Source of the DNA: Ferrimonas futtsuensis DSM 18154
Lineage (GTDB): Bacteria; Pseudomonadota; Gammaproteobacteria; Enterobacterales; Shewanellaceae
Length of the DNA stretch: 64,000 bases
Reading direction: 5' to 3'
NCBI RefSeq assembly: GCF_000422645.1
Contig: NZ_AUGL01000011.1
Span: 62,001 to 126,000 of the forward strand
Position 1 is the stretch's first letter; each line of letters opens with the position of its first letter. Shown here piece after piece: positions 1 through 64,000 of this stretch. A program made the position numbers and the translations under genes. Below the pieces are notes generated by a model. That model made no database searches. It saw only the letters and a list, made by a program, of their open reading frames with translations, and was not told the origin of the DNA.

Positions 1-206
1 CGGGCGGCGTCGATGATGCACCACAGGTGCAGCACGGCGGCAATCACCGCGGGCACGATCAAAAAGTAGAAGAAGTAGCCTGAGCTGATAAAGACGAAAA
101 ACAGCAGCGCCGGCAGTATCCGTCCCTGCACCAGCTGACCCAGGCCGGGAATGAAGAAACTGCAGATGGCGGCGATGACATTGCCGGCGGAACCCTGTCG
201 GGACAT
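1..206 (-). CDS. Small multi-spanning membrane protein, TM2-like (3' end cut by window edge)
   Basis: The first 68 residues are visible; the C-terminus lies outside the window. The start is well supported by a perfect AAGGAGGT ribosome binding site four bases before the ATG. The protein begins MSRQGSAGNVIAAI and carries IPGLGQLVQGR, the proline-glycine-leucine-glycine-glutamine turn typical of small TM2/YozV-like membrane proteins, followed by very hydrophobic segments rich in Phe. Function is unknown. The family call rests on this one motif and the hydrophobicity, so treat it as tentative; that it is a real gene is likely. Confidence 0.6.
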   Translation of the reverse strand, partial: MSRQGSAGNVIAAICSFFIPGLGQLVQGRILPALLFFVFISSGYFFYFLIVPAVIAAVLHLWCIIDAA

Positions 207-303
207 ACAAACCTCCTTGCTTCCCTCGTCCTGAGGGTGCTGATAACTCAGTAATTTAGACAGTTATGTTAACACCGAAGCAACCTGGAGCAAGGCGAGA
301 GTG

Positions 304-1179
304 TTAGCGAGTGCGTCCCAGGAGATTGAACAGGGCGCCGCCGAGGATCAATCCTCCCCCGATCAGGGTCCATTGGGTGGGAATTTCTGCGAAGACCAGC
401 CAGCCCAGGGCGATGGAGAACAGGATCTGCACATAGGAGTAAGCCACCACCCGGTTGGCCACTTCACCCTGCAGCGCCTTGGTCAGCCCCACCTGGCCCA
501 CCTGGGTAAAGACGCCGACCAACAGCAACAGCCCCAGGGTCTGCCAGTCCGGGAGCACCAGATTGTCACCCAGCAACACCAGCGACAGGGGCAGGGCCAG
601 CATCGGGAAGTAGAGGATGATCACCGAACTGTCCTCGGTCTTGCTCAGTTTTTTCACCAGAATGTAGGCAATGGCACTGCCGCAGGCGCCCATCAATCCG
701 GCGGCGATGCTCAGCAGGGGCAGAGGGCTGCCGGTGGTGGACCACACCGGCACCATCATGGCGCTGAGGCCGGCCAGAGAGAGGGCGATGCAGACCAGGG
801 TAAAGCGATGGATCCGCTCCCCGAGGAAGTGGAAAGCCAGCAGGGCGGTGAAGACCGGATGCAGGTATTGCAGCAGGGTGGCTTCCGCCAGAGGCAGGGT
901 GGTGACGGCGTAGTAGACACAGATCAGCGCCAGGGTACCGGTGGCGCCACGGGCCAGCAGCAAGGGCTTGTTGTTGCCCAGAGGTGCCAGCCCCTTACGA
1001 CGGATATCCAGGTAGCTCAGCAGCACCGAGACCAGGGCCCGGGCGGCCACGATCTCCAGCACGGGAATGCCCCGGGCGCTGGACAGCTTGACGCAGGCGG
1101 ACATCAGGGCGAAACCCAGGGCCGACATCAGGGCGTAGTAGACGCTGAGGTTCTCATGGGGTGCGCTGGGGTTGGGCAT
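304..1179 (-). CDS. EamA/DMT-family transporter
   Basis: A 291-residue integral membrane protein with about ten hydrophobic segments arranged as two EamA repeats (residues about 12-140 and 155-288), the usual layout of drug/metabolite transporters. Each repeat ends in a characteristic element: LLQYLHPVFTALLAFHFLGE in the first and the AYSYVQILFSIALGWLVFAE stretch in the second. The substrate cannot be read from sequence; relatives export amino acids, nucleosides or other small metabolites across the inner membrane. It is a lone gene, divergent from yihY with about 230 bp between them. The ribosome binding site is weak. Confidence 0.85.
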   Translation of the reverse strand: MPNPSAPHENLSVYYALMSALGFALMSACVKLSSARGIPVLEIVAARALVSVLLSYLDIRRKGLAPLGNNKPLLLARGATGTLALICVYYAVTTLPLAEATLLQYLHPVFTALLAFHFLGERIHRFTLVCIALSLAGLSAMMVPVWSTTGSPLPLLSIAAGLMGACGSAIAYILVKKLSKTEDSSVIILYFPMLALPLSLVLLGDNLVLPDWQTLGLLLLVGVFTQVGQVGLTKALQGEVANRVVAYSYVQILFSIALGWLVFAEIPTQWTLIGGGLILGGALFNLLGRTR

Positions 1180-1412
1180 GGGCCTGACGGTCTCCGGGTG
1201 TAAGAGTGGCGCACTATAGGGTGGGGATTCTGCCGGGTCAACTGACGCAACCCTGTACAGGTTTGCTCCCGGTGTTATGATCCATTTATGGAGATAATAC
1301 TAAGTGCATTAATTATTTGCTCCATTCAGAACGTCTCACTGCCACTGAATGTAGGCGTCACCGCGAAGGAATCGGGGCCTCGTTCGAGTGGTGGTACAAA
1401 AACAGGATTACT

Positions 1413-2288
1413 ATGAACATCATCACCCGGGCGCGGTTGCAGTGGCAAAGCTTCCCCTGGCGGCGGATCCCCGCCTATTTCCACTTTCTGTTTCGGCGCA
1501 GCATGGAGAATCGCCTGCAGGTGACATCCGGCTACCTGGCCTACATGACTCTGCTCTCTCTGGTGCCCATGATGGCGGTGGTGCTGTCCATTTTTTCGGC
1601 GTTTCCCGGCTTTGTCGGGGTGAAGGAGCAGGTGGAGCAGTTTGTCTACACCAACTTCGTTCCCACGGCCAGTGGTGTGGTGCAACAGTACCTGACCGAG
1701 TTTGTTGCCAATGCCTCCAAGATGACCGCCGTGGGGGTGGTGTTCCTGGCGGTGGTGGCCCTGGCTCTGATCTCCGCCATCGATAAGGCACTGAACCAGA
1801 TCTGGCGAATTCAGCAGCGGCGTCGCTGGGTTTACTCCTTCTCCATGTACTGGATGATCCTGACTCTGGGGCCGATCCTGATGGGGGCCAGTATCGCCAT
1901 GACCTCCTACCTGGTTTCCCTGAAACTGCTCTCCGATGTCGGGTTGTCCGGGATGGTGCCCTTTTTTATGGCCAAGTTGCCCTTCCTGCTGTCGGTGCTG
2001 GCCTTTGTGCTGATCTACTCCCTGGTGCCCAATGCCCAGGTGCGCTTTCACCATGCCCTGACCGGCGCGGTGGTGGCGGCCCTGCTGTTTGAGGCGGGTA
2101 AGAAAGGCTTCGCCTGGTACATCACCACCTTCCCCTCTTATGAGGCGATCTATGGTGCGCTGGCCGTTATCCCGATTCTTTTCGTCTGGGTCTATCTTTC
2201 CTGGATGATCCTCCTGCTGGGAGCCGAGGTCACCGCCTCCCTGCCTGAGTTTTTTGCCGTGACCGAACCACAAAAGGACGTGAAATGA
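1413..2288 (+). CDS. yihY: YihY/BrkB-family inner membrane protein
   Basis: 291 residues, matching the E. coli YihY length. The ATG at 1413 was preferred over an upstream in-frame ATG at 1317, because the extra 32 residues are not membrane-like and the short form matches the family. The protein has about six membrane segments, the early [18 protein letters not shown] element typical of the family, and an [12 protein letters not shown] stretch in the cytosolic loop. Exact function is unknown; the old ribonuclease BN and virulence-factor BrkB labels are not supported for this branch. It heads a group yihY-lipoprotein-dtd, with madA further on, as in enterobacteria (yihY-dtd-yiiD). Confidence 0.88.
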
Positions 2289-2815
2289 TGAAACACTGGA
2301 TGGCAATGGTGATCCTGATGCTGATGACTGGCTGTGCGGCTACCGGTCAGTCTCAGGACCGCATCGACTTGAGCGGCAAAACCAATGAGCAGGCCACCGA
2401 GACGCTGCTGGAAGCACTGCAGGCGGAGGCCTACCAGGTGAAGCGAGCGGCCGCTGACCGGTTGCTGGTGGAGTATGATGGCAGCCACTTCATGCTGCAG
2501 CCCAGAATGTTGCCTGACAGCCTGGACCGGGTGGTGATCACCAAGTATTACCTGCTGCACCCCGATCTGGCTCAGACACCGGAGCTGTTGCTGGTGATCG
2601 GCAAGCTGAATCAGCAACTGGACTTTGCCAAGTTCATTGTCCGTCAGGAGGGGCGGGCCATCGAGGTACGCGGTTCCGCCACCTTCGTGGATGAGATCAG
2701 TTTGCTGGAACTGACCCGCTTCATGGCCTGGACCAATCAGGGACTGGCTCTGGTGCGTCAGCAGTTCCCTCAGGCCCAGCCCATGGCCAAAGAGGTGAAG
2801 CTGGGCGACCTCTAA
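2285..2815 (+). CDS. Putative lipoprotein, YbjN-like fold possible
   Basis: A 176-residue protein starting with a signal peptide that ends in a lipobox (LMTGC, Cys at about residue 14), so it is probably anchored to a membrane by lipid. The start overlaps the yihY stop in an ATGA arrangement, suggesting translational coupling; a second ATG directly follows at 2288. The mature part alternates predicted helices and strands ([20 protein letters not shown], then a hydrophobic [14 protein letters not shown]) in a way that recalls YbjN-type sensory proteins, but I see no diagnostic motif. Function is unknown. Its position suggests a role linked to YihY. Confidence 0.7.
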
Positions 2816-2906
2816 GGTCCCGACAGTGCCTCTTGAGTTGAGGGGCGCTCTTCGCCACACTGATGCGCTTTGTACCTGGTGCAATTGGTTTTAGACGAGG
2901 TAACAG

Positions 2907-3344
2907 ATGATCGCATTAGTGCAGCGGGTCTCCACCGCCAAGGTGGAAGTTGAGGGGCGCATCACCGGCCAGATAGACCGGGGGTTGCTGGTGCTCCTGG
3001 GGGTGGAACAACAGGATGATGGCGAGCGGATGCGCAAGCTGGCGGACAAGGTGATGAAATACCGCATCTTCAGTGACGATGAGGGCAAGATGAACCTGAA
3101 TGTCCGCCAGGCCCAAGGCAAGCTGCTGGTGGTGAGCCAGTTCACCCTGGCGGCGGACACCGGCAAAGGGCTGCGACCCAGCTTTTCTGGTGCCGGCAAG
3201 CCGGATCAGGCCGAATCGCTGTATGAGGCGTTTGTCGCCTACTGTCGCAGTACCGGCATGGCCGTGGAGACCGGGGAGTTTGCCGCCGATATGCAGGTGT
3301 CGCTGACCAACGACGGGCCGGTGACTTTCCATTTGCAGGTGTAG
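2907..3344 (+). CDS. dtd: D-aminoacyl-tRNA deacylase
   Basis: 145 residues, the full normal length. The enzyme hydrolyses D-amino acids (such as D-Tyr) wrongly attached to tRNA and also proofreads glycine on tRNA-Ala. Diagnostic motifs are present: the N-terminal [13 protein letters not shown], the SQFTL element (residues about 77-81) and the C-terminal [11 protein letters not shown], which holds the Gly-Pro cross-subunit motif of the active site. An ACGAGGT ribosome binding site precedes the ATG. It lies about 90 bp after the lipoprotein gene and ends just before a strong terminator. Confidence 0.97.
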
Positions 3345-3371
3345 TGCCGTGTCGACAGTGGGCTGAAACGA

Positions 3372-3398
3372 AAAACGCCGCGGACTCCGCGGCGTTTT
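3372..3398. terminator. Bidirectional terminator between dtd and cheV
   Basis: A perfect 12-bp inverted repeat (AAAACGCCGCGG, loop ACT, CCGCGGCGTTTT) lies between two convergent genes. It has T-runs on both strands, so it can end transcription of both dtd and the cheV-like gene. Confidence 0.92.
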
Positions 3399-3416
3399 AG
3401 TGTGTGCTGATCCGGC

Positions 3417-4289
3417 TCAGTCGTGGTTGGCACCCCGGGCGATGGCCGACAGCAGCGCTTCCGGGTCGAACTTGCACAGACCTTCGTTGGCACCGCTGTT
3501 TTCGGTGTAGCGGCGGCACACGTCGCTGTTCAGCGAGGTGTGCAGGATGATGTAGGTTTCCTTGAGACACTCTTCACCGCGTACCGTGGTGGCCAGTTGA
3601 TAGCCATCCAGCTCTGGCATCTCGATGTCGGACACCAGGATCTGAATCGGCTGGCCCACATTGGCCTGGTGTTGCAGCGTCTCCAGGGCGGCTCGGCCAT
3701 TGGGGGCGCTGTGGTAGTCGATGCCATGCTGCTCCAGCACCATGGCCAACTGACGGCGGGCGAAGCGGGAGTCGTCGCAGATGAGGATGCGCTGGCCGCG
3801 GATCTCGGCCAGGGTCTCAGGGGTCAGGATGAGATCGTCCACCTGCTTGTTGGCATTGAGGCCCACGGTCTCGTTGAGGATGCGCTCCAGGTCCAGTACC
3901 TGCACCAGGTCGTGTTCACGACGAATTACGCCGGAGCTGTAGCTGGACTCCCCCAGCTTGGTTGGCATGGCCGCCACATCGTCGCTGTTGCAGTAGTGGA
4001 TGGTGTCGATGCCGGTCACCAGCAGGCCGAAGAACTTGCCCTGCACCTCACAGACCACCACCTGTTTGCAGTCATCGGGCCGCATGCCGATGGCGCTGGC
4101 CAGATCGATCACCGTCAGGGTGTGGCCCCGAAGGGGCATGGTGCCCACGACGCAGGGATGGCTTCCCGGAATCTGGTTGAACTGACGGGTGGTAACAATC
4201 TCCCTCACTTTCAGGGTCGTGATAGCAAAGGCGCGCTTAGGGCCCAGGGTGAATACCAGAAACTCCTGGCGATTGTTCTCTTGAGTCAT
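3417..4289 (-). CDS. cheV: CheV-type chemotaxis coupling protein (CheW-REC)
   Basis: 290 residues from the ATG at 4289; an upstream extension to 4367 is open but not family-like. Residues about 8-150 form a CheW domain (EFLVFTLGPKRAFAI, then REIV...IPGSHP). Residues about 165-285 form a receiver domain with the acidic pair in LICDDSRFARRQ, the phosphoacceptor Asp in SDIEMPELDGY, the HTS threonine/serine position and the conserved Lys in LCKFDPEAL. CheV couples chemoreceptors to CheA in the cytoplasm and tunes adaptation. It is a lone gene lodged between dtd and madA, far from any che operon seen here. Confidence 0.93.
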   Translation of the reverse strand: MTQENNRQEFLVFTLGPKRAFAITTLKVREIVTTRQFNQIPGSHPCVVGTMPLRGHTLTVIDLASAIGMRPDDCKQVVVCEVQGKFFGLLVTGIDTIHYCNSDDVAAMPTKLGESSYSSGVIRREHDLVQVLDLERILNETVGLNANKQVDDLILTPETLAEIRGQRILICDDSRFARRQLAMVLEQHGIDYHSAPNGRAALETLQHQANVGQPIQILVSDIEMPELDGYQLATTVRGEECLKETYIILHTSLNSDVCRRYTENSGANEGLCKFDPEALLSAIARGANHD

Positions 4290-4449
4290 CCCACAAATTC
4301 CAACAGACGGCAGATTATTAGTTATATCGACCACCGCGGCACAGGCTTGAATCCGCGGTTCGCTCAAGATGCCTTGGTCGGGTCAGGGTGTCCAGTTTAA
4401 CTGTGATATTCTCACCGCTAATTTGCTCTGAAACAGGTTATGGCCCCCG

Positions 4450-5301
4450 ATGAAGCTGCTTGCCCCCACCCCAGACCAATTGTCACAGGCATTCGAGTTG
4501 AGATACCGATTGCTCAGAGCCCCCTGGGGACAGCCCAGGGGCAGTGAGCGGGATGAATTGGAGGCCGAGGCGATACACCGCGTTCTGGTGGATGATTTGG
4601 GCAGGGTGGTGGCCACGGGGCGCCTGCATCGCCTGACCCCGTTACGAGGGCAGATCCGTTATCTGGCGGTGGAACCCGAGCTCCAGGGGCAGGGATTGGG
4701 GGCCCGGCTGTTGACGGCTCTGGAGCAGGCGGCAGATGAGACGGGCATGGAAGCCCTGGAGTTACAGTCCAGGGAGGACCAGACCGGTTTTTACCTGGCC
4801 AGGGAGTACCGGGATCTGGGGCCGGGGCAGACCCTGTTTGGCACCATAGGCCACAGGCGCATGGCCAGGCTCTTGCCGGGGGCGGTTGCCCGACTGACCC
4901 AGACCTGGCATCAGACCATCCCGGTGTCCGAGTTTATGCGGGTGGAGGGGCTGAGCTTCGACGGCCAGAGGTTTGAGACCCGGGCCAGCTTCGAGCGTGG
5001 TTGTAACCTGCATGGCACTCTGTTTGCCGGCGCCGGCTATACCCAGGCGACACTGACCGGTTGGGGCCGGGTCTGGCTGGAGTTGCAGCTTAAAGGTGTG
5101 GAGGGGGAGATTGTCCTGGCCAGGGCCGAGGTCAAATACAGCAAGCCGGTGCGCCACACCCCCCATGCCTGGGTTCAGGCACAGGAGCTGGATCTGTCGC
5201 GCCTGGCGCAGGGGCGCAATGCCAAGGTGCCTCTGACCATTGAGCTGGCGGACGGACTGACCCTGGAAGCGCTGTTTGCGGTATTGCCGCCCAAGGCGTG
5301 A
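4450..5301 (+). CDS. madA: Malonyl-ACP decarboxylase MadA (YiiD; GNAT-hotdog fusion)
   Basis: 283 residues. An N-terminal GNAT domain (residues about 10-135; acetyl-CoA loop around LAVEPELQGQGLGARLL) is fused to a hotdog-fold domain (about 150-283) with the family signature CNLHGTLFAGAGYTQATLTG. E. coli YiiD, also annotated as a fatty-acid biosynthesis protein FabY, has this same architecture. It was shown to decarboxylate malonyl-ACP to acetyl-ACP, helping to start fatty acid synthesis. Conserved Asn and Thr residues of the hotdog motif are present. The position after yihY and dtd matches E. coli, with cheV inserted between. A strong terminator follows. Confidence 0.88.
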   Translation: MKLLAPTPDQLSQAFELRYRLLRAPWGQPRGSERDELEAEAIHRVLVDDLGRVVATGRLHRLTPLRGQIRYLAVEPELQGQGLGARLLTALEQAADETGMEALELQSREDQTGFYLAREYRDLGPGQTLFGTIGHRRMARLLPGAVARLTQTWHQTIPVSEFMRVEGLSFDGQRFETRASFERGCNLHGTLFAGAGYTQATLTGWGRVWLELQLKGVEGEIVLARAEVKYSKPVRHTPHAWVQAQELDLSRLAQGRNAKVPLTIELADGLTLEALFAVLPPKA

Positions 5302-5333
5302 TGGCCAGACTCCCTCCCGGCCTCAGAAACAGC

Positions 5334-5356
5334 AAAGCCCCGCAGTGCGGGGCTTT
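5334..5356. terminator. Rho-independent terminator after madA
   Basis: A perfect 10-bp stem AAAGCCCCGC / GCGGGGCTTT with an AGT loop, followed by TGTCTTTTT on the plus strand. It sits between the convergent madA and DUF3014 genes and could serve both. Confidence 0.9.
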
Positions 5357-5372
5357 GTCTTTTTGCGGGCAC

Positions 5373-6248
5373 TCAGTCGTTCATGGCGGCTTTGAAGCGG
5401 CGTAGGGTGGACTTGAGCTTGCCAGCGTTTTCCGGCCCCATGCGCAGCATCAGTTTCTCGGCATCGCTCATCGCCTCCAACTGCTCATCCTGGAAGGTGT
5501 AGTTCACCGAGTGGCTTTCCAGGGCGATGGCGGTGTCCATCTCCGGGGCGGCCAGCATCAGGTTGACGGCGTCCATCATCCGGTCGCGGAAGCCGTCACT
5601 GTATCCGAGCTCGGCGTAGGCCTGCTCGAACAGGGGCTCCATCAGCAGGTAGCTGTCGCGCAGTGCCTGTTCATCCAGGCGGTAGAGGAAACTGGTGTAG
5701 GCATCGAAACGGTGGAAGCCGTCGGGGTCCAGGTAGAGCTGGCCATTCACGTCCACCGCTTTGAACTCTTCGGTGAGCTTCTTGAACGGGCCCTGGGTGC
5801 GCAGCACGTTGCCTTCGGCCAGGTTGTCCACCAGGCTGACGAAGCGACGGACCAGGCTGTCGGAGACCAGAAACTGGCCCAGTTGCATGCCATCGGCCAG
5901 CTTGTTCAGCTCACCCTTGGCGAAATCATCGGATTCGCCCAGGCTGGGCAGCACGATTTCGGGTTCGGGCTCAGGCTGGGGTTCGGGTTCCACAACGGGC
6001 TCGGGCTCGACCAATGGCTCTGGCTCCGGCTCGGGCTCCACCACGGGTTCGGTGGGCAGGGGTTCGGCAGGGACCTCCACCGCAGGTTCAATCACCGGCT
6101 CAATGGGGTCGGCGGTGACCTGGGGCGTTTCCGGCTCGCCGGCCAGATAGACCCAGGCTCCGACGCTGAGCAGGATCACCAGCGCCACGGTCCCCATCAT
6201 GAGGGTATTGTTGCTGGAACTGGAGGTATCGCGTTCGTTGGAATTCAT
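5373..6248 (-). CDS. DUF3014 domain protein, membrane-anchored with Pro-Glu linker
   Basis: 291 residues. A cytosolic Ser/Asn-rich tail is followed by one membrane segment (about residues 15-36, MMGTVALVILLSVGAWVYLA). A long low-complexity Pro-Glu-Val linker (about 40-100, repeats such as EPEPEPEPLVEPEPVVEPEP) comes next, then a globular helical domain beginning near LPSLGESDDF. The globular part fits DUF3014, a family of unknown function in Gammaproteobacteria. The rigid acidic linker probably projects the domain into the periplasm. It is a single gene downstream of recG. Confidence 0.82.
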   Translation of the reverse strand: MNSNERDTSSSSNNTLMMGTVALVILLSVGAWVYLAGEPETPQVTADPIEPVIEPAVEVPAEPLPTEPVVEPEPEPEPLVEPEPVVEPEPQPEPEPEIVLPSLGESDDFAKGELNKLADGMQLGQFLVSDSLVRRFVSLVDNLAEGNVLRTQGPFKKLTEEFKAVDVNGQLYLDPDGFHRFDAYTSFLYRLDEQALRDSYLLMEPLFEQAYAELGYSDGFRDRMMDAVNLMLAAPEMDTAIALESHSVNYTFQDEQLEAMSDAEKLMLRMGPENAGKLKSTLRRFKAAMND

Positions 6249-6308
6249 CTGGTCTCTCTACTCCTGTGCCGACCCGAACTTTCATTGTGCAAAATTAGCC
6301 CGGGCTGT

Positions 6309-8396
6309 CTAGGCTTGGCTGTAAATCTCTCGCCCTTTTAACCACCTGTCTATAAGCGGCTGCACACTTTGGGGGTGATTCCGCATCAGGTGTTCCGCCA
6401 ATCGCTTCACCTGGGGGATGAGGGCGCCATCCCGAACCAGGTCGGCTATCTTCAGATCCGCCAGGCCGGTCTGCTTGGTGCCCAGTACTTCGCCGGGCCC
6501 GCGAATCTCCAGATCCCGCTGGGCGATGACGAAGCCGTCGTTGCTTTCGCGCAGGACACCGATGCGGGCCTGGGCTGTCTTGGACAGGGGCGGATGGTAG
6601 AGCAGCACACAATGACTGGCGGTGCTGCCGCGGCCGACCCGGCCTCTGAGCTGATGCAACTGGGCCAGACCCAGTCGCTCCGGGTTTTCTATGATCATCA
6701 GGCTGGCGTTGGGGACATCGACCCCAACCTCGATCACCGTGGTGGCCACCAGCAGATCCAGGTCGCCCGCCTTGAACCGTTCCATCACCTGCTGCTTTTC
6801 TGCAGGTTTCATTCGGCCATGTACCAATCCGACCCGCAAATCAGACAGTTGTTCCCCTAATTCCACGGCGGTGTCCTCCGCCGCCTGGCATTGAAGCACC
6901 TCGGATTCATCGATAAGGGTACAGACCCAATAGGCTTGCCGGCCCTGCTCTTTGCAGGCCTGTCGCACCCGCTCCACCACCTCGTGGCGGCGGTTGTCGC
7001 CGATGGCCACCGTGGTGACCGGTGTACGGCCAGGAGGCAGTTCGTCGATGATGGAGGTATCCAGATCCGCATAGGCGGTCATCGCCAGGGTTCGGGGAAT
7101 GGGGGTGGCGGTCATGATCAGTTGATGGGGGTAGTTGCCCTCTTTGAGCCCCTTTTCCCTCAACTCCAGTCGCTGATGCACCCCGAATCGGTGTTGCTCA
7201 TCGATGATGATCAGTGCCAGATGATCGAAGCTAACCTGATCCTGGAAGATGGCGTGGGTGCCGACAATCATCTTGGCGGTGCCGTCGGCCACGTGAGCCA
7301 GGGTCTGCTCCCGGGCCTTGCCTTTGAGCTTACCGGCCAGCCAGGCCACCGGATACCCCAGGGGTTCCATCCAGCTGGCAAAGGCCAGGGCGTGCTGTTC
7401 CGCCAGCAGTTCCGTGGGGGCCATCAGGGCCACCTGACGTCCCTGGCTCAGGGCGGTCAGTGCCGCCAGGGCAGCCACCAGGGTTTTGCCTGAGCCTACG
7501 TCTCCCTGCACCAGGCGCATCATCGGCTGGCTGGCGGCCAGGTCGGCCCGGATCTCCGTCACTACCCGCTTCTGGGCGTTGGTGGGGTCGAAGGGGAGCC
7601 GGGCCAGGAAGTCGTTCTCCAGGGCGGCGTCCACGCTCAGGGGCAGGGCGCTGTGCTCGTCGGCACTCTGACGCAGCTGCAACATGGAGAGGTTCTGCGC
7701 CAGCAGCTCCTCCATGGCCAGGCGCTGCTGGGTGGGGTGTTGCCCCTCGGCCAGCAACTCGACGTCGGCCTCCGCCGGAGGCCGGTGCACATACTCCAGG
7801 GCCTGCTCCATGCTCATCTGCTGGTCGTAGAGTCCGTCAGGCAGCAGCTCGGGGACCCTGGCATTGAGCAGCTTGTCCACCGCCTGCTCCGCCAGCTTGC
7901 GCAGGCTCAGCTGTTTCAGTCCCTCGGTGGTGGGGTAGATGGGGGTGAGGCGCTCCTCCAGCTCCAGGCCATTGCCTTCACCGGGCAGGCTGTATTCCGG
8001 ATGGATGATCTCCAGCCCGTGGAGGCCACGACGGATCTCGCCGAAGGCGCGGATACGCTTACCGGTTTGCAGGGTGTTTTTCTGGGCCATGGCGAAGTTG
8101 AAGAACCTCAGGGTGAGGCTGCCGCTGGCGTCCATCATCTTGACGGTCATCATCCGCTTGCGGCCATAGGTCACCTTGCTGGAGAGGATCTCCCCTTCGA
8201 CGGTGCCGTGGATGCCGGGCATCAGCTCGGCGATGGCCCACAGCCGGGTGCGGTCTTCGTAGCGCAGGGGCAGGTGGAACAGCAGATCCTGAACCGATTC
8301 GATGCCAATTTTGGCCAATTTCTCTGCTACTTTGCTGCCGACACCCTTGAGGGAGGTGATGGGCAGAGCCGCCAGATCCGTCACTCTGTTGTCCAC
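6309..8396 (-). CDS. recG: ATP-dependent DNA helicase RecG
   Basis: 695 residues, the usual length. RecG remodels stalled replication forks and branch-migrates Holliday junctions. The N-terminal OB-fold wedge domain begins after ITSLKGVGSKVAEKL. The helicase core has Walker A GDVGSGKT, the DEQH-type box IIIDEQHRFGV, motif III TATPIPRTLAM and motif VI QLRGRVGRG. The best start is a GTG at 8396. In E. coli recG closes the spoT operon; here an acyl-CoA synthetase gene has come between trmH and recG. Confidence 0.97.
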   Translation of the reverse strand: MDNRVTDLAALPITSLKGVGSKVAEKLAKIGIESVQDLLFHLPLRYEDRTRLWAIAELMPGIHGTVEGEILSSKVTYGRKRMMTVKMMDASGSLTLRFFNFAMAQKNTLQTGKRIRAFGEIRRGLHGLEIIHPEYSLPGEGNGLELEERLTPIYPTTEGLKQLSLRKLAEQAVDKLLNARVPELLPDGLYDQQMSMEQALEYVHRPPAEADVELLAEGQHPTQQRLAMEELLAQNLSMLQLRQSADEHSALPLSVDAALENDFLARLPFDPTNAQKRVVTEIRADLAASQPMMRLVQGDVGSGKTLVAALAALTALSQGRQVALMAPTELLAEQHALAFASWMEPLGYPVAWLAGKLKGKAREQTLAHVADGTAKMIVGTHAIFQDQVSFDHLALIIIDEQHRFGVHQRLELREKGLKEGNYPHQLIMTATPIPRTLAMTAYADLDTSIIDELPPGRTPVTTVAIGDNRRHEVVERVRQACKEQGRQAYWVCTLIDESEVLQCQAAEDTAVELGEQLSDLRVGLVHGRMKPAEKQQVMERFKAGDLDLLVATTVIEVGVDVPNASLMIIENPERLGLAQLHQLRGRVGRGSTASHCVLLYHPPLSKTAQARIGVLRESNDGFVIAQRDLEIRGPGEVLGTKQTGLADLKIADLVRDGALIPQVKRLAEHLMRNHPQSVQPLIDRWLKGREIYSQA

Positions 8397-8494
8397 AACT
8401 ACTGTAAATATGATCAGATAATAGCAGTCCTGCCTACGGGAATCAGCCCCTTATGGTTCGGGGCCCCATGGGCCCCCGAGTGGTGCGGTGCTTG

Positions 8495-10168
8495 CTAGCT
8501 GGCCTTGGCGGCCTTGGAGAGCTGGTCTTCCCACACCACCATGTCGTCACGCATGTGGCCGATCATCGGGCCGTAGCGCCTCTCCAGTACGTGGCGTTTG
8601 ATCTTCAGGGTGGGGGTGAGGACGTCGTTCTCCACTGTCCAGGGTTCGTCCACCACCAGGATCCCGCCCAGGGTGGAGTGGCTTTCCATGGTGCCGCTGA
8701 CCTGACGGCAGACGCTGCGCAGGGCGATCTCCACCTCGGTGCGGGTTTCAGCGCGAGCCGCTTCCGAGAGCTGCACCAGGGCAACCGGATAGGGCTGGCC
8801 GGAACCGATGACACACAGCAACTCGATGCGGCTCTCCTGAGCCAGTTTGCGCTCCAAGGGCACCGGGGCCACAAATTTGCCCTTGGCGGTCTTGAAGTTG
8901 TCCTTCACCCGGCCGGTGATGGTGACGTACCCGTCGTCGTCCAGCTCTGCCTGGTCTCCGGTACGGAAATAGCCATCTTCATCAAAGGCTTCGGCAGTGG
9001 CTTCCGGTTGCTTGTAATATTCCCGGAACAGGCCCGGGCTCTTGAACAGCAGCTCATGGTCGTCGCCGATCTTCACCTCACAATCGATGCCGGGCGCGCC
9101 GACACTGCCGATCTTGTCGGCGCGATAGGGGAAATTGAGGGTGGCGTAGGCGGCGTTTTCGGTCATGCCCCAGGCCTCGGTGATGTCCATGCCGATACGG
9201 CGGTACCAGTGCAGCAGAGCCGGAGAAACCGGTGCCGATCCACAGCCGAGGATGCGGGCATTGTTGAGCCCCAGTTGCTTGCGGATCTTGCGGGCAATAA
9301 AGGCGTTGAGGATGGGGATGCTCAGTAACAGGTTGAGTTTACTCTCCCCCACCTTGGCGATGATGTTCTTCTGGAACAGGGTCCAGAGTCTGGGAACCGA
9401 CAGGAAGAAGTCGGGGTTGGCCACCTGCACATCCTCCACGAAGGTGTCCAGGCTCTCGGCGAAATAGACGGTACCGCCACCGGCGATGGAGCTGCCAAAG
9501 ATGTAGGCGCGCTCGGTGATGTGGGCCAGGGGCAGGTAGGAGATGACCCTGTCCTTCGGCGTGCCGCCCAGGTGCTTGGTGAGGCGATCGGCGGCCCAGC
9601 TGAAGGCACCAAAGGTCATCACCGCCCCCTTGGGGTTGCCGGTGGAGCCTGAGGTGTAGATGAGGGTCATCACCTCATCGGCGTCCGGGTAGTGGGTCTC
9701 CACCGGATCGGCCATCTCCAGCAACTGCTGCCAGTGGTACTGGGTGGTGATCCCTTCGTAGCCCATCCCCATACGGATGATGTGAGCGGGGATGGCGGGC
9801 TCCTGCTCGGGACCGTCATCCAGTTTGCCCACCAGAATGCCTTTGGCTCCGGAGTGATCGAGCACGTAGCTGATGGTGTCCACATTGGCGGTGGGGTAGA
9901 TGGGGACGCTGATGAAGCCACCCACCATCAGGGCCAGGTCGGTGATAAACCATTCGGCGCAGTTCTTTGAGAGGATGGCGATCTTGTCTCCCTTCTCGAA
10001 GCCCAGCTTGTACAGGGCACCGGCCAGACGGTGGGCCATCTGGTGAACCTGGCACCAGGAGTAGTCGTGCAGTTTCCGCTGCTTGGGCTGACGCAGATAG
10101 ATCTGGTCGCCCTGTACCCTGGCCCATTCATCCAGCAGTTCTACCGGAGTCTTGAAACTTTCAGCCAT
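8495..10168 (-). CDS. AMP-forming long-chain acyl-CoA synthetase family protein
   Basis: 557 residues of the adenylate-forming superfamily, which activate carboxylic acids with ATP to acyl-AMP and then acyl-CoA. The P-loop-like motif YTSGSTGNPKG, the SYLPLAHITER motif, AWGMTEN and the hinge-region GYFRTGD are all visible. The C-terminal catalytic lysine probably lies in TPTLKIKRHVLE. The layout is that of long-chain fatty acyl-CoA synthetases (FAA1-like) rather than short-chain Acs. Chain-length preference cannot be read. It is a single gene inserted between trmH and recG, preceded by a 430-bp intergenic region with its own repeats. Confidence 0.9.
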   Translation of the reverse strand: MAESFKTPVELLDEWARVQGDQIYLRQPKQRKLHDYSWCQVHQMAHRLAGALYKLGFEKGDKIAILSKNCAEWFITDLALMVGGFISVPIYPTANVDTISYVLDHSGAKGILVGKLDDGPEQEPAIPAHIIRMGMGYEGITTQYHWQQLLEMADPVETHYPDADEVMTLIYTSGSTGNPKGAVMTFGAFSWAADRLTKHLGGTPKDRVISYLPLAHITERAYIFGSSIAGGGTVYFAESLDTFVEDVQVANPDFFLSVPRLWTLFQKNIIAKVGESKLNLLLSIPILNAFIARKIRKQLGLNNARILGCGSAPVSPALLHWYRRIGMDITEAWGMTENAAYATLNFPYRADKIGSVGAPGIDCEVKIGDDHELLFKSPGLFREYYKQPEATAEAFDEDGYFRTGDQAELDDDGYVTITGRVKDNFKTAKGKFVAPVPLERKLAQESRIELLCVIGSGQPYPVALVQLSEAARAETRTEVEIALRSVCRQVSGTMESHSTLGGILVVDEPWTVENDVLTPTLKIKRHVLERRYGPMIGHMRDDMVVWEDQLSKAAKAS

Positions 10169-10597
10169 CAGATGTCCCTCTTCTGTATTTTTTGTGCCAC
10201 GCGCCTGGTGGGGATTATGGATTCCGCTCTCCCGCCGGAATACGAAAAACCGGTCTAACCACTTGAAAATAGCAGGAAACGGTCAATTTTAAAGCACCCT
10301 TTGTGTGATCTCTGCGCCTTTGTGGGCGGATGCGACCTGTGAAGGTGTCGCGATAGTCTGAATTTGTGTGATCTCTGTCGATAAAGGGCCGAATATACAG
10401 AGAGTTCGTTTGGTGCTGTGGCAGTAGCCCGTGGGTAACCCTGTTTTTTGCTGTTTCACCGCACCAGTGAGAGGAAGTCGCGGCCGGCGCCCTGATCGGG
10501 TAAAAAATGAGCAGGGTGGCGGGTGAAAGCTTGGGAAGAGTGCGGATTGAAGAAGGCAGGGCCGAAGGGCGCTGGCTGCGCCCCGGAATCGGCGAAA
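10169..10597. other. 429-bp intergenic region with a 15-bp direct repeat
   Basis: There is no convincing gene between the acyl-CoA synthetase start and the trmH stop. The region holds two exact copies of TTTGTGTGATCTCTG, at 10300-10314 and 10363-10377 (63 bp apart), the most regular feature here. The half-site TGTGATCT resembles one arm of a CRP site, but no matching second arm follows. The rest is unremarkable. Confidence 0.7.
10300..10377. repeat. Direct repeat pair upstream of acyl-CoA synthetase gene
   Basis: Two identical 15-mers TTTGTGTGATCTCTG at 10300-10314 and 10363-10377, in the same orientation and exactly 63 bp apart (about six helical turns). Both lie 130-210 bp upstream of the minus-strand acyl-CoA synthetase start. 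The exact identity and helical phasing suggest paired regulator sites rather than chance. Confidence 0.6.
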
Positions 10598-11305
10598 TCA
10601 GTCGTCCAGGTGCTCCCAGGAGTCCTTGGTCATCTGAATCTTCTGCCACCACTCATCGGGGGCGTCGATCTGGCCCTCTTCATCGACACGGGGATAGGGG
10701 ATCCCCTTCTGGCGGCAGATCTTGGCGAAGATCGGGTGCCCCCCTTCGAACAGCAGACGCTGGCACTCACTGTTGTCCAGGGTGCGCGCGTCGTACATGC
10801 CCGCCTCCTGACGCTGGCGCTGGGCTTCGTAAAGCATCAGGGCGGTGGCCACGGACACGTTCAGGGATTGCACCATGCCCACCATGGGGATGATCACATC
10901 CTGATCCGCCAGGGCCAGGGCTTCCTGGGTGATGCCAAACTTCTCCTGTCCCATCAGGATGGCGGTGGGCTTGGTGTAGTCGATCTCGCGAAAATCCACA
11001 GCGGTATCGGAGAGGTTGGTGGCGATGATCTGCATCCCCTGCTCGCGCAGCGCCAGGATGGCGTCGGTGATCGACGCGTGGGACTTCAGGCTGACCCAGT
11101 TCTGGCTGCCGGTGGCGGTGCCGCCGGAGAGCTTGGTTTTCTGATCCGGCCAGATGGCGTGCACCTGATGAACCCCGACGGCGTCTGCCGTGCGCACCAT
11201 GGCCGCCAGGTTGTGCGGCTTGTGGACCTCCTCCATGCAGATGGTCAGGTCCGGCTGGCGTTTGTCCAGCATGGCGTTGATTCGGGCTAAGCGTTCGGGG
11301 CTCAT
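10598..11305 (-). CDS. trmH: tRNA (guanosine(18)-2'-O)-methyltransferase TrmH
   Basis: 235 residues (E. coli TrmH 229). This SPOUT-class enzyme uses S-adenosylmethionine to methylate the ribose of G18 in the tRNA D-loop. The SPOUT motifs are present: HKPHNLAAMVRTADAVG (motif 1), LMGQEKFGIT (motif 2) and the knot-forming IPMVGMVQSLNVSVA (motif 3). AAGGAATC precedes the ATG. It is the last gene of the gmk-rpoZ-spoT-ridA-trmH group. Confidence 0.95.
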   Translation of the reverse strand: MSPERLARINAMLDKRQPDLTICMEEVHKPHNLAAMVRTADAVGVHQVHAIWPDQKTKLSGGTATGSQNWVSLKSHASITDAILALREQGMQIIATNLSDTAVDFREIDYTKPTAILMGQEKFGITQEALALADQDVIIPMVGMVQSLNVSVATALMLYEAQRQRQEAGMYDARTLDNSECQRLLFEGGHPIFAKICRQKGIPYPRVDEEGQIDAPDEWWQKIQMTKDSWEHLDD

Positions 11306-11381
11306 GGGGATTCCTTAAGGTTAGAAACGAAGCCGGGGGCGCCCATGCGCCCCCGAAAGTATAGGTGTGTATGGGTCTGCG

Positions 11382-11765
11382 TCAGAGCACCATCACCGCA
11401 TCCATCTCCACCAGGGAGCCCTTGGGCAGCTCCTTGACGCCGATGGCGGCTCGGGCGGGGTAAGGTTGTTGGATGTACTGACCCATCACCTCGTTGACCT
11501 TGGCGAAGTTGGCCAGGTCCAGCATGTAGATGTTCAGTTTCACCAGCTTTTGCAGGTCACCACCGGCGGCTTCGCAGACCGCTTTCAGGTTGTTGAACAC
11601 CTGAACGACCTGAGAGTCGAAGTCGTCACCCACCATCTCCATGGTCTCGGGAACCAGAGGGATCTGGCCGGAGATGTAGACGGTGTCCCCGGTACGGATC
11701 GCCTGGGAGTAGGTGCCGATGGCGGCGGGAGCGTTGTCGGTGGCAATAACGAGCTTGTCGGTCAT
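11382..11765 (-). CDS. ridA: RidA-family reactive intermediate deaminase
   Basis: 127 residues. RidA/YjgF proteins form trimers that hydrolyse reactive enamine/imine intermediates such as 2-aminoacrylate made by PLP enzymes. Family features are visible: the N-terminal [20 protein letters not shown], the SGQIPL element, the catalytic Arg in PARAAIGV and Glu in GSLVEMDAV. It lies 19 bp from the spoT stop and about 76 bp ahead of trmH, so it is probably cotranscribed. E. coli lacks a ridA gene at this position; Shewanella-type genomes commonly have one. Confidence 0.94.
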
Positions 11766-11784
11766 GGTGTCCCCACAGAGTTTA

Positions 11785-13884
11785 TCAGTTACGGTTTCGC
11801 GCGACTTTCAGTACTTCCGGCTGAACGCGCAGCTTGCGCATCACATTGGCCAGGTGTACCCGGTTCTTCACCGTGAGCGTCAGGGTGATGGTGTAGACCC
11901 GCCCCTCTTTCTCCTCGGTGTTGAGATTATGAATATTTGCGTCGCAGGCCGCAATGATGGAGGTGAGTTTGGCCAGGATCCCCTGATGGTTGATGATGTC
12001 CATCCTCAGGCCGGTGACGTACTCCTCCCGGTTGTCCTGATCCCACTCCACATTGAGGAACTTCTCCGCTTCCACCTCTCGGGCGCGGTGGATGTTGCGG
12101 CAGTTGTCTCTGTGCACCACCAGCCCCTTGCCCGGGCTGACGTGGGCGACGATGTCGTCGCCGGGAATGGGCCGACAGCACTTGGCGAAGGAGAGCAGCA
12201 CGCCTTCGGCGCCACGAATCGGCAGCTTGTCACGGCCTTCGGTGGACTCCAACTCTCCCTTGAGCTTCTGGGCGACCACCAGGCTCATGGCGTTGCCCAG
12301 GCCGATGTCCGCCAGCAGACCATTGAAGTCGCTGTGACGGTATTCGGCCACCACCTGCTCGATGCGCTCGGCGGAGATATCCTCCAGGGTCATGTCTCCC
12401 AGGGCGTGGTTCAGCAACCGCTTACCCAGAGCGGTGGCGTCCCTGTCCTGCAGGTTCTTCAGCACGTGACGGATCTTGGCCCTGGCCTTGGCGGTCACCA
12501 CGAAGTTGAGCCAGGCGGCGTTGGGACGGGCGCCCGGGGCGGTGATGATCTCCACGGTCTGGCCAGATTTCAGCGGCTGGCTCAGGGGGTAGGCATGGCG
12601 ATTGACCTTGGCGCCGACGGCACCATTGCCCACATCGGTGTGCACCGCATAGGCAAAATCCACCGGCGTGGCGCCCAGAGGCAGCTCCAGAATCTTGCCG
12701 GTGGGGGTGAAAACGTAGATCTCATCGGGGAAGAGATCGGTTTTGACGTTTTCGATGAATTCGAAGGAGTTGCCGGCACTCTGCTGCAATTCGAGCAGAC
12801 TTTGCATCCACTTTCGTGCCCGGACCTGGGCGGTGGTGGCGTTGGCCTCGGCGTTGCCCTTGTAGAGCCAGTGGGCCGCCACACCCTTATCGGCCATCTG
12901 ATCCATGTCTTCGGTGCGGATCTGCACCTCAACCGGCACCCCATGGGGGCCATAGAGGGAGGTGTGCAGACTCTGGTAGCCGTTGGCCTTGGGGATAGCG
13001 ATGTAATCCTTGAAGCGATCCAGGCGGGGCTTATACAGGGTGTGCATGGCACCGAGCACCCGGTAACAGGTGTCGATGTCCTTGACGATCACCCGGAAGG
13101 CGTAGATGTCCATCACCTCCTGAAACTGAAGCTCCTTGTTCACCATCTTGTTGTAGATGGAGTAGAGGTTCTTCTCCCGGCCGGATACGTCACCGTCGAT
13201 GGTGACGTCATCCAGGCGACCGATGATCGCTTCGCGGATGGAGTTCATGATCGCCTTGCGGTTACCGCTGGCGGCCTGCAAGGTGTCCCGCAGCACCCGG
13301 TGGCGCATGGGGTAGAGCGCCGAGAAACCCAGGTCCTCGAGCTCATTCTTGATGTTGTGGATGCCGAGACGGTTGGCGATGGGGGCGTAGATCTCCAGGG
13401 TTTCCCTGGCGATGCGGCGGCGCTTGTCCGGGCGCAGTGAGCCCAGGGTACGCATGTTGTGGGTGCGGTCGGCGAGTTTAATCAGGATCACCCGAATGTC
13501 CTGCACCATGGCCAGGACCATCTTGCGGAAGTTTTCCGCCTGGGCTTCCTTCTTATCGCGGAACTTAAGCTTGTCGAGCTTGGAGACGCCCTCCACCAGC
13601 TCGGCCACAGAGGGACCGAACTGTTCGGCCAGGTCCTCTTTGGTGAGCTCGGTGTCCTCGATGACATCGTGCATCAGGGCGGCGGCCAGGGTCTCGTAGT
13701 CGAGACGCATCTCCGCCAGGATGCGGGTGACCGCAACCGGGTGGGTGATGTAGGGCTCGCCGCTGGATCGGGTCTGCCCATCATGGGCATCTCTGGCGGT
13801 GATGTACGCTCGAGTGAGATTCTCGACCTGCTCAGGATCCAGATAGCTGGATACCAGTTCCCTCAGGCTTTCAAACAGATACAA
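11785..13884 (-). CDS. spoT: Bifunctional (p)ppGpp synthase/hydrolase SpoT
   Basis: 699 residues. The hydrolase domain carries the HD motif (LMHDVIEDT, about residue 72). The synthetase domain has the RFKD form of the RXKD signature that marks bifunctional enzymes, then [20 protein letters not shown] domain ([20 protein letters not shown]), a helical region, a conserved-cysteine segment ([12 protein letters not shown]) and a C-terminal ACT domain follow. It controls the alarmone in fatty-acid, iron and carbon stress. The start is a TTG codon, giving [11 protein letters not shown]; the N-terminus matches E. coli SpoT, which also begins with TTG. It lies 21 bp after rpoZ. Confidence 0.97.
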
Positions 13885-13905
13885 CGACGACCCCCGGTGC
13901 TGGAA

Positions 13906-14184
13906 TTACAGAGTGCGTCCTTCAGCGATGGCAGCTACCGCAGCCAGCTCGGCCGCTTCCTGCTCGCGCTGAGCTTGCAGCTCTTGCTCATCCAGAGTCT
14001 TGGCATCGATCAGACCCGCTTCGATTTCGCGCAGGGCGATGACGGTGGGCTTATCGTTCTGCTCCTCGACCAGCGGTTCCTTGCCGTTTACAGACAGCTG
14101 ACGCGCACGGCGAGAGGCGACCAGGATCAGGTCAAAACGGTTGCCAATCTTATCTACGGCGTCTTCAACAGTTACGCGTGCCAT
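13906..14184 (-). CDS. rpoZ: RNA polymerase omega subunit
   Basis: 92 residues beginning [20 protein letters not shown], the conserved omega N-terminus, with RARQL and the [12 protein letters not shown] segment. Omega helps the beta-prime subunit fold and assemble, and forms part of a ppGpp binding site on RNA polymerase. That fits its place directly before spoT. An AGGAGTTCC ribosome binding site precedes the ATG. Confidence 0.97.
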
Positions 14185-14243
14185 GAAAAGGAACTCCTGT
14201 GTTTGAGCTTAAAAAAATGACGCAAAAGTGTACATGAAGTTGA

Positions 14244-14867
14244 CTAGCCTGCCAACAGATCATCTAGCATATCACCGTGGACAGATTTTTGCCCAGCCAG
14301 ATGCAGTCGGTTGGCCAAAACAATGGCAGTGAGATCCGCCAGTGCCGTGTCGAAATCTTCGTTGACGATCAGGTAGTCATACTCATCATAATGACTCATC
14401 TCATCCACCGCATCCGCCATGCGGGCGGCGATGGTGTCGGCGCTGTCCTGGCCGCGGCTGTTGAGCCGACGCTCCAGCTCCTCCCGGGAGGGGGGCAGGA
14501 TAAAGATGCCAATCGCTTCGGGCATCAGGGCTTTCACCTGACGGGCACCCTGCCAGTCGATGTCCAGGAAGACGTCGATCCCATTATCGAGGGTCTGCTC
14601 GATGGTGACGCGGGAGGTGCCGTAGTAGTTGCCGAACACTTCGGCCCACTCAAAGAAAGCGCCCTGATCGATCAGCGTCTTGAAGGCCTCTTTCTCGACG
14701 AAGTGGTAATGCACGCCGTCGCTTTCGCCGGGACGGGGGGCTCGGGTGGTGTGAGAGACCGACACCTGCATATCCGCAGGCTTGTCCTTGAGCAGGGCGC
14801 CGATGAGCGACGACTTACCTGCCCCACTGGGGGCCGATACAATGAAGAGGTTTCCACGACGGGCCAT
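14244..14867 (-). CDS. gmk: Guanylate kinase
   Basis: 207 residues from the ATG at 14867 ([20 protein letters not shown]). An upstream GTG at 14879 is in frame, but AGGGTGG is best spaced for the inner ATG. The enzyme phosphorylates GMP to GDP with ATP. The P-loop [11 protein letters not shown], the GMP-binding [11 protein letters not shown] element and the [11 protein letters not shown] stretch are all present. It is the first gene of gmk-rpoZ-spoT-ridA-trmH, linking guanine nucleotide supply to alarmone metabolism. Confidence 0.97.
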
Positions 14868-15142
14868 GGCTGATTCCACCCTGAAAAAAAGTTAAAACCG
14901 GGCCGCCGCCTCTGCAGAGCAGGGTCGGGGGAAACCGGTGTCTAAGTTCTAGTGACAGTGGCGGCAAGAAGCAAGGGCCGGCCACCTGATTCTGAGGCGG
15001 CGTAAATTACCATGAATGGGTGGATAAATCACCCGTTTGGGGCAGGAAAACGGGAGCGCATCCATGGCCGTGGCCATTTCCTCTTGATCGGCACCAGTGC
15101 CGGTGTGACTCTAGCTCAATAATTGGAGCCGACCACCTCGTG

Positions 15143-16849
15143 ATGAACCTGAAACAACAGATCGCCCAGAAGTTGATGATCGACCTGCGCTATTTTGGCG
15201 ATTCGCCCACGGCGCGCACGCCCATGACCCGGCTGCCCGGGGCGGTGGCTGACTGGATTGCCCGCTGTGGATTGGGTGGGGTGATTCTGTTCTCGGAGAA
15301 CCTGGAGAGTCCGGAGCAGATTCGCACCTTGACCTCAGCGCTTCAGTGGGCGGCGGCGCGCTCTTCCCTGGGCGCTCCGCTGCTGATCTCGGTGGATCAA
15401 GAGGGGGGACGGGTGTGTCGAACCCCCAAGGCGCACACCACCGCCTTTGCCGGCAACATGGCCCTGGGGGCGGCGTCTTCCGTCCATCCGGAGCTGGCCA
15501 ACGAGGTGGCCGTCGCCATGGGCAGGGAGCTGTTGGCCCTGGGCATCAATGTCAATCACGCGCCCTGCATCGATGTGAACAATAACCCGGACAATCCGGT
15601 GATCAACGTGCGTGCCTACGGTGACCATCCTCAATTGGTGGCGCGACTGGGGCTGGCCCAGGTCCAGGGGTTTGCCTCCGCGGGTATCCTCTCAACCCTC
15701 AAGCACTTCCCCGGCCATGGGGATACTCACAGTGACAGTCATACCGGTCTGCCCAGAGTGGAGTATGACCGTTCCCACCTCGACGGCATGGAGCTGGCCC
15801 CCTACCGGGCCATCCTGCAGCAGATCCAGCCGGACATGGTGATGACCGCCCACATTCAGTATCCCGCCCTGGATGACACGACCCTGATCGGTCGGGACGG
15901 GTTGGCGCATCTGGTGCCGGCCACACTGTCCCGCAAGATCATTACCGGCCTACTGAGGCAGCAGCTGGGCTATCAGGGGGTGGTGATCACCGATGCTCTG
16001 GATATGGCGGGCATCAGCGGCTGGCTCTCCCTGACCCAGGCGGTGATCCACAGCTTTGCTGCCGGGGTGGATATCGCCCTGATGCCGGTGCGAATCCGCT
16101 GTGAGGCGGACCTGGTCAAGCTGGATGAACTCATCGATGCGGTGGCCGAAGCGCTGGCCGCCGGGAAGCTGGACCCCGGGGAGTGGCAGGACTCTCTGAC
16201 GAGGATCGCCGACCTCAAGCGGCGGCTGGCGCCTGATCTGCTGCCCTCCCCCGAGGTCCTGGGCTGTGACGCTCACCGCTCCCTGGAGCGCAAGCTGGCG
16301 ACCGCGGCTGTTACCCAGCTGTGCCCCAACACCCTGCCTCGGCCTGCCACTGCACATCGACACTGGCTGTTGATGCTGCCCGATCTGGAAAAGGCCAACG
16401 CCCTGGCGGCCGCTCTCAAGGAGCTCAAGCCTGAGCTCGAGATACGTTGCGCCAGCCTGCTTCAGCCAGAGGCGGAACTGCACCAGGCGATGGCGCAGGC
16501 CGATCTGGTGATCAGTGGCTTTATCTCCCCCCGCCAGAGCGCCGCCGAGTTGGGAGGGATGGAGGATGTGTCTGCCCTGGACGAGCAGGCGCTGATCCAG
16601 GCCCATCAGCCTGAGCGACTGGTGCCTCTGCTGAAGCAAGCCAAGGCGTCCGGTCGCTCGGTGATTCACCTGAGCCTGCGCGCCCCTTACGAATTTTCAC
16701 TGGTCAGTCCCTGGTGTCACTGGGGTCTGGCCAGCTTTGCCTATCACCTGGATCGCCCCGGACGGGGGGCGAGTTACGATTCGTTGGCCAGAGTGCTGCT
16801 GGGCCTGGCTCCGGCACCCGGCCTTATGCCCCTGAAGGAGGGAGAGTAA
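15143..16849 (+). CDS. nagZ: GH3 beta-N-acetylhexosaminidase (NagZ-like, with C-terminal extension)
   Basis: 568 residues from the ATG at 15143. Upstream in-frame sequence to 15020 is Trp/Pro-rich and unlike the family, so it was left out. The first 340 residues form a glycoside hydrolase family 3 barrel with KHFPGHGDTHSDSHTGLP, which holds the loop Asp/His pair used as acid-base in NagZ. The nucleophile Asp lies in VVITDALDMAGISGW. Such enzymes release GlcNAc from muropeptides or chitooligosaccharides. About 200 further residues form a domain that minimal NagZ (about 340 residues) lacks. No signal peptide is visible. The stop overlaps the nagA start (TAATG). Confidence 0.85.
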   Translation: MNLKQQIAQKLMIDLRYFGDSPTARTPMTRLPGAVADWIARCGLGGVILFSENLESPEQIRTLTSALQWAAARSSLGAPLLISVDQEGGRVCRTPKAHTTAFAGNMALGAASSVHPELANEVAVAMGRELLALGINVNHAPCIDVNNNPDNPVINVRAYGDHPQLVARLGLAQVQGFASAGILSTLKHFPGHGDTHSDSHTGLPRVEYDRSHLDGMELAPYRAILQQIQPDMVMTAHIQYPALDDTTLIGRDGLAHLVPATLSRKIITGLLRQQLGYQGVVITDALDMAGISGWLSLTQAVIHSFAAGVDIALMPVRIRCEADLVKLDELIDAVAEALAAGKLDPGEWQDSLTRIADLKRRLAPDLLPSPEVLGCDAHRSLERKLATAAVTQLCPNTLPRPATAHRHWLLMLPDLEKANALAAALKELKPELEIRCASLLQPEAELHQAMAQADLVISGFISPRQSAAELGGMEDVSALDEQALIQAHQPERLVPLLKQAKASGRSVIHLSLRAPYEFSLVSPWCHWGLASFAYHLDRPGRGASYDSLARVLLGLAPAPGLMPLKEGE

Positions 16850-17985
16850 TGAGTAAACGCTACCTGGTCAGTCAGCTGTTCGATGGCCAGCAGATGTTTA
16901 AGAACGTGGTACTCACGGTGGAGAACGGCCGGGTGGCCAGCATCGACAAGGAGCGCAATCGCTGGGATGAGAAGCTGGTGGGCATCCTGGCGCCGGGCTT
17001 TGTGGATCTGCAGGTCAACGGGGGCGGCGGTGTGCTGATCAACAATGCGGTCGACGCCGATCAGGTGCTGACCGTGCTCAAGGCTCACGGCCAGTTTGGC
17101 ACCACGGCGATGCTGCCGACGGTGATCACCGATGATCTGGCCAATATGACCCGGGCCGCGGACGCGGTGGCCCGGGCGAGGCAGAACTCACCCTATGGGG
17201 TTCTGGGCATCCACTTCGAGGGACCCCACCTGGCACCGGCCAAGGGTGGTGTGCATAACGCCGAGCATATGCGCCCCATCAGCGAGGCGGAGTGGCAGCT
17301 CTATGCCCGGGACGATCTGGGGGTCAAGATGATCACCCTGGCGCCGGATGTGGTGTCGGAGGCGGAGATCCGCACCCTGGTCTCTCTGGGGATGATCGTC
17401 TTCCTGGGCCACTCCAACGCCAGCGCCGATGAGGTGGACGCTGCCCTGGCCGCAGGGGCCGTCGGGTTTACCCACCTGTTTAATGCCATGTCGCCCCTGG
17501 CGTCCCGGGCGCCGGGTATGGTCGGCAGTGCTCTGCTGGATGAGTACAGCATGGCGGGGATCATCCTCGACGGTCACCATATGGATTACCGGGCGGCCCG
17601 TCTGGCGCTGAAGTGCAAGGGACAGGACAACCTGATGCTGGTCACCGATGCCATGCCACCGGTGGGCAGTGATCAGCAGAGCTTTGAGCTGGTGGGGCGT
17701 CAGGTCACCCGTCACCAGTGTCGGCTGGAGGGACCCGATGGCCAGCTGGCGGGCTCGGTGCTGGATATGAACCAGGCGGTGCTCAACGCCATCGATGGCC
17801 TGGGTGTGGCCCCGGGTCAGGCACTGCGCATGGCGTCGGCCAACCCGGCCAGGGCCCTGGGTATGGAGGAGGTGCTGGGGCACCTCAAACCCGGCGCATT
17901 GGCCAATATGGCGTTGTTGGGACCGGGGATGCGGGTGAGCCGCACCTGGGTGGCCGGTGAGACCCTGTGGCAGGAAGAAGTGTGA
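16849..17985 (+). CDS. nagA: N-acetylglucosamine-6-phosphate deacetylase
   Basis: 378 residues. The enzyme removes acetate from GlcNAc-6-phosphate in the cytoplasm. Key features are PGFVDLQVNGGGGV near residue 55, the metal-binding Glu in GIHFEGPHL, His residues in FLGHSNA and GFTHLFNAMSP, substrate-site IILDGHHMD, and the catalytic Asp in MLVTDAMPP. An AGGAGGGAGAG ribosome binding site lies inside the end of nagZ, and the ATG overlaps its stop codon, so the two are coupled. Together they form an amino-sugar recycling module, with a chitinase gene 7 kb away. Confidence 0.95.
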   Translation: MSKRYLVSQLFDGQQMFKNVVLTVENGRVASIDKERNRWDEKLVGILAPGFVDLQVNGGGGVLINNAVDADQVLTVLKAHGQFGTTAMLPTVITDDLANMTRAADAVARARQNSPYGVLGIHFEGPHLAPAKGGVHNAEHMRPISEAEWQLYARDDLGVKMITLAPDVVSEAEIRTLVSLGMIVFLGHSNASADEVDAALAAGAVGFTHLFNAMSPLASRAPGMVGSALLDEYSMAGIILDGHHMDYRAARLALKCKGQDNLMLVTDAMPPVGSDQQSFELVGRQVTRHQCRLEGPDGQLAGSVLDMNQAVLNAIDGLGVAPGQALRMASANPARALGMEEVLGHLKPGALANMALLGPGMRVSRTWVAGETLWQEEV

Positions 17986-18068
17986 TCTGCGCCCATCCTG
18001 AGCGCCTGGCGAAATCACCAACTGGCGTTCAAAACGACAAAGTCGATTAGGGCGATAGCCACACTCCG

Positions 18069-18074
18069 TTATAC
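18069..18074 (+). promoter_or_regulatory. -10 element of small RNA candidate 1
   Basis: TTATAC, conserved at the same place in the second copy. A conserved upstream block (CAAAGTCGATTAG, 18038-18050) covers the -35 region but does not match TTGACA well, so an activator may be needed. Confidence 0.5.
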
Positions 18075-18080
18075 CAAGAG

Positions 18081-18192
18081 GGTGAGACTGGGTAGTCTGT
18101 AACCAATGGCCCACAGCACCAAGGCCCAGAGTACCGAGTTTCATCATCATCTCATATCGTTTTTGTTGAGGGCCTGTTGGCCCTCTTTTTTT
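18081..18192 (+). ncRNA. Putative small RNA, copy 1 of a tandem pair
   Basis: A transcript of about 112 nt is expected from the TTATAC element to the terminator hairpin GAGGGCC-TGTT-GGCCCTC followed by seven T residues. A 21-base core (CAATGGCCCACAGCACCAAG plus G, 18104-18124) is identical in both copies, and CCAGAGT follows. The 5' part and the segment before the terminator differ strongly. Such a mosaic, conserved core and terminator with a variable remainder, is what duplicated regulatory RNAs show. I recognise no known family: it lacks the repeated GGA of CsrB and the sigma-54 promoter of Qrr. Function is unknown. Confidence 0.62.
18170..18192 (+). terminator. Terminator of small RNA candidate 1
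   Basis: A GAGGGCC / GGCCCTC stem with loop TGTT, then TTTTTTT, on the plus strand only. Confidence 0.9.
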
Positions 18193-18288
18193 GCCTGAGT
18201 TTCAGCCTGGCAGCATCGACAGAAGCACAGGAAAAGCCGGAGCGGGATTCAAAGCGGCAAAGTCGATTAGTGCAATAGTAAGAGTGCG

Positions 18289-18294
18289 TTATAC
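18289..18294 (+). promoter_or_regulatory. -10 element of small RNA candidate 2
   Basis: TTATAC exactly 220 bp after the element of copy 1, preceded by the same CAAAGTCGATTAG block at 18258-18270. Confidence 0.5.
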
Positions 18295-18300
18295 GACATC

Positions 18301-18412
18301 GAAGGGGCTGGTTATGCTGTAGTCAATGGCCCACAGCACCAAGGACCAGAGTCTCCAGTTTCACGACCTTATCTTATCGATTTCCTCGAGGGCCTGATGG
18401 CCCTCTTTTTTT
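18301..18412 (+). ncRNA. Putative small RNA, copy 2 of a tandem pair
   Basis: This is the second copy, offset by exactly 220 bp from the first with no insertion or deletion over about 165 bp. It keeps the 21-base core (18324-18344), CCAGAGT, AGTTTCA and the terminator (GAGGGCC-TGAT-GGCCCTC plus seven T). The 5' third is different, so the two RNAs could share one target-pairing core but differ in regulation or extra targets. Its T-run ends at the stop codon of the convergent nirD-like gene. Confidence 0.62.
18390..18412 (+). terminator. Terminator of small RNA candidate 2
   Basis: A GAGGGCC / GGCCCTC stem with loop TGAT and a run of T, overlapping the last bases of the convergent nirD-like gene. 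Confidence 0.9.
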
Positions 18413-18749
18413 ATTCCAGTGCCAGTTGCACCCGATTGTTCCTCACCCTCACCGGAAAGGTGGCCAGGGAGATCTCCCGCTGCTCCAGGTTGCGACCGCT
18501 GTGCAGACAGTAGCGCCGCGGCTGGCCAGCGGCCTCCAGGGCCAGGGTGCGGGACTCTTCATCGACCCGGGCGCGAAAAATCGAGTTGGCTTTGCCCAGG
18601 GGATCGTGATTGTCCAGAGCAAACAGCTGGCCTGAACGCAACAGAAACAGTGCCAGTTGCTGATCCTGCACCAGGGCACACACCCCCTCTCCCGGAATGA
18701 GTTCCGACAGGGCACAGATATCCTGCCAGTCTGGGCAATCACGGCTCAT
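18411..18749 (-). CDS. NirD-like protein (assimilatory nitrite reductase small subunit family), orphan
   Basis: 112 residues from an ATG preceded by a perfect AAGGAGGT. The sequence CALSELIPGEGVCALVQDQQLALF, quoted here as positions about 14-37, and FALDNHDPLGKAN match the Rieske-like NirD family, and the usual iron-sulfur Cys/His ligands are absent as in NirD itself. NirD normally forms NADH-nitrite reductase with NirB, but no nirB is near. The next gene, divergent, encodes a Bfd-like [2Fe-2S] protein, a domain that also occurs inside NirB. It could serve a distant NirB or another redox partner. Confidence 0.75.
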   Translation of the reverse strand: MSRDCPDWQDICALSELIPGEGVCALVQDQQLALFLLRSGQLFALDNHDPLGKANSIFRARVDEESRTLALEAAGQPRRYCLHSGRNLEQREISLATFPVRVRNNRVQLALE

Positions 18750-18924
18750 AAGCACCTCCTTTGCTTCCCGTCACGATAACGGGTCGTCATGACCCTGACA
18801 TGACAGAGCAAGAAGGGGGCCGGGTCATTGAAACATCAAAGTCTAATTAAGTATTTGGTTTTTAATCAGAGTCTTAAGTAGAAAAAGCTGAGATTTTGGT
18901 CTGAGCAGAATCAAGGTGGTCGGC

Positions 18925-18933
18925 TGCTATACT
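18925..18933 (+). promoter_or_regulatory. Extended -10 promoter upstream of bfd
   Basis: TGCTATACT, an extended -10 element, about 66 bp before the bfd start. It follows an AT-rich stretch (18833-18900). The -35 region is weak, as is usual for extended -10 promoters. Confidence 0.5.
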
Positions 18934-18998
18934 GCGCGGCACTGGCGCACAGTGCCCTGTTTTGGCGCGGCCATCCTATTGAAAAGGTGAAGATTGAG

Positions 18999-19202
18999 AT
19001 GACTCAGCCAACCCCTCCGACTCTGCTCTGCTGTTGCCTGCGATTGACGCAGCAGGATGTGGACGAAGTGATTCTTGCCGGTGCCACCAGCGCCGATGAG
19101 GTGGCCAACGCTTGTGGTGCCGGCACCGGTTGCGGCTCCTGCCGGTCGGAGATCACCCAGCGATGCCGCACTCTCACCGCCGACACTCCTGGTGATTCAT
19201 AA
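18999..19202 (+). CDS. bfd: Bacterioferritin-associated ferredoxin-like [2Fe-2S] protein
   Basis: 67 residues. Four cysteines in the BFD arrangement are visible: a CxC pair inside LLCCCLRLTQQDVDEVI and CGAGTGCGSCRSEI with the C-x2-C pair. Bfd docks on bacterioferritin and passes electrons to release stored iron. The start is ATG 18999; a GTG at 18987 is also open and the ribosome binding site does not settle it. The neighbour downstream is a Dps ferritin-like protein, suggesting an iron-storage pair. The C-terminus is short and polar. Confidence 0.85.
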   Translation: MTQPTPPTLLCCCLRLTQQDVDEVILAGATSADEVANACGAGTGCGSCRSEITQRCRTLTADTPGDS

Positions 19203-19310
19203 AGTAGATTGCGGCAATGCCTATTGCTCGCTTTATCAGATTCAAGACTGGGGCTATTCTAGACTCAATCGCCACACAGGGTGGCCCGAAATTGAGATAA
19301 GGGGATAGCC

Positions 19311-19793
19311 ATGAACAACACCAACCTGATTGGGCTGAACAGCCAGGGTGCCGAGCAACTGGCCGGTCAACTGAATGACTTGCTGGCCAACTACCAGATT
19401 CTGTACATGAACGTCCGCGGTTTTCACTGGAACATCAAGGGGGCCGATTTCTTCGAGCTGCACACCAAGTTTGAGGAGATCTACAACGTTCTGCTGGAGA
19501 AGGTGGATGAGATCGCCGAGCGGGTGCTGACACTGGGGCATCAGCCGCTGCACGCGTTTTCCGATTACCTGCAGCACAGCGAGATCCGCGAGGCGGTGCA
19601 GGTGAGCAGCGGCAGTGAAGGCATTGACCTGTTGCTGGACGGCTACATGGTGTTGATCGCCAAGCAGCGTGCCATCCTGGAGTCTGCCGGTGAGTTGGGG
19701 GATGAAGGCACTGCCTCACTGATGAGCGACTACCTGTCCCAGCAGGAGAAGGAGAGCTGGATGCTGGCGGCCTACCGCGGCCGCAGCGCCTGA
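19311..19793 (+). CDS. dps: Dps-family ferritin-like DNA protection protein
   Basis: 160 residues. The ferroxidase-site signature is clear: RGFHWNIKGADFFELHTKFE (residues about 36-55), with His, Asp and Glu ligands at the dimer interface. Dps forms dodecamers that oxidise and store iron using hydrogen peroxide, protecting DNA in stress. The N-terminus is short, without the Lys-rich tail of E. coli Dps, so DNA binding may be weak. GATAAGGGGATAGCC precedes the ATG. A strong terminator follows. Confidence 0.94.
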   Translation: MNNTNLIGLNSQGAEQLAGQLNDLLANYQILYMNVRGFHWNIKGADFFELHTKFEEIYNVLLEKVDEIAERVLTLGHQPLHAFSDYLQHSEIREAVQVSSGSEGIDLLLDGYMVLIAKQRAILESAGELGDEGTASLMSDYLSQQEKESWMLAAYRGRSA

Positions 19794-19797
19794 TACA

Positions 19798-19827
19798 AAA
19801 AAGCCCAGCCGATTGGCTGGGCTTTTT
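19798..19827. terminator. Bidirectional terminator between dps and adenine deaminase gene
   Basis: AAAAAGCCCAGCC / GGCTGGGCTTTTT with a GATT loop; T-runs lie on both strands between convergent genes. Confidence 0.92.
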
Positions 19828-19839
19828 ACCGGCTGAAGA

Positions 19840-20877
<1,038 letters not shown>

Positions 20878-20892
20878 TTATGCCCATCTAGT

Positions 20893-20919
20893 CTAACTCA
20901 ATTCCCGTATTTGAGTTAG
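20893..20919. promoter_or_regulatory. Perfect inverted repeat, candidate operator
   Basis: CTAACTCAA, nine-base spacer, TTGAGTTAG: a perfect 9+9 dyad in the 102-bp gap between the divergent deaminase (start 20850) and HEFSH protein (start 20953) genes. The arm spacing puts the half-site centres 18 bp apart, less than two full helical turns (21 bp). It is a candidate operator for a dimeric regulator of either gene; it is not a purine riboswitch. Confidence 0.6.
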
Positions 20920-20952
20920 AAGTAATCAGGGGATTGGGCGCAGGGAGGCAAA

Positions 20953-22056
20953 ATGAACTGGTTGAAACGCTTATTGGTTTGTTTGTGTCTGTGGGCCGGA
21001 CCGGCGAGTGCCGGCTGTGAGGGGCCGCCCAGCTTTCAGTTCGACCAGCGCATACCGGATGGTGAACGGGCCAAGCTCCGCCGTTGGCTGGGGGAGGCGG
21101 CCCAGACGGTGGCGGAGCTGGCGGGACAGCACCCGGTGCGCTGCGCCCGCATCCGGGTGTACGACGGTGGCCGGGGCCGGGGAGCGGTACCCTGGGCTCA
21201 GATAGACAGAGGCGCGGCGGAGGGGATCCGCTTCTACGTGGATTACCGTCTTCCTCTTCACTCCCTGAGGAGTGACTGGACCGCCATGCACGAGTTCAGC
21301 CATCTGCTGATCCCCTTTCCCGGCAACGACCAGCCCTGGTTCAGTGAGGGGCTGGCCAGTTATCTGCAGTATCTGTTGATGGCCAGGGCGGGCATCCTCT
21401 CTTCCGATGAGGCGATGAAACGGTTGGATCGGGGCTTCAGGCGTGGCGTCGAAGACGATGACCATGGTGCCATTGCCCTGGAGGAGCTGTCCCGGGACAT
21501 GTGGCGCCGTCACGCCTATCGGCGGGTGTATTGGAGCGGCGCCGCCTACTTCCTGGCGGTGGATACCGAGCTCCGGCGGTCGGGCAAGGGGTCTCTGACT
21601 CAGGTGCTGGCTCAGTTTGTCGCCTGTTGCCGTCAGCAAAGCCGCCACTGGACGGTGGACAGCCTGGTGCAGGTGTTTGACCGCCTCAGCGGCACCACCC
21701 TGTTTGCCGACACCAAGGCGGCGCTGATGCCTCGAACCGGCTTTCCTGATCTCAGCCGACCCTACGAGTATCTGGGGTTGGTGCAAACCGGTCATGGGGT
21801 GCGCCTCAAAGCAGGCTCTCCCTGGCGGGAGCGGCGGCAGCGTCTGGTGGCCGATGTGGCGATCGGTCGTCGCCGTATCTCGACGGCCGGCACGAAAAAG
21901 GGGAGCTGTGCTCCCCTTGCTTCTCTCTTTCCCTGGGGCCTAACTGAAGTAGGCCACCTGTTTGTCCAGGTTATCGGACAGCTGCTGCAGCTCGACGGCA
22001 CTGTCGGCGGTTTGCGCCGAGGTGTCGCGGGTCATGCGATTAAGATCGCTGACTGA
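20953..22056 (+). CDS. Exported HEFSH putative metallopeptidase (3' end uncertain)
   Basis: An open frame of 367 residues. GGGAGG precedes the ATG and a clear signal peptide is present ([20 protein letters not shown]). Residues about 115-145 hold MHEFSHLL, a HExxH zinc motif, and the downstream Glu in [19 protein letters not shown], typical of gluzincin peptidases. It probably works in the periplasm; the substrate is unknown. Protein-like sequence ends near residue 315. Beyond that the frame runs through a terminator hairpin and 117 bp into the antisense of the chemoreceptor gene, so the true C-terminus may be shorter or a frameshift may be present. Confidence 0.7.
21898..21918 (-). terminator. 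Terminator of the chemoreceptor gene
   Basis: A nine-base stem AAGGGGAGC / GCTCCCCTT with a three-base loop; on the minus strand it is followed by TTTTT. It lies inside the open frame of the convergent HEFSH gene. Confidence 0.88.
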
Positions 22057-23970
22057 GGCTGCATTGGCTGCGATCTCCTGGGAAACCTGGGCTTGCTGTT
22101 CGGACGTGGTGGCCATGCTCTGGGCCATATCCGCAATGGCATTGATCTGACCGGTGATGTTGTGCAACGCCCCGCCGGCTGCCTGGGCTTTTTCCTTCAC
22201 CGACACGCTGGTGTTCTGGCTGGAGTTCATCATGGACACCGCAGACTCGATGCGCTGCTGCAGTTGGCTGATGATGGACACTACCTCCTGAACCGAACTC
22301 TGGGTGCGGTGGGCCAGCTGACGCACCTCGTCGGCCACCACCGCAAAGCCCCGCCCCTGCTCACCGGCACGGGCCGCTTCGATGGCGGCGTTCAGCGCTA
22401 GCAGGTTGGTCTGTTCGGCGATGGTGTCGATCATGGTGGTGACACTTTCGATGTTGCGGCTCTCCTCGTGCACCTGACGGATGGCGTCGGTGGAGTCGTT
22501 GAGCTGATCGCTGAGGCTGTTGATCTCCTGCTCCATGTCGGTCACCAGCACCGAGCCGGCGTTGCTGTCCTGGTTGGCGGTCTGGACACTGTGGGCCACC
22601 GCTTCCACCTGCTCGGCAACGGCGTTGGCGGAGGAGGCCATCTCCTCAATGGCGGTGGCCATTTGATCCACTTGCTGCTGTTGCTGCTCAGACTGACCCA
22701 GGTTGGACTGGGCATGCTCGGCCACCAGACGCGCGGCGGCATTGGAGTCGTTACTGGTGGTCTTGATCTCCCCCACCAGCTGGTTCAGCCGCCTGGCCAT
22801 CTGACCCATGGCGAACATCAGGCGGGTGATCTCGTTGCGACTGTCTCCACAGACCTTAGGGATGTCAATGCTGACCCGGCCTTCGCCCAGGGCGGTCATG
22901 TAGTCACTGGCCTGGCCCAGGGGGCGTAGGATCCGCTGCAGTACCCAGGTGACCACGACGATGGTGAACAGCCCGGCCAGGGAGGCCACCAGAACGATGG
23001 TGGTCAGCAGGGAGCGGGTCTCCTTGGTGACCTCATCCAGGAAGGTGCCGCCGGACAGCACCCAATTCCATCCGGGTACCTTGGCAAACACCAGGTACTT
23101 TTCACCGGTGACGCCGTTGTAGGTGTGGGGGTAGCGCACCACGCCGGTGTCGCTCTCAAACAGCTTCTGGAAGGGTTTCTCTTCCGTGGCCAACTGAATG
23201 ATGTTCTTGGCCAGATTCTCTTTCAGGGGGTGATGGATGTACATCCCCCGCTTGGCGTCGCTGTCGTCGAAGACGATGGAGTAGCCGGTGTCACCCCACT
23301 GGATGGTGGCCAGGTTGTCGAACAGATCCTGAGACGCCTGGTCCACTGGCAAGCCCACAAAGGAGGCGCCCACCTGGGAACCGTCCGCACTTTTTATGGG
23401 GGCGTAGTAGGTGAGGTACTGCTTACCGAACAGGGTGACCTTGTTGTAGTAGCTGTCACCCCGGCTCAGGGCCCGGTAGGCATCGCTGGTGCGGTTCAGT
23501 TCGGTGCCCACCACCCGTTCGCCATTGAGGTTGGTCAAAGAGGTGGAGAGGCGAACATAGTCGCGGTCCTCTTTGACAAACACCGTCGCCACCGCACCGG
23601 TATCCCGGGTAAAGGCATCCACCAGCCGATTGTCGCTGACTCGCTCACCATGAGCGCTGAGATCCTGCAAGGCGCGCCCTTTCAGTTCCACACTGGAGCC
23701 GGCTGGCTGCAGACCCTCCAGATATCGGTTCTGGAAGGCTGTCTCCAGCACCTTGGCTTCCTTCAGGTAGCCGTCAAAACTCTGTTTCAGGGTGGCACTC
23801 AGGGCCTGCACCTTGGATTGGTGCTCAGAGAGCGCCTTATCCATCAGAGTCTGATAACTCTCCCGGTAGACCAGATACCCGGTAAGTGAAAAGGCAATAA
23901 CGATAAGGACAGTAATAATGGAGCAAAGCTGAAAGCCGATGCTTTTATTCTGCACATTGAAGGTGGACAT
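21940..23970 (-). CDS. Methyl-accepting chemotaxis protein with Cache sensor
   Basis: 676 residues. A first membrane segment (about 12-34) is followed by a periplasmic region of about 280 residues that looks like a fused Cache sensor ([48 protein letters not shown]). A second membrane segment lies near 320-345, then a HAMP domain and a long signalling coiled coil. Its hairpin tip is the conserved [20 protein letters not shown]. No C-terminal CheR-binding pentapeptide is present (the end is VAYFS). Cache receptors bind small organic ligands; the one sensed here is unknown. A long AT-rich leader region precedes it. Confidence 0.94.
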
Positions 23971-24607
23971 ATTATTTATCCGTAGTTAATGACGCCGTTT
24001 AAATAAATCTAAAGTGCTTCTGCCCCATGGTCAGAATAGGCTTGGCGTCAAAGAGCGCCGATGTGTCAGGCCGTTGCGCTAGGAGCTGCCATCGATGGGG
24101 CTGGTAATAAAATCAAACGTATCAATAAGATGTCAATTGGCAGATCTCTGAAGTTAGGGGATATGTGACCGGAGAAGAAATTTCGAACAAAAGAGACAAA
24201 ATCGTTAAAGAATTAAAATTTGAGTAAATTGGTGAAATAGAAAGAAATGTGACTGGTGAAATGTCGCGCAGAAGTTATTTGGTGACAAACGTCATATTTT
24301 CATGGGGGGAATATATCTAATTTGACTTAGTTAACTCATCTAAATATAGCCGTGTTGTTACCTTGTGACACTGTCCCCAATCCAGAATCAGTGCCCTTGG
24401 CTGTGATGAGTGATGGCTAACCATAATCATCGGGCGCATAGAATTCGACAGGACGGGGAGAAAGGGGACCACCTTTCATCAGCTGATGACATTCCACCGC
24501 TGGGTGCAGCAGGGCGGCCCTGTCCTGTCCGAAGGGACTGCAACATCAAGCATCGCATTTTTGCCTCCGAGCCGTTGGCCGGTCGGCAGCTCCGCGGCCC
24601 TCATGGG
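23971..24607. other. 637-bp intergenic region: AT-rich stretch plus structured element
   Basis: I find no convincing gene. Positions about 24100-24370 are clearly AT-rich compared with the rest of the window and would contain the promoter of the chemoreceptor gene. Positions 24447-24529 contain a compact multi-hairpin element, annotated separately. The short open frames here have no family resemblance. Confidence 0.75.
24447..24529. other. Multi-hairpin element closed by a 7-bp stem, possible structured RNA
   Basis: A 7-bp outer stem, GACAGGA (24447-24453) with TCCTGTC (24523-24529), encloses four perfect hairpins in order: AAAGG-GGACCA-CCTTT (24461-24476), CATC-AGCT-GATG (24477-24488), CACC-GCTG-GGTG (24495-24506) and CAGGG-CGG-CCCTG (24510-24522). 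It could act on either strand; on the minus strand it would lie in the leader of the chemoreceptor gene or the trailer of the chitinase gene. It matches no riboswitch I know and is not a tRNA. Confidence 0.55.
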
Positions 24608-25480
24608 TTAGCCGGTGACGCTTTGGTCCTCCAGCGCCTCGCTGACCGGGTGGCTCCAGTGACCCTCGGTGTCTGAGGCGAACTCCCAGTTCATCAGGCC
24701 TCCCAGGCAGTGGGCGGCCTTCAGGGGCTGGACGATCTCCGTGACGATGCGCTCCACCGGAATGTAGCTGCTGGCCTGAGCATTGTGGCGACTGACCGGC
24801 AGGCCCAGTATCGCCTTGTCCGGACTCATCCCCGGCAGCCGGCAGTATCTCTGGTAGGACTCCACGATCCGCAACGGGTCGCCGCTCCAGGGACGATTGT
24901 TGTAGAACTGGATGTTCAGCATATCGATGGCGCTGCCGGCCTGCTCCAACACCTTCAGGTAGCCACTCATGCGATAGCCGGACTCCAGGTAGGGAGGCTG
25001 GGGGGCGTGAGATATCAGGTAGCGGTCACTGGGCAGCTCCCGCCTCAGGGCCAGGGTCAGGTTGACCAGAAACTCGATGCCGTCATAGCCGCCCTGACCG
25101 ACAAAGGCGGCGCTGTCCTCCCAGTCGATGTCGATGCCATCCAGTTCGTTGTGGGTGACAAACTGCGCCAGGATGTAGGCCAGGTAACTCTCCTGCCCCA
25201 CCAGTTGCCGGTAGGCGGCGCTGGTCATGGTGGCACCGCCGAAGCTGATCATCACCTTGATCCCCTGTTGTTGCAGCTGGCGAATGGCCTGCTTAGTGCC
25301 CTGGGTCAGTTGGGGCGGAGAGGTTTGGGCGGCGATGGCGCCGGACAGCTCCAGGGTGAAGGGGCTGTGTTCACTGCAGCTGAGGAAGGCGAGAATGAGG
25401 TGGGTATAGGGGCGATCCAGTGCCCGCCCCAGCGGAATGTTGCCACTGGAGAAGTAGCTGACCAGCTTAGGTTGGCTCAT
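24608..25480 (-). CDS. GH18 chitinase-like protein without signal peptide
   Basis: 290 residues from the ATG at 25480, chosen because AGGAACAGG precedes it and the 17 extra residues of the longer frame are polar. It is a glycoside hydrolase family 18 barrel: the SxGG-type strand VMISFGGATM and the catalytic DGIDIDWED motif (DxDxE) are intact, with QFYNN and MNWEF further on. Family 18 enzymes cut beta-1,4-GlcNAc chains by substrate-assisted catalysis. No export signal is visible, so it may be cytoplasmic or leave by another route. nagZ-like and nagA genes are 7 kb away. Confidence 0.88.
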   Translation of the reverse strand: MSQPKLVSYFSSGNIPLGRALDRPYTHLILAFLSCSEHSPFTLELSGAIAAQTSPPQLTQGTKQAIRQLQQQGIKVMISFGGATMTSAAYRQLVGQESYLAYILAQFVTHNELDGIDIDWEDSAAFVGQGGYDGIEFLVNLTLALRRELPSDRYLISHAPQPPYLESGYRMSGYLKVLEQAGSAIDMLNIQFYNNRPWSGDPLRIVESYQRYCRLPGMSPDKAILGLPVSRHNAQASSYIPVERIVTEIVQPLKAAHCLGGLMNWEFASDTEGHWSHPVSEALEDQSVTG

Positions 25481-25577
25481 AACCTGTTCCTTGTGTTGCC
25501 GAGTCTCGGGCGGTTCCATGCCCAATTGCAACTATAGGAGAGAGCCGGCGGTTTCGTCAAAAAGCACTTAAAAAACA

Positions 25578-25600
25578 AAAGCCCCGCGATGCGGGGCTCG
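25578..25600 (-). terminator. Terminator of yicC
   Basis: An AGCCCCGC / GCGGGGCT stem with a three-base loop; the minus strand continues TTTGTTTTTT. Confidence 0.9.
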
Positions 25601-25617
25601 GCTGAGTGCGCTTGGGC

Positions 25618-26481
25618 TTACTCGATGTTCTGGATCTGTTCGCGCATCTGCTCAATCAATACCTTAAGCTCCACCGCGGCGGCGGTGATGTCGGTGCTGA
25701 TGGACTTGGAGGCCAGGGTGTTGGACTCACGGTTGAACTCCTGCATCATGAAATCCAGGCGACGGCCGCAGGCACCGCCCTTCTTCAGCACCTTGCGGGT
25801 CTCGTTCACGTGGGTATCGAGGCGGTCGATCTCCTCGGCCACGTCCATCTTTTGGGCCAGCAGAATCATCTCCTGCTCGATGCGGCCGGGGTCCATGTCC
25901 TCTTTCACTTCCGCCAGGCGGTCGTTCAGCTTCTGGCGCTGCCACTCCATGATCTCCGGCATGCGGCCGCGAACAAAGGCGGCCTGCTCGGTCACGCCGT
26001 CCAGGCGATCGCTGATCATCTTCTCCAGGGCCTGGCCTTCGGAGCCGCGGGCTTCCAGAAACTGATCCACGGTGTCGTCGAACTTTTGCAGCAGCTCCTT
26101 GCCGATGGCGTCCATGTCGCGCTCACTGGCTTCCAGAACGCCGGGCCAGCGCATCAGTTCCACCAGGTTCAGCTGGCCGATGCCGGCCATAGTGTGCAGG
26201 TGCTGGGCCTTCTCGATGAGCTGGGCCGCCAGTTGCTCGTTCATCTGCACGGTGTCGCCGGCGTTTTCGGTCAGTTCGAAGCGCAGGTTCACCTCCACCT
26301 TGCCGCGCGCCAGGCGCTTACGCAGGCGCTCCCGCAGCATGGGTTCCAGGGAGCGGAACTGCTCGGGCAGTCTCAGGTAGGTCTCCAGGTAGCGCTGGTT
26401 GACGGAGCGGATCTCCCAGGAGGCGCTGCCCCAGTCAGCTTTAACGTCGCTGCGGGCATAGGCGGTCATGCTGTGGATCAT
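25618..26481 (-). CDS. yicC: YicC-family endoribonuclease
   Basis: 287 residues, the same length as E. coli YicC, beginning MIHSMTAYARSDVKADWGS with the family's MxxSMTGYxR-like start. The NQRYLETYLRLPEQFRSLEP element and the C-terminal CGRRLDFMMQEFNRESNTL signature are present. E. coli YicC has been reported to be an RNase that promotes decay of small RNAs such as RyhB. In E. coli it lies next to rph; here a MscS-family channel gene is between them. Confidence 0.95.
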   Translation of the reverse strand: MIHSMTAYARSDVKADWGSASWEIRSVNQRYLETYLRLPEQFRSLEPMLRERLRKRLARGKVEVNLRFELTENAGDTVQMNEQLAAQLIEKAQHLHTMAGIGQLNLVELMRWPGVLEASERDMDAIGKELLQKFDDTVDQFLEARGSEGQALEKMISDRLDGVTEQAAFVRGRMPEIMEWQRQKLNDRLAEVKEDMDPGRIEQEMILLAQKMDVAEEIDRLDTHVNETRKVLKKGGACGRRLDFMMQEFNRESNTLASKSISTDITAAAVELKVLIEQMREQIQNIE

Positions 26482-26571
26482 TGGAAGTGGCCTTGTAAAG
26501 TGTCAGTGGTCCGATTATACCCACGGGCGAGGGGAGACGGCAAAGCCCCCGGACATTCCAGGGGTTTAGGG

Positions 26572-28203
26572 TCATTGCCCGTCGGCTGCTTTAGGAGTCC
26601 CAAGCCAGCGCAGCTGGGTGGTGTCGGTCATCGCCACCCCGTGCTGCTCCAGTATGGTGAGGATGGCCAGATTCAGCTCCTCTGCCGCCTCCAGGTATTC
26701 AGGAAAGGCGGTGGTCTGGATGTAGCTGAGCACATTGAGCTGCAGGGCGTTGGGGCCAAACTTGTGGAAGCGCACCCTCAGCGGCGACTCATGAGTCATG
26801 GGGTGATCCTTCAGCGCCTGGGTGATCTCGTCCATCACTCCCCGCAGTTTGCTGACCGGGGTGTCGTAGCGCAGGTTGAGCGACGGGCTGTAACGGATCT
26901 TCTCCCGTTCGGAAAAATTCTCCAGCTGCAGGTCGACGAAGGTGGCGTTGGAGATGTGGATCACCGTCCGATCCAGGGTGCGCACCCGGGTGTAGCGCAG
27001 ACCGATCTCCTCCACCACCCCCATCTGGGTGCCGAACTTGCAAAAGTTGCCCACCTTCACCGGCGAGGAGAGGTAGAGGGTGATGGCGCCGATGAGGTTT
27101 TCCACCGACTTCTGCGCCGCCAGGGCCACCGCCAGGCCACCGATCCCCAGGCCCGCCAGTATGGTGGTGGCTTTGAACCCCAGGTTCTCCAGCCACATCA
27201 GCAGGCCGATGATGATGATCAGGATCTTGCCTATGGTGAACAGGGGCTTGAGCAACTGAGCCCCCTGATCCTTGCCCTTCTCCTGGAAGCTGCGGTTGAG
27301 CCGCTCCCGGGCCAGCTCCATGCCGGAGACCATCACCCACACCAGCGCCAGGATCATCAGGGCGTGGCCTTCGGCAATGGCCCTGGCCTCGATGGAGGGG
27401 CGCACCAGGGGGAAGGCTTCCCGCACCACCAGCACCACAAACAGCAGCCTCAGAGGACCACTGATAAAGCGCTGCAGTTGGGTGTTGTCCGGGTAGTGCC
27501 GCCGCACCAGCCACTTGCTGATGGCAAACAGCGGCAGGCTGATGAGGTAGGCGAGGAGGAACATCAGCAGCACCGCCACAAACTGCCAGCTTTGCAGCCC
27601 GAGGATTTCGAACTCGGGCAGGTGGTCGCTGAGGTATTCGCCGATGGGGCCGTCGCCGTACTGCTGGTAGAGGTTGGGGACCTCACCCAGGGTGGCATTG
27701 GAGATTTTCCAGATATACTGACCGTCGCCCCGGGGCACGCGCTGCAGGTAGACACTGACCTGGCGGGATCCCAGGGGAACTCGCCCCACCAGGTCCCGAT
27801 AGGGCGGCAGGCCGTCGCCGGTGAGGCCGTCCTTCGATTCGCTCAGGGTGTGCAGATCCACCCACAGGGTGCGGTTGAGGATCAGCTTGAACTCCTCGGC
27901 CAGCAGCGACAGCGGCAGGTCGGCCACCCCCTTGGGCAGGTTGCGCCCATCCAGGTAGTGAGCGGCCCGCTCGAAGTCGTTGTGGCGCAGGGCGTGCAGC
28001 AGTCCCTCCATGGAGGAGCGGGGCGAGCCCCGCTCATATTCATCCACCACAGTGGGCTCCGGGGCGGGTTTGTCCGGCGCCGCCTCCTCGGTTTCCGCCG
28101 GGGTCTCCTGCTCCATCATGTTTTTCAGCGTCGGGGGTTCGGCCTGCAGGCTCAGAGGCAGCAGCAGACAGAGCAACAGCAATCCATGTCCTAGTCGCAT
28201 CAT
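26572..28203 (-). CDS. MscS-family mechanosensitive channel with periplasmic N-terminal domain
   Basis: 543 residues. A signal peptide ([21 protein letters not shown]) is followed by an acidic, Pro-rich stretch and a periplasmic domain to about residue 190. Four or five membrane helices come next. The pore helix and upper beta domain are recognisable in [22 protein letters not shown], quoted as positions about 350-371, and in the Ser-Pro-Val-Lys-Val-Gly segment. The C-terminal alpha-beta domain ends near [14 protein letters not shown]. Such channels open under osmotic downshock. Length and layout place it with the medium-sized MscS relatives. Confidence 0.9.
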
Positions 28204-28351
28204 CGTCGTCTGTTTTTTGTTCGGGCTATGGTTCAGTTATATCAGATACTGCTGGTTAAACAACCAACTGAGCCGAGGCGGACAGAGCCTCGCGTCCAGA
28301 GGGCCGGATCGGTATAATGTGCCGCACATTTTCAGAGCCAAGGCACTATTC

Positions 28352-29071
28352 ATGCGTCCAGACAACCGAGCCCCCAACCAGACTCGCCCCATTACCCTGA
28401 CCCGTAACTACACCCGTTATGCGGAAGGGTCCGTACTGGTGGAGTTCGGCCACACCAAGGTGCTGTGTAATGCCACCGTCGAAGAGGGTGTACCCCGTTT
28501 CCTCAAGGGCAAGGGCCAGGGCTGGGTTACCGCCGAGTACAGCATGCTGCCTCGCGCCACCCACAGCCGCAGCGGCCGGGAAGCGGCCCGGGGCAAGCAG
28601 GGTGGCCGCACCCTGGAGATCCAGCGACTGATCGCCCGCTCCCTGCGTGCGGCGGTGGACCTGGAGAAGCTGGGTGAATACACCATCACCGTGGATTGCG
28701 ACGTGATTCAGGCGGATGGCGGCACCCGCACCGCCGCCATCACCGGTGCCTGCGTGGCCCTGGTGGACGCCCTCAACGGCCTGCAGCGCGACAAGAAGCT
28801 GACCGTGGATCCGCTGAAGTTCATGGTGGCTGCGGTCTCCGTCGGCGTGGTGGACGGTCAGGCGGTTTGCGACCTGGAGTACGTGGAAGACTCCGCTGCC
28901 GAAACCGACATGAACGTGGTGATGGCGGAGGATGGCCGCATGATTGAGGTGCAGGGCACCGCCGAGGGCGAACCCTTCACCCACGAGGAGCTGCTGGAGA
29001 TGCTGGCGCTGGCCAAGTCGGGGATCCACGACATCGTCGAGGCCCAGAAGGCGGCGTTGGCCGAAGGATAA
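28352..29071 (+). CDS. rph: Ribonuclease PH
   Basis: 239 residues from the ATG at 28352 ([16 protein letters not shown]); the longer frame upstream overlaps the divergent mscS-family gene. RNase PH trims tRNA 3' ends using phosphate. Characteristic parts are [19 protein letters not shown], the [20 protein letters not shown] phosphate-binding region, and [19 protein letters not shown]. It is intact, unlike the frameshifted copy of E. coli K-12. The stop codon lies 11 bases before a hairpin that probably attenuates pyrE. Confidence 0.97.
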
Positions 29072-29082
29072 CTGTTTTATTG

Positions 29083-29108
29083 AAGGCGACTGAGAGGTCG
29101 CCTTTTTT
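29083..29108 (+). terminator. Attenuator-type terminator between rph and pyrE
   Basis: A stem of AAGGCGAC / GTCGCCTT, loop TGAGAG, then T residues, starting 11 bases after the rph stop. A ribosome finishing rph would cover the left arm. In E. coli, pyrE is controlled in just this way: low UTP slows polymerase, the ribosome catches up, and the hairpin cannot form. The same logic fits here. Confidence 0.82.
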
Positions 29109-29141
29109 GTACCCACACAACGAGAATAAGGTCGGAATAGA

Positions 29142-29783
29142 GTGAAAGCTTACCAACGAGAATTTATCGAGTTTGCCCTGGAACGTAATGTGCTGCGTTT
29201 TGGCGAGTTTACGTTGAAATCTGGCCGCAAGAGCCCCTACTTCTTCAATGCGGGCCTGTTCAATACCGGCGGCGATCTGGCGCGTCTGGGCCGCTTCTAC
29301 GCGGCGGCGCTGGCGGACTCCGGCATCGACTATGACCTGCTGTTTGGCCCCGCCTACAAGGGGATCCCCATCGCCACCACCACCGCGGTGGCCCTGGCGG
29401 ACCATCACGGCACCGACAAGCCCTACTGCTTCAACCGCAAGGAGAAGAAGGATCATGGTGAAGGCGGCAACCTGGTGGGTGCCGAGCTCGCCGGTCGGGT
29501 GATGCTGGTGGACGACGTGATCACCGCCGGCACCGCCATCCGTGAATCCATGGAGATCATCCAGGCCAACGACGCTTCTCTGGCCGGGGTGCTGATCGCC
29601 CTGGATCGCCAGGAGAAGGGCAAGGGCGAACTGTCGGCCATCCAGGAGGTGGAGCGGGATTACGGCTGTTCCATCATCGCCATCGTCACCCTGGGGGATC
29701 TCATCGCCTATCTGCAGGAGCAGCCGGGCCGTGAGCAGGAGCTGGAACAGGTGAGCGCCTACCGCGCCCAGTACGGCATCTAA
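29142..29783 (+). CDS. pyrE: Orotate phosphoribosyltransferase
   Basis: 213 residues starting at a GTG. The enzyme joins orotate to PRPP to make OMP in pyrimidine synthesis. It is close to E. coli PyrE throughout: [20 protein letters not shown], the PRPP motif [13 protein letters not shown] (residues about 121-133) and the flexible catalytic loop around [13 protein letters not shown]. It is probably cotranscribed with rph through the attenuator. Confidence 0.97.
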
Positions 29784-29810
29784 GCTTCAGGCTTTCCTGA
29801 AATTCAACGA

Positions 29811-29837
29811 AAAACGGCGCCAGATGGCGCCGTTTTT
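29811..29837. terminator. Bidirectional terminator between pyrE and slmA
   Basis: A 10-11 bp stem AAAACGGCGCC / GGCGCCGTTTTT with loop AGAT; T-runs lie on both strands. Confidence 0.93.
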
Positions 29838-29855
29838 GTCTCTTTTCGCGGCCGT

Positions 29856-30449
29856 TTAGCTCTGCAGCAGCTGGCGCTGGATAAAGGCCCACTGCTCGCT
29901 GAAGCGCTCGGTGGGCAGCACCTTGAACTCGCTGCGCACGTACTGGGCGATGCGGCCCTCGGCGTAGGAGAGCAGCAGGTTGGCCAGCATCCCCTCCTCC
30001 AGGTAGAAGCCGGAGCCTTCCCGAATCGCCTTCTCCCGCAGGGCCTGCTTGAGGTTGGTCTCGATGCGGGCAAACAGCTTGTTCATCCGCTCACGCAGGC
30101 GCTGCTGTTCACCGGTGAGGGCGTCGCCGGTCAGCAGTCGGGTGATCCCCGGGTTGCGCTCGGCGAAGGTCAGCAGCAGCTGCAGGATCAGCTGACAGCG
30201 CACCATGGTGTCCTCCTCCTCCTCCATGATCAGGTTGATCCTGGAGAGCAGGGCGTTTTCGATGAACTCGATGAGTCCCTCGAACATCCGCGCCTTGGAG
30301 GGAAAATGACGATACAGGGCCGCTTCAGACACGCCCACTTCGGCGGCCAGTTTGGAGATGGTGATCCGCTCCCCGGGGGAGGTCTCCAGCATCTTGGCCA
30401 GGGACTGCAGGATCTGCTCGCGACGGTTGCTTTTGTGATTACTGCTCAT
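29856..30449 (-). CDS. slmA: Nucleoid occlusion factor SlmA (TetR family)
   Basis: 197 residues from the ATG at 30449 ([20 protein letters not shown]), the usual start. The TetR helix-turn-helix is [20 protein letters not shown] (about residues 33-52). SlmA binds chromosomal SBS sites and blocks FtsZ ring assembly over the nucleoid. Gene order pyrE-slmA-dut-coaBC matches E. coli. It follows dut by 16 bp and probably shares its transcript. Confidence 0.96.
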
Positions 30450-30465
30450 GGTCGTGACTCCGGAG

Positions 30466-30924
30466 TTACTTGGTACCGGAGTGACCGAAACCGCCCTCGC
30501 CGCGCTCACTGGCGTCGAAGGACTCCACCTGGGTAAAGGCGGCCTGGACCACGGGCAGGAACACCAGCTGGGCCACTCGCTCACCAGGCTCGATGGCGAC
30601 GGTCTGGCTGCTGCGGTTCCACAGGGAGCACATCAGTGGCCCCTGGTAGTCGGAATCGATGAGGCCCACCAGGTTGCCCAGCACGATCCCTTTCTTATGG
30701 CCCATGCCGGAGCGGGGCAGGATGGTGGCCGCCAGGCTGGCGTCGCCGATGTGGATCGCCATGCCGGTGGGCACCAGTTGGCTCTGACCGGGCTCCAGCA
30801 CCAGAGGCTCGTCCACCATGGCGCGCAGATCCATGCCGGCAGACCCCGGGGTGGCGTACTCGGGCAGGGGCCACTCGCTGCCCAGGCGGGCGTCCAGAAT
30901 TTTAAGCTCGATGGGTGTTTTCAT
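30466..30924 (-). CDS. dut: dUTP diphosphatase
   Basis: 152 residues. The enzyme hydrolyses dUTP to dUMP, keeping uracil out of DNA and feeding dTMP synthesis. All five trimeric dUTPase motifs can be followed: [35 protein letters not shown], the R-x-AQLVFLPV segment, and the C-terminal glycine-rich [10 protein letters not shown] tail that closes over the substrate. Nine bases separate it from coaBC. Confidence 0.97.
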
Positions 30925-30933
30925 TCTTGTCTC

Positions 30934-32145
30934 TTAGTTCGTCAGTTTCTCTGCGATGGTCAGCAGCAGTGCCTCAGCCTGGGTGGCCTTGTCGCTGTGG
31001 CCCAAATCCTTGCTGCCTCCGGGCCAGTACAGGGTCAGGGCGTTGCTGTCGGCATTGAACCCCTGGCCAGGCTTGGAGACGTCATTGGCGGCGATCATGT
31101 CCAGCTTCTTGCGGGCCAGCTTATCCAGGGCATAGTGCTGCACATCCCGGGTTTCGGCGGCAAAGCCGACAGTGAACGGTCGCTTACTGTGGCCGGCTAC
31201 TGTAGCAAGGATGTCCGGGTTTCGCACCATCTCAATGGTCAGAGTTTCCTGGGACTTTTTGATCTTGTCCGAGGCGGCACTGACTGGACGATAATCGGCC
31301 ACGGCGGCGCAGCCGATGAAGATTTCATGGTTCTCTACCTGGGCCATCACCGCGTCCAGCATCTGCTGGGCGGAATCCACGTCGATGCGGGTGACGCCAT
31401 CCGGGGTGGCCAGGTTGACCGGGCCGCTGACCAGGGTCACCTCGGCGCCGAGGCGGGCGGCCTGCTGGGCCAGGGCGAAGCCCATCTTGCCGGAGCTGTG
31501 GTTGGACAGGTAGCGCACCGGATCCAGGGCTTCCCGGGTGGGGCCGGCGGTGAGCAGCAGCTTTTTGCCCGCCAGCGGGCCGGGCTCGGCGTCCGCCTGG
31601 GCGGCGGCCAGGGACAGGGCGGTGATCTCTTCCGGCTCCGGCATGCGGCCGGGGCCCACTTCGCCGCAGGCCTGATCGCCGCTGGCGGGTCCCCACAGGG
31701 TAATGCCCCGGCGTTTCAGGGTGGCCAGATTGTCTTGGGTGGCCTGGGCCAGGTACATCACCTGATTCATCGCCGGGCAGACCCGGATCGGCGCTTCGGT
31801 GGCCAGACAGACCGCGGTGATCAGCTCATCCGCCATGCCGTTGGCCATGCGGGCGATGAAGTTGGCGCTGGCGGGGGCGATGATCACCTCATCGGCCCAG
31901 CGGGCCAGTTCGATGTGGCCCATTCCCAGCTCGGCGGCCGGGTCCAGCAGGTCATGGGCCACTGAGTGGCCGGAGACCGCCTGCAGCGACATGGGAGTCA
32001 CAAACGCCTTGGCGCCACCGCTGAGGACAACGCGGACGTCGGCGCCGGTCTCCTTGAGGCGGCGAACCAGGATGGGGGCCTTGTAGGCGGCGATGCCTCC
32101 GGAGATCCCCAGCACGATATTTCGGGTGATTTTGCTCATGGCCAT
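30934..32145 (-). CDS. coaBC: Bifunctional phosphopantothenoylcysteine decarboxylase/phosphopantothenate-cysteine ligase
   Basis: 403 residues covering two steps of coenzyme A synthesis. The N-terminal CoaC flavoprotein domain shows [10 protein letters not shown], the substrate-clasp PAMNQVMY, and [12 protein letters not shown]. The C-terminal CoaB ligase domain starts near [20 protein letters not shown], with NHSSGKMG and the KIKKS lysine motif. Starts at 32145 and 32139 are both possible. It reads toward dut and slmA in one operon; radC is divergent. Confidence 0.96.
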
Positions 32146-32242
32146 TGGTCGTTTTCTGAGAGAGGCGCCTAAGATAACACATGGCGGACCGGGTCGGTGA
32201 CGACCGGGTCACTAACTAAATAGGCATCAGGGAGGGAACCCT

Positions 32243-32917
32243 ATGGCAATTGGAGACTGGCCGGCGTCGGAGCGGCCAAGGGAGCGGCTGATGGATTGCG
32301 GGGCCCAGGCCCTCAGCGACGCAGAGCTGCTGGCGATCTTTCTGCGCACCGGCCACAGCGGCGTCAGTGCGGTGGAGCTGGCCCGGCAGGCCCTGGGTCA
32401 GGCGGGCAGCCTCAACGCCCTGCTGGGCATGAGCCCCGACAGCTTCACCGCCATCCACGGCATGGGGCCGGCCAAGTACGTGCAGTTGCAGGCCGCCCGG
32501 GAACTGGGGCGGCGTTGCCTGGGGGAGCGCAGCCAGGCCAGGAGTGCCCTCAACAGCCCGAATGCCGCCCAGGAGTATCTTCGGGCGACCCTGGGTCATC
32601 GTCATCACGAAGTGTTCGCCATGCTGTTGCTCGACAGTCAGCACAGAGTAGTGGAACTTACCGAGCTGTTTCGTGGTACCATAGACGCCGCTAACGTGTA
32701 CCCCCGGGAAGTGGTGAAGACGGTGTTGTCCGCCAACGCCGCCGCGGTGATCCTGGCCCACAACCATCCCAGCGGGGTGAGTGAGCCCAGCCAGGCCGAT
32801 CGCGCCATCACCAAACGGATACAGAATGCCTTGGCACTGATCGACGTATCGGTGCTTGATCATTTGGTCATCGGCCACGGCGAGTGCTGCTCATTTGCCG
32901 AAAGAGGATGGCTATAA
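32243..32917 (+). CDS. radC: RadC-family JAB/JAMM protein
   Basis: 224 residues. A helix-hairpin-helix-like N-terminal region ([20 protein letters not shown]) is followed by a JAMM metalloprotease-like domain with HNHPSG and the downstream Asp in [12 protein letters not shown]. The old role in DNA repair is doubtful for this family, and the true function is unsettled. The order coaBC-radC-rpmB-rpmG matches E. coli. AGGGAGGG precedes the start. Confidence 0.95.
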
Positions 32918-32928
32918 GCTCAGTTTGC

Positions 32929-32957
32929 TTGATCTTTGCTTCTTTATCTTGTATAAA
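32929..32957 (+). promoter_or_regulatory. Sigma-70 promoter of rpmB-rpmG
   Basis: TTGATC (32929-32934), 17-base spacer, TATAAA (32952-32957), lying just after the radC stop. Near-consensus spacing and boxes suit a strongly expressed ribosomal protein operon. Confidence 0.8.
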
Positions 32958-33031
32958 ATGCGCCCTTCGTGTGCCTCGGGCGACGGCCATACGAGGTACA
33001 ATGATGCTCGAGCAATATTTTGGAGACTGAA

Positions 33032-33268
33032 ATGTCTAAAGTATGTCAAGTTACCGGCAAGCGTCCGGTAACCGGGAACAACGTTTCCCACGCTAAAAAC
33101 CACACTAAGCGTCGTTTTCTGCCCAACCTGCAGACCCACCGTTTCTGGGTTGAAGGCGAGAAGCGCTTCGTGAAGCTGCGCGTATCCACCAAAGGTATGC
33201 GTATCATTGATAAGAAGGGTATCGATGTAGTTCTGGCTGAACTGCGTGCCCGCGGTGAGAAGGTTTAA
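33032..33268 (+). CDS. rpmB: 50S ribosomal protein L28
   Basis: 78 residues, the normal length, starting [21 protein letters not shown] with the [16 protein letters not shown] segment. The ATG at 33032 follows TTTTGGAGACTGAA. Codon use is plainer and less GC-rich than in neighbouring genes, as expected for a highly expressed gene. It is cotranscribed with rpmG. Confidence 0.98.
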
Positions 33269-33279
33269 GGAGATAAATC

Positions 33280-33450
33280 ATGGCAGCTAAAGGTGGTCGT
33301 GAGAAGATCCGTCTGGTATCCACTGCTGGTACTGGTCACTTCTATACTACTGACAAGAACAAGCGCAACATGCCTGAAAAGTTCGAAATCAAAAAGTTCG
33401 ATCCTAAGGTACGTCAGCACGTTCTGTACAAGGAAGCCAAGATCAAGTAA
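33280..33450 (+). CDS. rpmG: 50S ribosomal protein L33
   Basis: 56 residues translated directly from the sequence: [20 protein letters not shown] at the N-terminus and [13 protein letters not shown] at the end. This is the cysteine-free (zinc-independent) form, like E. coli L33. A strong AAGGAGATAAATC ribosome binding site lies in the 11-bp gap after rpmB. A terminator follows at once. Confidence 0.98.
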
Positions 33451-33467
33451 TTGATCGGCACCTTGAA

Positions 33468-33494
33468 AAAACCCGGCATCTGCCGGGTTTTTTT
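33468..33494 (+). terminator. Terminator of rpmB-rpmG
   Basis: An 11-bp stem AAAACCCGGCA / TGCCGGGTTTT with a two-base loop, then TTT. Confidence 0.94.
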
Positions 33495-33548
33495 ATGCCC
33501 GCCAAAAACCTACAATCGATCTCAATACTGGCTACCCTGAGGCTCGCC

Positions 33549-34001
33549 ATGGCCAAACGACGCTCCTGGAACAACGCGCTGATCATCGCCCTCTCCCTGT
33601 TTGGCATGCTGTTGCTCTATGTCACCAGTCTGGTGAGCCCGAAATCCAGCAGCTACCCCTTGTTGCCCGAGGGCAGCGCCATCGAGGCACTGGTGTTCCA
33701 TCAGCTGGTGGTGCGCCGCGACGGCAACGGCTGGCGATCTGCGCCTGCGCTGGCGGCAGAGCGGCTCGATGGGTTGATGGCCCTGTGGAGTGACGCCCGG
33801 CTGCTGCCCATCAACCCGCCGCAGCCCTTGCCCCGGGGACCGGTGCAGGTGGATCTTTACCTGGACAACGGTGAGGCGCCGGTGACCGTGCTGCTCTATC
33901 CGGAGCTGGGTTACCTGAAACTGCTGGGACAGGAGCAGTGGTGGAAGCTGCTGTCGGCCCAGGGTGAGGCGATGTTGAACCAGGAGGCGAAGGGTGCCTG
34001 A
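33549..34001 (+). CDS. Membrane-anchored protein of unknown function, upstream of mutM
   Basis: 150 residues from the ATG at 33549 ([20 protein letters not shown]). One N-terminal membrane segment (about residues 9-30) is followed by a soluble domain, probably periplasmic. The domain has [20 protein letters not shown] and repeated beta-like strands ending [21 protein letters not shown] recognise no family. The gene overlaps mutM by 8 bp and so is translationally coupled to it. A comparable gene sits before mutM in related marine Gammaproteobacteria as far as I recall. Confidence 0.75.
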
Positions 34002-34806
34002 ACTGCCGGAGGTTGAGGTCACCCGTCAGGGGGTGACCCCTCACCTGATGGGGCGCACCGTGGCCAAGGTGGTGGTGCGCCAGCCCAAGCTGCGCTGGCC
34101 GGTGCCGCCGGAGATCCTGCAACTTGAAGGGCAGGTGATCACCGCCGTCAGCCGCCGGGCCAAGTACCTGTTGGTGGAGAGTGCCGCCGGGGTGTTGATC
34201 CTGCACCTGGGGATGTCCGGCAGCCTGAGGGTGCTGTTGCCGGCTCCGCCGCCGCAGAAGCACGACCATCTGGACATCGAACTGGACAGTGGCGCCGTGC
34301 TGCGGCTGAACGACCCCAGGCGCTTCGGCGCCGCCCTGTGGTGGACCCTGCCGCTGGAGGCCCATCCGCTCATGGCCAAATTGGGCCCTGAACCGCTCTC
34401 TGCGGCCTTCAATGCCCAGCACCTGGCAAACTGCCTTAAAGGACGTACCAAGGCGGTTAAACTGGCGCTGATGGACAATCACGTGGTGGTGGGGGTCGGC
34501 AACATCTACGCCAATGAGGCGCTGTTCAGCGCCGGCATCGATCCCCGCAAGCCTGGGGGAGAGCTCAAACCGGCGGCCATCGAGCGGCTGGTGGCCGAGG
34601 TGAAAGGGGTGCTGCAGCGGGCCATTACCCAAGGGGGCACCACATTGAAGGATTTCACCCAGGCCGATGGCAAGCCCGGCTACTTCGCCCAGGAGCTGCT
34701 GGTGTACGGCAAAGGGGGTCAGCCCTGCCCGGTATGCGCCGATGAGCTGAAAACGGTGAAGCTGGGACAGCGCACCACCACCTATTGCCCCAGCTGCCAA
34801 GGCTGA
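33994..34806 (+). CDS. mutM: Formamidopyrimidine-DNA glycosylase
   Basis: 270 residues. The start must be the GTG at 33994, because the mature N-terminus PELPEVEV carries the catalytic Pro (nucleophile) and Glu. The enzyme removes 8-oxoguanine and formamidopyrimidines and cuts the [12 protein letters not shown] holds the conserved Lys, and the C-terminal zinc finger has four cysteines (CPVC and CPSC, residues about 246-268). It overlaps the preceding membrane-protein gene and ends one base from the convergent coaD stop. Confidence 0.97.
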
Positions 34807-35301
<495 letters not shown>

Positions 35302-35524
35302 TCAATTGGAAAGGATTGAAATATTGATGCTATGTCAATTGGCGCCGGAGATCACCCCGGGACGGGAAAAATTGGGCTGGGTCAGGGTGGCGAAGATCAC
35401 CTTGGGCGCCGTGCCATTGGTGCGGAAAACTTGGGCAGGGTATACTGCCCCCAGTTGAATTTGGCCCCCCGTCGGCATGGCGTCGGCGGCGCGGTGGCCC
35501 CGAACAGAGGTTTGGACAGAGATC

Positions 35525-36466
35525 ATGATTATTGTGACCGGTGGAGCCGGGTTTATTGGCAGCAACCTGGTGAAGATGCTCAACAACCAGGGACGTACCG
35601 ACATCCTGGTGGTGGATGAGCTGGAGGATGGCACCAAGTTCGTCAATCTGGCGGATTGTGATATTGCCGATTACCTGGAGAAGGATCGTTTCCTGGAGCT
35701 GGTGAAGGCGGGACACGACTTCGGTGACGTGGAAGCGGTGTTCCATGAGGGGGCCTGCTCCTCCACCACCGAGTGGAATGGCCGTTACATGATGGAGAAC
35801 AACTACGAGTACTCCAAGGTGCTGCTGCACTACTGCCTGGACCGTAAGATCCCCTTCCTCTACGCCTCCTCCGCCTCGGTGTATGGCATGGGACCGGTGT
35901 TCAAGGAGGATCGTGCCCACGAGAAGCCTCTGAACGTCTACGGCTTCTCCAAGTTCCAGTTCGACCAGTATGTGCGCCGGCTGCTGCCCACCTTCGACAG
36001 CCAGGTGGTGGGTTTCCGCTACTTCAACGTCTACGGTCCCCGTGAGCAGCACAAAGGCGGCATGGCCAGCGTGGCTTTCCACCTCAACACCCAGATCCAC
36101 CAGGGTGAGAACCCCAAACTGTTCGGCGCCTACGACGGCTACGAAGCCGGCGGCCAGACCCGTGACTTCATCTACGTCGGCGATGTGTGCCAGGTAAACC
36201 TGTGGGCCTGGCAGGAGAAGGCCGAGTCCGGCATCTACAACCTGGGCACCGGTGCCGCCGAGCCTTTCCAGGCGGTGGCCGATGCGGTGATCGACTTCCA
36301 TGGCAAGGGCCAGGTGGAGTACATCGACTTCCCCGATAAGCTCAAGGGGCGTTACCAGAGCTTCACCGAGGCGGACATGGCCAAGCTGCGTGCGGCGGGC
36401 TACGACCGCCCCTTCAAGACCGTGGCCCAGGGGGTCGCGGAGTACCTGGCCTGGCTGAATCAGTAG
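35525..36466 (+). CDS. hldD: ADP-L-glycero-D-manno-heptose 6-epimerase
   Basis: 313 residues from the ATG at 35525 ([14 protein letters not shown]); the frame upstream is not family-like. It is a short-chain dehydrogenase-fold enzyme with NADP-binding [15 protein letters not shown] and the catalytic YGFSK (Tyr-x3-Lys). It makes ADP-L,D-heptose, the donor for LPS inner core. It leads a group hldD-waaF-glycosyltransferase, with hldE and gmhA a few kilobases on. Confidence 0.97.
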
Positions 36467-36476
36467 GACGGCGTCG

Positions 36477-37499
36477 ATGAAATATCTGGTAGTGGGGCCC
36501 GCCTGGATCGGCGACATGGTGATGGCTCACAGCTTGCTGCGCCAGTTGCGCAAGCAGGATCCCGAGGCGGTGATCGACGTGCTGGCCCCCACCTTCTCCC
36601 TGCCGGTGGTCCGGCGGATGGCGGAGGTGCATGAGGCTCTGGACCTGCCGTTCAAGCACGGGGAAACCGCCCTGGGCCCCCGGGCGCAGCTGGGCCGCAG
36701 CCTCAAAGGCCGCGGCTACGACAAGGCGATCATCCTGCCCCGTTCCTTCAAGACCGCGGTTACCCCGTTTTTTGCCGGCATTCCTGAGCGGGTGGGCTTC
36801 AGTGGCGAGCTGCGCAGCTGGATGCTGACCGACGCCAGGAAGCGTCTGCCCCGGGAGATCGATGGCCGCATCGCCGATCAGACGGTGACCCGTTTTATCT
36901 CACTGGGCCTGACCGCCGAACAGGCGCGCCAGCCCATCGAGGTGCTCAACCCGGTTCTGGGCATCGACCAGGCCAACCTCGATCAGGTGGTGGCCAAACT
37001 GGGGCTGGATCTCAGCCGTCCGGTGGTGTGTCTCTGTCCCGGTGCCGAGTATGGTCCGGCCAAGCAGTGGCCGCTGGAGCGTCACGCCGAGCTGGCACGA
37101 ACCCTGGTGGACAAGGGCTATCAGGTGTGGGTGATCGGCTCGCCCAAGGAGGCCGCGGCCGGTGACACCATCGCCGCCGGCGACCACCCCCACATTCTCA
37201 ACCTCTGTGGCAAGACTCAGCTGGTGGATGCCATCGATTTGTTCAGCCTGGCCACCGCCGTGGTCAGCCATGACTCGGGCCTGATGCACGTAGCCGCCGC
37301 CACCGGGGTGAAAACCATCGGCATCTACGGCTCCTCCAGCGCCGAGTTTACCCCGCCCCTGAGCGATCAGGCGGTGGTGGTGTCGGTGCCCACAGACTGT
37401 GCCCCCTGCTTCAAGCGGGAGTGCCCCTATGGCCACTACAAGTGTCTCACCGGCATCAGCGTCGACCGGGTGCTTGCGGCGGTGGAGAACCCAGCATGA
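36477..37499 (+). CDS. waaF: ADP-heptose:LPS heptosyltransferase II
   Basis: 340 residues of glycosyltransferase family 9. It adds the second heptose to the LPS inner core at the cytoplasmic face. The N-terminal GPAWIGDMVMAHSLLRQL is characteristic of WaaF. The C-terminal ADP-heptose site shows CPGAEYGPAKQWPLERHAEL and SHDSGLMHVAAATG. It starts 10 bp after hldD, and its stop overlaps the next gene by ATGA. Confidence 0.94.
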   Translation: MKYLVVGPAWIGDMVMAHSLLRQLRKQDPEAVIDVLAPTFSLPVVRRMAEVHEALDLPFKHGETALGPRAQLGRSLKGRGYDKAIILPRSFKTAVTPFFAGIPERVGFSGELRSWMLTDARKRLPREIDGRIADQTVTRFISLGLTAEQARQPIEVLNPVLGIDQANLDQVVAKLGLDLSRPVVCLCPGAEYGPAKQWPLERHAELARTLVDKGYQVWVIGSPKEAAAGDTIAAGDHPHILNLCGKTQLVDAIDLFSLATAVVSHDSGLMHVAAATGVKTIGIYGSSSAEFTPPLSDQAVVVSVPTDCAPCFKRECPYGHYKCLTGISVDRVLAAVENPA

Positions 37500-38260
37500 G
37501 CCGCAGCGTACGCCTGGCCTGTGCCATGATCACCAAGAACGCCGGTCCCCGCTTCGCCCAGGTGCTGGAGAGCGTCAATTGGGTGGATGAGATAGTGATC
37601 CTCGACAGCGGCAGCACCGACAACACCCTGGAGCTGGCTCAGCAAGCGGGTGCCAAGGTGTTCCACAGCAGTGACTGGCCCGGCTTCGGCCCCCAGCGCC
37701 AACGGGCCCAGACGCACGTGACCGCCGACTGGATTCTGTGGCTGGACACCGATGAGGTGGTCACCCCACAGCTGCGCACCGCCATCGAAGCGGTGCTGGT
37801 GGATCCGGATCCACAACTGGCTTACCGGGTGAACCGGCTGAGCGACTTCTTCGGTCGCTTTATCCGCCGCAGCGGCTGGTACCCCGATGCGGTGGTGCGG
37901 CTGCATGCCCGGGACAGCTACCGCTACAACGACGCCATGGTGCATGAGGCGGTGGCGGTGCCCAAGGAGAAGGTGCGAGCCCTCAAGGGGGATCTGCTCC
38001 ACTACACCTCGGACGATTTCCAGGGCTACATGGGCAAGTCCCTGAACTACGCCACCGCCTGGGCACAGGCGCGCCATGCCAAGGGCAAACGCACCAGCGT
38101 AGCGGGGATCATCGGCAGCAGCCTGTGGTGTTTCATCCGCAAGTACCTGCTGCAGCTGGGGTGCCTGGAGGGGCGCCATGGCCTGCTGCTGGCGTTGCAG
38201 TCCAGCCACTACGTGTTCAACAAGTATTTCGCCCTGTGGGTGATGCAAAACCGGCGATAG
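37496..38260 (+). CDS. Family 2 glycosyltransferase, WaaE-like LPS core enzyme
   Basis: 254 residues from the ATG at 37496, which overlaps the waaF stop. A GT2 fold is clear: ACAMITKNAG at the start, EIVILDSGSTDNT, and the metal-binding LWLDTDEVV (DxD-like). GWYPDAVVRLH and HEAV follow. Length and these features match WaaE/KdtX-type transferases, which add a beta-glucose to heptose I. A hydrophobic C-terminal part suggests membrane contact. Acceptor and donor are inferences. Confidence 0.87.
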   Translation: MSRSVRLACAMITKNAGPRFAQVLESVNWVDEIVILDSGSTDNTLELAQQAGAKVFHSSDWPGFGPQRQRAQTHVTADWILWLDTDEVVTPQLRTAIEAVLVDPDPQLAYRVNRLSDFFGRFIRRSGWYPDAVVRLHARDSYRYNDAMVHEAVAVPKEKVRALKGDLLHYTSDDFQGYMGKSLNYATAWAQARHAKGKRTSVAGIIGSSLWCFIRKYLLQLGCLEGRHGLLLALQSSHYVFNKYFALWVMQNRR

Positions 38261-38278
38261 GCCGATGGAGCAGCACAG

Positions 38279-38302
38279 AAAAGGCGCCCTGGGGCGCCTT
38301 TT
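38279..38302. terminator. Bidirectional terminator after the WaaE-like gene
   Basis: AAAAGGCGCC / GGCGCCTTTT with a four-base loop, between convergent glycosyltransferase genes. Confidence 0.88.
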
Positions 38303-38318
38303 CTTTTGTCTGGGAGAT

Positions 38319-39413
38319 TCAGCGCCGCAGCAGCCGCTCGAAGTAGGCCTTGGTCTGCTGGGCCGATTGGTCGGTGTGGAAGTGCGCCTCGATGCGCTCT
38401 TTGGCCAGACGCCCCATCTCCAGGGTCTGCTCGGGGCTTTGCCACAGGGTCTGCATCGCCTTGGCCAGGCCGGCGTCGTCGCCGGGTTGCACCACCAGGC
38501 CGCTCTCGCCATCGACGATCAGCTCGGCGCTGCCGCCGGTGTCGGAGACGATGGGGGCCACCCCATACACCATGGCTTCAATGACGGTCTTGGGCAGCCC
38601 CTCCCGCTTGGTGGAGGGCAGGATGGAGGCGCTGCAGGAGGCGATCAGCGCCGGGGCGTCGGTGCGGAAGCCCGCCAGGTGGATGCGGTCTTTCATGGGG
38701 CTGGCATCGATCAGGGCGCGAACCTCGTCGGTGTCCATGCCGCCGCCCACCAGCAGCAGGTGGATGTTGCTGTCCGCCGGCAGGTGATGGGTGGCCGCCA
38801 GCAGCACCGGCAGGCCCTTGCGGGGACGGGCATTGGCCACACAGCCGAAGGTGAAGGCGTCCTTGGGCACGCCAAACTGACCCAGGTCCGCAGGGGTATC
38901 CTGGTACCACTCCAGACTGTGGCCCTTGTAGACGGTGGCCACGTTCTCCGGGTTGATCCAGACGTGGTGACGCAGGTCATCGCGCACCGCGTTGGCCACA
39001 CAGAGGATGCCATCCAGACGGGGGTGCAGGTGGGTCAGGTAGCTGCTGGGATCCCAGCGACTGATGTTGCCGGTCTGGCCCCGGTAGCTGACCATCTTCA
39101 CGTCCAGGCCGATGGCGGCAAACAGGCCGTTGGTGATCGCCTTGTTGTTGAACATGTAGACGGCGTCGTAGCCTCCCTGTTTCAGCTCCTGGCGAATCCG
39201 TTTGACCGCGCTCCACTGGAACTTCTTCTTGGGGTGGAAGTCGATCACCTTAACCCCGTTTTCCCGGAACCTGGGCACATAATCCGCGTCTCCCTGGGTC
39301 ATCAAGGTGACGTCCACTCCCAGCTTGGCCATGCCAATGAAGATCTCCGCTTCGGGGCGCACACTGTTCCAGGTGTCCTTGTAGGAGCTGATGATAAGGA
39401 GTTTGAATGACAT
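38319..39413 (-). CDS. Family 4 (GT-B) glycosyltransferase
   Basis: 364 residues. The N-terminal half begins KLLIISSYKDTWNSVRPEAE. The C-terminal half has the nucleotide-sugar signature: FGCVANARPRKGLPVLLAA, VGGGMDTDEVRAL, and the donor-site STKREGLPKTVIEAMVYGVA with the E-x7-E pattern. The acceptor is unknown; the setting points to LPS core or another surface glycan. It stands alone on the minus strand, divergent from the pyruvyl transferase gene. Confidence 0.9.
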   Translation of the reverse strand: MSFKLLIISSYKDTWNSVRPEAEIFIGMAKLGVDVTLMTQGDADYVPRFRENGVKVIDFHPKKKFQWSAVKRIRQELKQGGYDAVYMFNNKAITNGLFAAIGLDVKMVSYRGQTGNISRWDPSSYLTHLHPRLDGILCVANAVRDDLRHHVWINPENVATVYKGHSLEWYQDTPADLGQFGVPKDAFTFGCVANARPRKGLPVLLAATHHLPADSNIHLLLVGGGMDTDEVRALIDASPMKDRIHLAGFRTDAPALIASCSASILPSTKREGLPKTVIEAMVYGVAPIVSDTGGSAELIVDGESGLVVQPGDDAGLAKAMQTLWQSPEQTLEMGRLAKERIEAHFHTDQSAQQTKAYFERLLRR

Positions 39414-39582
39414 GGCATTACCTTGGCTTAGGGGGTGGAGAAGGGCGCATTATATCAATGAAAATGAGCGGGGTAGAGGGAGATTGATGAATGTTGACTG
39501 AACCTGAAATCAGGGAGCATGGGATCGGCCCAAGATACCGTGGTACACTTTTCCTCTTTTCCCGTCACCATTCGAGTCTGCC

Positions 39583-40527
39583 GTGTATTTAGAGTACTGT
39601 CACAGTAAGCTGGGTAACTTTGGGGATGATCTCAATCCCTGGATGTTCCCCAAGCTGATGCCCAAAGCCTTTGAAGATGAATCCGACAAGGTTGCCTTCC
39701 TTGGAATCGGTACCATTCTCGACCAGAAGCGCATCGATCGCAGCAATCTCAACGCCAATCGGGCCAATATTGTCTTCAGCTCAGGCGCAGGTTTTGGTAC
39801 GCCACCAACCATCAATGACAGCTGGCATATCTACTGTGTCCGCGGTGAGCACACCGCCCGCCAACTGGGGGTGGACGCCTCCAAGGTGATTGCCGACGGC
39901 GCCTACCTGCTGCGCAATTTGGTGGAGTACCGCAACCCGGTCAAGAAGCACAAGATCGCCTTTATTCCCCACCACAGCAGTGAGGACTTTGCGGATTGGC
40001 AGGCGATCTGCGACCAGTGCGGCATCAAGATGATCACCGCCCGCCAGCCTGTGGACAGCTTCCTGGAGGAGCTGCTGGCCTCTGAACTGGTGATCACCGA
40101 AGCGATGCATGGCGCCATTGTGTCCGATGCCCTGCGGGTGCCCTGGGTGCCGGTGAGCTTCAGCCCCAAGTTTATGCCGGAGAAGTGGCGTGATTTTACC
40201 CGGGCCCTGAAGATGGATCTGGAGGTGACCCCTCTGCCTTTCGTGGCCCACTACCCCCTGAACCTGGGGCAGAGCGTGGAGCACGGCTTCAAGCGGGGCA
40301 TGAGCAAGCTGGGGGTGGGTCCCAGCAAGTGGGCGCGTCTGCCCAATGCCTACACCAAGGCCACACCGGCGCAGATTGACGAGCTGTGTGAGGGAATCAT
40401 GGCGGTCAGCCGAGACGGCAAGGTGCATCAGAGCAGCGATGCCGTGGTGGAGGAGGTGACCGAGCGTCTGGCTCAGTGTCTGGACGGATTGTACGGGGAC
40501 TTCCTGGCAGGCAAGTTCCACAAATAA
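39583..40527 (+). CDS. Polysaccharide pyruvyl transferase family protein
   Basis: 314 residues starting at a GTG (MYLEYCHSKLGNFGDDLNPW). The family's N-terminal GNFGDDLNPW element, DSWHIYCVRGEHTARQLGV, and the LVITEAMHGAIVSDALRVPW stretch with its conserved His are all present. Relatives transfer pyruvate from phosphoenolpyruvate to a sugar, giving acidic ketals, though some members do other things. The start has only a weak ribosome binding site. It is followed by a glycosyltransferase 47 bp downstream, so a surface glycan role is likely. Confidence 0.85.
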   Translation: MYLEYCHSKLGNFGDDLNPWMFPKLMPKAFEDESDKVAFLGIGTILDQKRIDRSNLNANRANIVFSSGAGFGTPPTINDSWHIYCVRGEHTARQLGVDASKVIADGAYLLRNLVEYRNPVKKHKIAFIPHHSSEDFADWQAICDQCGIKMITARQPVDSFLEELLASELVITEAMHGAIVSDALRVPWVPVSFSPKFMPEKWRDFTRALKMDLEVTPLPFVAHYPLNLGQSVEHGFKRGMSKLGVGPSKWARLPNAYTKATPAQIDELCEGIMAVSRDGKVHQSSDAVVEEVTERLAQCLDGLYGDFLAGKFHK

Positions 40528-40574
40528 TGATCTTGCCGGCACGCCGGCGCGCAAGTGAACGACGGGAATAGACG

Positions 40575-41609
40575 ATGCATATTTGCCATGTGAACCTGGC
40601 AAAAGGATTCAGCGGCGGCGAGCGCCAGACCCTGAACCTGATCCGCACCCTGGCCAGCCAGGGTGAGGTGCGACAGAGTGCGGTGATCCGGGCAGACTCG
40701 CCGCTGAATCAGCACCTGGCGGATCTGGATGTCACCATCATCCACATCAACCACCACCTGACCGGCCACCTGCGGCGTCGCCTGCCCCAGGGGACCCTGC
40801 TGCACGCCCACGACGGTAAGGCGGTCTACTGGTGCGCCCTGCAAAATCTGCTGCACGGCAACCCCTATGTGATCACTCGCCGGGTGGACAACCCGCTCAA
40901 ATCCAACCGGCTGACCCGAATGGGGTACAGCCGGGCCCAGCGGGTGGTGTGCCTGAGCCGGGCCATTGCCGCTCAGGTCGGCAAACTCTCCGGTGAGATT
41001 GCCACCAGCATTATCCCCAGCAGCTACTCGGCGTTCGAGGCCGATGCCGACAAAGTGGCCGAGATTCGCAGCCAATTCCCTGGAAAGGTGATCGTGGGTC
41101 AGGTGGGCAAGCTGATCCACCACAAGGGGTATCAGCTGACCATTGAGGCGGCCTCGCGCCTGGGCAACAGCCAGCCGCAGATGCAGTTTCTGTTCCTGGG
41201 CGCCGGCGCCGATGAGCAGGAACTCAAGGCTCAGGCCGAGGGGCTGGAGAATGTGCGCTTCCTGGGACATCAGGCCGAGGTGGGCCACTACCTGGCGGCG
41301 ATGGATCTGATGGTGTTCCCCTCCCTCAACGAGGGACTGGGCTCCACCGTGCTGGAAGCCTGGCAGCATGGCACCCCGGTGATCGGCAGCGACGCCGGCG
41401 GCATCCCGGACATGATTGACGATGGGGTCACTGGACTGCTGGTGCCCGCCGGTGACAGCCAGGCCCTGGAGCAGGCGATCGTGCGCCTGGCTGGCGACGC
41501 CGAGCTGCAAGCCCGGCTGGCCGCAGGAGCCAAGGCGCGGTTGGTGGACTTTACCCCCCAGAGCGTGGCCCAGCGGTACCTGGCTCTGTATCGACAGCTG
41601 TTGAGTTAA
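40575..41609 (+). CDS. Family 4 (GT-B) glycosyltransferase
   Basis: 344 residues. The N-terminus HICHVNLAKGFSGGERQTLN carries the glycine-rich acceptor loop of GT4 enzymes. The C-terminal half shows VGQVGKLIHHKG, LFLGAGADEQELKAQAEGL, and the FPSLNEGLGSTVLEAWQHG donor site with its two glutamates. It probably adds one sugar to the LPS core or the glycan modified by the adjacent pyruvyl transferase. The exact linkage is unknown. It is followed by gmhA in the same orientation. Confidence 0.9.
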   Translation: MHICHVNLAKGFSGGERQTLNLIRTLASQGEVRQSAVIRADSPLNQHLADLDVTIIHINHHLTGHLRRRLPQGTLLHAHDGKAVYWCALQNLLHGNPYVITRRVDNPLKSNRLTRMGYSRAQRVVCLSRAIAAQVGKLSGEIATSIIPSSYSAFEADADKVAEIRSQFPGKVIVGQVGKLIHHKGYQLTIEAASRLGNSQPQMQFLFLGAGADEQELKAQAEGLENVRFLGHQAEVGHYLAAMDLMVFPSLNEGLGSTVLEAWQHGTPVIGSDAGGIPDMIDDGVTGLLVPAGDSQALEQAIVRLAGDAELQARLAAGAKARLVDFTPQSVAQRYLALYRQLLS

Positions 41610-41683
41610 GTTTCGATTTGAGTCCGCCGGAGTGGGCGGGCCCTTAACCCGGTCAGGGATGGCCAAGACTAAAGGACTGCGTT

Positions 41684-42259
41684 ATGAAGCAGAGTATTCT
41701 TCGAGAGCTGACTGAAGCGGCCCAGGTGCTGGACAGCTTCCTCAACGACGAGGCCCAGCTGGCGGCCATTGAAGCGGCCGCTCGGCTGATTGCCGACTCC
41801 CTCAAGCTGGAGGGCAAGGTGATCTCCTGCGGCAACGGTGGCTCCCACTGTGATGCCATGCATTTCGCCGAGGAACTGACCGGCCGCTATCGTGACAACC
41901 GTCCCGCCTATGGCGCCATCGCCGTGTCCGATCCCAGCCACCTCTCCTGCGTCAGCAACGATTATGGCTACGAGCATGTGTTCTCCCGCTTCATCCAAGG
42001 GGTGGGGCGCAAGGGGGATGTGCTGTTCGGCATCAGCACCAGCGGCAACTCCCAGAACATCCTCAACGCCATCGAGGCGGCTCAGGCCCAGGGGATGAAG
42101 ACTGTGGTGCTCACCGGCAAGGATGGCGGCAAGATGGCCAACCTGGCGGACGTGGAGATCCGCGTGCCCCATTTCGGCTACGCCGACCGCATCCAGGAGG
42201 TGCACATCAAGGTGATTCACATCCTGATCATGCTCATCGAGGAGCAGATGGCGGACTGA
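41684..42259 (+). CDS. gmhA: Sedoheptulose-7-phosphate isomerase
   Basis: 191 residues. It converts sedoheptulose 7-phosphate to D-glycero-D-manno-heptose 7-phosphate, the first step to ADP-heptose. The SIS domain is plain: [20 protein letters not shown] near the N-terminus, [11 protein letters not shown], and [18 protein letters not shown]. Together with hldE (next, convergent) and hldD this window carries most of the heptose pathway; gmhB is not seen. Confidence 0.96.
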
Positions 42260-42278
42260 GCTCCGTGTTAAAAACAAA

Positions 42279-42302
42279 AAAGAGGCGCCTTGGCGCCTCT
42301 TT
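42279..42302. terminator. Bidirectional terminator between gmhA and hldE
   Basis: AAAGAGGCGCC / GGCGCCTCTTT, an 11-bp stem with a TT loop and A/T-runs on both sides. Confidence 0.93.
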
Positions 42303-42321
42303 CTGTTTTCTGGCAAGGAGA

Positions 42322-43749
42322 TCAGTTGCTGTTGATCTTCTTGATGATCTCCGTAGTGGAGACCCCATCTTCGAAGCCGAGGATCTTCACTTCACCGCCG
42401 TTGGCGATCACCTCTTTGTGGCCGGCAATCTGCTCCACCTGGTAGTCGCCGCCCTTGACCAGCAGGTCGGGCAGGACTTCGGCGATCAGCCGCTGCGGAG
42501 TGTCTTCGCCGAAGGGCACCACCCAGTCCACGGCGCCCAGGGCCGCCAGCACACTCATGCGACGCTCCAGGTTGTTTACCGGGCGGGCTTCCCCCTTGAG
42601 GCGCTTGACCGAGTCGTCGCTGTTGACCGCCACAATCAGGCGATCCCCCAACTTGCGGGCCTGCATCAGGTAGCTGACGTGGCCGGCATGGAGGATGTCG
42701 AAACAGCCGTTGGTCATCACCACCTTCTCCCCCCGGGCCTTGGCGTCAGCCACGGCGTAGAGCAGCTGGCTCTCGCTCATCACTCCGAAGCCACTCTCGT
42801 CGTGCATGGAGGCCACCATGGCTGCCAACTCCACGGCAGAGATGGTGGAGGTGCCACGTTTGCCCACCACCACCGAGGCGGCGGCGTTGGCCAGGGCACA
42901 GGCCTGGGCCAGATCGCTGCCCGCGGCCAGTGCGGCGGCCAGGGTGCCGATCACCGTGTCGCCGGCGCCGGTCACATCATAGACTTCCCGGGCCATGGCG
43001 GGCAGGTGCAGCTCCTGCTGGCCGGGGCGCAGCAGGGTCATTCCCTTCTCGGAGCGGGTCACCAGCAGACCATCGAATTCGAACCGTTCAATCAGGGCCA
43101 GCCCCTTGCTCACCAGATCCGCTTCGTCGGTCACTTTGCCCACCACGGCTTCGAATTCGCCCATGTTGGGGGTCAGCAGGGTGGCGCCGCGGTACTTCTC
43201 AAACTCGGTGCCCTTGGGGTCCACCAGGCTGGGAACCCCGGCCTTGCGGGCCAGTCTCAGGATCTCCTGCACGTCGGACAGGGCGCCCTTGGCATAGTCA
43301 GACACCACTACCACCCCGGCCCGTTCCAGCGCCTGCTCGGTCCTGTCGTTGATCGCCTGCTCACCGCCGGTGCCGAATGATTCTTCGAAGTCCAGGCGGA
43401 TCAGCTGCTGGTTGCGGGACATTACCCTGAGCTTGGTGATGGTGGGGGCACTGTCCAGGGCCACCAGGTTGGGGGTGACCCCCAGGCCTTTGACCTTGTT
43501 GACCAGGGTGTCGGCGGCTTCATCCTGGCCCACCAAGCCGATGAGTTCGCTCTGGCCTCCCAGGGCGGCGATGTTCAGGGCCACGTTGGCGGCGCCGCCG
43601 GGGCGGTCCTCAATCTCATTGATCTTCACCACGGGCACCGGGGCTTCCGGAGAGATGCGGCCGGTGGGGCCATCCCAATAACGGTCCAGCATCACGTCGC
43701 CGACGACCAGTACCCGGGATTGATTAAAAGAGGGCAGGGATACTTTCAT
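42322..43749 (-). CDS. hldE: Bifunctional heptose 7-phosphate kinase/heptose 1-phosphate adenylyltransferase
   Basis: 475 residues, the full fusion. The N-terminal ribokinase-type domain (HldE1) has [14 protein letters not shown] and the catalytic [15 protein letters not shown]. The C-terminal nucleotidyltransferase domain (HldE2) has [17 protein letters not shown]. It phosphorylates heptose 7-phosphate and later adds AMP to heptose 1-phosphate. It is convergent with gmhA and 65 bp downstream of an epimerase gene on the same strand. Confidence 0.97.
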
Positions 43750-43814
43750 TGCCTGGGAACCCTTAGTTCATTGAATTGGAAAAATCTTATCATGTTGACG
43801 CCTCAGAGGCCCGG

Positions 43815-44813
43815 TTAGCCGTAGAAGCGGCGATACCAGTCGGCGAATCGCTGCAACCCTTCGGCCAGGGAGGTGTCCGGGCTGAAGCCCACCGCCTGCT
43901 GCAGGTTGTCGGTGTCGGCGAAGGTGGTGTAGACGTCACCGGGTTGCATCGGTTTCATGTTCAGCTTGGCCTTGACCCCCAGGGCCTGTTCCAGGGTCTG
44001 GATGAAGGTCAGCAGCTCCACCGGCTGATGGTTGCCGATGTTGAACAGCTGGTAGGGGGCGCTGGACTGGTCCGGAGTGGCGCAGTGGTTGCTGTCGTCC
44101 CGCTCAGGGATCGCCTCCATCACCCGCACCACGCCCTCGACGATGTCGTCGATGTAGGTGAAGTCCCGCGACAGCTTGCCGTGATTGAACACGTCGATGG
44201 GCTCACCGGCGAGAATTTTGCGGGTGAAGCTGAAGTAGGCCATGTCCGGACGGCCCATGGGGCCGTAGACGGTGAAGAACCGCAACCCGGTGGTGGGCAG
44301 GCCATACAGGTGGCTGTAGGTGTGGGCCATCAGCTCGTTGGACTTCTTGGTGGCGGCGTACAGGCTCACCGGATGATCCACGGCGTCGCTCTCGCTGAAG
44401 GGCACCTTCTTGTTCATGCCGTACACCGAGGAGGAGGAGGCGTACACCAGGTGCGGCACCTTCTGCTGGCGGCAACCCTCGAGGATGGTCATCATCCCCG
44501 CCAGGTTGGAGTCCAGATAGGCCATGGGGTTGTCGATGGAGTAGCGCACCCCGGCCTGGGCGGCCAGGTGAACCACCCGGTCGAATCGGTCGTTGGCAAA
44601 CAGCTGGGCCATCCCCTCCCGGTCCGCCAGATCCCGCTCTACGAAGCTGAAGTTTGCTTCCGGCAGCAGTTGCTCCAGGCGGGCCTGTTTGAGGGCTACG
44701 TCGTAGTAATCGTTGAGGTTGTCCAGACCCACCACCTGATGGCCCATGGCCAGCAGTCGTTTGCTGGTGTAAAAGCCGATGAAACCGGCGGCGCCGGTAA
44801 CCAGAATTCTCAT
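43815..44813 (-). CDS. UDP-glucuronate 4-epimerase-like enzyme
   Basis: 332 residues of the extended short-chain dehydrogenase family: NAD-binding GAAGFIGFYTSKRL, VHLAAQAGVRYSI, SSSSVYG, and catalytic YAATKK. The overall match, including the DNLNDYYDVALKQARL element and the C-terminal MQPGDVYTTFADT, is to the UDP-glucuronate 4-epimerases (CapI/LpsL type), which make UDP-galacturonate. Galacturonate is found in the LPS core of related bacteria, which would fit this region. UDP-glucose or UDP-GalNAc specificity cannot be fully excluded. Confidence 0.87.
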   Translation of the reverse strand: MRILVTGAAGFIGFYTSKRLLAMGHQVVGLDNLNDYYDVALKQARLEQLLPEANFSFVERDLADREGMAQLFANDRFDRVVHLAAQAGVRYSIDNPMAYLDSNLAGMMTILEGCRQQKVPHLVYASSSSVYGMNKKVPFSESDAVDHPVSLYAATKKSNELMAHTYSHLYGLPTTGLRFFTVYGPMGRPDMAYFSFTRKILAGEPIDVFNHGKLSRDFTYIDDIVEGVVRVMEAIPERDDSNHCATPDQSSAPYQLFNIGNHQPVELLTFIQTLEQALGVKAKLNMKPMQPGDVYTTFADTDNLQQAVGFSPDTSLAEGLQRFADWYRRFYG

Positions 44814-44845
44814 AATCTTTTCCTTTGTCCCCTAGGGACGTATCG

Positions 44846-45901
44846 TCAGGCCTGCGCCAGCAGGGCGTCCACCTTATTGATCACTTCATCGACCTCAATG
44901 CTGTGCATCAGTTCCTGGCCCTTGGCCCGGGTACCCCAGGGGATCGCCGACAGGGGTTTACCCTGTTGGGCTTCCACATGGCCCTGATAGGCACTCACCA
45001 CCAGCGGCTGGCTGGTGTAGGGGCCGGTGCGTCCCGGGTTGGAGTGGGCGTACAGGCCCACCACCGGGGTGCCCTGGGTGACCGCCATGTGGGCGGGGCC
45101 GGTATCCGGTGCCAGCACCAGGGTGGCACGGCCCAGCAGGGCCAGCAGCTGCTTCAGGCTGGTCTGGCCCACCAGATTGATGACGTCAGCTTCAGCATAG
45201 TGCTGAATCTCCTGGGCCAACAGCTTTTCCAGGGGGGCCGGGCCGCCACACAGCAGCACGGTCAGCTGGTGACGGACGGCGTGATCGGCCACCGCCGCAT
45301 AGCGCTCCGGCAGCCAGTTGCGTTCGCCCTTGCTGGCGGCGGGGCAGATGATCAGGGTCCGCTGCCCCTGGGGGATCCGCTCCTCGGCGAAGGTCAGGTC
45401 CTCGTCCGACAGCGGCATCTGCCACTGGGGTGAGGTGTCGGTCACCCCAAGCTCACGGGCGAAATTCATAAAGCCGTCGAGCACATGGGGCTCGGCCTGG
45501 GGTTGGATCCTGTGGTTGGTGAACAGCCACTGCCCCTCTTTGGCTCTGGCCTTGTCGAAGCCCACCTTCACCCTGGCGCGAATGCCCAGGGTGGCAATGG
45601 AGGCGCGCAGCGCCACCTGCATATGCAGCAACACGTCGAACCGGCGGCCTTTGAGTGTGCGCCACAACGCCTTGTAGCCTTCCCAGCCTTTGCGCTTGTC
45701 GAACACCACCAGCTCGACGCCGGGCAGGCCTGCAAGCAGAGTGGCTTCCACCTTTCCCACCACCCAGGTGATGCTGGCCTGGGGGTGGCGGCGCTGCAGG
45801 GCCTGCACCATGGCGACGGCATGGCAGACGTCGCCGATGGCGGAGAGGCGCATGATGCAGATGGAGCTGGGCGTTGATGGGATTGGCGAACTGGAGTGCA
45901 T
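44846..45901 (-). CDS. Family 9 heptosyltransferase, probably OpsX-type heptosyltransferase I
   Basis: 351 residues from the ATG at 45901; the frame is open further upstream to 46051 but that would cross the divergent kdkA region. A GT9 fold is clear: MRLSAIGDVCHAVAMVQALQ, ICPAASKGERNWLPERYAAV, and LAPDTGPAHMAVTQGTPVVG. In Haemophilus, OpsX adds the first heptose to an inner core with a single phosphorylated Kdo. The divergent neighbour here is a Kdo kinase, so the same activity is a reasonable inference. WaaC- or WaaQ-like roles are alternatives. Confidence 0.83.
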   Translation of the reverse strand: MHSSSPIPSTPSSICIMRLSAIGDVCHAVAMVQALQRRHPQASITWVVGKVEATLLAGLPGVELVVFDKRKGWEGYKALWRTLKGRRFDVLLHMQVALRASIATLGIRARVKVGFDKARAKEGQWLFTNHRIQPQAEPHVLDGFMNFARELGVTDTSPQWQMPLSDEDLTFAEERIPQGQRTLIICPAASKGERNWLPERYAAVADHAVRHQLTVLLCGGPAPLEKLLAQEIQHYAEADVINLVGQTSLKQLLALLGRATLVLAPDTGPAHMAVTQGTPVVGLYAHSNPGRTGPYTSQPLVVSAYQGHVEAQQGKPLSAIPWGTRAKGQELMHSIEVDEVINKVDALLAQA

Positions 45902-46049
45902 AAGCAGGGCGGATTCCGGCCGATAAAGCGGCAATTTTAATGAAATTCCCCGCTGTGACCAAGTCTCTTTGTCCGCTGTGTTGCCATCGCCTCGGACCAG
46001 GGTCACAATGAGCGCACTTTTTCTGGCCATCAATACGGAGGCGAGCCCC

Positions 46050-46754
46050 ATGCAGCTGATTCAGCACCACCACACCAGCCTGCTGCTGGCAGACGGCAGC
46101 CCGGCCGATGCCTCCTGGTTTGATCGGCAGGCTTTGAAGGCCGCCGGCCGGATTGAGGGGCACTCCGACGCCAGTGGCCGCAATCCCGCCTGGTTTCTCA
46201 ATGTCGACGGGCTTCGCTGCGTATTGCGCCACTACTACCGTGGAGGCCTGCCCGGCAAGCTGATCAAGGACCTCTACCTGTGGCCTGGCCTGGAGCAGAC
46301 CCGGGCCTATCGGGAGCTGGCGCTGCTGGAGCAACTGGTGGCCCTGGCGCTGCCGGTGAGCCGGCCGGTGGCCGCTCAGGTGGTGCGCTCCGGTCCGGTG
46401 TATCGGGCGGACCTCATCACCGAGCGTCTCGAGGGTTGCCAGGATCTGGTGAAGCGCCTGGTCAAGGGGCCTCTGCCTGAGGCGAAGTGGCGTCAGCTCG
46501 GCGCCCTGCTGGCCCGCTTTCACCGGGCCGGGGTCTATCATGCGGATCTCAATGCCCGCAACATCCTGATGGACGACGAGCAGTTCTACCTTATCGATTT
46601 TGACCGGGGCGAGATTCGTACGCCGGACAGCGGCTGGCAACAGGGGAATCTGCAGCGGCTGCTGCGCTCCTTCCGCAAGGAGCTGGGACGGGTTGAGGGA
46701 CTCCATTGGCAGGAGTCCCACTGGCAGGCGTTGTTAGCCGGGTATCACGCCTAG
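46050..46754 (+). CDS. kdkA: 3-deoxy-D-manno-octulosonic acid kinase
   Basis: 234 residues from the ATG at 46050, preceded by ACGGAGGCG. It is a kinase-like fold of the RIO/lipopolysaccharide-kinase type: the catalytic loop YHADLNARNILMD (Asp and Asn) and the metal-binding LIDFDRGEIR. KdkA phosphorylates the 4-position of Kdo on lipid A precursors. It is convergent with waaA, overlapping it by 21 bp, and divergent from the GT9 gene. This trio defines a Kdo-phosphate type of inner core. Confidence 0.93.
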   Translation: MQLIQHHHTSLLLADGSPADASWFDRQALKAAGRIEGHSDASGRNPAWFLNVDGLRCVLRHYYRGGLPGKLIKDLYLWPGLEQTRAYRELALLEQLVALALPVSRPVAAQVVRSGPVYRADLITERLEGCQDLVKRLVKGPLPEAKWRQLGALLARFHRAGVYHADLNARNILMDDEQFYLIDFDRGEIRTPDSGWQQGNLQRLLRSFRKELGRVEGLHWQESHWQALLAGYHA

Positions 46755-47999
46755 GATCACGTCCGCCTGACGCTGGGTGGCGCCCCGGTTGCGCGCCACA
46801 AACCGCAGCGCCGCGTCCTGGATGTGCCGACGGCCATCAGCATCGCTCAGCAGCTGATCCAGGGCTTGCACCAGGCTGTGGTCATCCACCACCACCAGCA
46901 TCACCCCCTCCTGCTTGAGCTGGTCGCCGATCTCCTTGAAGTTGAAGTAGTGGGGCCCCATCAGCACCGGCTTGCCAAAGGCCGCCGGCTCCAGCGGGTT
47001 GTGGCCGCCCCGCTCGATGAGGCTGCCGCCCACCAGGGCGATGTCACTCATGCCGCACAGGGTTTTCAGCTCGCCCATGGTGTCGCCAATCAGCACCTGG
47101 GTGGACTCGGGGATGGGGCCGCCGTCGCTGCGCCGGGCCAGAGTCAGGTCCGCTTCCCGGCTGAGATCGGCGGCGCGGGCAAACTGCTCCGGATGTCTGG
47201 GCACCAGCATCAGCAACAGATCGGGGAAGCGTTGCAGCAGTGTTTTGTGGGCCGCCAGGGCCAGCTCAAATTCGCCCGGGTGGGTGGAGGCAGCCAGCCA
47301 GCAGGGGCGCTCGCCCATCAGCTGCAGGCGCAGGGCGTTGGCCTGGCTTCGTTCGGTATCGTCCACCGCAATATCAAACTTGAGGCTGCCACAGTCGGTC
47401 ATGGCGGCCGGGGCGACCCCCAGCTTCACCAGGCGGGCGCCGTCGGTGCTGTTCTGGGCGGCCACGGCGGTCAGTTTGGCCAACATGGGGCCCACCAGGG
47501 CGGGGAAGCGGCCGTAGCCCTTGGCGGAGCGCGCGGACAGGCGGGCGTTGGCCAGGATCACCGGAATCTGCCGCTTATGGCAGTGGTGTACCAGGTTGGG
47601 CCACAGCTCGGTCTCCATCAGCACCACCCCGACTGGCTTAAGCCGGTTCAGGAACCAGGCCATCACCGGACCCAGATCCAGGGGCAGATAGCAGTGGTGC
47701 ACCAGATCGCCCAAGTGCTGTTTCACCTGGGCGGAGCCCGTCGGGGTGGTGGTGGTCACCAGGATGGGGGTGTCGGGACGCTGGCTCTTGAGGGTGCGAA
47801 TCAGTCCCAGAGCAGCCAGGGTTTCTCCCATGGAGGCGCAGTGAATGACCAACGGGGCGCGCACTGTGGGCAGGCCCAGGGCGAAGCGTTCGCCGAGGCG
47901 GCCGCGATAATCTGCACTGCGCAGGGCGCGCCAGCCCAGGTAGGCCAGCACCAGGGGAGTGAGCAGGATCAGCAGCAGGCTGTAGAGTATTCGGTTCAT
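46734..47999 (-). CDS. waaA: 3-deoxy-D-manno-octulosonic acid transferase
   Basis: 421 residues. A single N-terminal membrane anchor (MNRILYSLLLILLTPLVLAY) is followed by a GT-B enzyme that transfers Kdo from CMP-Kdo to lipid IVA. The conserved HCASMGETLAALGLI element holds the catalytic Glu, and VVLMETELWPNL and LVPRHPEQF are also present. With KdkA next to it, this WaaA probably adds only one Kdo, as in Haemophilus. Its stop region overlaps kdkA. Confidence 0.95.
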   Translation of the reverse strand: MNRILYSLLLILLTPLVLAYLGWRALRSADYRGRLGERFALGLPTVRAPLVIHCASMGETLAALGLIRTLKSQRPDTPILVTTTTPTGSAQVKQHLGDLVHHCYLPLDLGPVMAWFLNRLKPVGVVLMETELWPNLVHHCHKRQIPVILANARLSARSAKGYGRFPALVGPMLAKLTAVAAQNSTDGARLVKLGVAPAAMTDCGSLKFDIAVDDTERSQANALRLQLMGERPCWLAASTHPGEFELALAAHKTLLQRFPDLLLMLVPRHPEQFARAADLSREADLTLARRSDGGPIPESTQVLIGDTMGELKTLCGMSDIALVGGSLIERGGHNPLEPAAFGKPVLMGPHYFNFKEIGDQLKQEGVMLVVVDDHSLVQALDQLLSDADGRRHIQDAALRFVARNRGATQRQADVILGVIPG

Positions 48000-48106
48000 G
48001 GCCGGGTCTGTGACTGGTCGGAGCCCGCATCATAAGGCAGGGGCAGGGCTGTTTCAAATCCACCGGTGTCTGTTAAGCTAGGCCAGGTCAGAGAGAAGAT
48101 AAAACT

Positions 48107-48766
48107 ATGAAGACTAAAGACAGAATCATTCTTGCCAGCCGTGAACTGTTCAATGAGCATGGTGAGCGAGCGATTACCACGAACCACATCGCAGCCCATA
48201 TGGGGATCAGTCCCGGCAATCTCTACTACCACTTCCGCAACAAGGAAGAGATCATTCGTTGCATCTACAAGGAGTATGAGAACTACATCGTTGAGGCGTT
48301 CCGTCCTCTGGATGTGGAGAACGAGAGTGATCTGGAGTTCCTGGTCCGTTACCTCGACGGCATGTTCCAGGCGATGTGGCGCTTCCGCTTCTTCTACGCC
48401 AACCTCACCGACATCCTGGCCAGGGACAAGGAGTTGCATCAGCGTTACCTGGAGGTGCATCGCAGCATGACCAAGGTGGCGGCGGATAACCTGAGGTTGC
48501 TCCGGGACAACGGCACCGTGGTGGTCGAAGACAAATACATCGATGACCTGGCTCAGACCCTGAAGCAGATCGTCACCTGCTGGATCTCCTATCGCAATGC
48601 CCAGATGCTGGAGAGCAGCATCACTCAGAGAGAGATCTACAAGGGGGTGATTCGGGTGCTTATTACCTTCCGGGGAATCGTATCCGAGGCGGCGATGCCT
48701 GAGTTTGATCGCATCGAACGCAAGTACCGTGAACTTTACGACAGCTTGGGTGGCGAGCCGACTTAG
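48107..48766 (+). CDS. TetR-family transcriptional regulator
   Basis: 219 residues. The N-terminal helix-turn-helix is clear (ITTNHIAAHMGISPGNLYYH, residues about 23-42, followed by FRNKEEI). The rest is a helical ligand domain with aromatic clusters (MWRFRFFYANLTDILARDKE), the pattern of the TetR_C_7-like branch. Its ligand and targets are unknown. It lies after waaA (divergent) and before kbl-tdh, with a hairpin in the 245-bp gap that follows. Confidence 0.9.
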   Translation: MKTKDRIILASRELFNEHGERAITTNHIAAHMGISPGNLYYHFRNKEEIIRCIYKEYENYIVEAFRPLDVENESDLEFLVRYLDGMFQAMWRFRFFYANLTDILARDKELHQRYLEVHRSMTKVAADNLRLLRDNGTVVVEDKYIDDLAQTLKQIVTCWISYRNAQMLESSITQREIYKGVIRVLITFRGIVSEAAMPEFDRIERKYRELYDSLGGEPT

Positions 48767-48830
48767 GCCGCATTGACCTCGGCTGGCTGTATTTGCGCCA
48801 GCCCACCCTTTACAGCTTTAAATACCCCAA

Positions 48831-48858
48831 GGGGCAGATTGCTGCTGCAAGCTGCCCC
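48831..48858. other. Hairpin in the tetR-kbl intergenic region
   Basis: GGGGCAG-A-TTGC-TGCT-GCAA-G-CTGCCCC: eleven pairs with one A:G mismatch and a four-base loop. No T-run follows on the plus strand, so it is not a standard terminator. It could be a leader structure of kbl-tdh. Confidence 0.5.
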
Positions 48859-49011
48859 ATCCCCCGTTAGAATGTCGCCAATAATTAAGGCGGGCTGTCG
48901 CGTCGCACGTCCTCTCCATTCCCTCCGTTAGCGGGACCAGAGTCTGGGGAGTGTCTGTGTTCACCAGCGCGGCGCGTCCCACAATAATCAAGGATGCCAA
49001 TGGGAGGCAGC

Positions 49012-50208
49012 ATGTCATCTTCAGCGTTTTACGCCCAGATCCAGCAGCAACTGGAGGACGTAAAGGCCGATGGGCTTTACAAGCACGAGCGAGTCATCAC
49101 TTCACCCCAGCAGACCGCCATTGAGGTCAACACCGGTGAGCAGGTCATCAACTTCTGCGCCAACAACTACCTCGGCCTGGCCAACAGCCCGGAACTGGTT
49201 GCCGCGGCTCAGCAGGGGCTGGCGGATCACGGCTTCGGCATGGCATCCGTCCGCTTTATCTGTGGCACCCAGGACATCCACAAGGCGCTGGAAGCCAAGC
49301 TGTCCGCATTTCTGGGCATGGAAGACACCATCCTCTACTCCTCCTGTTTCGACGCCAACGCCGGTCTGTTCGAGACCTTGCTGGGCCCAGAGGACGCCAT
49401 CGTCAGTGACGCCCTGAATCACGCCTCCATCATCGACGGTGTGCGCCTGTGTAAGGCGAAACGATTCCGTTACGCCAACAATGACATGGCCGAGTTGGAA
49501 AACTGCCTGACTCAGGCCCGTGAGGCCGGTGCCCGCAATATCCTGATCGCCACCGACGGTGTGTTCTCCATGGACGGCGTCATCGCCAACCTGGAGGGGA
49601 TCTGTGACCTGGCGGACAAGTACGGTGCCCTGGTGATGGTGGACGACTCCCACGCCGTGGGCTTCGTCGGTGAAGGCGGTCGCGGCACTCACGAGCACTG
49701 CAAGGTGATGGAGCGGGTGGACATCATCACCGGCACCCTGGGTAAAGCCCTGGGGGGGGCGTCCGGCGGTTTCACCTCCGGCAAGAAAGAGGTGATTGAC
49801 TGGCTACGTCAGCGCAGCCGTCCCTATCTGTTCTCCAATTCTCTGGCACCGGCCATTGTTGCCGCCTCCCTGAAGGTGCTGGATCTGATTGCCGAGGGGC
49901 AGGCATTGCGTGCCCAATTGTGGGATAACGCCAACCACTTCCGCAGCCGCATGAGCGACGCCGGGTTCACCCTGGCCGGTGCCGACCACGCCATCATCCC
50001 GGTGATGATCGGTGATGCCGCCCTGGCCTCCGAGTTTGCCGACCGCCTGCTGGCGGAGGGGATCTATGTGATTGGTTTCTCCTTCCCCGTGGTGCCCAAG
50101 GGGCAGGCGCGCATCCGTACCCAGATGTCTGCCGCCCACACCCGCGAACAGCTGGATAAGGCGATCGACGCCTTTATCCGCATCGGTAAAGAGCTGGAGA
50201 TCATCTGA
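49012..50208 (+). CDS. kbl: Glycine C-acetyltransferase (2-amino-3-ketobutyrate CoA ligase)
   Basis: 398 residues from the ATG at 49012, the same length as E. coli Kbl, with GGGAGG just upstream; ATGs at 48994 and 49000 are less well placed. It is a PLP enzyme of the alpha-oxoamine synthase group: [29 protein letters not shown], and the PLP lysine in GTLGKALGG. It splits 2-amino-3-ketobutyrate with CoA into glycine and acetyl-CoA, after Tdh. The stop overlaps the tdh start. Confidence 0.97.
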
Positions 50209-51242
50209 TGACCACCATGAAAGCGCTGTCTAAACTCAAGCCCGAGATGGGGATCTGGATGGTGGATGCCCCCAAGCCTAAGCTGGGGCACAACGATCTG
50301 CTGATCAAGATTAAGAAGACCGCCATCTGCGGTACCGATGTGCACATCTACAACTGGGACGAGTGGTCCCAGAAGACCATCCCCGTGCCCATGGTGGTGG
50401 GCCACGAGTACGTCGGTGAAGTGGTGGACATGGGCCAGGAGGTGCGTGGGTTTGAGCTGGGCGACCGGGTTTCCGGTGAAGGCCACATCACCTGTGGTCA
50501 CTGCCGCAACTGCCGTGGCGGCCGCACCCATCTGTGTCGCAACACCTCGGGGGTGGGGGTGAATCGTGACGGTGCCTTTGCCGAGTATCTGGTGATCCCC
50601 GCCTTCAACGCCTTCAAGATCCCAGATGACATCAGCGATGATCTGGCGTCCATTTTCGACCCCTTCGGCAACGCGGTGCACACCGCCCTTTCCTTCGATC
50701 TGGTGGGTGAGGATGTGCTGATCACCGGTGCCGGCCCCATCGGCATCATGGCCGCCGCCGTGGCGCGTCATGTCGGTGCCCGTCATGTGGTGATCACCGA
50801 CGTCAACGATTACCGCCTGGAGCTGGCTGCCAAGATGGGTGCCACCCGCACGGTCAACGTGGCCAAGGAGAAGCTGGAAGACGTGATGGCGGAGCTGAAG
50901 ATGACCGAAGGCTTCGATGTGGGCCTGGAGATGTCCGGTGTCCCCAGCGCGTTCAACTCCATGCTGGAAACCATGAACCATGGCGGCAAGATCGCCATGC
51001 TGGGGATTCCTCCCGGTTCCATGGGCATCGATTGGAATCAAGTGATCTTCAAGGGTTTGATTCTTAAGGGTATCTATGGTCGTGAGATGTTTGAGACCTG
51101 GTACAAGATGGCCAGCCTGATCCAGTCCGGCCTGGACATCACCCCCATCATCACCCACCACTTCCACATCGACGACTTCCAGGAAGGCTTCGACGTGATG
51201 CGCGGTGGCCAGTCCGGCAAGGTGATCCTCAACTGGGACTGA
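50208..51242 (+). CDS. tdh: L-threonine 3-dehydrogenase
   Basis: 344 residues from an ATG overlapping the kbl stop (TGATG). A second ATG at 50217 corresponds to the E. coli start ([14 protein letters not shown]). It is a zinc medium-chain dehydrogenase: catalytic-zinc [12 protein letters not shown] and GHEYVGEV, structural-zinc cysteines in [10 protein letters not shown] and THLC, and NAD-binding [13 protein letters not shown]. It oxidises threonine to 2-amino-3-ketobutyrate with NAD. Kbl and Tdh form the threonine-to-glycine pathway. Confidence 0.97.
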
Positions 51243-51261
51243 TGTTGTTGTCATCGTGGAG

Positions 51262-51286
51262 AGGGCCGGTCTACCGGCCCTTTTTT
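51262..51286 (+). terminator. Terminator of kbl-tdh
   Basis: AGGGCCGGT / ACCGGCCCT with a two-base loop and TTTTTT. Confidence 0.93.
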
Positions 51287-51376
51287 ATCCGCCAGGGTTT
51301 TTCGATACACTGAGGCTCTGGCGCTCTGTGGTGCAAGGTTAATCAACAGGGTTCGGCAGGTCCAAAGGAGAAGTGT

Positions 51377-51697
51377 GTGGCCAACTATCAGAACATCGAC
51401 CTTGGGGCGCTCTCCCAGCTGCAGCAGCAGGGAGAGGTGCAACTGGTGGACATCCGTGACCCCGAGTCCTATGCCCGGGGACGCATTCCCGGTGCCCTGA
51501 GGTTGCATCAGGGTAACCTGGCTCAGTTTATGCTGGAGGGGGAGTATGACGATCCCCTGGTGGTGGTGTGCTACCACGGCATCAGCAGCCAGAGTGCCGC
51601 CCAGTACCTGGCGGAGCAGGGGTTTGAGCAGGTGTACAGCCTGATGGGCGGTATGGAGGCCTGGGCGCAGTCCGGGGCCGAGGTGGAAGCGGGATGA
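51377..51697 (+). CDS. glpE: Thiosulfate sulfurtransferase GlpE
   Basis: 106 residues starting at a GTG with AAAGGAG upstream. A single rhodanese domain: DIRDPESYARGRIPGAL and the active-site loop with the sulfur-carrying Cys in VVVCYHGISS. It moves sulfur from thiosulfate to cyanide or other acceptors. The stop overlaps the glpG start (ATGA), as in the E. coli glpEG pair. No glpR follows here. Confidence 0.96.
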   Translation: MANYQNIDLGALSQLQQQGEVQLVDIRDPESYARGRIPGALRLHQGNLAQFMLEGEYDDPLVVVCYHGISSQSAAQYLAEQGFEQVYSLMGGMEAWAQSGAEVEAG

Positions 51698-52533
51698 TTG
51701 CCCTGGGTGTACTGAACAATCCCAGGGCGGCGCAGGCGTTCGTCGATTATCTGGCGGGGCTGAAGATCACTGCTCAGTTGAGTCGCAGTGAGCAGGGTGT
51801 CGAGATCTGGGTGCCTGAGGCCGATCAGCCCAGGGCACAGGTGGAGTTTGAGCGATTCCTGGCCGATCCCCTGCATCCCAGGTATCACGAAGCGTCCTGG
51901 AACAACGGCAGCACCGACAATGGCCTGAGTTATGGTAAGCCCCTGAAGCAGATGATGGGGAGCCTGTTCAGCCGGGCGGGCCCGGTGACCCTGCTGGTGA
52001 TGCTGATCTGCATCGCCATCTACATCCCCTGGGGCGTGTTGCGTTGGCAGCAGCCGCTGTTCTACGCCCTGCACTTCTTCGAGAGCTGGGACGCCTTCTC
52101 CCTGGAGCAGGGTTGGCGGCTGTTCTCCCCCATACTGCTGCACTTTGATCCCATGCACATCGTCTTCAACCTGCTGTGGTGGTGGTTCCTGGGGGGACAG
52201 GTTGAGCAGCGTCTCGGCAGTGGCAAGCTGTTTGTCCTGTTGCTGGCGGGGGCGGCCCTGCCCAACCTGGTACAGTTTGCCATGGTGGGGCCGGCGTTCG
52301 GCGGCCTTTCCGGCGTGGTGTACGCCCTGGTGGGGTACTGCTGGCTGATGGGCCGACTGGCTCCCCAGCGCGGCATTGTGCTGCCCGATTCCTACATGAC
52401 GTTCCTGATCCTGTGGCTGGTGATGGGGTTCATGGGCTTTATGAATATGGCCAACTGGGCTCACCTCGGCGGCCTGCTGGTGGGACTGGCCCAGGCGCTG
52501 ATGGACAGTGGTGGCCGGGTTCGTCGGGCATAA
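51694..52533 (+). CDS. glpG: Rhomboid intramembrane serine protease GlpG
   Basis: 279 residues. A cytosolic N-terminal domain (about 1-90) is followed by six membrane helices. The catalytic serine is in GLSGVVYALVG, the catalytic histidine in NWAHLGG, and HFDPMHIVFNLLWWW holds the oxyanion-site residues. It cleaves membrane proteins within the bilayer. It overlaps glpE by four bases and ends at a strong terminator. Confidence 0.96.
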   Translation: MIALGVLNNPRAAQAFVDYLAGLKITAQLSRSEQGVEIWVPEADQPRAQVEFERFLADPLHPRYHEASWNNGSTDNGLSYGKPLKQMMGSLFSRAGPVTLLVMLICIAIYIPWGVLRWQQPLFYALHFFESWDAFSLEQGWRLFSPILLHFDPMHIVFNLLWWWFLGGQVEQRLGSGKLFVLLLAGAALPNLVQFAMVGPAFGGLSGVVYALVGYCWLMGRLAPQRGIVLPDSYMTFLILWLVMGFMGFMNMANWAHLGGLLVGLAQALMDSGGRVRRA

Positions 52534-52535
52534 AG

Positions 52536-52560
52536 AAAGGGGAGCCGCGGCTCCCCTTTT
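52536..52560. terminator. Terminator between glpG and fliL-like gene
   Basis: AAAGGGGAGCC / GGCTCCCCTTT with a two-base loop, between convergent genes. Confidence 0.92.
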
Positions 52561-52569
52561 CTCTGGTGG

Positions 52570-52992
52570 TTACTGATACAGGAACTTGGTGAACAGCAGG
52601 TTGACCAGCAAGGGCTCCCCCACCTCCTGCTCCAGCAGTTGGTTGACGGTTTCAAAGCAGTAGCGACGAATCTCCTCTCGGCCAGTAAGAGACTGGATCT
52701 TCTCTTTGTTCTGTTCGCCGAGGATCTCAATGATGGTACTGCGGATCAGGGGAGCGTGGTGTTCCACAATGGCCAGGTTATTGGCGTCTTCGAGCATCAA
52801 CTCGATGCTGACCCGGATATAGCCCAGGCGATTGCTGTCGGTGACATAGTTAGTGACGATTTCCGGCTCCAGACCGTAGTAACCGTATTGATCGGTGATC
52901 GCACTTTGTGCCCCCTGCTCCGGTGTCTCTTCGGCCTTGGCCCAGGGTGACAGCACTAAAAGCAGGACCAGCAGGTAATTGGCTGAACGCAT
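52570..52992 (-). CDS. Exported FliL-like protein
   Basis: 140 residues from the ATG at 52992 (AAGGGATA just upstream; an earlier start at 53016 is less likely). A cleavable-looking signal peptide, MRSANYLLVLLLVLSPWAKA, replaces the membrane anchor of true FliL. The mature part has the FliL pattern: YYGLEPEIVTNY, a strand with RLGYIRVSIELML, and IEILGEQNKEKIQSLTGREE. FliL stabilises stators of the flagellar motor; this periplasmic relative outside a flagellar operon may do something related. No flagellar gene is nearby. Confidence 0.85.
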   Translation of the reverse strand: MRSANYLLVLLLVLSPWAKAEETPEQGAQSAITDQYGYYGLEPEIVTNYVTDSNRLGYIRVSIELMLEDANNLAIVEHHAPLIRSTIIEILGEQNKEKIQSLTGREEIRRYCFETVNQLLEQEVGEPLLVNLLFTKFLYQ

Positions 52993-53267
52993 TATCCCTT
53001 GGGTCTCCATATTCACACGGGCGAGTGGTTAGCATATCAACTCTAATACAGAGTATCCCTTGGCTCCAAATCTAGTTTTGATACTATGTCGAAGGGTGTG
53101 TTGATCTTTGCTGGACATTTTTGCGCCAGCCTGTGTCGGCGGTGGCATCAAGGTGCCTAGAGGCAGCTTACGGTGGACCCATTGCCGGCCATCTTGTTGG
53201 CGTCCTGCGGGTTCAAATGCGGGCCACCAAAGGCAGACACACCCTGACCTACTGTATAGGAGTCGGA

Positions 53268-53831
53268 ATGACGGCAACCACCTTAGAAGCCCTCAACCAG
53301 GCGGACGTGCATCCGGTCATGGAGATGACCCAGCCGCCGGCCAAGCTGCTGCCCTGGCTGCGGGATAAGGGTTCACTGACACTCAAGCTCAAGGCGCTCT
53401 GCCGACGCTTCGAGGTGGAGCTGCTGCAGGAAGGGGTAGGGCCCGCGGTGCAGCCCGGTCCCGGCTGGGCGGTGGGTCAGCCCATCTGGCAACGGGTGGT
53501 GTTGCTGAAACTTGACGGTGTCCCCTGGGTGTACGCCATCACCGAAGTGCCCAGGGTGACGCTGGAATGTTCTGAAATCGATTTTCCCAACCTGGGCAAC
53601 CAGCCCCTGGGAGAACGGCTGTTTGCGTCCGGTAACCTGGTCAGAGGGCCACTGCAGGTGTGCCGCTATGGGGAGCGCAGCAGCGCAGGCATTCAGGCGA
53701 AAAAGCTGGGGTATCCGGTGGCCGAAGGCCTTTGGGGCCGCCAGCGGGAGTTTGAACTGGCTGGACGAAGTCTGCGTGTCTCCGAGGTATTCCTGCCTCC
53801 TGCCTATGAGACCTTGTTACTCTCAGCCTGA
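53268..53831 (+). CDS. ubiC: Chorismate lyase UbiC-like, with altered active-site positions
   Basis: 187 residues (E. coli UbiC 165), from the ATG at 53268 with TAGGAG upstream; the frame before it is not protein-like. UbiC makes 4-hydroxybenzoate from chorismate for ubiquinone. The family's core is present: WQRVVLLKLDGVPWVYAITEVP, given as positions 74-95, LGNQPLGERLF, EGLWGRQREFELAGRSLRVS and EVFLP with the Glu matching E. coli Glu155 (here 173). But the positions matching Arg76 and Arg91 are Ile91 and Glu116, and about 14 extra residues lie before GLWGR. No ubiA follows. Confidence 0.8.
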   Translation: MTATTLEALNQADVHPVMEMTQPPAKLLPWLRDKGSLTLKLKALCRRFEVELLQEGVGPAVQPGPGWAVGQPIWQRVVLLKLDGVPWVYAITEVPRVTLECSEIDFPNLGNQPLGERLFASGNLVRGPLQVCRYGERSSAGIQAKKLGYPVAEGLWGRQREFELAGRSLRVSEVFLPPAYETLLLSA

Positions 53832-53932
53832 TTCTATAGGCTTTTTTCTGTTCGCTAAATGTGAACCCGCACTCATTCTCATCTGCTCTATTCGGGCATA
53901 ATATGCGCAATGTCTAATATAAGGGGGTGAGG

Positions 53933-54280
53933 GTGACTCGCTGCTCCATACCGATGATGTTGATGTTAGTGCTGACCCTGGTGTGCCAGGGGGCGGTCGC
54001 GCGCATCCATCTTATGGCGCCGCCAACGGGGCATCAGCAGCATGGCCATCATGTGGTGATGAACCAGTCCGAGACCGATTGTCACCCGACTCCCTGTCAT
54101 GGTGTGGAGCACTACTGCGAAGGCGAGTGCGGTCACTGCCAGATCCTGATTCCGCCCACCAGCCTAGTGACCTCCCAGGGGGCCATGGTGGTGGCCAGGC
54201 ATTCGCCGCCTCTGGCGCCCCCCCCGATGCATGTGGACTCCTGTCCACCGGAACGGGCACTGCGGCCTCCCATCGGTTAA
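53933..54280 (+). CDS. Small exported Cys/His-rich protein 1 of copper island
   Basis: 115 residues from a GTG at 53933, with AAGGGGG before it. A signal peptide (to about VCQGAVA) is followed by HQQHGHHVVMNQSETDCH, then a cluster of cysteines and histidines (HGVEHYCEGECGHCQIL) and a C-terminus ending ERALRPPIG. The last motif recurs in two further small proteins of this island. The CxHC-type cluster suggests metal binding in the periplasm. DUF2946-like proteins are the nearest family I can think of, but I cannot prove membership. It is 55 bp upstream of the heavy-metal-binding repeat protein. Confidence 0.72.
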   Translation: MTRCSIPMMLMLVLTLVCQGAVARIHLMAPPTGHQQHGHHVVMNQSETDCHPTPCHGVEHYCEGECGHCQILIPPTSLVTSQGAMVVARHSPPLAPPPMHVDSCPPERALRPPIG

Positions 54281-54335
54281 CTCCAGTTCTCAGCTCGACA
54301 GAATGTCACCGATTTAATTGAATTTTGGAGTATCC

Positions 54336-54998
54336 ATGAACAAGTTTTTTGCTGCAGTGGCCCTGATGGCCGCTCTGATCGCCACCCCATTTTCTGCCCA
54401 GGTTCAGGCCCACGCCGAGGGCCATGGCGCCCATGCCGTGGCCGAGGCCACCCACGCCTGCCCCATGCACCCCAAGGTGAAGGGTGTGGCCGGGGATGAG
54501 TGCCCCAAGTGTGGGATGGCACTGACTCCCGTGGCCGGTAAGGGTCATCATAAGCATCAGCACGCCAAGCACGACTGCGATAAGGCCAACTGCCCCCACA
54601 AGGGCAAGCACGCCAAGCATGACTGCAAGAAGGCCAACTGTCCCAACAAGGGCAAACAGGCCAAGCACGATTGTGACAAGGCGAACTGCCCCAACAAGGA
54701 CAAGCATGCCAAGCATCAGCATAAGCATGATTGCGCCAACTGCCCCAAGATGAGCGGCAAAGGTGCCCACTACACCCACGCCTGCCCGATGAACCCCAAG
54801 ATTGTCGGTTTCGAGGGCGACAGCTGCCCCAAGTGCGGCATGGACCTGGAGCCGGTGGCCAAGGCTGACCGTCAGGCGTACACCCACGCCTGCCCGATGA
54901 ACTCCAAGATCCGCGGCTTCAAGGGCGACAGCTGCCCCAAATGCGGCATGGACCTGGAGCCCATGGCCCAGGCCGGCAAGGGTCACAGCCATCATTGA
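54336..54998 (+). CDS. Exported heavy-metal-binding repeat protein with 16-residue Cys/His tandem repeats
   Basis: 220 residues from the ATG at 54336 (GGAG upstream). After a signal peptide (to about AQVQA) come one heavy-metal-binding module (residues 39-66, HACPMHP...CPKCGMALTP), a His/Lys linker, three tandem 16-residue repeats KHDCxKANCPxKxKxA (78-93, 94-109, 110-125) and a shortened fourth. Two more modules follow (147-174 and 183-210, CPMN...CPKCGMDLEP) before a His-rich tail. In all it holds 20 cysteines and many histidines. Such modules occur on CusB and CopA; here they form a stand-alone protein, likely a periplasmic copper/silver sponge or chaperone. Confidence 0.85.
   Translation: MNKFFAAVALMAALIATPFSAQVQAHAEGHGAHAVAEATHACPMHPKVKGVAGDECPKCGMALTPVAGKGHHKHQHAKHDCDKANCPHKGKHAKHDCKKANCPNKGKQAKHDCDKANCPNKDKHAKHQHKHDCANCPKMSGKGAHYTHACPMNPKIVGFEGDSCPKCGMDLEPVAKADRQAYTHACPMNSKIRGFKGDSCPKCGMDLEPMAQAGKGHSHH
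54567..54710 (+). repeat. Three in-frame 48-bp tandem repeats
   Basis: Three consecutive 48-bp units inside the heavy-metal-binding repeat protein gene, each coding KHDC-x-KANCP-x-K-x-K-x-A. They are clearly related but differ by synonymous changes, so the expansion is not brand new. A degenerate partial unit follows. Confidence 0.9.
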
Positions 54999-55010
54999 GG
55001 GCGGCTTTGA

Positions 55011-55032
55011 AAAAAAAGGGTGAACTTTTTTT
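55011..55032. other. A/T-rich perfect inverted repeat between metal-binding genes
   Basis: AAAAAAAG, six-base loop, CTTTTTTT. It could work as a weak terminator after the repeat protein gene. A CATAAT -10-like box lies a little downstream (55045-55050). Confidence 0.4.
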
Positions 55033-55081
55033 CGGGAATTCGTTCATAATGGTGGCCACAGGCTAACAAACTGAACCGACC

Positions 55082-55462
55082 ATGACCCATTTGAGCAGAG
55101 TACTGAGCATGCTGTTACTCGCACTGGCGCTGATAAGCCAGGGCGCGGTGGCGCGCATGCCGATGATGCCCATGGGGGAGTCGGTTCAGGCTATGGCCAC
55201 CATGGACTGCCACAGCCAGATGTCCGATTCGGCCCAGGCCGAAGAGGAGAACTGCTGTTGTGATGGCGGGACCATGACCGGGACCATGGCCATGGATTGC
55301 GACAGCGGCTGCAGCCAGTGTCAGGACTGTTTCCACTACAGCTCCACGCCGGTTTCGCCCCTGCAGATTGGCCGTTCGCCACAGCATGGCGAACCCCCCG
55401 CCTACCTCACCAGTTTTGACTCCGTCTGTCTGGAGTCCGATGAGCGACCTCCCATCGCCTGA
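55082..55462 (+). CDS. Small exported Cys-rich protein 2 of copper island
   Basis: 126 residues. A signal peptide (to about ISQGAVA, very like the LVCQGAVA of protein 1) is followed by a Met-rich stretch (RMPMMPMGESVQAMATMDCH) and then EENCCCDGG and CDSGCSQCQDCFHY, and ends SDERPPIA. Methionine and cysteine clusters suit Cu(I) or Ag(I). The shared signal sequence end and the RPPI tail tie it to the genes at 53933 and 61401. Function is unknown. It precedes cusB by 134 bp. Confidence 0.75.
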   Translation: MTHLSRVLSMLLLALALISQGAVARMPMMPMGESVQAMATMDCHSQMSDSAQAEEENCCCDGGTMTGTMAMDCDSGCSQCQDCFHYSSTPVSPLQIGRSPQHGEPPAYLTSFDSVCLESDERPPIA

Positions 55463-55489
55463 CCCTTTATAGCGACGACTTTGACACCC

Positions 55490-55533
55490 AGGGTGCCTTG
55501 ACCGGCACCCTACCTGGCCCGTTGACCGGGCCA
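55490..55533. promoter_or_regulatory. Two adjacent perfect hairpins upstream of cusB
   Basis: AGGGTGCC-TTGACC-GGCACCCT (55490-55511) and TGGCCCG-TTGAC-CGGGCCA (55515-55533) are adjacent perfect stem-loops, both with TTGAC in the loop. No T-run follows. They lie 64-107 bp before the cusB start and may be leader RNA structures or regulator sites; I could not match a CueR box to them. Confidence 0.5.
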
Positions 55534-55596
55534 ACCGACTATAAAGAGGTTTCCGGGCTATCCCCGCGATAGAGCCGGATTCGAGGAGAAGCCAAG

Positions 55597-57225
55597 ATGT
55601 TTGGTGACAACTTTTCCGCCCGTTGGCTGCTGGCTTTGATGCTGGTTTTGCCGATGTTGGCCATGCCACTCCATGCCCAGCAGGCCAGTGAGCCCGCCCA
55701 TAACCACGCTGAACAGGCCGAACCCTATGCCTGTCCCATGCACCTGGACCAGACCGGTCATGAAGGTGACCGTTGCCCCGAGTGCAAGATGTTTCTGACC
55801 CCGGTGGATGCGCCCTACGCCTGCCCCATGCATCCGCAGCAGACCGGCGCCATCGGCGACCGCTGTGCCATCTGCAACATGTATCTGACCCCGGAGGAGG
55901 AGGAGGAGGAAGCGGTCCAGCCCTATGCCTGCCCGATGCACCCGGAGCAGACGGGAGGGGAGGGGGATCGCTGCCCCATCTGCAATATGTTCCTGCAGCC
56001 GGTAGAGGGCGACTCTCATGAGGGGCACGACCACGCTGCCATGGAGATGCCCATGTCGTCGCCGGTGGCCAAGCAAAGCCCCCTGTCGTCCAACGGCGGA
56101 GGGGTGAAGTATGTCTGCCCCATGCACCCCCATATCGTCTCTGATGACCCCGGTTCCTGCCCCATCTGTGGCATGGACCTGGAGAAGGTGGAGCTGGGTG
56201 CCAGCACCGAAGAGGTGGTGGTGGGGGTGCCCGGGGGCATGCAACAGGCCCTGGGTATGCGGGTGGAAGCCGTGGAGCAGGGCACCCTGTGGCGCTACAT
56301 CAATACCATAGGCACGGTGGAGTACGACCAGGATGCCCTCAGCCACATCCATGCCCGGGTGTCCGGCTGGATCGAAAAGCTGGGGGTTGCCTCCGTCGGT
56401 GACCAGGTGAAGCAGGGCGACCTGCTGTTTGAGCTGTACAGCCCGGAGCTGATCAACGCCCAGGACGATTACCTGCTGGCCATGAGCAGCCTTAAAAGTG
56501 ACACCATCCGCGGCCCTGAGCTGATGCGCAAGGCCAGGCTGCGGCTGGAGCTGCTGGGAATGGACACCCGTCTGATTCAGCGGCTGGAACGTACCGGCAA
56601 GAGCCTGTACCGGGTGCCCTTCTACGCTCAGCAGGATGGCTACATCAGCCAGCTGAATGTCCGCGACGGCATGTACATCCAGCCTGCTACTGAGGTGATG
56701 AAGCTGGTGAATCTGGACAACGTCTGGGTGATTGCCGAGGTGTTTGAGAACCAGCAGGGCTGGTTCAAGGTGGGCCAGGATGCGGCGGTAACCGCTTCCG
56801 CCCTGGGGCTGTTCGAGTTGGAGGGGCAGATCGATTACATCTATCCCGAGCTGGACCCGGTGACCCGGGCGATGCAGGTTCGGGTCAGCCTGGCGAATCC
56901 GGACGGCAAGCTGCGCCCCGGCTCCCTGGTGGACGTGGAGCTCTATGGCACCGCCAAGCGTGGCCTGACCCTGGTGCCCACCGAGGCACTGATCCAGACC
57001 GGCCGCAGCAACCGGGTGGTGGTGCAGAGATCCGAGACCGAATTTGTGGTCAAGGAGGTGACTCTGGGGATGATCGCCCGGGGCAAGGCGGAGATCCTCT
57101 CCGGCATCGAGCCCGGTGAGCGGGTGGTGGTGTCCGGCCAGTTCCTGCTGGATTCCGAGGCCAGCCTCAAGGGCAGCCTGATGCGGATGACCAGTGGCAG
57201 CGCCCACAGCGGCCACAGCCACTAG
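55597..57225 (+). CDS. cusB: CusB-type RND periplasmic adaptor with four heavy-metal-binding modules
   Basis: 542 residues. A signal peptide (to about HAQQA) is followed by four heavy-metal-binding modules at about 44-70, 74-100, 110-135 and 172-198, then the adaptor proper (beta-barrel, lipoyl and hairpin parts from about 205). Only the fourth module has the usual CPICGMDLE ending; the first three read CPECKMFL, CAICNMYL and CPICNMFL. A Glu-rich run (EEEEEE) separates modules two and three. CusB bridges the inner-membrane pump and an outer-membrane channel and takes Cu(I)/Ag(I) from chaperones. It ends in HSGHSH. cusA starts 8 bp later. Confidence 0.94.
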   Translation: MFGDNFSARWLLALMLVLPMLAMPLHAQQASEPAHNHAEQAEPYACPMHLDQTGHEGDRCPECKMFLTPVDAPYACPMHPQQTGAIGDRCAICNMYLTPEEEEEEAVQPYACPMHPEQTGGEGDRCPICNMFLQPVEGDSHEGHDHAAMEMPMSSPVAKQSPLSSNGGGVKYVCPMHPHIVSDDPGSCPICGMDLEKVELGASTEEVVVGVPGGMQQALGMRVEAVEQGTLWRYINTIGTVEYDQDALSHIHARVSGWIEKLGVASVGDQVKQGDLLFELYSPELINAQDDYLLAMSSLKSDTIRGPELMRKARLRLELLGMDTRLIQRLERTGKSLYRVPFYAQQDGYISQLNVRDGMYIQPATEVMKLVNLDNVWVIAEVFENQQGWFKVGQDAAVTASALGLFELEGQIDYIYPELDPVTRAMQVRVSLANPDGKLRPGSLVDVELYGTAKRGLTLVPTEALIQTGRSNRVVVQRSETEFVVKEVTLGMIARGKAEILSGIEPGERVVVSGQFLLDSEASLKGSLMRMTSGSAHSGHSH

Positions 57226-57233
57226 GAGGCCCC

Positions 57234-60200
57234 ATGCTGGAAAAAATCATTGAAGCCTCTATCCGTCAGCGGGTGATGGTGCTGGTGGTGATGGCGGTGA
57301 TCGCCCTGGTGGGCTGGCAGGCGCTGCGCACCACCCCCCTGGACGCCTTGCCGGATCTGTCCGATGTTCAGGTGATCGTCAAGACTCCCTATCCCGGGCA
57401 GGCGCCGCAACTGGTGGAGGAGCAGGTGACCTATCCTCTCTCCTCGGCGATGCTGGCGGTGCCCGGCGCCAAGACGGTGCGCGGTTACTCCTTCTTCGGC
57501 GATTCCTACGTCTACGTGATCTTCGAGGATGGGACCGACATCTACTGGGCCCGCTCGCGGGTGCTGGAGTACTTGTCTCAGGTGCAGGGACAACTGCCTG
57601 CCGCCGCCCGGCCCGAGCTGGGCCCGGATGCCTCCGGGGTGGGCTGGGTGTTTGAATACGCTCTGGTGGATCGCAGTGGTAAGCACGATCTGGCCCAGCT
57701 TCGCAGCCTGCAGGACTGGTACCTGAAGCTGGAGTTGCAGAGTGTGGCCGGGGTTTCCGAGGTGGCCACCATCGGCGGCATGGAGCAGAGTTATCAAGTG
57801 GTGGTGGATCCCCACAAGCTGGCTTTGTACAAGCTGGACATCGGCCGGGTGAAGATGGCCATCGACCGGGCCAACGCCGAGGTGGGCGGGTCTGTGGTGG
57901 AGATGGCCGAAGCGGAGTACATGATCCGTTCCAAGGGTTACCGTCAGAGCCTGGCGGATTTCGCCGAGATCCCCCTGGGTGTGGTGTCCGACGCCGGCAA
58001 CCCGGTGTTGCTCAAGGATGTGGCCACCCTGCGCCTGGGGCCGGCGTCACGCCGTGGCATGGCGGAGCTCGATGGTGAAGGCGAAGTGGTGGGCGGCATC
58101 ATCGTCATGCGCTACGGTGAAAACGCCCTGGCCACCATCGACGCGGTCAAGGCCAAGCTGGCCACCCTCAAGGGGGGGCTGCCGGAAGGGGTGGAGGTGG
58201 TGACCACCTACGACCGTTCCCAGCTGATCCTCAATTCGGTGGATAACCTGAAAGGCAAGGTGATCGAGGAGATGGCGGTGGTGGGCCTGGTGTGCCTGCT
58301 GTTCCTGCTGCACGCCCGATCCACTCTGGTGGCGGTGATCACCCTGCCCCTCTCTATCCTGGTGAGCTTTATCGTCATGGGCTGGATGGGGGTCAACGCC
58401 AACATCATGAGCCTGGGGGGAATCGCCATCGCCATTGGTGCCGTGGTGGATGCCGCCATCGTGATGGTGGAGAACGCCCACAAGCACCTGGAGCATTTCC
58501 GGGCCGATACCGGGCGTGAGCCTCTGGAGCAGGAGCGTTGGCAACTGATGAAGGAGGCCTCGGTGGAGGTGGGGCCGGCGCTGTTCTTCAGTCTGCTGAT
58601 CATCACCCTGAGCTTTATGCCGGTGTTTGTGCTGGAGGCCCAGGAGGGACGGCTGTTCCACCCCCTGGCCTACACCAAGACCTTCGCCATGGCTGCATCG
58701 GCGCTGCTGGCGATCACCCTGATTCCGGTCCTGATGGGCTACTTCATTCGCGGTCGTATTCCCGATGAGCGTAAGAACCCCATCAGCCGGTTGCTGATCG
58801 CCCTCTATCGCCCGTCACTGGGGCTGGTGTTGCGCTTTCCCCGGATCACCCTGGTCCTGGCCATCGTCGCCCTGGCGAGCGCCTGGTATCCCACCAGCCG
58901 CCTGGGGTCGGAGTTCATGCCGGAGCTGGAGGAGGGGGATCTGCTGTATATGCCCACTACCTTGCCTGGGGTCAGTGCCGGCAAGGCGGCGGAGGTGCTG
59001 CAGCAAACCGACCGGCTGATCAAGACCATTCCCGAGGTTAAGAGGGTGTTCGGCAAGGTGGGTCGGGCGGAAACCGCCACGGATCCCGCGCCGCTGACCA
59101 TGCTGGAGACCACCATCATGCTCAACCCCAGGGAGACCTGGCGGGAAGGGATGACCCTGGAGGGGATCATCGACGATCTGCAGCGCACTGTGAAGGTGCC
59201 CGGGGTGACCAACGCCTGGGTGCAGCCGATCAAGACCCGCATCGACATGCTCTCCACCGGCATCAAGACCCCCATCGGCATCAAGATCTCCGGTGCGGAC
59301 GTGGACGAGCTGCAGCGCATCGGTGGCGAGGTGGAAGCGATCCTGTCGCCGCTGTCCGGTACCGTTTCCGCCTTCGCCGAGCGGGTGGGAGGCGGCCGCT
59401 ATATCGACATCGAACCCAAGCTGGCGGTGGCGGCTCGCTACGGCCTCAGCCTGGACGATGTGCAGAATGTGGTGCGTCTGGCCATTGGTGGCATGCAGAT
59501 CGGAGAGTCGGTGCAGGGGGCGGAGCGCTACCCGATCAACCTGCGCTACCCCAGGGAACTGCGGGACGACATCGATAAGCTCAGGGCCTTGCCCGTCGTG
59601 ACCGCCAAGGGGCATTACATCCCCCTGTCCAACATCGCCGACATCAGCATCAGCGACGGGGCGCCGATGCTCAAGAGTGAAAATGGCCGTCTCATCTCCT
59701 GGGTGTTTGTGGACATCAAGGGGATCTCCATCGGTGAGTACATCGATCATGCCCGCCAGGCCCTGGACAGTCAGCTTAAGCTGCCGCCTCGCTACAGCGT
59801 CAGCTTCGCGGGCCAGTACGAGTACATGCAGCGGGTGGAGGCCAAGATGGTTCAGGTGATCCCCATGACCCTGGCGGTGATCTTCCTGCTGCTGATGCTT
59901 ACCTTCGGCTCCACCCTGCAGGCGGGGATCATCATGCTCAGCCTGCCTTTCGCCCTGGTGGGTTCCGCCTGGCTGCTCTATCTGCTGGAGTACAACCTGT
60001 CGGTGGCCGTGGCCGTGGGGATGATCGCCCTGGCCGGGGTGGCGGCGGAGTTCGGCGTGGTGATGCAGGTGTACCTGAACAACGCCATCAAGGCCAGACG
60101 CAAGTCTGGTGACTATTCGTCGGTGTCTGATCTGCGTGAGGCGCTGATGGAGGGGGCGGTGATGCGCATCCGACCCAAGGCGATGACGGTGGCGACCATC

Positions 60201-60374
60201 TTCTTCGGCCTGCTGCCCATCATGTGGGGGGCCGGCTCCGGCAACGACGTGATGCAGAAGATCGCCGCTCCCATGGTGGGCGGTATGGTGACCGCACCGC
60301 TGCTGTCACTGTTTGTGATACCTGCGCTTTACCTGCTGATCTACGGGAGGGAGCTGAAAGAGGAGGCATCATGA
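57234..60374 (+). CDS. cusA: CusA-type Cu(I)/Ag(I) efflux RND pump
   Basis: 1046 residues of the heavy-metal efflux RND family, a proton-driven trimer of the inner membrane. The three methionines that bind Cu(I) in E. coli CusA are conserved at identical positions: Met573 in LLYMPTTLP, Met623 in PLTMLETTI and Met672 in RIDMLSTGIK. The proton relay region in helix 4 reads GAVVDAAIVMVENAHKHLE, the monovalent-metal type. Twelve membrane helices and two periplasmic loops follow the family plan. Its stop overlaps the regulator gene by four bases. Confidence 0.97.
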   Translation: MLEKIIEASIRQRVMVLVVMAVIALVGWQALRTTPLDALPDLSDVQVIVKTPYPGQAPQLVEEQVTYPLSSAMLAVPGAKTVRGYSFFGDSYVYVIFEDGTDIYWARSRVLEYLSQVQGQLPAAARPELGPDASGVGWVFEYALVDRSGKHDLAQLRSLQDWYLKLELQSVAGVSEVATIGGMEQSYQVVVDPHKLALYKLDIGRVKMAIDRANAEVGGSVVEMAEAEYMIRSKGYRQSLADFAEIPLGVVSDAGNPVLLKDVATLRLGPASRRGMAELDGEGEVVGGIIVMRYGENALATIDAVKAKLATLKGGLPEGVEVVTTYDRSQLILNSVDNLKGKVIEEMAVVGLVCLLFLLHARSTLVAVITLPLSILVSFIVMGWMGVNANIMSLGGIAIAIGAVVDAAIVMVENAHKHLEHFRADTGREPLEQERWQLMKEASVEVGPALFFSLLIITLSFMPVFVLEAQEGRLFHPLAYTKTFAMAASALLAITLIPVLMGYFIRGRIPDERKNPISRLLIALYRPSLGLVLRFPRITLVLAIVALASAWYPTSRLGSEFMPELEEGDLLYMPTTLPGVSAGKAAEVLQQTDRLIKTIPEVKRVFGKVGRAETATDPAPLTMLETTIMLNPRETWREGMTLEGIIDDLQRTVKVPGVTNAWVQPIKTRIDMLSTGIKTPIGIKISGADVDELQRIGGEVEAILSPLSGTVSAFAERVGGGRYIDIEPKLAVAARYGLSLDDVQNVVRLAIGGMQIGESVQGAERYPINLRYPRELRDDIDKLRALPVVTAKGHYIPLSNIADISISDGAPMLKSENGRLISWVFVDIKGISIGEYIDHARQALDSQLKLPPRYSVSFAGQYEYMQRVEAKMVQVIPMTLAVIFLLLMLTFGSTLQAGIIMLSLPFALVGSAWLLYLLEYNLSVAVAVGMIALAGVAAEFGVVMQVYLNNAIKARRKSGDYSSVSDLREALMEGAVMRIRPKAMTVATIFFGLLPIMWGAGSGNDVMQKIAAPMVGGMVTAPLLSLFVIPALYLLIYGRELKEEAS

Positions 60375-60763
60375 AGATAGGCGAGGTGGCCCGGGAGACC
60401 GGGCTCAGTGTCAAGACACTGCGCTATTACCATGATATTGGACTTGTGCAGGCCCCCCGGGGGGAGAACGGCTATCGCGCCTATGGCAGATCGCAGCTGG
60501 CTCAGTTGCAGTTTGTGGCCAGGTGTCGATCCCTGGGGTTCTCACTGGATCAGTGCGCCACCCTGTTGGCACTGAACGCGAATGAGCAGCGCAGTGCGGG
60601 GCAGGTCAGGGCTCTGGCCAACGAACAACTGGGCCAGGTGCGTGACAAACTGGCCCAGCTTCAGTCACTGGAGCGGCGTTTGAACGGCCTGGTCGGAGAC
60701 TGTCCTGGAGGGGCAGCCCCTCAGTGCAGCATCCTGGATTCACTAAATGGGTCAGGGCATTAG
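60371..60763 (+). CDS. cueR: MerR-family regulator, CueR-like
   Basis: 130 residues, with AGGAGG before an ATG that overlaps the cusA stop. The MerR helix-turn-helix is VARETGLSVKTLRYYHDIGL. The metal site matches CueR: Ser75 at the monovalent-metal position (CueR Ser77) and Cys111 and Cys119 spaced C-x7-C (CPGGAAPQC; CueR Cys112/Cys120). It should therefore sense Cu(I), Ag(I) or Au(I) and activate the island or copA. Being in the operon it may control, it probably forms a feedback loop. Confidence 0.9.
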   Translation: MKIGEVARETGLSVKTLRYYHDIGLVQAPRGENGYRAYGRSQLAQLQFVARCRSLGFSLDQCATLLALNANEQRSAGQVRALANEQLGQVRDKLAQLQSLERRLNGLVGDCPGGAAPQCSILDSLNGSGH

Positions 60764-60778
60764 CTCTGCCAATAGACC

Positions 60779-60805
60779 AAAGAGGCGCCTGGCGCCTCTT
60801 TTTTT
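60779..60805 (+). terminator. Terminator of the cusBA-cueR operon
   Basis: AAGAGGCGCC / GGCGCCTCTT nearly without loop, then seven T in total. Confidence 0.9.
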
Positions 60806-60888
60806 ATGGTTTCCTGGGGGCTGGTACGCTGCGACGCCTTGGGTGGTATGGGGAAAGGGGGCGGAATTTTAACGGTTGGGGGCCAGAC

Positions 60889-60912
60889 AAAAAAAAGGCG
60901 GCCGAAGCCGCC
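60889..60912 (-). terminator. Terminator of the DUF2057 gene
   Basis: On the minus strand GGCGGC-TTCG-GCCGCC is followed by TTTTTTTT, a classic UUCG tetraloop terminator. Confidence 0.93.
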
Positions 60913-60920
60913 AAGGTTGG

Positions 60921-61346
60921 TCAGAAACGGGCGTTTGCTCTGGCCATCAGGGCCATGAGCTGGCTCTGGGTCAGCAGTTGGCTCTCCACCGCCCCGGTGT
61001 CGTTACGCAGGCTGGCGTATGGCTGGCGGGCAAACTGGCGCACTTCGGTTTCACTGCGCAGGTCTGGCAGCTGCAGCCTGTAGGTTTGATCGTCCTTGGC
61101 CTCGAAACTCAGGTAGAGGGGCTCAGAGCTGACGTACTCGTGGTCTTCCGCGTTGAGCTGCAGCAGTTCGGCATAACGCAGTTCCAGAATCTGCAGGCCC
61201 GGCTGCAGAGGCAGGGCGCTGCGGTAGCTGGGGACCGCTTCACCATTGACCTTGTTGGCCCAGATGGAGGAGGGCAGTTCCAGGGTGGCGGCCTGGGTCA
61301 GGGGGGACGCCAGGGTGAGCAGGGTTGCGGAAATCAGGGTTTTCAT
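60921..61346 (-). CDS. Exported DUF2057 family protein
   Basis: 141 residues from the ATG at 61346. A signal peptide (MKTLISATLLTLASPLTQA) is followed by ATLELPSSIWANKVNGEAVP, RSALPLQPGLQILELRYAEL and SSEPLYLSFEAKDDQTYRLQ. These match the DUF2057 (YccT) family of periplasmic proteins. E. coli YccT has been linked to curli inhibition; whether that applies here is unknown. It is probably a single gene, with its own UUCG terminator, next to but not clearly part of the copper island. Confidence 0.85.
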   Translation of the reverse strand: MKTLISATLLTLASPLTQAATLELPSSIWANKVNGEAVPSYRSALPLQPGLQILELRYAELLQLNAEDHEYVSSEPLYLSFEAKDDQTYRLQLPDLRSETEVRQFARQPYASLRNDTGAVESQLLTQSQLMALMARANARF

Positions 61347-61400
61347 AAGGTGGTTCTCCATAAAGATTCGTTCACTATTGGGTTGGTGGGGTACGAACCG

Positions 61401-61727
61401 TCAGGAGATGGGAGGGCGCAAGGGCCTGCCGCAGGGAGCGGGGTAGGCTGCCGGCATCCGGAAGGGGGGCGGAACGCTTCCCGGCAAGGGCAGCTGCGGC
61501 ATCTCCATGGGAAGCAGAGTGGCCGCAGTGACCCACACACAACCGGATTGACACTGCTGGCACAGTGGTGCATCGGCGTGATGCATCGCCAGCTCGCAGG
61601 TCAGCGTTGTGCTGACAGGCATCCGGTGGATGGGTTGGGCTTGGGCTGGCTGGGCCAGGCTGACCATCAGGAGCATCATCAGCAAGGGGAGCCAGAACCC
61701 GTATTGACGGGAAGCGTTCCTAATCAT
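61401..61727 (-). CDS. Small exported Cys-rich protein 3 of copper island
   Basis: 108 residues starting MIRNASRQYGFWLPLLMMLL. A signal peptide to about QPAQA is followed by HRMPVSTTLTCELAMHHADA, LCQQCQSGCVW with a CxxC pair, a Met/Pro-rich part, and a C-terminus PLRPPIS. The tail and the cysteine cluster match the two small proteins upstream of cusB, though this gene lies on the other strand at the far side of the operon. Function is unknown; a copper-related role is inferred from position and residues. It is upstream of the DUF2057 gene by 54 bp. Confidence 0.68.
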   Translation of the reverse strand: MIRNASRQYGFWLPLLMMLLMVSLAQPAQAQPIHRMPVSTTLTCELAMHHADAPLCQQCQSGCVWVTAATLLPMEMPQLPLPGSVPPPFRMPAAYPAPCGRPLRPPIS

Positions 61728-61877
61728 GTGGCCAGGGTAAAGCCTCCCCTGACAGGAGGGTCAAGCTCCGGGTTAGCCAGCTGCCAAATTCACTGAACAC
61801 TGCATTCACTCCTGTTGGTTTTTCCCCCTGGCGCTGGCGCCCACAATGGCGCTGACCTAAACGCAAGGAGACACACC

Positions 61878-63065
61878 ATGACCGAGTTACTGCAATCTGG
61901 CCGCAACCGCATCAAATGGGCTCGGGCCCATATGCCCATCGTGCGTGCCCTGGGGGAGGAGTTTGCCCGCAGCCGCCCCTTCGAGGGCCTGACGCTGGGG
62001 ATCTGCCTGCACGTTGAGGCCAAGACCGGAGTCTGGTTGGAGACGCTGACCAAGGGGGGCGCCCGGGTGGTGATCACCGGCAGTCCCGGCACCACTCAGG
62101 ATGATACCGCCGAGGCGATCCGACAGGATTACGGGGTGCAGGTTCTGGGGCACAGGAGTGAGAGCTTCGAGGATCACATCGAGCAGTGTCGTCAGGTACT
62201 GCGGGCCGAGCCGCAGATCCTGTCGGACAACGGCGCCGATCTTCACAGCCTGTTGTTCAGCGAAGCGGAGTTTGCCCCTCTGCGTGGCACCCTGCTGGGG
62301 GCCACCGAGGAGACCACCACCGGGGCCAACCGTTTGCGCCAGCTGGCGCCGGACCAGGGCTTCCCGACCCTGGTGATCAACGACACCCAGGCCAAGCGCA
62401 TCGTCGAGAACCGTTACGGTGTCGGCAGCTCCGTGGTGGATGGCATCATGCGCGCCACCAACGTGATGCTTCATGGCAAGCGGGCGGTGGTGATCGGCTA
62501 TGGCTACTGTGGCAGCGGTGTGGCGATGCGTCTTCGGGGCATGGGCGCCCATGTCACCGTGGTGGAACAGGATCCCCTTATCCGCCTCGAAGCCCATATG
62601 GAGGGGTTCCCCACAAACGACCTGGAGCCGGCCCTGGCACAGGCAGAGCTGGTGGTGACGGTGACTGGCTGCGACGGGGTGTTGACCCGGGATCATTTTC
62701 CCCTGCTCAGACATGGGGCGATCCTGGCCAACGCCGGCCACTTCGCCCGGGAGATGGAGCTCGATTCTCTGCGGGCCGAATCGGAGAGCGTTACCCGCAT
62801 CCGTGAACAGGTGGAGGCGTTTCGCTACAAGGGCAAAACCCTCTACCTGCTCAGTGGCGGCAATCTGGTGAACCTGGCGGCTGGGGACGGCAATCCGGTG
62901 GAGATCATGGACCTGGGGCTGGCGATGCAGGCCCTGAGTCTGGCGGCGGTGGCGCGCCCCGGCCAAGCGTACCCCAATGAGCCACAGCCGGTGCCCCGAC
63001 CCATCGAGATGCAGGTGGCCAGGCTAGCGGTGGATCACTGGATCCGCAAAGGTGCTCCCCAGTAG
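61878..63065 (+). CDS. Divergent S-adenosylhomocysteine hydrolase-like protein
   Basis: 395 residues from the ATG at 61878 (AAGGAGACACACC upstream). The SAH hydrolase fold is clear: CLHVEAKTG with the catalytic-type His45, LSDNGADL (Asp117), ATEETTTG (Glu144), INDTQAK (Lys173), and NAD-binding GYGYCGSGVA. However, three positions differ from classical AhcY: Glu177 replaces the catalytic-site Asp (human Asp190), Val182 replaces Cys195, and Asn339 (DGNP) replaces His353. It may act on a related substrate such as S-inosylhomocysteine, or be a slow hydrolase. It overlaps the convergent LysR gene by 42 bp. Confidence 0.82.
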   Translation: MTELLQSGRNRIKWARAHMPIVRALGEEFARSRPFEGLTLGICLHVEAKTGVWLETLTKGGARVVITGSPGTTQDDTAEAIRQDYGVQVLGHRSESFEDHIEQCRQVLRAEPQILSDNGADLHSLLFSEAEFAPLRGTLLGATEETTTGANRLRQLAPDQGFPTLVINDTQAKRIVENRYGVGSSVVDGIMRATNVMLHGKRAVVIGYGYCGSGVAMRLRGMGAHVTVVEQDPLIRLEAHMEGFPTNDLEPALAQAELVVTVTGCDGVLTRDHFPLLRHGAILANAGHFAREMELDSLRAESESVTRIREQVEAFRYKGKTLYLLSGGNLVNLAAGDGNPVEIMDLGLAMQALSLAAVARPGQAYPNEPQPVPRPIEMQVARLAVDHWIRKGAPQ

Positions 63066-63926
63066 TTCCAGCAGTCGCTCCAGCCTGGGAGGCTTGTTCT
63101 CCCGGGCGGGGTAGACCACAGACAGGGGAACCGGGTGCAGCCACTGATCCATCTGCGCCTGTAGGGTGCCCTGGTTCAACTCGCTGCGGCAGAGAAACTC
63201 CAGGGCGGTGGTGATGCCGACGCCGCTGCGGGCCAGACGCAGGGCCATGGCTTCACTGTCGGTCTCCACCACGAACTGGGGTTTGACCAGCACCGGCTGA
63301 CCGGATTCGTCGATAAAGTCCCAGTTGCGGCCGGTGAGGCAGTGGCGATAGTGGATGCAGCGGTGTCCCGCCAACTGTTCTATGGTGGTGGGCACCCCGG
63401 CCTGGCGCCAGTAGTCCGGGCTGGCCACCAGTTTGGTGTCCAGCTGGCACAGGGGGCGGCACACCATGGAGCTGTCCTCCAGACGACCGATCTGCAGCGC
63501 CAGATCGATACCCCGACCCACCAGGTCCTCCACCGACTCGCCAATCAGCACCTCCAGCCTGACGCTGGGGTGCTTCAACAGCATCTGCGCCAGGCAGTGG
63601 TGCAGGGGTTCGGCGTCCAATACCGCCGGCACCTGAATTCTCAGAGAGCCCCGAATCTCCGTGGCCTGGTCGGCCATCTGCTGATCGGTGCGCTCCGCGT
63701 CGTTGAGCAACGGGGTGATCTGCTCCAGCAGCCGCTGTCCCTCATCGGTGAGGGACAGGCGCCGGGTGGTGCGATGCAGCAGGCGAACGCCGTAGTGTTC
63801 CTCCAGTTGGCGCACATGGCCGGAGATCAGGGCGCGGGAGAGATCCAGTGCCTCGGCGGCCGCGGCGAAGCTGCCCCGTTCCGCCACGGTGCGAAAGGTG
63901 AGCCATTGATCAAAGCGGTGTCGCAT
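63024..63926 (-). CDS. LysR-family transcriptional regulator
   Basis: 300 residues from the ATG at 63926, with GGAG upstream. The N-terminal winged helix reads WLTFRTVAERGSFAAAAEAL and LSRALISGHVRQLEEHYGVR. The effector domain belongs to the CrgA/AaeR-like branch (GSLRIQVPAVLDAE; RCIHYRHCLTGRNW; VETDSEAMALRLARSGVGI). Ligand and targets are unknown. Its 3' end overlaps the convergent hydrolase-like gene. Its start overlaps the end of another minus-strand frame. Confidence 0.92.
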   Translation of the reverse strand: MRHRFDQWLTFRTVAERGSFAAAAEALDLSRALISGHVRQLEEHYGVRLLHRTTRRLSLTDEGQRLLEQITPLLNDAERTDQQMADQATEIRGSLRIQVPAVLDAEPLHHCLAQMLLKHPSVRLEVLIGESVEDLVGRGIDLALQIGRLEDSSMVCRPLCQLDTKLVASPDYWRQAGVPTTIEQLAGHRCIHYRHCLTGRNWDFIDESGQPVLVKPQFVVETDSEAMALRLARSGVGITTALEFLCRSELNQGTLQAQMDQWLHPVPLSVVYPARENKPPRLERLLELLGSTFADPVIHR

Positions 63927-64000
63927 CCCGTTGCTCCTTCTGTTGGCAGGCGGCCAGGCGGTCAAACGCCTCCCCCTCTGTGGGCACCGGCAGCTGGTGT
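63910..64000 (-). CDS. C-terminal end of an unidentified gene at the window edge
   Basis: Translation of this strand in a second frame gives about 29 residues (HQLPVPTEGEAFDRLAACQQ and on to DATPL) before a TGA that overlaps the LysR start by 17 bp. The composition looks protein-like, and overlapping gene ends of this kind are common here. Too little is visible to name it, and it may be a chance frame. Confidence 0.4.
   Translation of the reverse strand, partial: HQLPVPTEGEAFDRLAACQQKEQRDATPL

Follow-up and report, generated by a model that had tools for sequence, protein, structure and literature searches.

OxyS of Escherichia coli is a small RNA (sRNA) activated by OxyR; MicA, RybB and VrrA are sigmaE envelope sRNAs; and PrrF1 and PrrF2 of Pseudomonas are tandem, near-identical sRNAs under the control of Fur. 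The dps gene of E. coli is reportedly also activated by OxyR, a finding ascribed to Altuvia in 1994. For Shewanella oneidensis, passages of PMC5826389 describe an sRNA, RyhB, that lowers 10 of 41 c-type cytochromes; Hfq is needed for the targets tested, and the predicted interactions involve the start codon in cctA and the coding region in scyA. A search of the open-access literature returned no account of OxyR- or sigmaE-driven sRNAs against cytochromes, nothing on Ferrimonas small RNAs or on an sRNA together with omcA, mtrC, Hfq or extracellular electron transfer, and no usable work on how sRNAs originate or on sigmaE sRNAs in Shewanella.

The locus considered here lies in a 64,000-nt stretch of Ferrimonas futtsuensis DSM 18154 DNA (the window). 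We give a probability of roughly two in three to the reading that it holds a tandem, dps-derived pair of sRNA genes with dps-type promoters under OxyR control, and that the first copy blocks the translation of multiheme cytochromes. A first-pass annotation of this DNA had described a gapless repeat, and this description holds: units of 165 nt at 18028-18192 and 18248-18412 are offset by 220 nt with no indel, and 127 of the 165 columns are identical, a similarity far above chance. The elements it listed are likewise present. Both copies carry TTATAC with CAAAGTCGATTAG upstream of it, an identical 21-mer (CAATGGCCCACAGCACCAAGG), and a GAGGGCC/GGCCCTC terminator with a 7-bp GC-rich stem and T7 (18168..18192 and 18388..18412, + strand), and the 18 nt that follow TTATAC are the most diverged stretch of the unit. 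The arrangement of these elements suggests a pair of small-RNA genes that is built otherwise than the annotation proposed, with predicted RNAs of ~88 nt running from promoter to terminator on the + strand (copy 1, 18105..18192; copy 2, 18325..18412). The pair is preceded by an amidohydrolase ORF (16846-17985, +), called nagA in that annotation and presumably rightly so, and is followed by a Rieske-domain ORF (18411-18755, -), a BFD-like ferredoxin (18999-19202), and dps (Ferritin-like, PF00210; 19311..19793, +), which lies ~1 kb from the sRNA pair.

When the six copies found in three genomes are aligned, a conserved block that ends in TTATAC is followed by 18 variable nt of fixed length, then by TAnnCT and the conserved RNA. 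This is the layout that an activator site, a spacer, and a -10 element would have, and the same layout is seen in the dps promoters of the genus Ferrimonas. In copy 1 the putative OxyR/dps-type activator box, CGATTA...GTTATAC, occupies 18044..18074 (+; with invariant columns in the three genomes), and the candidate -10 element, TAGTCT, occupies 18093..18098 (+), giving a predicted start at A18105; in copy 2 the box is at 18264..18294 (+), the -10 element, TATGCT, at 18313..18318 (+), and the predicted start at A18325. TAnnCT stands at the fixed 18-nt spacing in all six copies, and the window's own dps has the same architecture from box to -10 (19206..19260, +). A matrix made from 11 other Ferrimonas dps promoters (the own genome was left out, as was the G011 dps promoter, whose box is visible by eye, and G006 gave no dps match) was scored on 127,892 window positions; its ranks 1 to 3 are the own dps at 30.5, copy 1 at 23.4, and copy 2 at 16.9, and the next best position scores 5.9. 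In E. coli MG1655, CTATTAGTGTGATAG starts exactly 49 nt before the TATACT of dps, which is the same box-to--10 distance, although the Ferrimonas matrix gives this promoter a low score, -7.4 (the window positions have a mean of -43.6, sd 10.6). A plain sigma70 scan of 17900-19320 reported no promoter, so the promoter call is made from the comparison with dps. When sites for SigmaE, Fur, sigma54, and CRP were judged by eye, none seemed to fit the pair.

The position of TTATAC bears on where each RNA starts. It had been taken for the -10 element, but the -10 of the sRNAs sits 18 nt past it, as does that of Ferrimonas and E. coli dps past the corresponding position; on this comparison TTATAC is probably not the -10, and each RNA of ~88 nt probably starts at the core. 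Were TTATAC the -10 element after all, the RNA would be ~112 nt long, its variable 5' arm would fold onto the seed discussed below and partly mask it, and the 21-mer, held in a loop, would be the active part. Copy 1 does fold strongly with the 5' arm in all three genomes (z of -4.55, -2.57, and -4.33 against arm shuffles), the longer window RNA has a z of -5.22, and an RNA beginning after TTATAC is predicted to have half of its seed masked. The 18-nt spacer of copy 1 (18075-18092) also shows, in the three genomes, an unusual degree of complementarity to the RNA's 3' half, with as good a result from 1/500 shuffles in the window, 6/500 in G012, and 0/500 in G008. This complementarity favors a longer transcript, and the start preferred here gives no explanation for it. 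However, copy 2 lacks this fold in each of the three genomes (z of -0.91, -0.28, and +0.71), and the complementarity of its spacer is not unusual. In addition, -10 elements prefer a T, an A, and a last T, and TAnnCT keeps these in 6 of 6 copies at the dps-promoter position, whereas TTATAC does not. We consider the ~112-nt RNA unlikely; it would be compatible with cytochrome targeting, as the two ideas are not exclusive.

With the start placed at the core, the box and spacing of Ferrimonas and E. coli dps predict an OxyR-type site at activating distance from each gene. The own genome encodes a LysR protein with Cys-N8-Cys, the cysteine spacing of OxyR; this best hit scores 196 bits, below the NCBI OxyR cut-off of 329. 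A promoter of its own, as judged from dps, and a Rho-independent terminator with a long U tail are features of Hfq-class sRNAs, and the pair may be expected to use Hfq. An OxyR site is described in PMC8787470 and PMC5307378 as two ATAG-N7-CTAT repeats in tandem, and the dps gene of S. oneidensis as being under OxyR; this control is there mainly derepression rather than activation (PMC5307378), which counts against the reading favored here.

The likeness to dps is also found at the other end of the RNA. The sRNA 3' end (UUUCAUCAUCAUCUC plus the terminator) matches the dps 3'UTR of G005, G009, and G001, and in each case 0/1000 shuffles were as good; no such alignment was obtained with the dps 3'UTR of G000, G012, or G008. 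In a Dps tree the pair-bearers group with G001 and G005/G009 (100/98), and a NagA tree joins G005/G009 with the pair-bearers (92/91) and does not resolve the placement of G001. The simplest story would be that a seed-bearing 3'UTR is ancestral in this group and that, in the pair-bearers, it now lies in ORF-less copies ~1 kb from dps. The sRNA leader resembles the dps leader weakly: in a test that took in five of the six sRNA copies, 7 of 30 comparisons, uncorrected, were matched by at most 50/1000 shuffles, the best being copy 1 of G008 with the dps of G012 (0/1000). Most likely, as far as can be judged from these alignments, the pair descended from a dps transcription unit that has no reading frame left and has kept promoter, 3'UTR, and terminator. 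The dps of the window is presumed to be related to the gene from which the sRNA promoter came and, in other species, to the one from which the 3' end came.

A decayed dps duplicate might of course have intact promoter and terminator and yet be functionless. The seed region of copy 2 (18359-18373) is indeed degenerate in the window genome (TTTCACGACCTTATC), and the pair was found in 3 of 152 family genomes. On the other hand, the box, core, and terminator are near-invariant across the three genomes where the 18-nt spacer is variable, and the seed of copy 1 is intact in all three; that both copies are mere remnants is very improbable.

The full pair was found by DNA search in 3 of 14 Ferrimonas genomes (the own genome, G012, and G008), 3' of the same amidohydrolase gene, and a covariance model recovered full-length copies only in these three among the 152 family genomes, two in each, together with partial matches in G005 and G009 directly 3' of dps. 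Core, terminator, and promoter are conserved in the two genomes besides the own, which supports the first-pass proposal that two unrecognised sRNA genes, probably trans-acting, stand here in tandem. In the GTDB collection the RNA pattern occurs in a single record, twice, that of F. sediminicola IMCC35001 (close relatives of the window's genome were possibly excluded from that search). In keeping with the description of the family as unrecognised, the window gave no Rfam match at the gathering score, nor did 12 further loci, sibling arrays among them; the OxyS, RyhB, and PrrF models have no gathering match in the window and are not among the 4 matches (E<=10) in 17986-18998. Two candidate likenesses were rejected. 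The ncS16 family (RF02866) scores 25.4 and 14.7 bits against a gathering cut-off of 48, the match being mostly linker and terminator, and a second match in the own genome (C8:122881) is merely a similar terminator among other neighboring genes. A link to nagA, and to amino-sugar or nitrogen control, had also been suggested; it is dropped because nagA is present in 14/14 genus genomes, the pair follows it in only 3, and the promoter is dps/OxyR-like.

The 21-mer had been regarded as the regulatory core of the RNA. A target search made with the seed only points instead to UUUCAUCAUCAUCUC, at 18139-18153 of copy 1 on the + strand (TTTCATCATCATCTC), as the likely seed; in the computed fold of the 88-nt RNA, 12 of its 15 letters are more than 0.6 unpaired. 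With at most one mismatch, its complement is found at 9 ORF starts in the own genome. Seven of these ORFs encode multiheme cytochromes with 4 to 11 CXXCH motifs, and the other two encode a DUF3373 and a FAD-binding protein. Across the genus, 53 of 77 ORFs (>=90 aa) at such starts have at least four CXXCH, many of them being orthologous to each other and so not independent. None of 50 window genes is multiheme. (A GGGATGATGATGAAA start precedes a protein with 4 CXXCH in G002, G003, G004, and G011.)

These matches could be incidental if ATGATGATGAAA is merely a common start of exported proteins and the OxyR-controlled sRNAs act elsewhere. Most genes with a GGAG-N6-ATGAAA control start look exported too, and target sites occur also in genomes that lack the pair, which counts against the reading favored here. 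Nevertheless, among 29 unique genes in which the same Shine-Dalgarno sequence and ATGAAA are joined by a different spacer, only 2 are multiheme, as against 7 of 9 (Fisher p 9e-5). The control has 33 rows, 3 of them multiheme, because four genes are listed twice, and it demands GGAG exactly, which is present in only 2 of the 9 own targets. Four control ORFs that ended at the locus end were read to their stops and contain no CXXCH. In addition, the 15-mer recurs in terminator-ended, often sigmaE-promoted transcripts, and the reversed pattern is nearly absent. An incidental match appears quite unlikely. (It should be said that the likelihoods given to these alternatives overlap, because the question of the start site and that of the targets are not exclusive.)

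The copy 1 seed segment pairs with the nine target starts at a mean of -20.0 kcal/mol (-16.7 to -22.8) and with 49 other starts at a mean of -8.7 kcal/mol (sd 3.3, lowest -16.8); because the targets were chosen by complementarity, these energies are circular and serve as illustration, not proof, and only the enrichment in gene class is independent. A whole-length duplex test did not separate the targets from the background, which includes an extreme of -62.7, presumably from an ORF that runs antisense to the sRNA. In the own genome a conserved seed complementary to translation starts is found in copy 1 and not in copy 2, whose seed segment has no target match (-9.4 vs a background of -10.4 kcal/mol). 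In G008, the copy 2 seed is TTTCATCATTATCTT, and it pairs at -24.2 with a heptaheme cytochrome start that has the ATAATG variant; at this start both window copies pair more weakly (copy 1, -17.8; copy 2, -13.3). The G008 pairing hints at a division of labor between the copies.

The seed is not confined to the pair. With at most one mismatch, TTTCATCATCATCTC has 134 matches in the 14 genomes, 3 to 18 per genome, as against 0 to 1 for the reversed pattern. The 125 distinct contexts, among which are a few from other loci and from which two G013:C51 matches were left out, sort into 71 ORF starts, 45 of a terminator class, and 9 that are neither, with a terminator calling that has false positives (7 of the 71 ORF starts also received a call). 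The own genome accounts for 16 matches: 9 ORF starts, 6 sRNA or 3'UTR-like sites, and 1 that is neither. In the first class the seed is followed by a terminator, and this class includes tandem arrays with GAACTT-N-TCT promoters of the sigmaE type. In the second class the complement, GGAGATGATGATGAAA or a variant, forms the ribosome-binding site and start, mostly of exported-looking proteins. A composite of the sigmaE-type promoter and the seed occurs at 22 sites in 8 of the 152 family genomes (six of the same genus, two of another), and the reversed control gives 0.

Several of these loci can be described individually. An array in G001 (L094 2961-3606) has five seed-bearing, sigmaE-type, sRNA-like copies with terminators, ~157 nt apart; those in G005 and G009 (L095 3074-3491; L096 3086-3505) have four copies each, of which one has a longer CAT run; and G011 (L105 763-1219) has three copies of a 221-nt unit with the seed variant TTTCATCATCATCCC. 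A sigmaE-type promoter stands with the same seed in two genomes that belong to a different genus of this family (L171 1550; L172 140). By eye, the own genome has the seed in what looks like the 3'UTR of a gene for a CXXCH protein (L099 570) and twice 3' of a gene with an outer-membrane-like C-terminus (L098 605 and 843). Two ATTCATCATCATCTC sites in G006 (L223; G006:C1:3248838 and 3249273) lie 435 nt apart with identical near flanks, and neither is at a long ORF start.

Under the reading favored here, peroxide stress would lead to transcription of copy 1 from its dps-type, OxyR-controlled promoter. The UUUCAUCAUCAUCUC segment would then pair with GGAG-AUGAUG-AUGAAA or a variant of it, the Shine-Dalgarno sequence, spacer, and start codon of mRNAs that encode multiheme c-type cytochromes and some other exported proteins, whose translation would be blocked. 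This suggests that copy 1 lets the cell switch off iron-rich cytochrome respiration under stress. Copy 1 would also be one of a number of sRNAs and 3'UTRs across the genus with this seed in common, many of which have sigmaE-type promoters. In a broader form of the proposal, to which we give about even odds, a dps duplicate minus its ORF became a peroxide-induced sRNA with the seed that relatives still have in the 3'UTR of their dps mRNAs. This sRNA would belong to a larger system, common to the genus, that uses a single 15-nt word on OxyR-type, sigmaE-type, and 3'UTR RNAs to silence the multiheme cytochromes used in metal respiration. Bacteria that respire with multiheme proteins must balance iron-rich machinery against peroxide damage, and in the present case more than one kind of stress promoter seems to drive RNAs with a shared seed aimed at cytochrome start codons, which would amount to a post-transcriptional brake. 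The link to dps, for its part, would provide an example, still legible in the sequence, of how an sRNA gene arises when a protein gene loses its reading frame.

Compared with OxyS, the pair is also short, stand-alone, terminator-ended, and presumed to be OxyR-activated; it differs in its tandem arrangement, its dps-type promoter, its place near dps, and its seed, and, as in the comparisons with PrrF and RyhB, in having no Rfam match. The first-pass annotation had compared the pair with PrrF1/PrrF2, and of this the tandem layout stands, whereas Fur control does not agree with a dps-like promoter. The proposed lowering of c-type cytochrome expression by an sRNA has its parallel in RyhB of S. oneidensis, which, in the passages of PMC5826389 used here, is Fur-controlled and iron-responsive. 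Finally, the sibling arrays resemble MicA, RybB, and VrrA in that they are sigmaE-type and that the shared seed matches start sites of exported proteins; they differ from these in that the 12 loci have no Rfam match, that there are up to five tandem copies, and that the predicted targets are mainly multiheme cytochromes.
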